The notes beneath the pieces are model-generated. The model ran no database searches. It saw only the letters and a list, made by a program, of their open reading frames with translations, and was not told the DNA's origin. A stretch of 22,926 bases of DNA from a virus. The stretch lies in IMG/VR virus record IMGVR_UViG_3300009152_000224, positions 1-22,926 of that record; one strand, 5' to 3'. How positions within the stretch are numbered: the first letter of the stretch is position 1; each line of letters starts with the position of its first letter. Below, piece after piece: positions 1-22,926 of this stretch. Position numbers and translations under genes: made by a program.

Positions 1-1746
1 TACTGGTTTGTTATATGTTGGCAAAGAATAATTGACATCGTTCCTTGTACTTATGTAATCTACATCATTAGGATAATTAATTGTAAACCCAGTAATCACA
101 ACTGGATGTTTGTCAAATGTGTAGGCTCCATGTCCAGTAAGATAACACAGTGGCGGTGGAGTTCCAGCTTTTGGGTTTGTGTCTTTTCCATAAAACATTT
201 TTGTAGCACATTTGAAGAAATGCATTACTGCAAGTAAATATGCAGCTTCAGTTGAATCCTGTGCAGTAAAGTCACCAGTAATACTGATGTTGTCTACAGC
301 ACTGTTTTTATAGTTATAAGATCTATAATTTGAATGAGTTAAATCAACACTGTCATAGTTTGCAACATATGAAACTTGAATTGTTGGCGTGTATGGATAT
401 ATAACTCCATTGGTAGCCTTTAGTGGATGTAGCAGATCGGCATCCTCTGCAATCTTGTAGAAGTAATTTGCACTGTCTGCTAAACTAATTCTGAATCTCC
501 AATCATCAACTGATTCTTTTGGAGTAGCAACAGTTGTAGATGTCTGAGACTTATTTGAGGAAGCGTTTGAGTTTACCTTGAGAGCGTCAAGTGAGCTTAC
601 AGGAGTATATGCTTCACCAGTTTCTGGATTTCTTAGTAAATTAGGTAATTGACTTCCATCACTTGATATTATTGGTAGGCCGCTGGTGTTTTGATTTATA
701 GTCTGCTGTAATTTTATTGCACCCTCTAAATCACCAAACTCAGTGTCTGTGACTGTCGCTGGCGGAGCACTTAAGGATCTAGTTGTTGCGCCTGCGGCTG
801 TAGTATTCTGATCCTCATTAGCTCGCGATTGCGGAGCTGGTCTGGGTTCTACAGCAAGAGTTTGTGCAACACCAGTGTCTGTTACGGGAGGAGTACTTAA
901 GGATCTAGTTGTTGCGCCTGCGGCTGTAGTATTCTGATCATCAATAGCTCGCGATTGCGGAACTGGTCTGGGATCTACGGCAAAAGTTTGTGCAACACCA
1001 GTATCTGTTACGGGAGGAGTACTTAAGGATCTAGTTGGTGCGTCTGTGTCTGTTGTATTCTGATCATCAATAGCTCGCGATTGCGGAACTGGTCTGGGAT
1101 CTACGGCAAAAGTTTGTGCAACACCAGTATCTGTTACGGGAGTCGCAGTGGAAATAGATCTAGTTGTTGTGTCTGCGTCTGTAGTATTCTGATCCTCATT
1201 AGCTCGCGATTGCGGAACTGGTCTGGGATCTACGGCAAAAGTTTGTGCAACACCAGTATCTGTTACGGGAGTTGCAGATTGTGTTGGCAATTGACTAGTA
1301 TCTGTAGTAGAGGCATCTGTATTATTACCAGGATTAGAATTAGCTGGTGAAGTGTTTGATGTTGTACCTGTTGGACTAGACTCGGCTTTTTGTATCTGTT
1401 GCTCTGCCGCTAGAATGTTTGAATTTAACTGATTTACTTGTTGATTGTATTGAGATTTTAAGTTGTTATACGCAGCTAGATTATCTTTACTACTATTAAG
1501 ATATGACCTAGTTTCTGCTACCTGTGCTCTTGCCTTTTGTAAATCTTCTGTGTTTGCGCCGCTAGCTAATAAATTAACCAAATTATTACTAGCACGCTGA
1601 TATGAATTTTCAGCGTCAGCTACTATATCGGAAGATTCTTGTATGTTTGAATTTATGTCAGAAAACTCTTTGTTTAGTGTATCTAACTTTTTCTTCAATT
1701 CTGTAGCAGTCTGCTTCCATTGTTCCGCTGTTTTTTTATCGGCCAT
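1..1746 (-). CDS. Phage virion structural protein with coiled coil and repeat linker (partial, C-terminus off window)
   Basis: The minus frame is open from ATG at 1746 to the left edge, 582 codons without a stop. Residues 1-120 are a charged, Gln/Asn-rich predicted coiled coil (starting MADKKTAEQWKQTATELKKK). Residues ~120-330 are a Thr/Pro/Ser-rich linker with four ~42-residue repeats. From ~410 a globular domain begins, with phrases such as YPYTPTIQVSY, ITGDFTAQDSTEA, MHFFKCATKMFYG, GTPPPLCYLTGHG and GFTINYPNDVDYI. I associate this pattern with virion or baseplate structural proteins of T4-like marine phages, but cannot name a T4 equivalent. The start is supported by an AAGGG about 12 bases upstream and a late-promoter-like CATAAATA 22 bases upstream. 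The repeat-rich middle suggests an extended spacer between two structural domains (inference). Confidence 0.75.
   Translation of the reverse strand, partial: MADKKTAEQWKQTATELKKKLDTLNKEFSDINSNIQESSDIVADAENSYQRASNNLVNLLASGANTEDLQKARAQVAETRSYLNSSKDNLAAYNNLKSQYNQQVNQLNSNILAAEQQIQKAESSPTGTTSNTSPANSNPGNNTDASTTDTSQLPTQSATPVTDTGVAQTFAVDPRPVPQSRANEDQNTTDADTTTRSISTATPVTDTGVAQTFAVDPRPVPQSRAIDDQNTTDTDAPTRSLSTPPVTDTGVAQTFAVDPRPVPQSRAIDDQNTTAAGATTRSLSTPPVTDTGVAQTLAVEPRPAPQSRANEDQNTTAAGATTRSLSAPPATVTDTEFGDLEGAIKLQQTINQNTSGLPIISSDGSQLPNLLRNPETGEAYTPVSSLDALKVNSNASSNKSQTSTTVATPKESVDDWRFRISLADSANYFYKIAEDADLLHPLKATNGVIYPYTPTIQVSYVANYDSVDLTHSNYRSYNYKNSAVDNISITGDFTAQDSTEAAYLLAVMHFFKCATKMFYGKDTNPKAGTPPPLCYLTGHGAYTFDKHPVVITGFTINYPNDVDYISTRNDVNYSLPTYNKPV
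762..1269 (-). repeat. Four tandem 126-129 bp coding repeats
   Basis: The marker gctcgcgattgcgg recurs at 821, 947, 1073 and 1202, giving periods of 126, 126 and 129 bases (42, 42 and 43 codons). The units are in frame and encode a Thr/Pro/Asp-rich unit containing VTDTGVAQTFAVDPRPVPQS and TTRSLSTPP. Units 2-4 share a nearly identical stretch of about 65 bases, so the array expanded or was homogenised recently. Period multiples of three keep the reading frame. It is a protein linker repeat, not a CRISPR, because there are no unique spacers. Confidence 0.9.
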
Positions 1747-1768
1747 GATATTGATTTACCCTTGCATA

Positions 1769-1776
1769 TATTTATG
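1769..1776 (-). promoter_or_regulatory. Late promoter (CATAAATA, minus strand)
   Basis: The minus strand reads CATAAATA, one base from the T4 late consensus TATAAATA recognised by gp55. It ends 22 bases before the ATG at 1746, matching the 18-24 base spacing of the similar octamers before the tape measure and portal genes. It would drive the virion protein gene. The call rests on sequence and position only. Confidence 0.55.
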
Positions 1777-1777
1777 C

Positions 1778-1785
1778 GATAAATA
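1778..1785 (+). promoter_or_regulatory. Possible late promoter (GATAAATA) facing gp55 gene
   Basis: GATAAATA is the octamer that recurs before late genes in this window. Here it points to the gp55 gene about 78 bases downstream and sits back-to-back with the minus-strand CATAAATA. The spacing is longer than at the other sites, so it may be functional late transcription or only a fortuitous AT-rich match. Confidence 0.3.
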
Positions 1786-1813
1786 ATATGATACTTTTTC
1801 AGATAAGTGCATA

Positions 1814-1841
1814 TTGACAAGCGTTATTTTTGTGATACACT
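1814..1841 (+). promoter_or_regulatory. Sigma70-type early promoter for gp55 gene
   Basis: TTGACA at 1814-1819 is a perfect -35 hexamer. A 16-base spacer leads to TACACT at 1836-1841 as the -10. The gp55 ATG is at 1864, leaving a leader of about 15 bases. A host-type promoter is what one expects for a sigma factor that must be made before late transcription can begin. Confidence 0.6.
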
Positions 1842-1863
1842 ATCTCTACTAATAACTTAAAAA

Positions 1864-2745
1864 ATGAGCACAATAAAAAAACCAGTAAATTACTTAAACA
1901 ATAAAGATATTCTGAAAGAGATACACTTGAGTAAAAATACCTTTTGTGTATACGAAGAGTCTGACTATGATCGTTATGATTTCATCATTGATTACGAAGA
2001 CAATAGCAGTCTAAAAAAAAATCTTGAGTACACTTCACGCCCAAGTACTGTTCAACAAGCACTTGAAGCAAGAGCAGACAAAGAAAAAATAGACATCAAT
2101 AGTATTAAAAAGACCGATCTGATATTCAGAGTTATGACATGGGACCATATTCCAGTGGCTCCAAAACAACCACGAAAAACAGTCAAACCAAAAAGCGCCA
2201 AAGAGATTTTTGAATTTGAAGAAGACGAGTCGGTTATATTTGACGATCTCGAAGACCCAGATCTAGCAAAAGAAATGGGCATGAATGACATGGTTCATAT
2301 TCGCGTTAATTTCCCTCCATTTCAACATTTCAAATTTGACGACAATGACAATTTAATTTGCGTTGGCAAATCACATTGGTCTGGAGATCTTGTCAGTGGA
2401 TCATTCTCTAAAGATCATGGACAAATCACCAACAAGTTAGCCAAGATGTATCTAATGCTGTGCGAAAAATACGCTATGCGTTTTAATTGGCGAGGGTACA
2501 CCTATGTAGACGAAATGCGCGGCAGTGCAATACTACAATTGACATATGTTGGGCTACGGTTCAACGAATCAAAAAGTAGTAATCCCTTTGCTTATTATAC
2601 AGCCGCAATAAATAACAGTTTTAGACGAGTATTAAATTCAGAAAAACGAAATCAAAATATTCGCGATGATATATTGGAAATGAACGGACTGAATCCTAGC
2701 TGGAGCAGACAGTTCTCTGGTGACAGCGGATCATCAGAAGAATAA
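1864..2745 (+). CDS. 55: Late-transcription sigma factor, T4 gp55-like
   Basis: Encodes a 293-residue protein. The C-terminal half (about 169-285) resembles T4 gp55, the small sigma-70-family factor that recruits host RNA polymerase to late promoters. Recognisable parts are KSHWSGDLVSGSFS, a helical block ITNKLAKMYLMLCEKYAMRF, and SSNPFAYYTAAINNSFRRVL, which matches the gp55/sigma region 2-like helix (NPFAYxT...FRR). The N-terminal ~160 residues are acidic and poorly conserved, making the protein longer than T4 gp55 (185 aa). It stands alone between a sigma70-like promoter and a hairpin terminator. In T4 the gene lies near 47 and 46, as here. Its predicted targets, ATAAATA octamers, are found before virion genes in this window. 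Confidence 0.88.
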   Translation: MSTIKKPVNYLNNKDILKEIHLSKNTFCVYEESDYDRYDFIIDYEDNSSLKKNLEYTSRPSTVQQALEARADKEKIDINSIKKTDLIFRVMTWDHIPVAPKQPRKTVKPKSAKEIFEFEEDESVIFDDLEDPDLAKEMGMNDMVHIRVNFPPFQHFKFDDNDNLICVGKSHWSGDLVSGSFSKDHGQITNKLAKMYLMLCEKYAMRFNWRGYTYVDEMRGSAILQLTYVGLRFNESKSSNPFAYYTAAINNSFRRVLNSEKRNQNIRDDILEMNGLNPSWSRQFSGDSGSSEE

Positions 2746-2776
2746 TCCGATAAATTTTTGTACTCTATCACCCATC

Positions 2777-2802
2777 AAAAAGGAAGCTTATGCTTCCTTT
2801 TT
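2777..2802. terminator. Bidirectional hairpin terminator between gp55 and the homing endonuclease
   Basis: AAAAAGGAAGC, loop TTAT, GCTTCCTTTTT forms an 11-bp stem with A- and T-tracts in both directions. It lies 31 bases after the gp55 stop on the plus strand. On the minus strand it overlaps the last codons and the stop (2788-2790) of the endonuclease gene. It should stop both convergent transcripts. Confidence 0.8.
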
Positions 2803-4521
2803 CCATATCCACACTGCATTGCCGCAGTCCCAGAATCTGTTCCATCCTTGACTTTTCATAATGTCCCATTCACTACCTAAATGATGCAAATCAGCGGGTA
2901 ATTTATGTTTTTGAAATTTAGTTCTATGATGTATTTCGTGTATATTTTTAAAATACCAGTAATTTGGCTGACTATTGTGAGACCAGCTAAAACCCATATT
3001 TTCATACACTTGTCCCTGTCCCCACTTGAGATCAGCATAGGACACTACGCTTAGTGGTGAGTTTTCTTTGACAAAATGATTGAACAGCTTACTTGCTGCA
3101 CCTGCGATAGAGTGATGTTGTCGCGTGGCAAAACGCAATAATTCCCACTCGGCTACATTTTTACTAAATCTGGATTTACCGAAAGTCATTACACTATATA
3201 TTTCATCATTTTGAACTAGAGCATAGTTGTATTTTGAAGCAACGCTGCCTTGAATGTGATTAGCAGCAAGAAATTCTTTAGCCTGAGAAAATGTTATAGA
3301 AGCAACTTTAAACTTTCTAGCATGCATTTTGATTGACAATTTTCCCAGTGCATTCATTAGTCTATTTTTAATTATTTGCTCATTGGCCAACAATTCGTGT
3401 TCAAAAATTTGTATTAGTTTTACTCCTGCTTCTAGGCATTTTTTATGCTTGCTAATATGATATTGCTTATCTCTGCCGGCCAGTTCACTGTGCCAGTAGG
3501 TACCGTTGAACTCTATGGCCAAATTATGTGATGGTATATAGAAATCAAGTTGCAGTGGTCGTATCACACTATTACAATGAGTTTCAAAAGAAACACCAGA
3601 CTGAGTTAGCCAATCACTTATTACTACTTCACCCCAAGTTAGATGTTTGGGATCACAGTGTGGGCATTTTTCGTGCCATGTATTTTTCACTGTGTCATAA
3701 AATTGTGTTTCACATGTAGTACAGCGCCACAGTAACAAATCTTCTGGATTGCTACTAACATACTCAGACACACTGAACACTGGCAGTATTTTTCCACGAT
3801 AACTTGCTAGTTGATCAAAATGAGAATGTTTGAAGCGCTCAGTGTGCATCTGAGTGTATTCTGGCAATTTCATTATATTATCTACACCAAATCGCTGCAT
3901 AGTCGTTACATTCATCCGTTCTCTAAACAGCGGATGTTGTGCTGGTCTGTCAATTCCGTATTTTGTGTTGAAAGCTGTTGTTGTTTTTTCTGCTATCTGT
4001 TTGTTTTGCTGAGGCCAGTTTACACCATGATTTTTATGACAGGTCAAAGATGATTTTTTCAGAATATTTTTATTTTGAGTTGGCGATTTTGCTCCATATC
4101 GCTGAAGACATGTTTTTTCTGCCTTGTCCTTTGACTCCTGCAGTTGACTGACCGAATCAACGCCATACTTGGCCAATACAGTGTGCTTTCTAGTGCTGTT
4201 TATGCTATCCTTTTTTTCGCTACTGAGCGTGTTCCAAAAATCATTGATCTGATTTGCATTACACTTGCATACATTTGCATTGCCGCAAAATTGTCTAAAT
4301 CCCAAATTTAGACTCTTAAATGATTTAGCTGACTGTGACAGTGAGCACCAGCCATGATTGATATCCAGATCATGCAAGTACAGATGCATCTTTCCAGCTA
4401 ATGGAATATTCTGTGGATACAACGCAGTTAGTTCACTCTCGTATTTGTCTACTGTTCGCGTGATCTTTGCCGCAGATATCTCACCAGCAAGATATGCAAT
4501 TTTTAGCTCAAGTAAATTCAT
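2788..4521 (-). CDS. Free-standing homing endonuclease, Vsr-like (EDxHD-type) nuclease with modular repeats
   Basis: Encodes 577 residues from ATG 4521, preferred over ATG 4536 because AAAGGG lies six bases upstream of 4521. The N-terminal third contains about five ~30-residue modules of the type (K/R)YGV....Q..E...K...T, which look like DNA-binding repeats of phage homing endonucleases. Next is a zinc-ribbon pair (CTTC ... CPHC). Then comes a nuclease core with LDFYIPSHNLAIEFNGTYWH and GVKLIQIFEHE, the Vsr-like fold known from the I-Bth0305I (EDxHD) group. A C-terminal ~170-residue domain (YADLKWGQGQVYENMGF, NYWYFKN) is typical of large phage endonucleases of this sort. It is inserted against the direction of its neighbours, between gp55 and gp47, with its own promoter and terminator, which fits a mobile intergenic element. 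The class is fairly secure; target and activity are unknown. Confidence 0.8.
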   Translation of the reverse strand: MNLLELKIAYLAGEISAAKITRTVDKYESELTALYPQNIPLAGKMHLYLHDLDINHGWCSLSQSAKSFKSLNLGFRQFCGNANVCKCNANQINDFWNTLSSEKKDSINSTRKHTVLAKYGVDSVSQLQESKDKAEKTCLQRYGAKSPTQNKNILKKSSLTCHKNHGVNWPQQNKQIAEKTTTAFNTKYGIDRPAQHPLFRERMNVTTMQRFGVDNIMKLPEYTQMHTERFKHSHFDQLASYRGKILPVFSVSEYVSSNPEDLLLWRCTTCETQFYDTVKNTWHEKCPHCDPKHLTWGEVVISDWLTQSGVSFETHCNSVIRPLQLDFYIPSHNLAIEFNGTYWHSELAGRDKQYHISKHKKCLEAGVKLIQIFEHELLANEQIIKNRLMNALGKLSIKMHARKFKVASITFSQAKEFLAANHIQGSVASKYNYALVQNDEIYSVMTFGKSRFSKNVAEWELLRFATRQHHSIAGAASKLFNHFVKENSPLSVVSYADLKWGQGQVYENMGFSWSHNSQPNYWYFKNIHEIHHRTKFQKHKLPADLHHLGSEWDIMKSQGWNRFWDCGNAVWIWKKEA

Positions 4522-4542
4522 GCAAAGCCCTTTCATACTAAT

Positions 4543-4571
4543 AGTATATATTAGCGGTAGCGGCGCTGCAA
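4543..4571 (-). promoter_or_regulatory. Sigma70-type promoter for the homing endonuclease gene
   Basis: The minus strand reads TTGCAG (4571-4566), a 17-base spacer, then TATACT (4548-4543). The predicted start is near 4536, giving a short leader that carries the AAAGGG ribosome site before ATG 4521. It would let the element be expressed early and independently of phage late transcription. Confidence 0.5.
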
Positions 4572-4631
4572 ATAATTGTATCTAACCAAAAAAATTGTGT
4601 TCAGATGTTACAATCGTGTATGATTGACGCG

Positions 4632-5645
4632 ATGAGCAAATTATTTAATAAAGCGGCCGTATGCACGGACATTCACTGGGGCCTCAAGAGCAACAGTGTA
4701 GTACACAATTTGGATTGTACCAATTATATTAATTGGTTTATAGATACGGCCAAAAAACACGACTGTGATGTTTGTTTCTTTTTGGGAGATTGGAATCATC
4801 ATCGTGCCAGCATTAATATACAAACTCTACAGTTTGGATTAAGAGCATTGGAACGATTGAACGAGTCATTCTCTCAGGTATACTTTATACCAGGAAACCA
4901 CGATCTCTACTATCGTGATCGCAGAGATGTTCATAGTGTAGAATGGGCAAAACACCTGTCTAGAGTTAAAATCATTAATGATTTTGCACACTATGATGAT
5001 GTAGTAATTGCTCCGTGGTTAGTACAAGATGATTGGAAACAGATCAGCAAATATGAAGGCAAGTATCTTTTCGGTCATTTTGAACTTCCACATTTTTACA
5101 TGAACGCACAGGTTGAAATGCCAGATCACGGTGAACTACAATCGGAACATCTTTCCGGCTTTGAGAAAGTTTTTAGTGGGCATTTTCACAAGCGACAGTT
5201 TCGGAAAAATATAACTTATATTGGAAACACATTTCCACATAACTACAGCGATGTAAATGACGATGATCGCGGTATGATGATATTAAAGTGGGGGTCTGAA
5301 CCCGTATTTCTAAGTTGGCCCGATCAACCAAGATTTCGCATCTACAAGCTAAGTGAAATTCTTACTGATGAAACTCTACTACAAAAAGACATGCATGTGC
5401 GAATTAATTTAGATGTTGATATTACCTATGAGGAAAGTAATTTCATTCGCGAACAATTACTTCCAAAATATCAACTACGAGAAATGTCACTAATTCCGTC
5501 TAAAGTGGATCTTGAGCAAGATGATACGGACTACTCAAACATGAAGTTTGAGTCCGTAGATAGTATAATTCAAGAGCAAATACAACAATTATCTGAAGGT
5601 GCATTTGACAAACGACTTCTCCTAGAAATCTATAAAAATTTATGA
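4632..5645 (+). CDS. 47: Recombination endonuclease subunit gp47 (Mre11-like)
   Basis: Encodes the nuclease subunit of the gp46/gp47 complex, the phage Mre11-Rad50 counterpart that resects DNA ends for recombination-dependent replication and host DNA degradation. Metallophosphoesterase motifs occur in order: CTDIHWG (D13, H15 from the chosen start), FLGDWNHHR, IPGNHDLY, LFGHFE and SGHFHKRQ. These supply the metal ligands of the family. The frame is open from ATG 4605, but MSKLFNKAAVCTDIHWG at 4632 is chosen because the first motif normally starts close to the N-terminus and the preceding nine residues look unrelated. No clear ribosome site separates the two starts. The length of 337 aa is close to T4 gp47 (339 aa). 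The stop overlaps the gp46 start by four bases (ATGA), implying translational coupling. Confidence 0.92.
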   Translation: MSKLFNKAAVCTDIHWGLKSNSVVHNLDCTNYINWFIDTAKKHDCDVCFFLGDWNHHRASINIQTLQFGLRALERLNESFSQVYFIPGNHDLYYRDRRDVHSVEWAKHLSRVKIINDFAHYDDVVIAPWLVQDDWKQISKYEGKYLFGHFELPHFYMNAQVEMPDHGELQSEHLSGFEKVFSGHFHKRQFRKNITYIGNTFPHNYSDVNDDDRGMMILKWGSEPVFLSWPDQPRFRIYKLSEILTDETLLQKDMHVRINLDVDITYEESNFIREQLLPKYQLREMSLIPSKVDLEQDDTDYSNMKFESVDSIIQEQIQQLSEGAFDKRLLLEIYKNL

Positions 5646-8600
5646 GTATAAAACTAAAAACACTGCGACTTAAAAATTTTCTAAGCATTGGAAATGTAGA
5701 ACAGGAAATAAATTTTGATCGCAAGGATCTTACACTGATTCTAGGCGAAAACTTAGATTTGGGCGGTGATGGCTCAAGGAATGGTACTGGCAAAGCACAA
5801 CCACTAACTAGTAATATATTAACTCCTCACGGATGGACTCTTATGCGAGATATCAGTGTTGGAGATAGCGTTATTGCTCATGATGGCTCATTAGCCAAAG
5901 TGATTGGAGTATATCCACAAGGAATTAAATCCGTTTACAAATTTACATTCAGAGACGGTCGTACATGTGAGGCAAGCGAAGATCATTTATGGAATGTATA
6001 CAGTCATCTGTTTCGCAATAAAACAGATATCAATCATACAAGAATTCTGACAACACTTGAACTGATTGAACTACTAAATGTAAATTCTCAAAAGAAAAAG
6101 GCGTTTAACTTTTTGTATGTCCCTCTGTATACTCCTAGAGATACAGAGAATGTATCTGTTCCTATTTCTTGTTATACTTTGGGAGCGTTACTCGGAGACG
6201 GACATTTAAAATCATCTGTTGGTATAACATCTGTGGATCAAGAAATACTCACACGAGTAAACGATGAACTACAATTAATTGATTGCTCATTGAGACAATC
6301 ACAGTCAACAACTCGTCCTAAAATTTCATATAGAGTTGTGATGAATCACAGAAAAAATAATCCCAAAAAAATTACTCACCCATTAAGGTCGCGTCTTATT
6401 GATTTAAAATTAAATGTAAACAGCGAAGAAAAATTTATACCAGAAATTTACAAAAATATTAGCGTTTCTCAAAAATTAGAATTGCTTCGTGGATTATTAG
6501 ATACAGACGGCACCGTTGACAGAACCGGATCTATATCTTTTTCTTCTAGTAGCAAGCAACTTGCCATGGATGTAACCGACTTAATTCGTAGTATCGGTGG
6601 AATTGCCAGAATAAGAGAAAAAATACCACGCTTTACTTATTTGAATGAGAAAAAAGAAGGTAAAAAAGCATATATAGTTTTAATTCGCTATCATAATCCA
6701 AAAAAATTATTTTCGTTGTCAAGAAAACTTGACAGGATAAGCGCAGATTATCAATATGCTGATCAACTTCGTCTACAAATATCTGATATTCAAAAAATTG
6801 ACAACTCCGAATGTCAATGTATTGCTATAGATCACAAAGATCATTTATATGTCACTGATAATTATGTAGTAACTCACAATACCACTATATTGCAGGGTCT
6901 AAGCTATGCACTATTCGGTAGCCCTATTAATCAAATTAAGAAAGACAATTTGATTAATAGAACAAATGGCAAACAAATGCATGCCGTTGTTGAATTCACT
7001 GTTAATGATAATGATTATCAGATTGTTCGTGGTCGTAAACCAAATGTGCTAAAGTTCTATGTCAATAACAAACAACAATCAAGTGATGACAATGACGCAC
7101 AGGGTGAAAACAAAGAAACTCAACAAGCAATTGAGCGTATTCTGGGTATGTCCAGTGATATGTTTCAACATATTGTTGGTCTCAATAGCTACACTACACC
7201 GTTTCTAAGTATGCGTGTCAGTGATCAACGCACGATCATTGAACAACTACTTGGAATCACTCTGCTAAGCGAAAAAGCAGATGCTATCAAAGAACTAAAC
7301 AAGACTACAAAAGAAGACATTCAGCGAGAAGAGTTTCGTGTAAATGGAGTTGAGGCGGCAAACAAGCGTATTACTGAACAGATTGACAGTCTAAAGAAGC
7401 GTCAGCGTCTATGGATTGCCAAGCGAGACGAAGACTTGCTTAAGTTAGTAACAGAATACGACCAATTGCAACTTGTGGATATTGGCGCCGAATTAGCGGC
7501 ACACAAAGATTTGGCCGTATGGAACTCTAACAAAGAAAAGCTTGATCGCTATGATGCCGTTTTGGCTAGACAGACTGCATGGAGACAAAAGCTAGACAAA
7601 GAAGTGGCCGCTCTACAGAGTAGCTTGACTAAGCTTACCAAAATTGATATTGCTGCCGAATTATCAGCACACTCTGAACTAGCAATTCACAATACAAAAG
7701 TATCTGAGCGTGAAATCTGGGCTAAAGAATTACAACGAGCAAAGAGCGACGGCGAAAAGCTAGCTAAGTCAGCACAAAAGCTACAAGAAGAAGTACATGA
7801 GCTAGAACAGCATCGTTGCTATGCGTGTGGACAAGAGTTTCACGATAGTAAGCACACCGAGGTATTAGAGAAGAAACGAAAACTTCTAGTAGAGACAAAT
7901 GAAGGCTATGCCGCAGCACATGAATTATGGAACAAGCTAGTAAATAGCGAAGTGATTGTTGGCAATAAGCCCACTACACACTACAACACACACGCTGAAG
8001 CTATTAAGCACAGTAGTGAAGTAGATCGTATCAGCAAGCAAATAGAAGACAAGCTAAGCGAAACTGACCCATATGCTGAGCAACTGTTAGAGAACAGCAC
8101 TCTAGTATTGGGTCCGCAGCCAAAAACACACTATGACACTGAAGAGGCGGCATTTAAGCACAGCAGTCGCGTACAAACACTATTGGATCAAATACAAAAG
8201 AAACACAGTGAAGAAGATCCGTATGCTGAACAAATCGCAGAAATGCAAACTAATGCTATACAAACAGTTGACTTTAGTGAGATCAACAGACTGACCCGAT
8301 TACTACAACACCAAGACTATTTGTTGGATCTATTAACTAACAAAAAGTCATTTGTTCGCAAAAAAATCATTGAACAGAATTTGTCATATTTGAATAACAG
8401 ACTGTCGCATTACTTGGATCGCATAGGATTACCACATCGCGTGGTATTTCAAAATGATTTAAGTGTTGAAATTACAGAACTTGGACGAGAGCTAGATTTT
8501 GACTCACTTAGCAGAGGTGAACGCACTAGAGTTATTTTAGGACTGTCATTTGCATTTCGCGATGTGTGGGAAAATCTTTATCAATCAGTTAATGTAATGT

Positions 8601-8800
8601 TTATTGATGAACTAATGGACTCGGGCATGGACACCGTGGGCATTGAGAACGGTCTTGCACTACTGAAAGACTTTAGCAGAAATAGAAACAAATCGGTATG
8701 GCTAGTAAGTCATCGCGATGAGTTGACCAACAGAGTTAATAACACAGTAAAAGTAGTAAAGGAAAATGGGTTTACAAGTTTGAAGGAATTGGAAGAATAG
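5642..8800 (+). CDS. 46: Recombination endonuclease subunit gp46 (Rad50-like) interrupted by an intein
   Basis: The precursor is 1052 residues; removing the 362-residue intein leaves 690 (T4 gp46 is 560). The N-terminus is an SMC/Rad50-type ATPase half: LKNFLSIGN, then a P-loop split as RNGTGK | TTILQGLSYALFG around the intein. FQHIVGLNSYTTPF follows as the Q-loop region. Long coiled coils flank a zinc hook, CYAC at C726/C729. The C-terminal half has signature LSRGER (956-961), Walker B VMFIDE (985-990) and SHRDEL as the H-loop. It pairs with gp47 from the overlapping upstream gene. Because the intein separates GK from T in Walker A, the precursor cannot be a working ATPase until it is spliced (inference from motif position). 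Confidence 0.93.
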   Translation: MSIKLKTLRLKNFLSIGNVEQEINFDRKDLTLILGENLDLGGDGSRNGTGKAQPLTSNILTPHGWTLMRDISVGDSVIAHDGSLAKVIGVYPQGIKSVYKFTFRDGRTCEASEDHLWNVYSHLFRNKTDINHTRILTTLELIELLNVNSQKKKAFNFLYVPLYTPRDTENVSVPISCYTLGALLGDGHLKSSVGITSVDQEILTRVNDELQLIDCSLRQSQSTTRPKISYRVVMNHRKNNPKKITHPLRSRLIDLKLNVNSEEKFIPEIYKNISVSQKLELLRGLLDTDGTVDRTGSISFSSSSKQLAMDVTDLIRSIGGIARIREKIPRFTYLNEKKEGKKAYIVLIRYHNPKKLFSLSRKLDRISADYQYADQLRLQISDIQKIDNSECQCIAIDHKDHLYVTDNYVVTHNTTILQGLSYALFGSPINQIKKDNLINRTNGKQMHAVVEFTVNDNDYQIVRGRKPNVLKFYVNNKQQSSDDNDAQGENKETQQAIERILGMSSDMFQHIVGLNSYTTPFLSMRVSDQRTIIEQLLGITLLSEKADAIKELNKTTKEDIQREEFRVNGVEAANKRITEQIDSLKKRQRLWIAKRDEDLLKLVTEYDQLQLVDIGAELAAHKDLAVWNSNKEKLDRYDAVLARQTAWRQKLDKEVAALQSSLTKLTKIDIAAELSAHSELAIHNTKVSEREIWAKELQRAKSDGEKLAKSAQKLQEEVHELEQHRCYACGQEFHDSKHTEVLEKKRKLLVETNEGYAAAHELWNKLVNSEVIVGNKPTTHYNTHAEAIKHSSEVDRISKQIEDKLSETDPYAEQLLENSTLVLGPQPKTHYDTEEAAFKHSSRVQTLLDQIQKKHSEEDPYAEQIAEMQTNAIQTVDFSEINRLTRLLQHQDYLLDLLTNKKSFVRKKIIEQNLSYLNNRLSHYLDRIGLPHRVVFQNDLSVEITELGRELDFDSLSRGERTRVILGLSFAFRDVWENLYQSVNVMFIDELMDSGMDTVGIENGLALLKDFSRNRNKSVWLVSHRDELTNRVNNTVKVVKENGFTSLKELEE
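5795..6880 (+). mobile_element. Class 3-type intein with LAGLIDADG endonuclease, in the Walker A loop of gp46
   Basis: Precursor residues 52-413 (362 aa). Boundaries are set by restoring the P-loop: ...NGTGK | A52QPLTS ... VVTHN413 | TTILQ. Residue 1 is Ala, not Cys or Ser. The block B region reads EDHLW (H115, W117), block F reads CIAIDHKDHLYVT (C393), and block G ends T411-H-N. This W-C-T trio with a non-nucleophilic first residue and +1 Thr is the signature of class 3 inteins, where the block F Cys starts splicing. A LAGLIDADG (DOD) endonuclease sits inside: LGALLGDGHL (D186) and LRGLLDTDGTV (D289) are the two catalytic blocks, both intact. The element therefore looks able to splice and to home. 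Confidence 0.88.
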
Positions 8801-8839
8801 TTTTTTTTCCAGCACACATTACTGGAATAAGTAAACACA

Positions 8840-9355
8840 ATGAGCAAGCAAAAAACAAAAGGGTCAAGTTGGGAAAGAGAAGTAGCAAAGTATCTTTCCA
8901 ATACATACAATGAATCATTTATAAGAAATTTAAGTGGTAGTGGCTCTTATGTTGGAGGTAAAAATATTAGTCGCAAATCTTCACTGACAGCGGAACAAAT
9001 TCGTCATACAAGAGGCGACATTATTGTACCAGAAAGCTTCAATCTTCTTAATTGTGAATGCAAGTCTTATTCCAAGTTTCCTTTTAATTTACTTTTAAGT
9101 AATGAGTGCAAACAACTTGAGATCTGGCTAAATCAACTAGTAACTAGTGGTGATGATAACAGTGTCAATTGTTTGTTTATGAAAATAACTCGTGTTGGAA
9201 AATTCATTGCAGTAGAAAAAAAATACGATTGGGATCTAAAAAATCATACTGTTTATACTAGCCCAAACTACAACGCATGGATAATAAGCGACATGGATAT
9301 TTTTTTTGCCAGCAATAAAAACAGACTTAAATACATTTCAGAAAAGAAAGAATGA
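8840..9355 (+). CDS. PD-(D/E)XK nuclease, Holliday-junction-resolvase/RecB-like fold
   Basis: Encodes 171 residues. Catalytic-type residues are arranged as in small PD-(D/E)XK nucleases: an early helix WEREVAKYL (E12, E14), then GDIIVP (D60), then CECKSY (E73-x-K75). An SGSGSYVGG loop lies before the core, as in resolvase-like members. The gene begins 40 bases after gp46 in the same direction, so it probably belongs to the recombination operon and may act on branched or broken DNA; substrate is not decidable from sequence. It is not an obvious T4 endonuclease VII (gp49), which has a different fold. Confidence 0.7.
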   Translation: MSKQKTKGSSWEREVAKYLSNTYNESFIRNLSGSGSYVGGKNISRKSSLTAEQIRHTRGDIIVPESFNLLNCECKSYSKFPFNLLLSNECKQLEIWLNQLVTSGDDNSVNCLFMKITRVGKFIAVEKKYDWDLKNHTVYTSPNYNAWIISDMDIFFASNKNRLKYISEKKE

Positions 9356-9356
9356 T

Positions 9357-9551
9357 ATGCACTGTGATAGAAGAGATATTCTGCGTTGGAGACGAGCAAA
9401 AAAACTAAAAAAGCAATCAGAAAATGCCTACTCTGGAAAACCAAAGAGTAAGATTAAAGCTAAAAAAATTAGCCCACAAGACAAATCATTTATCAGAGTT
9501 ATAAAAAAGGACGGAACAGTAATAATAATAGAAAAAAAACTTTCACTGTAA
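9357..9551 (+). CDS. Small basic hypothetical protein
   Basis: Encodes 64 residues from ATG 9357, two bases after the stop of the nuclease gene and preceded by an AAAGAAAG purine run. The frame is also open from 9306, but that would overlap the nuclease by 50 bases. The protein is very Lys/Arg-rich (DILRWRRAKKLKKQ, KSKIKAKK) and ends FIRVIKKDGTVIIIEKKLSL. No family is recognised. The charge suggests nucleic-acid binding, but that is only inference. The stop codon lies inside the first hairpin of the downstream structured region. Confidence 0.5.
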   Translation: MHCDRRDILRWRRAKKLKKQSENAYSGKPKSKIKAKKISPQDKSFIRVIKKDGTVIIIEKKLSL

Positions 9552-10010
9552 GATTGTTACTGTGAAATAATGGGTCTATGAAAAAGATAGACTAACACAG
9601 GTCAAACAACAGACCTGTCTAAAATAACTAGTAACATTGTGAGTACAGCCTTTACTGCTCACGGCGAAGCACTGTTGAAGATCGGACAATACTAAGATCA
9701 CAGTGGGTAAACTAGTGGGGAGTGCCGAATAGAGTATGGATGTACTCAATAGATTCGGAACCGATGCTCCCGCCCTTAGGCAAGGCTCTACTGCGCCTGA
9801 CAGATCAACGGGCAAAAAATTAAAGGGTTTTGGTGGTTCAACGAACGTTCTTCCCACAGCGAAAAATAGCTGTCTTCAAAGAACAAGGGGGAGGACCCTG
9901 ATATTTTATCAAATAATTACAGTCAGTTGGCTGTCTCGCTTTGCTCAACAGCCATGTTTGTGTCAGTTCTTCTCGCTGCGCTCTCCGACTGACACAAACA
10001 GACTTCTTTT
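9541..10010 (+). ncRNA. Candidate large structured non-coding RNA (unassigned family)
   Basis: About 470 bases form a string of well-paired hairpins. Paired segments are: TTTCAC-T-GTAA/TTAC-T-GTGAAA (9541-9567); GTCTAT/ATAGAC (9574-9592); ACAGGTC/GACCTGT (9597-9618); GTGAG..CAG/CTG-CTCAC (9639-9662); nested CCGAAT/ATTCGG around GAGTA/TACTC (9725-9758); GCCCTTAGGC/GCCTGA..GGGC (9772-9813); nested GTTCTT/AAGAAC around ACAGC/GCTGT (9847-9884); TGGCTGT/ACAGCCA (9928-9954); and a 13-bp TGTTTGTGTCAGT/ACTGACACAAACA (9955-10000). Composition changes to more GC than the flanks. The two overlapping open frames here have no protein-like character. I cannot match it to tRNA, tmRNA, RNase P or a group I/II intron core. 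Phage-borne giant RNAs such as GOLLD or ROOL are possible relatives, untested. The strand is assumed from the upstream operon; hairpins alone do not fix it. Confidence 0.55.
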
Positions 10011-10028
10011 CAACTAATTTAGTTTTTA

Positions 10029-10216
10029 CTGATATCACTGAAATACATCTGTACAGATATCAGACTACTAATTCATATGAATCACTAAGACATAACTGAA
10101 ATACATCACACACGCATTATTGAGAGATATAACTAAGACATCACTAATATGTCACTAAGATATCTCACTGAAATACGCATCACATATATGGCTGTCATAA
10201 ATCACGGAAATACATC
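10029..10216. repeat. Array of short degenerate direct repeats (iteron-like)
   Basis: Two interleaved motifs recur in an AT-rich, gene-free stretch. Motif A, (C/A)ACTGAAATAC(GC)ATC, lies at about 10036, 10094, 10166 and, as CACGGAAATACATC, 10203. Motif B, (C/A)ACTAAGA(C/T)AT, lies at about 10083, 10131 and 10153, with a weaker copy at 10143. An inverted pair CTGATATC/GATATCAG brackets the first A copy (10029-10063). No open frame crosses it convincingly. Such arrays can be protein-binding sites, part of an origin, or decayed duplications. Confidence 0.55.
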
Positions 10217-10242
10217 TAATTAATATATAACAGAGAGAGATT

Positions 10243-10281
10243 ACAAAAAGAAAAAAGCCAGCACGCCGATAGGCTGCTGGC
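10243..10281 (-). terminator. Intrinsic terminator of the gp26 transcript
   Basis: Read on the minus strand, the stem GCCAGCAGCC/GG-C-TGCTGGC with a TATC loop is followed by TTTTTTCTTTTT. It lies 25 bases after the stop of the -1 frame ORF (10306) and ends the leftward tail transcript before it enters the repeat and RNA region. Confidence 0.85.
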
Positions 10282-10282
10282 G

Positions 10283-10300
10283 AATGGGCTGCAGCCCATT
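10283..10300. repeat. 18-bp perfect palindrome
   Basis: AATGGGCTGCAGCCCATT is a perfect 9+9 palindrome directly upstream (in the minus direction) of the terminator hairpin. In RNA it would form a second, nearly loop-less hairpin; in DNA it could bind a dimeric protein. Its role is unknown. Confidence 0.7.
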
Positions 10301-10305
10301 CTAAA

Positions 10306-10518
10306 TTAGAAGAATGGTAATTTGGTCTTCTTAGTAGTTTCCATATTGGAATCAACTAATTTACTTAGCTGATCCAATTCGTCTTTGCTCAAATTAAGTA
10401 CATCTACATATTGCATGCTACCTCGGGTATACCAAGCCATTTTAATTGCTTGAGCCTTGATGCCAAGTGCTTCATGCCACATGACTTCGCCCAGCTTCTT
10501 CATTTCGGCATGATCCAA
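10306..10518 (-). CDS. Small ORF downstream of gp26, probable -1 frameshift extension (tail chaperone T-like)
   Basis: Encodes 70 residues if started at TTG 10518; the next ATG is codon 6. No good ribosome site precedes it, but the frame is open back to 10542, where it meets the TTTTTTC slippery site at the end of gp26. A -1 shift there joins ...NITDFF to RLKLLSLDHAEMKKLGEVMW, a smooth helical sequence, and gives a predicted 349-residue fusion. The ORF is helical and charged, ending TTKKTKLPFF. Position next to the tape measure gene and the G/GT-type arrangement suggest the extension of a tail assembly chaperone. An independent small protein is the alternative. Confidence 0.6.
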   Translation of the reverse strand: MDHAEMKKLGEVMWHEALGIKAQAIKMAWYTRGSMQYVDVLNLSKDELDQLSKLVDSNMETTKKTKLPFF

Positions 10519-10529
10519 TGATAGAAGCT

Positions 10530-11354
10530 TTAAGCGAAAAAATCAGTGATATTCAATATTAATTGCTGTGTGTACTCATGTGAGCAATGCATGCATTTTA
10601 TATTCAGTGGTTTCAATTGATTTTCGTTTCGCAATTGAACACTGAATTCGCGAATCGCTAAGTTGGTATTTCTATCACAGTTATTCATAAACTCATTAAT
10701 AAATTCTCTCTCGTGTACAGTAGATTCTGGAGTTTTAATGTACTCTACAGTTCCACTAATAATCTCTGAAAAAAGAGAATTCAACTTGGTGATAGTATCG
10801 CGTATTGTTTGTTCCTTTTCAGGACTATCTTCATAAGATTGACTGTCTCGTAGGAATTTTTGTAATTCAAACTGTGCCAGATTGTTTTTGTTTGCTTCTG
10901 CAAATGAAAGTGGTTTGAACTTAATTTCCAATTCTCTGATTTTTAATGTTTTTTCATAGTCAACATTCTGCTGTTGACTTAACACTTGAATTAGACTGAT
11001 ATCGTATGTTGCATCAGTGCTGCAATTTGGACAGACCGTTCCAATCTCCATTTTTTCACCAGTGCTGGCTACTTTGATTGCAATAAGAATAGCGTCCAGA
11101 TCAACACTGTTGATCTCCCATGCGTTTTTAATATTTGGCATGCAGCTATGAATAATATCTACTACTGCGTGTCCGTTAAACACTGCGTCTGGAGTCTTAC
11201 TGGTTATTTCATCCAGTGCAGTCATTGGATAGACTGGTAATTCTCCTGTTTGAGTTGGTTCAATGACGCTTTGATCATAATATTTGTTTTGACTCGGAAG
11301 CTTAATATAAATTGCTGGTCTGCGAAAATATTGCTGTAGTGGATTGTTGGTCAT
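10530..11354 (-). CDS. 26: Baseplate hub / tail assembly protein, T4 gp26-like
   Basis: Encodes 274 residues, beginning MTNNPLQQYFRRPAIYIKLP, the opening typical of the T4 gp26/gp51-type baseplate protein family in T4-like phages. Two Cys pairs, CPNC (C108, C111) and CMHC (C254, C257), could bind zinc. A middle helical part contains KPLSFAEANKNNLAQFELQK. The ATG is preceded by AACAGGACACAAC, a modest ribosome site. It is divergent from the tape-measure-like gene, with a 61-base shared promoter region containing TATTTATT and TATAAGTA sequences that could serve late transcription leftward. The C-terminal codons contain a slippery heptamer. Length is somewhat above the ~210-250 aa usual for the family. 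Confidence 0.8.
   Translation of the reverse strand: MTNNPLQQYFRRPAIYIKLPSQNKYYDQSVIEPTQTGELPVYPMTALDEITSKTPDAVFNGHAVVDIIHSCMPNIKNAWEINSVDLDAILIAIKVASTGEKMEIGTVCPNCSTDATYDISLIQVLSQQQNVDYEKTLKIRELEIKFKPLSFAEANKNNLAQFELQKFLRDSQSYEDSPEKEQTIRDTITKLNSLFSEIISGTVEYIKTPESTVHEREFINEFMNNCDRNTNLAIREFSVQLRNENQLKPLNIKCMHCSHEYTQQLILNITDFFA
10536..10542 (-). promoter_or_regulatory. Putative -1 ribosomal frameshift slippery heptamer
   Basis: The minus strand reads GAT TTT TTC GCT TAA in the gp26 frame, giving the canonical X-XXY-YYZ heptamer T-TTT-TTC two codons before the stop. The -1 frame has a TGA immediately upstream of the heptamer and is then open for 78 codons. The only window where ribosomes could change frame (10530-10542) is thus filled by the slippery site. 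Confidence 0.6.
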
Positions 11355-11383
11355 GTTGTGTCCTGTTTGCTAATTTTAATATT

Positions 11384-11391
11384 GATAAATA
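11384..11391 (+). promoter_or_regulatory. Late promoter (GATAAATA) for the tape measure gene
   Basis: GATAAATA followed by CT, ending 24 bases before ATG 11416. It has the same octamer and similar spacing as the portal gene promoter, and differs by one base from the T4 late consensus. Confidence 0.65.
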
Positions 11392-11415
11392 CTTATATTA
11401 TTTATTTGGTAAAAT

Positions 11416-14289
11416 ATGACTACTAATTTTGATCCAGACTCTATTGAAGAAGCGATACGCGGTTTACAAGCTCTAGGTGCGGCTGCTCGCACTACTGGCG
11501 GTTTGGTTCAAAATGCAGTTGAGTCTTCTGTTGGTGAATCAGAGAAGCTAGATAAGAAGAGAAAAGAGTCATACGAAAAACAAGCCGCAGCTATTCAACG
11601 TGTTGCGAATAATTTACTGTCACTGAGTAATCAGTTTCAGCAGGGAGGAGGATCATTTACTGCACTAAACGGTGTCATAGATCTTACTGTAAAGGGATTA
11701 TCATCGCTTGCCGGAATACTTGGGCCTTTTTCTGGCATTGCCAAGGGATTTCTAGAAGCTGGCGGGGAAGTTGCAAAAGAATTAACCAAGAATTTTGACC
11801 GCGCTTACACGATTTTTGAGCAACTATCTGAAGTTGGAACAGTACAGTCGTTTTTAGATTTAAATGAAATCTTAGAACGAACTGGAATGAATTATGGTGA
11901 TAGTGCCAAGACACTAACAAAATTCAGTAAAGAATTAAGTAATTTTGGCGGATCTGCCGTAGCCGGTAGAAAAGAATTTGAACAAATCTCGTCAGAGAGT
12001 AGATTAATGAGACAAGATTTCCAGAAATTGGGAATCGGTGTTGCAGATTTTAATGATATGCAGTTGACTTATATCTCTCAACAAACTAATTGGGGATTAA
12101 GACAGGGTAAACAAACAAAAGACTTGGCAGATGGTACAAAAATTTATATCCAAGAGTTGGATCAATTAAGTAAGATAACAGGTTTGAATAGAAAAGATAT
12201 TCAAGCTCAGCGTGATGCTGCTATGAGTGAGACGCGATTTGCTGCTGCGCTAGCACAATTACCAGAATCAGTTCAAAAATCAGCTAATGATTTGAATATC
12301 ATTATTCAAAAGAGTGCTCCAGACTTAGCTCAGGGTTTTAGAGACATGATGAGTGGATCGGTTACTACTGATGCCGCCAAACAATTAGTTCAACAAACAG
12401 GGGGAGTAGCTGGTGATATTATCGCTCAATTTAGAGCGGGAGCGATAGATCAATTTGAAGCTGATAGACGATTACGAGCTTCGTTAAAACAAACTATTGG
12501 ACCAATGGGACAATTGGGTCAATATATCGGTGATGCAGCACTTTACACTAAATCATTCGCACAAAACAGAAATTATGCTAATCGTGCTGAATTAACTCCA
12601 GAAGAAGTTAAAAAATTATCTGATGAGCAACGAAAAAACTTAAAGGAAACTGAGGGCCAAAATGCAGAGTTGGCAAAAGCAAAACAGTCACTATACAATA
12701 CTGGAGTGACTTTAGAAAAATTATGGACAGCTAGCGATACTGCTACTTGGGCTATTAGTAAGATGGCAAGTGGAGTTGATTTTCTTACCGAAAAATTATA
12801 TGAACTCGCTGGCAAAGAAATTCCGGCTGATGTTAAAGCAAGATTGAAATTAAATGAAGTACTTGATGATGAGCGTAAGGCAAGGTCAACGTTGATAGAT
12901 CAAGAAAAAGAAGTAGACAAACTTAAAAAAGAAAAACACAAACTGGACACTTATGTCCCCCCAGCAGATGAGACAAAAACAGATAAAAATATACGAGAAA
13001 GAAGAATTCAAGATCTTCAAAATCAAATAATTTCAAGTGAAAAATCTTTAGTAGAATTGCGAAAACAACATGAAGGAAAAAAAGATAAAGTCGCAGAAGC
13101 TAGAAAAACAGCAGACGAGGAAACAGCAAAAATAAGACTTGAAGACACGAAAAAAACAGGAGTTGGACAAAACCAGAATTTAGGATCTGGGACAACCGGA
13201 CTAGACAAAAAATACAGTGGATTAAGAATTAAAAGTGCGGAATCTGTTGGTGGAATTAAGAAAGTCCCAGCAGAACAACAAAAAGAAGCAATTGCAAACG
13301 AAGACAAAGTTATTGAATTGATGAAAAAATTCTCCAAGGAGTTCCCTGGTACTACTATTGCTGCTTTTAATGATCTATATCATTGGGACCCAGAAAACAA
13401 GACTGAAACTAGTAAACACAAACTTGGAAAAGCAGTTGACTTTACTATGGACCCAGGACCAGCAACGGCAGAGGACTCCGATAGAATAGTTGCATACTTA
13501 AAAAGTATTGGATTTAATGACGTAAAAGATGCTTATCATAGACAGAAACATGGTACCGGCCCGCATTTTCACGCTGAGTTAATGGCCGCCGGCGGAGTTA
13601 CACGCGGTATATCAATAGCCGGCGAAGCAGGACCAGAAGCAGTTGTTCCGCTACCAGATGGTAGAACAATACCAGTTGAAATTCGTAATCAAGCTAGAAC
13701 TTTAACATTGGATGGAAAAACAATTCCAGTTGAAATACAGAATAAATCGTTACCACAATTCTCTGATCCTATGAGAGTTAATGTAATCAATGATTACAAC
13801 AATTTTGCTGATATTAAGTCAATATCATCTGACATTAGCGAATTAATTCAGAAATTTTCAACAGAAGTTATTCCAGTTGAAATACGCAATCAATCACAGC
13901 AGCAACGAGTGACATTGGATGACAAAACAATTCCAGTTGAAATACGCAATCAATCACAGCAGCAACGAGTGACATTGGATGACAAAACAATTCCAGTTGA
14001 AATTAAAAATAATTATCTTCCAGCATTCGCCGACTCTATGCCAGTTGAGATTCGTAATCAACAGTACATGTCTTCAGTAAAAAATTTAGACAATTTTGAA
14101 ATAGCAAATCTAGCTGAGATATTTAAAAATTCTATATCTGAACTCAAACAATCACAAGAAGCTGCTAACAACAAATTGTTGGAACTGATTGCTCAATCAA
14201 AAATAAACAATGATCATGCAAGAGCTATGAGTGATATATTAAATTCTACTAAAAACATTCAGCGAAATATGTTAAGTAACATGGCTTAA
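11416..14289 (+). CDS. Tape-measure-like tail protein with M15-type peptidase domain
   Basis: Encodes 957 residues. The N-terminal two thirds are helical and Ala/Gln-rich, with a hydrophobic stretch near residues 85-115 (GLSSLAGILGPFSGIAKGFL) and a Lys/Glu coiled coil around 480-570. A zinc D,D/L,D-peptidase module of the M15/hedgehog type follows: SKHKLGKAVDF (H668, D675) and GPHFHAEL (H717, H719) provide the metal-binding pattern HxxGxAxD...HxH. Directly after it comes GGVTRGISIAGEAGPEAVVP, the phrase commonly seen near the C-terminus of tape measure proteins. Then come IPVEIRNQ repeats and a final helix. A tape measure that carries a peptidoglycan-cutting domain would help the tail tip cross the cell wall. 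Its place beside gp26 fits the T4 gp29 role, but similarity to gp29 itself is not evident. Confidence 0.75.
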   Translation: MTTNFDPDSIEEAIRGLQALGAAARTTGGLVQNAVESSVGESEKLDKKRKESYEKQAAAIQRVANNLLSLSNQFQQGGGSFTALNGVIDLTVKGLSSLAGILGPFSGIAKGFLEAGGEVAKELTKNFDRAYTIFEQLSEVGTVQSFLDLNEILERTGMNYGDSAKTLTKFSKELSNFGGSAVAGRKEFEQISSESRLMRQDFQKLGIGVADFNDMQLTYISQQTNWGLRQGKQTKDLADGTKIYIQELDQLSKITGLNRKDIQAQRDAAMSETRFAAALAQLPESVQKSANDLNIIIQKSAPDLAQGFRDMMSGSVTTDAAKQLVQQTGGVAGDIIAQFRAGAIDQFEADRRLRASLKQTIGPMGQLGQYIGDAALYTKSFAQNRNYANRAELTPEEVKKLSDEQRKNLKETEGQNAELAKAKQSLYNTGVTLEKLWTASDTATWAISKMASGVDFLTEKLYELAGKEIPADVKARLKLNEVLDDERKARSTLIDQEKEVDKLKKEKHKLDTYVPPADETKTDKNIRERRIQDLQNQIISSEKSLVELRKQHEGKKDKVAEARKTADEETAKIRLEDTKKTGVGQNQNLGSGTTGLDKKYSGLRIKSAESVGGIKKVPAEQQKEAIANEDKVIELMKKFSKEFPGTTIAAFNDLYHWDPENKTETSKHKLGKAVDFTMDPGPATAEDSDRIVAYLKSIGFNDVKDAYHRQKHGTGPHFHAELMAAGGVTRGISIAGEAGPEAVVPLPDGRTIPVEIRNQARTLTLDGKTIPVEIQNKSLPQFSDPMRVNVINDYNNFADIKSISSDISELIQKFSTEVIPVEIRNQSQQQRVTLDDKTIPVEIRNQSQQQRVTLDDKTIPVEIKNNYLPAFADSMPVEIRNQQYMSSVKNLDNFEIANLAEIFKNSISELKQSQEAANNKLLELIAQSKINNDHARAMSDILNSTKNIQRNMLSNMA
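13871..14003 (+). repeat. 60-bp perfect tandem repeat in the tape measure gene
   Basis: Positions 13871-13930 and 13931-13990 are identical, and a third partial copy (TTCCAGTTGAAAT) follows to 14003. Each unit is 20 codons encoding IPVEIRNQSQQQRVTLDDKT (rotated). Diverged copies with the IPVEI(R/Q)N core occur upstream at about 13670 and 13728 and downstream near 14041. Perfect identity of two copies points to a recent in-frame duplication. Confidence 0.95.
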
Positions 14290-14333
14290 ACACCGTGTAT
14301 TGGTTACTAACAAATTTACTCATTAAAAAATTT

Positions 14334-14341
14334 GATAAATA
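14334..14341 (+). promoter_or_regulatory. Late promoter (GATAAATA) for the portal gene
   Basis: GATAAATA ending 18 bases before ATG 14360, next to an A/T-rich inverted pair CAAATTT/AAATTTG (14311-14334). It matches the gp55-type octamer found before other virion genes. Confidence 0.65.
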
Positions 14342-14359
14342 ACTAAAAGCAGTTCTCTC

Positions 14360-17300
14360 ATGTCATATAAACGAAAATTCACAAATCAACACGGTTCACT
14401 AAGTCCAATAAGCGGTATGAACAGTAATACCGGCTCATGGAACGCTGGTATGAATAAAGAACCAACTGGCGGCTGGAACAATGATTTTGCTTTTAGAAAC
14501 TATCAAAGCAGACTGCCAGAAGTCTATACAGGACATCCAAATCGCATAGAGCGATACAATCAGTATGAAATGATGGATGTGGATCCTGAAATAAACGCAT
14601 GTTTGGACATTCTTTCTGAATTTAGTACACAGATGAATGAACACAACAATACGCCGTTTGAGATACAGTTTAATGATGATCCCACTACTACTGAAGTTGA
14701 ACTAGTAGTAAAGCAATTACAGCAGTGGTGTAAATTGAATGAGTTGGACACCAGAATATTTAAGATATTTCGCAACACAGTAAAGTACGGTGATCAGGTT
14801 TTTGTTCGTGACCCAGAAAATTTCAAACTGTATTGGACTGACATGACAAAGGTCGTCAAAGTTATTGTCAACGAGAGTGAGGGCAAGAAGCCTGAGCAGT
14901 ATGTAATCAAAGATATTAATCCAAATTTACAAAATTTAAGTATTGCTGAAAAGACTACTACTGACTTTCAAGCACAGCCACCTACCGCTGGGTACAGTGC
15001 TCCATACAGCTATACTGTTCCAAACGAACCTTATGGAACCACGGGCAGTAGATTTAGCTTGGGTATTAACGAAGCTGCTATAGATGCTAAGCATGTAGTG
15101 CATCTTAGCTTGACTGAAGGACTTGACCGTTATTGGCCATTTGGACAAAGTATACTTGAAAATATATTCAAAGTTTATAAGCAGAAAGAATTATTAGAAG
15201 ACGCTATTCTAATATATCGTGTTCAACGGGCACCAGAGCGCAGAATATTCAAAATAGATGTTGGAAATATGCCAAGTCACTTGGCTATGGCATTCGTTAA
15301 TAGAATTAAAGACGAAATTCATCAGCGAAGAATACCAAGTGTTCATGGCGGACAGAGTGTAATGGATGCTACATATAATCCACTTTGCTTGGATTTAAGT
15401 ACACGAATTCCACTATTGGATGGACGAACTCTGGAATTACAGGAGTTAATTCGTGAGTTTGAATCTGGTAAAGAAAACTGGACCTATAGTTGTGATCCAG
15501 TCACTGGTAAAGTAGTACCAGGTGTAATTAACTGGGCAGGTATTACACGCAAGAACACCGAAGTTATCAAAGTAACACTAGATAATGGAAAAACTTTAAC
15601 ATGCACACCTGATCACAAAATTCCAGTATTCGGCAAAGGATTTGTTGAAGCACAAAATTTGACAGCAGAAGATAGTCTGATAGCGTTCAATGTGAGAAAC
15701 GAAAAAATCAGTGGTGAAAAATCAAGCGAATATCAACAAGTATGGGATCATGAAACTCGCGAGTGGGTGTGGACTCATCGCATGGTAGGCGAGTTTTTTA
15801 GAAAGATTGAAAAACATCAAGAGTATACATATCTTTCAGAAAATATTGGCGCAGAAAAAACAGTAATACATCACCGTGATTATAACAGATTCAATAATGA
15901 TCCGCGCAATCTAACATACATGAACAAGAAGGATCATATACTGTATCACGCTGCACAGGAATCTGATTTTTGGAAAACCATGACAGAAGAATATCGTGCT
16001 GAGCTTACTGGTAAAATTTCAGAAACTGTAAAACAGAACTGGAATATAATGACCGAGCATGAGCGTCATATTGCTCTGTACCGCATTCGTGCAGCGCAGA
16101 CTAAAGCAGTGTGGCTTCGCAATAATGACTCAGAACATGCAGCAAAATATTCAATAAATGCAAGTAAGTCCAGAAAAGAATATATTAAAAATAATCCAGC
16201 TTTTGCCGAGCAACTTAGTAAAAATTTAGAAAACAGAGTAAAGTTTAATAACCAAAAGCTCACGATGACATTTGACATGCTTCAGTTAGTAGTAGAAAAA
16301 GTCAAAGCTCACGGTAAAAACAAAAAGAAAATTATTGATTTGTGTTCAAGCGATGAAAAGCTACTTGAACTTGTAAGACAGCACAACTCTGAGATGAGTG
16401 ATAGTGCTACGCAAAATAAAATTAATTTGAATCAATTTGGCGAAAAGAAAATTAATCGTCTAATTACACAATTCGGATATAAAAATTGGAAACATTTCGT
16501 TAGCTCAATTGAACAGTTTAACCATCGCGTAGTAAGTATTGAGCGAGTTAGCAATCGTGATACCGGCACTATAACTATTGATGGAACCGAAAGATGGCAC
16601 AACTATCATACTTTTGCGATTGATTCTGGAATCTTCATTAAAAACTCAATCAATGAGGACTACTTCTTTCCAGTAACAGCAGACGGTCGTGGTAGTGATG
16701 TTACTACACTGCCGGGCGGATGTTTTAGCATGGATACTAGAGTTTCGTTATTGGATGGCAGAGAACTATCTATTGCTGAAATTGAAAGTGAAATGAAAAC
16801 TGGCAAACAGCTATGGACATACAGTTGTGAGCCACTTACTGGAAAAGTAGTCCCTGGACTAATTACATGGGCCGGCGTAACTAAGCCTCGTGCGAAAGTG
16901 CTAAAGATTACTCTTGATAACGGTGAGCATATTATCTGTACACCGGAACATAAATTTCCAGTATATGAACAAGAATTCAAGCGCGCCGACGAATTTGTTG
17001 TGGGCGACAGTATGATTCCTCTATATAGAAAGAAAGAATATCTTGGAAAAAGCAAAAATGAATATGAACAGTATTACGACAATGAGGCAAAAGAGTGGAA
17101 GTTTACTCACCGAACAGTCGCTGACTATCTAAAAGATACCCTCGTGTGTTATCATGTTCATGATTCGTCCACCAGTAATGGATTGTATGAAGTCAGACAT
17201 CATAAAGACTTCAATAGATTCAACAATGATCCGCAAAATCTATGCTGGATGTCATTCAGTGACCATATCAAGTATCACGCTGACCACAACACACAGCGAA

Positions 17301-18814
17301 TTCAAATTATCAAAGAAAATAATATAAATGAATATAGGAAAATTTGCAAGAATAATTCAATAGCGCAAAAAAAACGATGGGAAAACACAACACCTGAACA
17401 AAAAGAAAACTTTGTCGATGGTCTTAGACAGTTCTGGAGCAATCTTACTGATGAAGAACGCCAGCTCATAACGGACAAGATGAGCGCCTCGATAAAAAAA
17501 TATATTGAATCTCTATCTGAAGATGATCGTGAATCTAGAGCACAAAATTCGCGTGATGCATTCAAAATTGCCTCATCACGAAAACTAGAAAAAATGCGCA
17601 CTGATGAAGAATACCATGCATGGGTTTGTCAGCAGCAGAGTGCAGGGTGGACCGAGAAACTTCGTGAACAACGTGCATATCAAACCAGAGAATGGAACTA
17701 CATCAATTGGAGCGACGAGCGCGGCAAAGAGCGCAAGAAGAAGCACAGTGATAGACAGCGAGTTGAGTATACACATGACATGCTGAAGTTTGTTATTGAT
17801 ATGGTCAAGGGAAAAACTACGCATGAAGTAACTGCTGACAATATCGCTGCTGAATTGAACAAGTCATCTCTACGAGATAAGTTAGTTGAACTGAACAAAG
17901 ATAAACAAGTTCGTAACTGGAAGGTTGAAGAAGGGTTCACTCCAGGAAACATCAGACGTTCACTAGTGCAACAAATTGGATATAAGTCATGGAAAGACTT
18001 TCGTGTGAAAGAAAGCGTGCACAATCACCGAGTAGCTGCCCTTGAGTGGTTAGAAGAAGAGATCTCAGTTGGCACGTTGACAATTGACGGCGATGAAATA
18101 TATCATGATTATCATACTTTTGCCCTGAGCGTTGGCGTATTTACGAAAAATAGCAATCTAGGGGAAATAGATGATCTTAGATACTTCAACAACAGACTTG
18201 CACGAGGATTGCGTGTACCAAGTAGTTATCTACCAACTGGTCCAGAAGATAGTGAGCGACCATTAGTAGACGGAAAAGTAGGAACTGCACTAATACAAGA
18301 GTATCGTTTCAATCAATATTGTGAGCGTTTGCAGGGTTACATTGCTCGCAAATTGAATGAAGAGTTCAAGTTATTCTTACGCTGGCGTGGATTCAATATA
18401 GACGCTGGTTTATTTGATTTAAAATTTAACCCCCCTCAAAATTTCGCAGCGTATCGTCAAAGTGAAATTGATCAAGTCAGAGTAAATGTGTTTAATTCAG
18501 TGGCACAGCTACCATACATATCTACTAGATTTGCAATGGAAAGATTTTTGGGCCTAAGTCAAGAAGAAATAAAGAAGAACGAGAAGTTATGGCATGAAGA
18601 GCGTAGTAAACCAGAAGACGAAGAAAAAACAGCAAAGGGCACAGATTTGCGTAGTATTGGACTAAGCACTAGTGACATTGAAAGTGACACCGAAACGGCA
18701 GAAAATATTCCTCCAGAGGGTCAAGAGCAGATGCCAGGTATCTCTCCAGAAGTTACTGCTCCAGTGGGTGCACCGCCAGCAGTTGGCCCAGAGACTGCTC
18801 CTCCCGCAATATAA
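14360..18814 (+). CDS. 20: Portal vertex protein gp20 carrying two inteins
   Basis: The precursor is 1484 residues. Removing residues 343-762 and 788-1264 leaves a 587-residue portal, in the usual range (T4 gp20 is 524). Extein landmarks match gp20: IERYNQYEMMDVDPEINACL near the N-terminus, NTVKYGDQVF, a block ending RRIPSVHGGQSVMDATYNPL, then SINEDYFFPVTADGRGS, TTLPGG and SNLGEIDDLRYFNNRLARGL, corresponding to T4 SMSEDFFF...DGRGS...LPGGQNLGEIEDL. The C-terminus is an acidic, Pro-rich tail. The portal ring occupies one capsid vertex, nucleates prohead assembly and is the DNA gateway. Both inteins interrupt the most conserved part, so head assembly depends on two correct splicing events. Confidence 0.93.
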   Translation: MSYKRKFTNQHGSLSPISGMNSNTGSWNAGMNKEPTGGWNNDFAFRNYQSRLPEVYTGHPNRIERYNQYEMMDVDPEINACLDILSEFSTQMNEHNNTPFEIQFNDDPTTTEVELVVKQLQQWCKLNELDTRIFKIFRNTVKYGDQVFVRDPENFKLYWTDMTKVVKVIVNESEGKKPEQYVIKDINPNLQNLSIAEKTTTDFQAQPPTAGYSAPYSYTVPNEPYGTTGSRFSLGINEAAIDAKHVVHLSLTEGLDRYWPFGQSILENIFKVYKQKELLEDAILIYRVQRAPERRIFKIDVGNMPSHLAMAFVNRIKDEIHQRRIPSVHGGQSVMDATYNPLCLDLSTRIPLLDGRTLELQELIREFESGKENWTYSCDPVTGKVVPGVINWAGITRKNTEVIKVTLDNGKTLTCTPDHKIPVFGKGFVEAQNLTAEDSLIAFNVRNEKISGEKSSEYQQVWDHETREWVWTHRMVGEFFRKIEKHQEYTYLSENIGAEKTVIHHRDYNRFNNDPRNLTYMNKKDHILYHAAQESDFWKTMTEEYRAELTGKISETVKQNWNIMTEHERHIALYRIRAAQTKAVWLRNNDSEHAAKYSINASKSRKEYIKNNPAFAEQLSKNLENRVKFNNQKLTMTFDMLQLVVEKVKAHGKNKKKIIDLCSSDEKLLELVRQHNSEMSDSATQNKINLNQFGEKKINRLITQFGYKNWKHFVSSIEQFNHRVVSIERVSNRDTGTITIDGTERWHNYHTFAIDSGIFIKNSINEDYFFPVTADGRGSDVTTLPGGCFSMDTRVSLLDGRELSIAEIESEMKTGKQLWTYSCEPLTGKVVPGLITWAGVTKPRAKVLKITLDNGEHIICTPEHKFPVYEQEFKRADEFVVGDSMIPLYRKKEYLGKSKNEYEQYYDNEAKEWKFTHRTVADYLKDTLVCYHVHDSSTSNGLYEVRHHKDFNRFNNDPQNLCWMSFSDHIKYHADHNTQRIQIIKENNINEYRKICKNNSIAQKKRWENTTPEQKENFVDGLRQFWSNLTDEERQLITDKMSASIKKYIESLSEDDRESRAQNSRDAFKIASSRKLEKMRTDEEYHAWVCQQQSAGWTEKLREQRAYQTREWNYINWSDERGKERKKKHSDRQRVEYTHDMLKFVIDMVKGKTTHEVTADNIAAELNKSSLRDKLVELNKDKQVRNWKVEEGFTPGNIRRSLVQQIGYKSWKDFRVKESVHNHRVAALEWLEEEISVGTLTIDGDEIYHDYHTFALSVGVFTKNSNLGEIDDLRYFNNRLARGLRVPSSYLPTGPEDSERPLVDGKVGTALIQEYRFNQYCERLQGYIARKLNEEFKLFLRWRGFNIDAGLFDLKFNPPQNFAAYRQSEIDQVRVNVFNSVAQLPYISTRFAMERFLGLSQEEIKKNEKLWHEERSKPEDEEKTAKGTDLRSIGLSTSDIESDTETAENIPPEGQEQMPGISPEVTAPVGAPPAVGPETAPPAI
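15386..16645 (+). mobile_element. Portal intein 1 with HNH endonuclease
   Basis: Precursor residues 343-762 (420 aa), between DATYNPL and SINEDYFF. It starts C343 (CLDLSTRIPLLDG, block A), has block B TCTPDHKIPV with the T..H pair, block F HNYHTFAIDSG, and ends IFIKN followed by Ser +1. The penultimate residue is Lys rather than the usual His. An HNH homing endonuclease lies inside: VIHHRDYNRFNNDPRNLTYM, followed by DHILYHA and Lys/Arg-rich helices likely to bind DNA. It is clearly related to portal intein 2. Confidence 0.92.
16721..18151 (+). mobile_element. Portal intein 2 with HNH endonuclease
   Basis: Precursor residues 788-1264 (477 aa), between TTLPGG and SNLGEIDD. It starts C788 (CFSMDTRVSLLDG), with block B CTPEHKFPVY, block F HDYHTFALSVG and end VFTKN followed by Ser +1, again with Lys instead of penultimate His. 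The HNH core reads VRHHKDFNRFNNDPQNLCWM then DHIKYHA. Shared phrases with intein 1 (LWTYSCEPLTGKVVPG against NWTYSCDPVTGKVVPG; YKSWKDF against YKNWKHF) show common descent. It is longer through extra residues in the helical region after the HNH. Confidence 0.92.
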
Positions 18815-18815
18815 A

Positions 18816-18823
18816 GATAAATA
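18816..18823 (+). promoter_or_regulatory. Possible late promoter (GATAAATA) after the portal gene
   Basis: GATAAATA lies right after the portal stop, 5 bases before ATG 18829 and 14 before ATG 18838. The octamer matches the other sites, but the short spacing makes it weaker; if used, it favours 18838 as the translation start. Confidence 0.4.
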
Positions 18824-18828
18824 GTAAT

Positions 18829-19050
18829 ATGCTGTTAATGGAATTTTATAACTCAGTGCCGACGAATTTTCAAGATATTGAGAATGACAATAGTCAGCCT
18901 CGTTGGTTGGAAACTCGTAAAACCAGATTAACATTAGCCGCAATAAATAAAATTCGTCGCATGAACGAGGTTCAAGCATACGAGAGAGCAAAAAATTTAA
19001 AAAAGATTAGACAGCAATATAGTCCCCCGGTAGCTGGTCCCGGCCTCTAA
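18829..19050 (+). CDS. Small conserved-looking protein between portal and prohead core genes
   Basis: Encodes 73 residues (70 if started at ATG 18838, MEFYNSVPTNF). Features are a central basic region PRWLETRKTRLTLAAINKIR, a helix MNEVQAYERAKNLKKIRQQY, and a Pro/Gly-rich end. It lies 14 bases after gp20 and is closed by a hairpin terminator. T4 has small prohead core genes (67, 68) in this interval, but no specific match to gp68 is visible. A head or core role is inferred from location only. Confidence 0.65.
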   Translation: MLLMEFYNSVPTNFQDIENDNSQPRWLETRKTRLTLAAINKIRRMNEVQAYERAKNLKKIRQQYSPPVAGPGL

Positions 19051-19085
19051 ACTTTAGATTAGCAGTTATTAAGTTTGAAAATGCA

Positions 19086-19116
19086 AAAAAACAGCACATT
19101 TTACGCTGTTTTTTTT
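19086..19116 (+). terminator. Intrinsic terminator after the portal operon
   Basis: The stem AAAAAACAGC/GCTGTTTTTT has a 9-base loop and a T-run of eight. It lies 36 bases after the stop of the small protein gene and just before a new promoter-like octamer, so it separates portal expression from the abundant core and capsid genes. Confidence 0.85.
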
Positions 19117-19123
19117 CGTATGT

Positions 19124-19131
19124 GTTAAATA
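19124..19131 (+). promoter_or_regulatory. Probable late promoter (GTTAAATA) for core and capsid genes
   Basis: GTTAAATACT lies directly after the terminator and 34 bases before the gp67-like ATG. It differs from GATAAATA by one base. It would start the 67-21-22-23 transcript. Confidence 0.45.
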
Positions 19132-19153
19132 CTCTAAGCAAAGCCATTTACCT

Positions 19154-19160
19154 AAAGGAG
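19154..19160 (+). promoter_or_regulatory. Strong ribosome binding site
   Basis: AAAGGAG lies five bases before ATG 19166. It is one of only two near-perfect Shine-Dalgarno sequences in the window, the other being before gp23. This fits high expression of head components. Confidence 0.8.
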
Positions 19161-19165
19161 AAAAA

Positions 19166-20029
19166 ATGTCTACAGCAAAATATGAAAAGTTAATTGATCT
19201 AATTCTTAACGAAGATCAAGAACGAGCAGAACAATTATTTCACGAGATTGTAGTTGAACAAAGTCGTGCAATTTATGAAAGTTTAATGGAAGAAGATGAT
19301 ATTGGAACACTTCACGATGAACTCACAGACGAGAGCATCGGTGGTGGCGATATGATGGAAGCCGACGATGACATGGACGCTGACATGGACGCTGATATGG
19401 ATGCCGACATGGACGCTGACATGGACGCTGACATGGATGACATGGACGCTGATATGGACGCCGACATGAGCGACGAAGAAAGCGACGAAATGGACGCTGA
19501 TATGGGCGACGAAGAAGGCGATGAAATGGACGCCGACATGGACGCCGAAGAAGGCGAAGCTGCTACAAAAGACGACATTATGAATCTAGAAGACAAGCTA
19601 GACGAATTGATGGCCGAATTTGAAGCCATGATGCACGGTGGTAAGAATGAAGAGCCATCTGAAGAGCCAGAAGGTGAAGAAGTAATGGAAAGCTTAATTC
19701 CAGCACCAAAAGCTAAGCATGAGGATCACAAAGCCAAGAGCCCAGTTGCTGCTGACAGTGGCAAAAAAGGTCCAACTGGCGGCGTAGCTAAGCCAGCACT
19801 ATCAAGTGGAGCAGAATCTGTTCCAACTGGTCCAAAGACACCAAGCAATCCTTACACAAAGGGCATGGGTCAAGTAAAGCACGCTGGTCAATTTAAGAAC
19901 ACAGTAGACGGCGCTGGTAAACTTGGTGCTGGTAAGGGCGATGCTGCTCCAAAAGCAAAGCACGAAGACCACAAAGCCAAGAGTCCAGTTGCTGAGTCTA
20001 AAAAGCCAGTAAAGAAAATAGTTAAGTAA
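19166..20029 (+). CDS. 67: Prohead core protein, gp67-like, with acidic repeats and a basic tail
   Basis: Encodes 287 residues. The first ~45 (EKLIDLILNEDQERAEQLFH ... IYESLMEEDD) parallel the start of T4 gp67, an 80-residue prohead core protein with a short helical N-terminus followed by an Asp/Glu run. A gp21-type cleavage site LME|E (40-42) sits at the junction. Residues ~63-137 are almost pure Asp/Met/Ala/Glu in DMDA repeats. The remaining ~120 residues are the opposite, Lys/Pro/Gly-rich, and contain APKAKHEDHKAKSPVA twice (180-195 and 261-276). The position between gp20 and gp21 matches T4. The length and the basic half are unusual; the tail may bind DNA or the acidic region, but this is inference. 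Confidence 0.78.
   Translation: MSTAKYEKLIDLILNEDQERAEQLFHEIVVEQSRAIYESLMEEDDIGTLHDELTDESIGGGDMMEADDDMDADMDADMDADMDADMDADMDDMDADMDADMSDEESDEMDADMGDEEGDEMDADMDAEEGEAATKDDIMNLEDKLDELMAEFEAMMHGGKNEEPSEEPEGEEVMESLIPAPKAKHEDHKAKSPVAADSGKKGPTGGVAKPALSSGAESVPTGPKTPSNPYTKGMGQVKHAGQFKNTVDGAGKLGAGKGDAAPKAKHEDHKAKSPVAESKKPVKKIVK
19370..19546 (+). repeat. Short-period acidic coding repeat (DMDA)n
   Basis: A 12-base unit GACATGGACGCT (Asp-Met-Asp-Ala) is repeated almost perfectly from 19370 to about 19438. Interrupted copies follow, mixed with GACGAAGAA units, to 19546. The period keeps frame. The array probably expanded by slippage and is a likely site of length variation between related phages. Confidence 0.9.
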
Positions 20030-20068
20030 GAATTTAGATAAAATGGCTTCTTACTCAAAGTCAAAACT

Positions 20069-20716
20069 ATGAACAAGCGCGTACTGCAGGAATACTTAGC
20101 ACCAACTATGGCAAAAACTATAGTTGAATCTACTGATGACGGTCACGGTAAAAAGAATCTATATATGCGTGGGATATTCATCCAAGGAGACGTTCGAAAT
20201 GCTAATGAGCGTGTGTATCCAGTGAATGAAATTAGAAACGCAGTAAAAACAATGAGTCAGATGATTCAAGAACACGGGGGAATACTCGGTGAAGTTGATC
20301 ATCCTGACGATTTAAAGATCAACCTCGATCGCGTAAGTCACACCATTGTCGATATCGGGATGGACGGACCAAATGGTTTCGGTAAATTGAAGATACTTCC
20401 AACTCCAATGGGACAGTTAGTCAGTACCATGTTGGAAAGTGGAGTTAAACTAGGCGTTAGTAGTAGAGGAAGCGGTAATGTAGATGATACTACGGGCAAA
20501 GTCAGTGATTTTGAGATCGTTACAGTGGACATCGTAGCTCAACCTAGCGCACCAAACGCATATCCAAAAGCCATATACGAAGGGCTAATTGGAATGAAGC
20601 ATGGTCATCGCGTACTTGATAATCTTAAAGGTACTAACTTATCTAAAGATATCGCAGTTCAAAAATATCTTCAGGAATCAGTTCTTAAACTCATCAAGGA
20701 TTTAAAACTGAAATGA
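20069..20716 (+). CDS. 21: Prohead maturation protease gp21
   Basis: Encodes 215 residues, close to T4 gp21 (212 aa), a serine protease of the S77 / herpesvirus-assemblin-like fold. Expected catalytic positions are visible: GEVDHPDD (H78), LGVSSRGSG (S131 or S132) and FEIVTVDIVAQPSAPNAYP (D154 region). It is packaged in the prohead core and cleaves core and capsid proteins after (L/I)XE. Candidate sites are present in the gp67-like and gp23 proteins here. The start lacks a strong ribosome site; a weak GATAAAAT lies 24 bases upstream. Its stop overlaps the following small ORF by four bases (ATGA). Confidence 0.93.
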   Translation: MNKRVLQEYLAPTMAKTIVESTDDGHGKKNLYMRGIFIQGDVRNANERVYPVNEIRNAVKTMSQMIQEHGGILGEVDHPDDLKINLDRVSHTIVDIGMDGPNGFGKLKILPTPMGQLVSTMLESGVKLGVSSRGSGNVDDTTGKVSDFEIVTVDIVAQPSAPNAYPKAIYEGLIGMKHGHRVLDNLKGTNLSKDIAVQKYLQESVLKLIKDLKLK

Positions 20717-20895
20717 CAACGGCTTATGTTTACAAGTGGACACATTTACCCACCATGAAATGGTATAACGGATCAATTAGTAAAAAATTTATACCAGGAA
20801 CTGAACCAGATGGATTCGTTTCAGGCAGGATTATTACTAAAAGAAAACTCGTAGCCACGGAGTTAAACGTGCAAGTACAAGAAGGGAAAGCATAA
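20713..20895 (+). pseudogene. GIY-YIG endonuclease N-terminal remnant
   Basis: Encodes 60 residues starting MTTAYVYKWTHLPTMKWYNG, then GTEPDGFVSGRI. This matches the opening of phage GIY-YIG endonucleases, which read YVYKW(T)...KWYIGS...DGY. The second motif is YNG instead of YIG. The Arg and Glu catalytic helices and the DNA-binding part are missing, so nuclease activity is very unlikely. It overlaps gp21 by ATGA and ends one base before gp22. The gp22 ribosome site (GAAGGGAAAG) lies in its last codons, so the fragment may have been kept to couple translation of gp21 and gp22. It could also be a small working protein with a new role. Confidence 0.65.
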
Positions 20896-20896
20896 A

Positions 20897-22000
20897 ATGC
20901 TAGATGCCATCAAACCATTGTTAGAAAGCGGAATCGTCAACACTGAAACTGCTCAGGCCATCAATGAAGCTTGGGAAGTTAAGTTGAACGAAGCTCGCGA
21001 ACATGTTCGTGCTGAGTTGCGTGAAGAATTCGCCAACAAGTACGAGCACGATAAGAATGTTATGGTAGAGGCCCTTGACAAGATGGTAACATCAGGTCTA
21101 GAAGCAGAAATTGCCGAGTTCCGTGAAGAACGCAAGGCAATGAATGAAGATCGTGTTCGCGCACAAAATCGTCTTCAGGAAGCTGCTAAAAAATTCAATG
21201 AATTCATGGTTACAAAACTCGCGGAAGAAATTCGTGAATTGCGTGCTGATCGCAAGGTACAAATGGAAGGCCGTGGAAAGCTAGAACAATTCGTAGTAAA
21301 TGCTCTAGCTCGTGAAATCAAAGAGTTTGATCAGGACAAACGCGCTGTTGTTGAAGCAAAGGTAAAATTAGTTGCCGAAGCCAAGACACAACTTGAAGCA
21401 CTAAAGCAGAAATTCATAGCTGAAAGTGCTAAAAAGTTAAACGCAAGTGTCACCAAACAGTTAAAGGGTGAAATCGGACAGTTGAAGGAAGACATCAAGG
21501 TAGCTCGTGAGAGTGCATTTGGTCGTCGTCTATTTGAAGCATTTGCTGCTGAGTTTAGTGCTACTCATCTCAATGAGAAGGTTGAAGTACGAAAATTACA
21601 AGCACAATTGACAAACAAAGAACAACAATTGGCCGAATCTGCCAAGCAAGTTAAATCAGCCAAGTTATTGGTTGAGAGCAAAGAACGTGAAGTTCGTATT
21701 ATCAAGGAATCCAATCTCCGTGAAAAGACTCTAACAGAATTGTTGGGTACATTAAACGAAGAAAAGGCTGAAGTAATGCGTAATTTACTAGAAAGCGTAC
21801 AAACACCAAAGCTAAAAGTCGCTTTCGATAAGTATCTACCAGCCGTATTAAACAACGGAACAAGCAAGTTAACTGTATCTGAAAAGAAACAAGTTATTGC
21901 CGAAAGCGTTGTGACTGGTGATAAAACTGCCAAGAAAATTGAGGTTGACGCCGAGGAACGTGATAACGTTATCGCGATTAAACGTCTGGCAGGGCTTTAA
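20897..22000 (+). CDS. 22: Prohead scaffold core protein gp22
   Basis: Encodes 367 residues of nearly continuous charged alpha helix and coiled coil, as in T4 gp22 (269 aa), the main internal scaffold of the prohead that is degraded by gp21 before DNA packaging. It opens MLDAIKPLLESGIVNTETAQ and contains ELREEF, LREKTLTELL and VMRNLLESVQTP near the C-terminal third, a pattern usual in gp22 of T4-like phages. Gene position between 21 and 23 confirms the assignment. AAGGGA lies about nine bases before the ATG, inside the preceding remnant. It is about 100 residues longer than the T4 protein because of an expanded heptad region. Confidence 0.92.
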   Translation: MLDAIKPLLESGIVNTETAQAINEAWEVKLNEAREHVRAELREEFANKYEHDKNVMVEALDKMVTSGLEAEIAEFREERKAMNEDRVRAQNRLQEAAKKFNEFMVTKLAEEIRELRADRKVQMEGRGKLEQFVVNALAREIKEFDQDKRAVVEAKVKLVAEAKTQLEALKQKFIAESAKKLNASVTKQLKGEIGQLKEDIKVARESAFGRRLFEAFAAEFSATHLNEKVEVRKLQAQLTNKEQQLAESAKQVKSAKLLVESKEREVRIIKESNLREKTLTELLGTLNEEKAEVMRNLLESVQTPKLKVAFDKYLPAVLNNGTSKLTVSEKKQVIAESVVTGDKTAKKIEVDAEERDNVIAIKRLAGL

Positions 22001-22013
22001 TTTAGACATTAAA

Positions 22014-22019
22014 AAGGAG
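22014..22019 (+). promoter_or_regulatory. Ribosome binding site of gp23
   Basis: AAGGAG lies nine bases before ATG 22029. Its strength fits the most abundant virion protein. Confidence 0.75.
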
Positions 22020-22028
22020 ATAAAATAA

Positions 22029-22926
22029 ATGTCAAAAGTACTATTAGAGAGCCGTTGGGGCGAAACAAAGGAAGCCCTCCTAGAAGGTCTCCAAGGGACT
22101 CGTCGTTCAATGATGGGTGTTATTCTTGAAAACACTCGCAAGCAGCTACTAGCAGAAAGTTCTGCTGGTACAACTGTAGCTGGTAATATCGCTACCCTAA
22201 ATCGCGTTATTCTACCAGTTATTCGTCGTGTTATGCCAACCGTTATCGCTAACGAATTGGTAGGCGTTCAGCCAATGACCGGTCCAGTTGGTCAAATTCA
22301 CACACTACGTGTCCGTTATGCTAACAGTCTAACAGACAACAGTGGTGCTGCTACTAGTGTAACAGCCGGTGAAGAAGCACTATCACCATTTAAGATTGCT
22401 CAGGCTTACTCTCGTACAGCCAGTGGTGCATCATCTACAAATGCCTACACTGCTGCTGATACAGCAAGTCTCGAAGGCAATGGTGGTAAGCAAATCAGTG
22501 TTCAAATTCTACGTCAGGCCGTAGAAGCCAAGAGTCGCAAGCTCCAGGCTCGTTGGACATTTGAAGCCGCTCAAGACGCTCAAAGCCAGCACGGCATTGA
22601 CGTTGAGGCTGAAATCATGGCCGCTCTAGCACAAGAAATCACTGCTGAAATTGATCAGGAAATCCTCCTATCACTACGCAGTCTTGCCGCTACTGAGTTC
22701 ACATACAACCAGGCTACTGTTTCCGGTACAGCCACATTCGTTGGTGACGAACACGCTGCTCTAGCTGTTCTAATCAATCGTGTTGCTAACCTAATCGCTC
22801 AGCGTACACGCCGTGGCGCAGGTAACTGGACTGTTGTTTCTTCCGAGGCTCTAACTGTTCTACAGAGTGCTACAACTTCAGCATTCGCTCGTACAACAGA
22901 AGGAACATTTGAAGCTCCAACTAACA
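22029..22926 (+). CDS. 23: Major capsid protein gp23 (partial, C-terminus off window)
   Basis: 299 codons are visible, running off the right edge. PVIRRVMPTVIANELVGVQP and MTGPVGQIHTLRVRYANS match the conserved gp23 stretch (T4: GVQPMNSPTGQVFALRAVYG), and DVEAEIMAALAQEITAEIDQ is the long spine-helix region of the HK97-fold capsid protein. The N-terminal 43 residues end in LLAE, followed by SSAGTT. This (L/I)XE site is the expected gp21 cleavage point, shorter than the 65-residue propeptide of T4. Codon choice looks more regular than in the neighbours (cta, cgt and act favoured), as in a highly expressed gene. Confidence 0.96.
   Translation, partial: MSKVLLESRWGETKEALLEGLQGTRRSMMGVILENTRKQLLAESSAGTTVAGNIATLNRVILPVIRRVMPTVIANELVGVQPMTGPVGQIHTLRVRYANSLTDNSGAATSVTAGEEALSPFKIAQAYSRTASGASSTNAYTAADTASLEGNGGKQISVQILRQAVEAKSRKLQARWTFEAAQDAQSQHGIDVEAEIMAALAQEITAEIDQEILLSLRSLAATEFTYNQATVSGTATFVGDEHAALAVLINRVANLIAQRTRRGAGNWTVVSSEALTVLQSATTSAFARTTEGTFEAPTN

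Follow-up and report, generated by a model that had tools for sequence, protein, structure and literature searches.

The stretch from 9544 to 10010 on the plus strand of the window (the 22,926-nucleotide piece of DNA that was analysed) specifies a large structured noncoding RNA. This is shown at the level of RNA conservation, while its transcription is inferred. The RNA lies in a slot between the RusA/endonuclease VII/gp46 side and a gp26-like hub gene, on the strand opposite the hub, and relatives carry at least six sequence classes of RNA in this slot. We conclude that the slot RNAs are a new family, indeed a set of classes, among the large phage RNAs of unknown function. The case for an RNA rests on homologues with compensatory changes, the folding energy of the single sequence being only modest evidence.

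The window, an IMG/VR fragment of 22.9 kb, is DNA of a T4-like jumbo phage whose nearest named relatives are PA5oct, Phosso, Atu_ph07, RaK2, PBECO4, and Salicola SCTP-2. Its plus-strand genes include gp47 and gp46 (SbcD/SbcC-like), a RusA-like resolvase, and a small ORF at 9306-9551. According to Pfam, an intein that bears a LAGLIDADG domain splits the SbcC-like gp46 gene (5642-8800). The baseplate hub gene, a T4-type portal gene, and a prohead protease gene are on the other strand. The portal protein (14360-18814) gave two intein splicing matches, one with an HNH domain. A 582-aa protein (2788-4536, minus strand), encoded between a late sigma-like gene and gp47, matched DUF7487 and, weakly, treble-clef and Mom-like domains; it is possibly a homing endonuclease or a modification enzyme.

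Homologues of the window RNA were sought in the RusA-hub gaps of close relatives, which a gp47 search had identified (84, 80, and 73% identity). L226 (the same contig as L310) matched over 476 nt (E 2.5e-98, 327 bits), and L286 and L291 matched at E ~1e-17 and 3e-16, respectively. When the window was compared with L226, eight predicted pairs were found to differ: three by compensatory changes (those of hairpins b and d1 listed in the table, and A-T to G-C in hairpin g), three by one-sided changes (G-C to G-T, G-T to A-T, and C-G to T-G), one by a repair, and one by a break. The one-sided changes remain paired only on the plus strand, as G-U or A-U, and become A-C mismatches on the other strand; the plus strand is therefore that of the RNA. 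A structure of 83 pairs, drawn by hand, was checked against a four-sequence alignment (A4; window, L226, L286, and L291), in which 84.2% of cells fell in standard pairs, compared with 29-50% when the partners were slid by 1-3 columns. Moreover, nine double-change cells were counted versus 4.3 in shuffles (0/500). Run on the same sequences, RNAalifold independently arrived at stem y and hairpins c, z, and g, and seven of its pairs vary at both partner positions. This covariation evidence for the window class is direct, but it comes from three independent lineages only, and the alignment is unreliable in the divergent middle part of L286 and L291. Compensatory changes among homologues had been named beforehand as the test of an RNA, and they were found both in the window lineage and in relatives; conservation at the RNA level and the strand are thereby shown.

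An RNA on the minus strand was also considered, since the terminal loops match the reversed GAGCG..AGCGA loops of other classes; it was ruled out by the G-U polarity of the one-sided changes together with the co-directional upstream operon. A scan with a 17-mer from the invariant core revealed no additional true member of the window type, the exact matches in L311 and L313 being judged chance from reading their sequence. A 17-mer from hairpin e had no match in IMG/VR, and no DNA similarity to the window RNA was found across 50,697 phage genomes.

The initial annotation, made from sequence alone, had described at least nine stems of 6-13 bp within about 470 bases, ending in a perfect 13-bp stem. 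Both statements held: the stems exist, and the 13-bp stem is the second terminal hairpin in the table. The 470-nt stretch folds at a minimum free energy of -140.7 kcal/mol (z = -3.4), and none of 100 dinucleotide shuffles was as low. The minus strand of the stretch is equally stable (z = -3.55), so strand is not given by folding energy alone. The further claim that flanking genes have no such structure failed, in that 240-nt windows within coding regions (for example, 4641-4880) attain z = -3.8/-4.7. Given the equally stable minus strand and the similar scores of some coding stretches, energy is merely suggestive of an RNA. It had also been stated that no tRNA, tmRNA, RNase P, or intron core could be recognised, which held (Rfam at gathering score and tRNA/tmRNA searches were empty), and proposed that the stretch is an unassigned large phage RNA, perhaps a new family, which is supported by the compensatory changes in its own lineage and in better-sampled relatives.

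Table. Features of the RNA in the window and of the genes that border its slot
Feature	Coordinates	Strand	Remark
RusA-like Holliday junction resolvase	8840..9355	+	phrog_244, E 1e-15; upstream edge of slot
5' hairpin a	9544-9551/9557-9564	+	Kept in L226, with its single T-T mismatch repaired to T-A
Hairpin b, GTCTAT-gaaaaag-ATAGAC	9574..9592	+	L226: T-A to C-G (compensatory), G-C to G-U
Hairpin c, ACAGGTC/GACCTGT	9597..9618	+	Conserved AAACAA loop; almost invariant in all 4 homologues
Three-way junction, closing ACTAGT/ACTAGT	9627..9716	+	Contains hairpins d1 and d2; one closing pair broken in L226
Hairpin d1	9639-9648/9655-9662	+	G-C to A-T compensatory change
Hairpin d2	9670-9675/9700-9705 and 9680-9683/9696-9699	+	Inside three-way junction
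Long hairpin e	9718-9722/9767-9771, 9725-9730/9753-9758, 9732-9736/9743-9747	+	Present in L226; absent or shortened in L286/L291
Core stem y/y'	9785-9789/9825-9829	+	Encloses hairpin z/z'; covariation in stem y
Hairpin z/z'	9795-9798/9810-9813	+	Within core 9785..9829
Pan-class motif ACAGATCAAC	9800-9809	+	In core; common to other classes
Hairpin g	Outer 9848-9854/9889-9895; inner (ACAGC/GCTGT) 9856-9860/9869-9873	+	3 of 5 inner pairs changed on both sides
Two terminal hairpins	9928-9934/9948-9954 and 9955-9967/9988-10000	+	Followed by T-rich tail to 10010
Baseplate hub gene	10530..11354	-	phrog_150, E 2e-15; convergent; downstream edge of slot

Hairpin a overlaps the small ORF at its final codons. 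At the site of hairpin b, which resembles the GAAAAAGA hairpin of class 1, L286 and L291 were found by reading to have hairpins of different sequence. Within the three-way junction, the loop GGACAATACTAA is conserved in L286 and L291, and about 25 nt of the core are invariant across all four members. The terminal hairpins and their tail (9928..10010) are likely a tandem terminator and not part of the RNA body; paired hairpins with TCGCT..GCTC-type loops also occur in L226, L286, L291, and L254. At the 3' ends of class 1-3 RNAs (for example, L036), RNA-specific hairpins with a GAGCG..AGCGA loop, which amounts to a tandem G-A plus a GNNA-like loop, were observed roughly once at each RNA locus; in the window clade, two tandem hairpins have the inverted loop TCGCT..GCTC.

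The slot itself was examined from both sides. Among 80 loci found via gp47, the hub could be located in 67, and in 67/67 of these RusA and the hub converge across 708-1518 bp. Among 80 loci found via the hub protein, a profile grown from the RNAs of L010, L011, and L020 detected a related RNA downstream of the hub, on the opposite strand, in 67; the slot RNA of L046 and L052 was recognised by eye, and the rest were truncated contigs or had no recognised copy (L007, L009, and L033). One exact class-1 18-mer matches at least 120 IMG/VR contigs. Large noncoding gaps are found at the slot in the named phages PBECO4 (837 nt), XaC1 (793 nt), PA5oct, and Phosso, and in genome annotations the slot is empty or holds tiny doubtful ORFs (PA5oct, Salmonella 7t3). 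These counts show the synteny. The slot gap of Phosso (L088, 6975-8000) is about 1 kb of noncoding and visibly hairpin-rich DNA without a recognisable class; it is likely a further class.

The diversity of classes in the slot is likewise shown. Class 1 comprises L010, L018, and others; class 2, L049, L058, and L071; class 3, L015, L057, and L070; class 4, PBECO4, 7t3, and XaC1; and class 5, most of the gp47 relatives. L225, L227, and L254 have a separate type of slot RNA, and the window, L226, L286, and L291 form the window type. In the same slot, L254 and the relative closest by gp47, L225, have an RNA different from that of the window. The RNAs of L225 (12700-13450) and L226 (11850-12560), whose gp47 proteins are 84% and 80% identical to that of the window, are entirely different from each other, which indicates that classes can replace one another.

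One core is backed by covariation in classes 1 and 5 and was seen by reading in classes 2 and 4. In it, the loop of a hairpin pairs with a downstream segment, and a GTTGN/NCAAC helix and a second helix interlock. In class 1, the best-sampled, the core is 96.8% paired, with 159 double-change cells compared with 34 in shuffles (0/500); two pseudoknots are supported, with both-side changes in 7/8 pairs of the first and 4/5 of the second, and invariant G-U pairs are present. In class 5, the same loop pseudoknot (205-210/338-343), GTTGC/GCAAC, and tACCG/CGGTa stand out. Covariance model R2 gave weak matches at the exact slot and on the expected strand in PBECO4 (E 0.11), 7t3 (0.68), PA5oct (2.1), and XaC1 (4.3), none of them significant individually. 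A ten-base motif, AC[AC]G[AG]NCAAC, occurs in 144/187 class 1-3 RNAs and 46/61 class 5 gaps, as well as in E. coli PBECO4, Salmonella 7t3, Xanthomonas XaC1, and all four window-type RNAs, against a background of 0.02 per kb. Its single occurrence in the window lies inside the block that is invariant in the window type. The sharing of this motif is shown, but the motif was defined only once the classes had been compared, which makes its chance value (~1%) optimistic.

Whether the window type descends from the same ancestor as the other classes is supported less directly. Pairwise alignment of the window RNA with other classes gave no significant score, the classes being too divergent; a sequence profile of classes 1-3 did not match the window RNA, and covariance models R1 and R2 found nothing in 9541-10010. 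A proposed GTTGA/TCAAC core helix can be formed in the window and L226, the latter having a mismatch in the K/K' loop pairing, and GTTGA is missing from L286 and L291. A free structural descriptor of the core matched 277/300 shuffles and is hence worthless; a partly post hoc descriptor with GTTGN/NCAAC fixed matched 15/1500 shuffles and 4/182 control stretches, and is weakened by L286/L291 and L226. The window type does share with the other classes its position, strand, size, a GAAAAAGA-type hairpin, and the ten-base motif. We consider common descent likely, and count against it the lack of any model match and the absence of the core helix from L286 and L291.

RNAs of classes 1-3 have ACTC[hexamer] on one side of a hairpin and ATCT[hexamer] on the other (seen, for example, in L018, 6275-6717, minus strand). 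Both copies carry the same hexamer in 172/187 of these RNAs, and across phages the hexamer takes ten forms. This covariation is shown; the twin columns covary as identical, not complementary, letters, which suggests one partner read by both copies. That this partner acts in trans is likewise inferred. No cis complement of the twin motifs of classes 1-3 was found nearby, nor any enrichment over other variants. Class 4 was found by reading to have two CGTCAAG copies in the same arrangement. The window contains a TTCAAcGAAC/TTCAAaGAAC pair, but equally good pairs arise in 605/1500 shuffles, and L286 has no such pair.

Comparison with known RNAs did not provide an identity. At gathering score, no Rfam family, GOLLD (RF01998) and ROOL (RF03087) included, was found in the window or its relatives; a permissive Rfam search of 9300-10600 yielded two chance-level matches, both outside 9541-10010, and no GOLLD. 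ARAGORN and Rfam detected no tRNA or tmRNA in the 22.9-kb window. The RNA is neither GOLLD nor ROOL, nor is it a tmRNA, an RNase P RNA, or an intron of an Rfam family. Slot RNAs are not described in Rfam or in the open-access literature searched, subscription papers and preprints being outside its scope. GOLLD, often >800 nt and near tRNA islands (PMC12286853), is similar as a large phage RNA with an elaborate fold and no known function, and also in that parts of it vary strongly in sequence between relatives; the slot RNA differs in being about 350-450 nt, in its fixed RusA/gp46-hub slot without tRNAs, and in lacking a covariance match. ROOL, about 660 nt and also near tRNA islands (PMC12286853), is likewise a large phage RNA with several pseudoknots and without a dedicated protein; the slot RNAs, for their part, show the motif ACAG[AG]NCAAC and twin motifs that co-vary. 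The packaging RNA (pRNA) of phi29-type phages acts by binding a virion or motor partner. Compared with pRNA, the slot RNA is much longer, has another architecture and no Rfam match, and adjoins the hub, not terminase. Noncoding RNAs have also been reported in another jumbo phage, phiKZ (mentioned in review PMC13282480); phiKZ represents a jumbo phage lineage unrelated to the window phage.

The explanation that we favour, with moderate confidence, is a noncoding RNA gene that belongs to the slot-RNA set and whose product is a stable docking RNA acting in trans. In this view, transcription would proceed towards the hub gene, together with the gp47-gp46-RusA operon or immediately after it, and 9544-10010 (+) would yield a structured RNA of about 350 nt (about 9544-9895) with a double terminator behind it. 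The RNA would be one of an undescribed set of large phage RNAs, all encoded at a single fixed slot of T4-like jumbo phage genomes and built around a common pseudoknotted core. It would be released as a stable RNA, its stability being inferred, and is predicted to act in trans by docking a dedicated partner, which may be a phage or host protein or RNA, or the RNA itself as an oligomer. A stable docking RNA is preferred on the grounds that the slot has no accompanying protein gene and that one class can take the place of another; action in trans is inferred solely from the missing cis complement and the lack of a fixed host gene.

The main alternative to a docking RNA is an RNA-only assembly, in which copies of the RNA would build a homo-oligomeric cage or scaffold inside the infected cell; such cages have been demonstrated for GOLLD and ROOL (PMC12286853). 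The RNA is large, ornate, pseudoknotted, and phage-borne, and no protein gene obligately accompanies it. However, there is no sequence or covariance match to GOLLD or ROOL, the slot is outside a tRNA array, the RNA is roughly half their size, and no self-complementary loops were identified; we consider this alternative unlikely. The ordinary alternative is a structured 3' UTR that protects or terminates the gp46-RusA mRNA and stops collision with hub transcripts, without a separate RNA. The convergent genes on both sides, the two terminal hairpins with their T-rich tail, and the overlap of hairpin a with the end of the small ORF favour it. However, a terminator needs no pseudoknots, 25-nt invariant block, or pan-class motif, and in PA5oct, Phosso, XaC1, and others, where the orientation of RusA/endonuclease VII or the upstream gene varies, the large noncoding gap persists; this reading, too, seems improbable. 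A DNA element (a replication origin, or a packaging or recombination site), with the stems as cruciforms or protein sites, would accord with the adjoining recombination genes and the dispersed repeats in the neighbouring 10031-10216. It is very unlikely, in that the one-sided changes fit G-U pairs on one strand only, and the invariant G-U pairs of class 1 would read as A-C mismatches on the opposite strand and would be mismatched in a DNA cruciform. A decayed intron of group I or group II, or another mobile RNA, brought to mind by the several inteins and homing endonucleases of this phage, is all but excluded, there being no Rfam intron match in the window or its relatives, no split gene around it, and a slot position and strand that are constant across very divergent phages.

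For the docking RNA, a bolder reading may be put forward, to which we give as much doubt as credence: that the large pseudoknotted RNAs carried at this one fixed slot by T4-like jumbo phages, cultivated E. coli and Pseudomonas phages included, constitute an undescribed superfamily, whose classes replace one another and in several of whose classes two loops co-evolve as identical copies, both binding the same fast-evolving partner. If this were true, the slot would be central to the infection programme or would serve as an arms-race module. For GOLLD and ROOL, structures are known and function is not, partly for want of tractable hosts. Slot RNAs occur in phages growing on laboratory E. coli and P. 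aeruginosa (PBECO4/121Q type and PA5oct), so deletion, RNA-seq, and pull-down are ordinary experiments. Moreover, the replacement of classes between close relatives and the co-varying identical loops suggest a specific, changing partner, which comparative data could help to identify.

Further elements were observed between the RNA and the hub gene. Dispersed repeats of about 11-19 nt, of cACTGAAATACATC and aTCACTAAGACAT types, occur in 10031-10216, between the terminal hairpins and a minus-strand terminator; they are possibly a protein-binding array or an origin. On the minus strand at 10244-10301, a GC-rich hairpin, GCCAGCAGCC...GTGCTGGC, is followed by a T run and resembles a terminator of the hub operon, and a perfect 20-nt palindrome, GAATGGGCTG/CAGCCCATTC, adjoins this hairpin.

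Follow-up and report, generated by a model that had tools for sequence, protein, structure and literature searches.

A probable programmed -1 frameshift at the end of a gp26-like gene, and its relation to the T4 gp26 and gp51 proteins

In phage lambda, the tail assembly chaperones G and GT are linked by a -1 slip that takes place close to the end of the gene for the short chaperone, a neighbour of the tape measure gene, and a review of the subject describes this G/GT frameshift as widely conserved in long-tailed phages "except T4" (PMC5009743). In the tail assembly chaperones (TAC) of the Vandenendeviridae and Andersonviridae, represented by phage Adele, the short chaperone gene (TAC-N) likewise ends in a T-run motif, GTTTTT, at which a -1 frameshift is conserved; the passages of that paper that deal with the TAC frameshift make no mention of a stimulatory RNA structure (PMC12846349). 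For T4-like phages, the same passages report poly-T slippery sites in TAC-N genes, with reference to Vladimirov, Gautam and Davidson (Virology 2022, 566:9), and a passage in a second paper citing that work states that some T4-like phages have separate short and longer fused genes (PMC10885494). Outside phage tails, the E. coli dnaX gene combines a heptamer of one repeated base with a downstream hairpin, as is the case at the site described here (PMC3711429). The central idea of the present analysis, that T4-type gp26 and gp51 are tail assembly chaperones and that a frameshift is involved, is already in the literature. Vladimirov, Gautam and Davidson reportedly identified the tail assembly chaperone genes of T4-like phages in 2022, and their abstract is said to name genes 26 and 51 and to state that several T4-like groups have retained frameshifting. 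The interest that remains lies in the breadth of the arrangement among jumbo-phage relatives, in the mis-annotated small genes that it explains and in a covarying hairpin behind the slip site.

The sequence analysed is a 22,926-base virus record (IMG/VR IMGVR_UViG_3300009152_000224), the whole of which is referred to below as the window. This 22.9-kb genome fragment contains one gp26 match, and the features relevant to it are as follows.

10530..11354, minus strand: gp26-like gene, putative short tail assembly chaperone (TAC-N), 274 aa (PF12322, PHROG 150)
10536..10542, minus strand: slippery heptamer T TTT TTC, read GAT TTT TTC in the 0 frame and TTT TTT C after a -1 shift
10530..10532, minus strand: 0-frame stop TAA, within the 6-nt spacer that separates heptamer and hairpin
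10493..10529, minus strand: hairpin, proposed frameshift stimulator, with 5' arm 10529-10523 (AGCTTCT) and 3' arm 10499-10493 (AGAAGCT)
10306..10542, minus strand: -1 frame ORF, 78 codons plus stop, putative C-terminal part of the long chaperone (TAC-NC)
10257..10281, minus strand: intrinsic-terminator-like hairpin followed by TTTTTT (10256-10251), about 25 nt 3' of the -1 ORF stop
11416..14289, plus strand: divergent 957-aa gene between gp26 and the portal gene, tape-measure-like by gene order and by the motif AGEAGPEAVVPL

The gp26-like protein matches Pfam family PF12322 (T4_baseplate, "T4 bacteriophage base plate protein") with an E value of 9.6e-17 and a score of 61.8 bits against a curated cut-off of 24.5, and it also matches PHROG 150 (baseplate hub); the Pfam family is matched by 42 of 43 aligned gp26 sequences. 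Direct reading of the sequence gives GAT TTT TTC GCT TAA as the 3' end of the gp26 frame, in agreement with an initial annotation of the window that had the gene ending on a slippery T-TTT-TTC. The heptamer, at 10542-10536, begins 10 nt upstream of the 0-frame stop and stands in the X XXY YYZ phase needed for tandem -1 slippage. As that annotation had also stated, the -1 frame opens at the heptamer, with a TGA at 10545-10543 immediately upstream and 78 open codons down to 10306, and the lengths given for the joined protein (273 + 76 = 349 residues) agree with ours. The GC-rich stem of the terminator-like hairpin folds at -18.4 kcal/mol and can be recognised from the sequence as well as from its folding, though it is absent from a consensus terminator scan; a second palindrome lies close to it at 10282-10301. 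Because this stem and its six T follow so shortly after the -1 stop, the transcript probably ends just past the -1 ORF and not past gp26. Behind the terminator, an AT-rich stretch (window 9990-10255) contains near-copies of GATGTATTTCAGTGA and TCTTAGTGAT and no evident gene.

The locus resembles each of the described systems in part. It shares the PF12322 family and the logic of short and long forms with the T4-like TAC-N/TAC-NC (gp26, gp51), and a T-run frameshift ending TAC-N with the Adele system, although the phage lineages are different. The lambda pair lies beside the tape measure gene, whereas the pair in the window is divergent from its tape-measure-like neighbour. The lambda heptamer, GGGAAAG, is unlike the T TTT TTC of the window. 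The dnaX site differs in using A AAA AAG and an upstream Shine-Dalgarno stimulator, which the window family lacks.

It is very probable, judging from the nucleotide and protein comparisons presented below, that gp26 is the short chaperone and that a -1 slip at T TTT TTC, probably aided by the hairpin, yields a long form, the two acting as G and GT do. We infer that a minority of ribosomes at U UUU UUC would move back by one base, so that the P-site and A-site Phe-tRNAs, first paired with UUU-UUC, re-pair with UUU-UUU. These ribosomes would miss the UAA three bases on and add 76 residues to give the long form (GT-like, TAC-NC, 349 aa), and the hairpin 6 nt past the heptamer would probably slow the ribosome and raise the rate of shifting. 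The short (G-like, TAC-N) and long forms would together cover the tape measure protein and bring in tail tube subunits, in the manner of lambda G/GT. The initial annotation had likewise proposed a programmed -1 frameshift, and the comparative evidence supports it: the heptamer is near-invariant, the -1 frame is conserved, a start site of its own is rare and a covarying hairpin lies downstream.

To assess how widely the arrangement is conserved, we searched IMG/VR with gp26, which gave 80 loci, and with the 78-aa -1 ORF, which gave 74 loci, and added 18 named phages, for 174 rows in all, with the window present twice (WIN, L001). The named phages include Sinorhizobium Phosso, Agrobacterium Atu_ph07, Pseudomonas PA5oct and PAC2, Klebsiella RaK2, Escherichia 121Q, Cronobacter GAP32, Pectobacterium CBB, Serratia BF, Salicola SCTP-2 and Vibrio 2.275.O. 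Two rows run off their contig, and among the 172 readable rows the heptamer is T TTT TTC in 170 and TTTTTTT in 2, in the same phase and with the -1 frame open throughout. The same heptamer and -1 ORF are thus found in the gp26 homologues, where the initial annotation had suggested looking for them, and the relatives lack the single uninterrupted ORF that a miscalled T-run would predict. All 78 loci that were retrieved by gp26 interior peptides alone and are long enough to show the gene end have the heptamer, so the result is not due to searching with the -1 ORF. The two TTTTTTT rows are XacN1 and CM1 (L165, L168), the sole such relatives in the clade, and their 0-frame stop lies 30-33 nt past the heptamer.

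Removal of identical -1 ORFs left a non-redundant set of 124 sequences. In counts that come from related sequences and hence do not represent independent events, the base preceding the two Phe codons is T in 124/124, against about 69 expected from codon use, even though C, A or G in its place would in many cases leave the protein unchanged; TTT is the first Phe codon in 124/124 and TTC the second in 122/124, against 988 TTT to 354 TTC for other Phe codons; and an in-phase TTTTTTC occurs elsewhere in these gp26 genes at 3 of 35,471 codon positions. The 0-frame stop starts 3 nt past the heptamer in 75 of the 124 sequences and 12 nt past it in 36. These data confirm that the slip-site arrangement is neither chance nor a miscalled T-run.

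The -1 frame is open for 68-82 codons wherever the DNA of the relatives reaches far enough, and the ORF is 78 aa long in 105/124. Across 48 moderately related pairs, substitutions at -1-frame codon positions 1, 2 and 3 number 534, 273 and 1127, a pattern by which the -1 ORF is judged to evolve as protein. In an alignment of 53 -1 ORF sequences, F1, F2, R3, W37, R40 and G41 show no variation and the terminal ETTKKTGLPFF is highly conserved; with invariant residues from F1, F2 and R3 on, conservation starts at the slip site itself. An AlphaFold2 model of the -1 domain is mainly helical, with four helices (mean pLDDT 91.4), and gp26 was modelled with a mean pLDDT of 89.5. Foldseek searches with the model gave other T4-type baseplate hub/gp26 proteins among the predicted viral proteins of BFVD (best E 8.5e-25), and nothing significant from the PDB. 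Structural comparison with the HK97 tail assembly chaperone 2ob9 (Z 5.7, 87/104 residues aligned, rmsd 5.6) and with YqbN 3klu (Z 6.5, 85/119 aligned, rmsd 3.0) gave values within the range of unrelated rows. PDB sequence matches to the gp26 and -1 ORF profiles were rejected as chance helical matches.

The connection to T4 runs through Sinorhizobium phage phiM12. In this phage, gp26 is followed 8 bases on by a 53-codon gene annotated gp51, with a tape-measure-like gene one gene beyond "gp51"; its gp26 terminates in T TTT TTT, with a -1 frame that continues into the "gp51" piece. Viral contigs resembling phiM12 have the same arrangement, giving 42 distinct -1 extensions in all. In profile comparisons, the window-clade fusion of gp26 and -1 ORF matches the phiM12-like fusion with an E value of 4e-24, T4 gp51 matches the phiM12-like fusion over the gp51 length, including the -1 part, with an E value of 3e-24, and T4 gp26 matches it with an E value of 1e-22 in an alignment whose last positions are the two slip-site Phe. 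Taken by itself, the -1 domain of the window clade matches that of the phiM12-like loci weakly (E 0.0085, low probability). The window clade also gives a weak match when compared directly with T4 gp51, and the link goes via the phiM12-like fusion.

Both T4 proteins belong to PF12322, which scores 215.6 bits over residues 1-206 of the 208 of gp26 and 177.5 bits over residues 1-201 of the 249 of gp51. Since the family span ends at residue 201, T4 gp51 can be described as a gp26-like protein with an added C-terminal domain. The end of T4 gp26, GAGTTCTTTGAGTTACTATAA, is without the slippery heptamer; T4 has separate genes for the short and long forms, whereas the window has one gene with a slip site. 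On this homology via the phiM12-like fusion, gp26 would be the short chaperone, and the long one would be the product of the frameshift. The suggestion that the gp26 family is the T4-type counterpart of G/GT is strengthened by the shared PF12322 membership and by the alignment of gp51 with the fusion. The locus and its relatives are in keeping with the more recent view of a frameshift in T4-type phages for which the T4 group substituted two genes, 26 and 51.

Downstream of the heptamer, the hairpin in the window has a minimum free energy of -12.2 kcal/mol, and the region has a z score of -4.1 against synonymous-codon shuffles. If the first T of the heptamer is taken as position 0, the folding energy over +12 to +92 lies below that of dinucleotide shuffles (mean z -2.57 in 91 sequences), as compared to -0.1 and -0.4 for control stretches. 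When the comparison is with synonymous shuffles, in which the -1 protein is left intact and codons are sampled from the same genes, the 103 sequences average z -3.0 (s.e.m. 0.19), and 68 of them fall below -2. In most sequences the 5' arm begins between +10 and +13, 3-6 nt past the heptamer. The 3' arm lies at about +67 to +83 in 38 sequences (alignment A3, e.g. TAAGGCTTTTGTCTCT / AGAGACAAAAGCCTTA) and at +42 to +49 in the class of the window, and in other sequences it ends near +43, +61, +73 or +95. Alignment A3 has a covariation score of 0.214, against 0.107 +/- 0.010 when shuffled (0/500) and at most 0.093 when the partner arm is slid, and contains 45 cells changed on both sides; the class of the window scores 0.247 against 0.148 +/- 0.019. 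Hairpin classes were picked by best register, which biases the percentage of paired cells upward, whereas the folding-energy test against synonymous shuffles is unbiased. The phiM12-like loci, too, have folding energies below those of synonymous shuffles (mean z -1.76 in 42 sequences, s.e.m. 0.25), and their stems are more heterogeneous. Some members (e.g. L028, L115, L121 and L137) and several enterobacterial jumbo phages have a weak hairpin or none. An upstream Shine-Dalgarno-like stimulator is present in only 2 of 91 sequences, and an Rfam search of the window returned no family.

A fixed 5' arm together with a 3' arm that differs by lineage would mean that the RNA element had been rebuilt repeatedly inside coding sequence. 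We lean towards the interpretation that this is a selected stimulatory hairpin, its 5' arm held 3-6 nt past the heptamer and its 3' arm dependent on lineage (e.g. ending at about 45, 60 or 83 nt from the first base of the heptamer). As such it is a concrete candidate stimulator and an RNA structure that has apparently moved within the coding region. No description of the hairpin was found in the literature searched, where Vladimirov et al. 2022 is represented by the papers that cite it; the hairpin may therefore be a new detail and, if the interpretation is true, the first such stimulator described for T4-type tail chaperone genes.

The -1 ORF could also be a separate small gene for a free gp51-like protein, expressed from its own start or by re-initiation past the gp26 stop. 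Annotators do call a small ORF there in most named phages, and the first ATG falls at -1-frame codon index 20 in 43/124 sequences. The position of the start is nevertheless not conserved: a start codon with a Shine-Dalgarno sequence within the first 26 codons, such as would have spoken against the initial annotation, occurs in only 6/124, and 25/124 have no start of any kind up to codon index 20. In the window, a TTG and two ATGs occur among the first 21 codons of the -1 piece, and no Shine-Dalgarno sequence goes with any of them. A separate gene would further leave unexplained a near-invariant slippery heptamer with a silent T, protein conservation that begins at the slip site, ahead of most starts, and the fusion of the -1 part in T4 gp51, and we consider it very unlikely. 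The small genes annotated past gp26 in 121Q (gene 595), GAP32 (GAP32_242), CBB (CBB_249), BF (BF_0247), SCTP-2 (gene 87), Phosso, XaC1 (XaC1_326), Vibrio 2.275.O and phiM12 ("gp51") have their stop codon in exactly the position of the -1 stop. Such "hypothetical" or "gp51" genes, as annotated in those jumbo and phiM12-type phages that were checked, are probably the ends of frameshift products and not separate genes.

A site made of six T is also where RNA polymerase might slip, giving an mRNA with an extra U and the same fusion without ribosomal slippage. Efficient transcriptional slippage usually requires longer runs, and here the run is held at six and closed by C in 122/124 sequences, even though TTT would be silent and would lengthen it. 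The phase of the heptamer suits tandem tRNA slippage, and the hairpin lies near the usual spacing of ribosomal stimulators, making slippage in transcription less likely still than a separate gene. That the true gene is one ORF, broken by a sequencing or assembly error, is suggested by the homopolymer, but the same run and the same two frames recur in 18 cultured-phage loci and more than 150 metagenome contigs, and the conserved C and T and the covarying hairpin cannot come from such an error, the probability of which is negligible.

The initial annotation placed the gp26 pair beside the tape measure gene. A divergent 957-aa gene does occupy this place, and the order portal, large gene, gp26 is conserved in most named jumbo phages. 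Gene order and motif make it likely that the 957-aa protein is the tape measure; searches of Pfam and PHROG, as well as further searches, gave no match to a tape measure family. The protein also contains an HxxGxAxD...H.H stretch resembling an M15-type peptidase and repeated PVEIRNQ segments. In Vibrio phage 2.275.O (L161 1-3970), gp26 shares its annotated strand with the two genes upstream of it, as opposed to the divergent order in other jumbo phages.

Two other genes of the window carry insertions. The portal protein gene (T4 gp20, PF07230; 1484 aa, 14360-18814, plus strand) is interrupted, with an intein splicing domain (PF14890) and HNH endonuclease motifs, which suggests that it holds one or two inteins. 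The SbcC-like gp46 subunit (1052 aa, 5642-8800, plus strand) has an intein with a LAGLIDADG homing endonuclease at residues about 45-420, and this region also matches terminase and primase PHROGs, probably through the inteins of those proteins.
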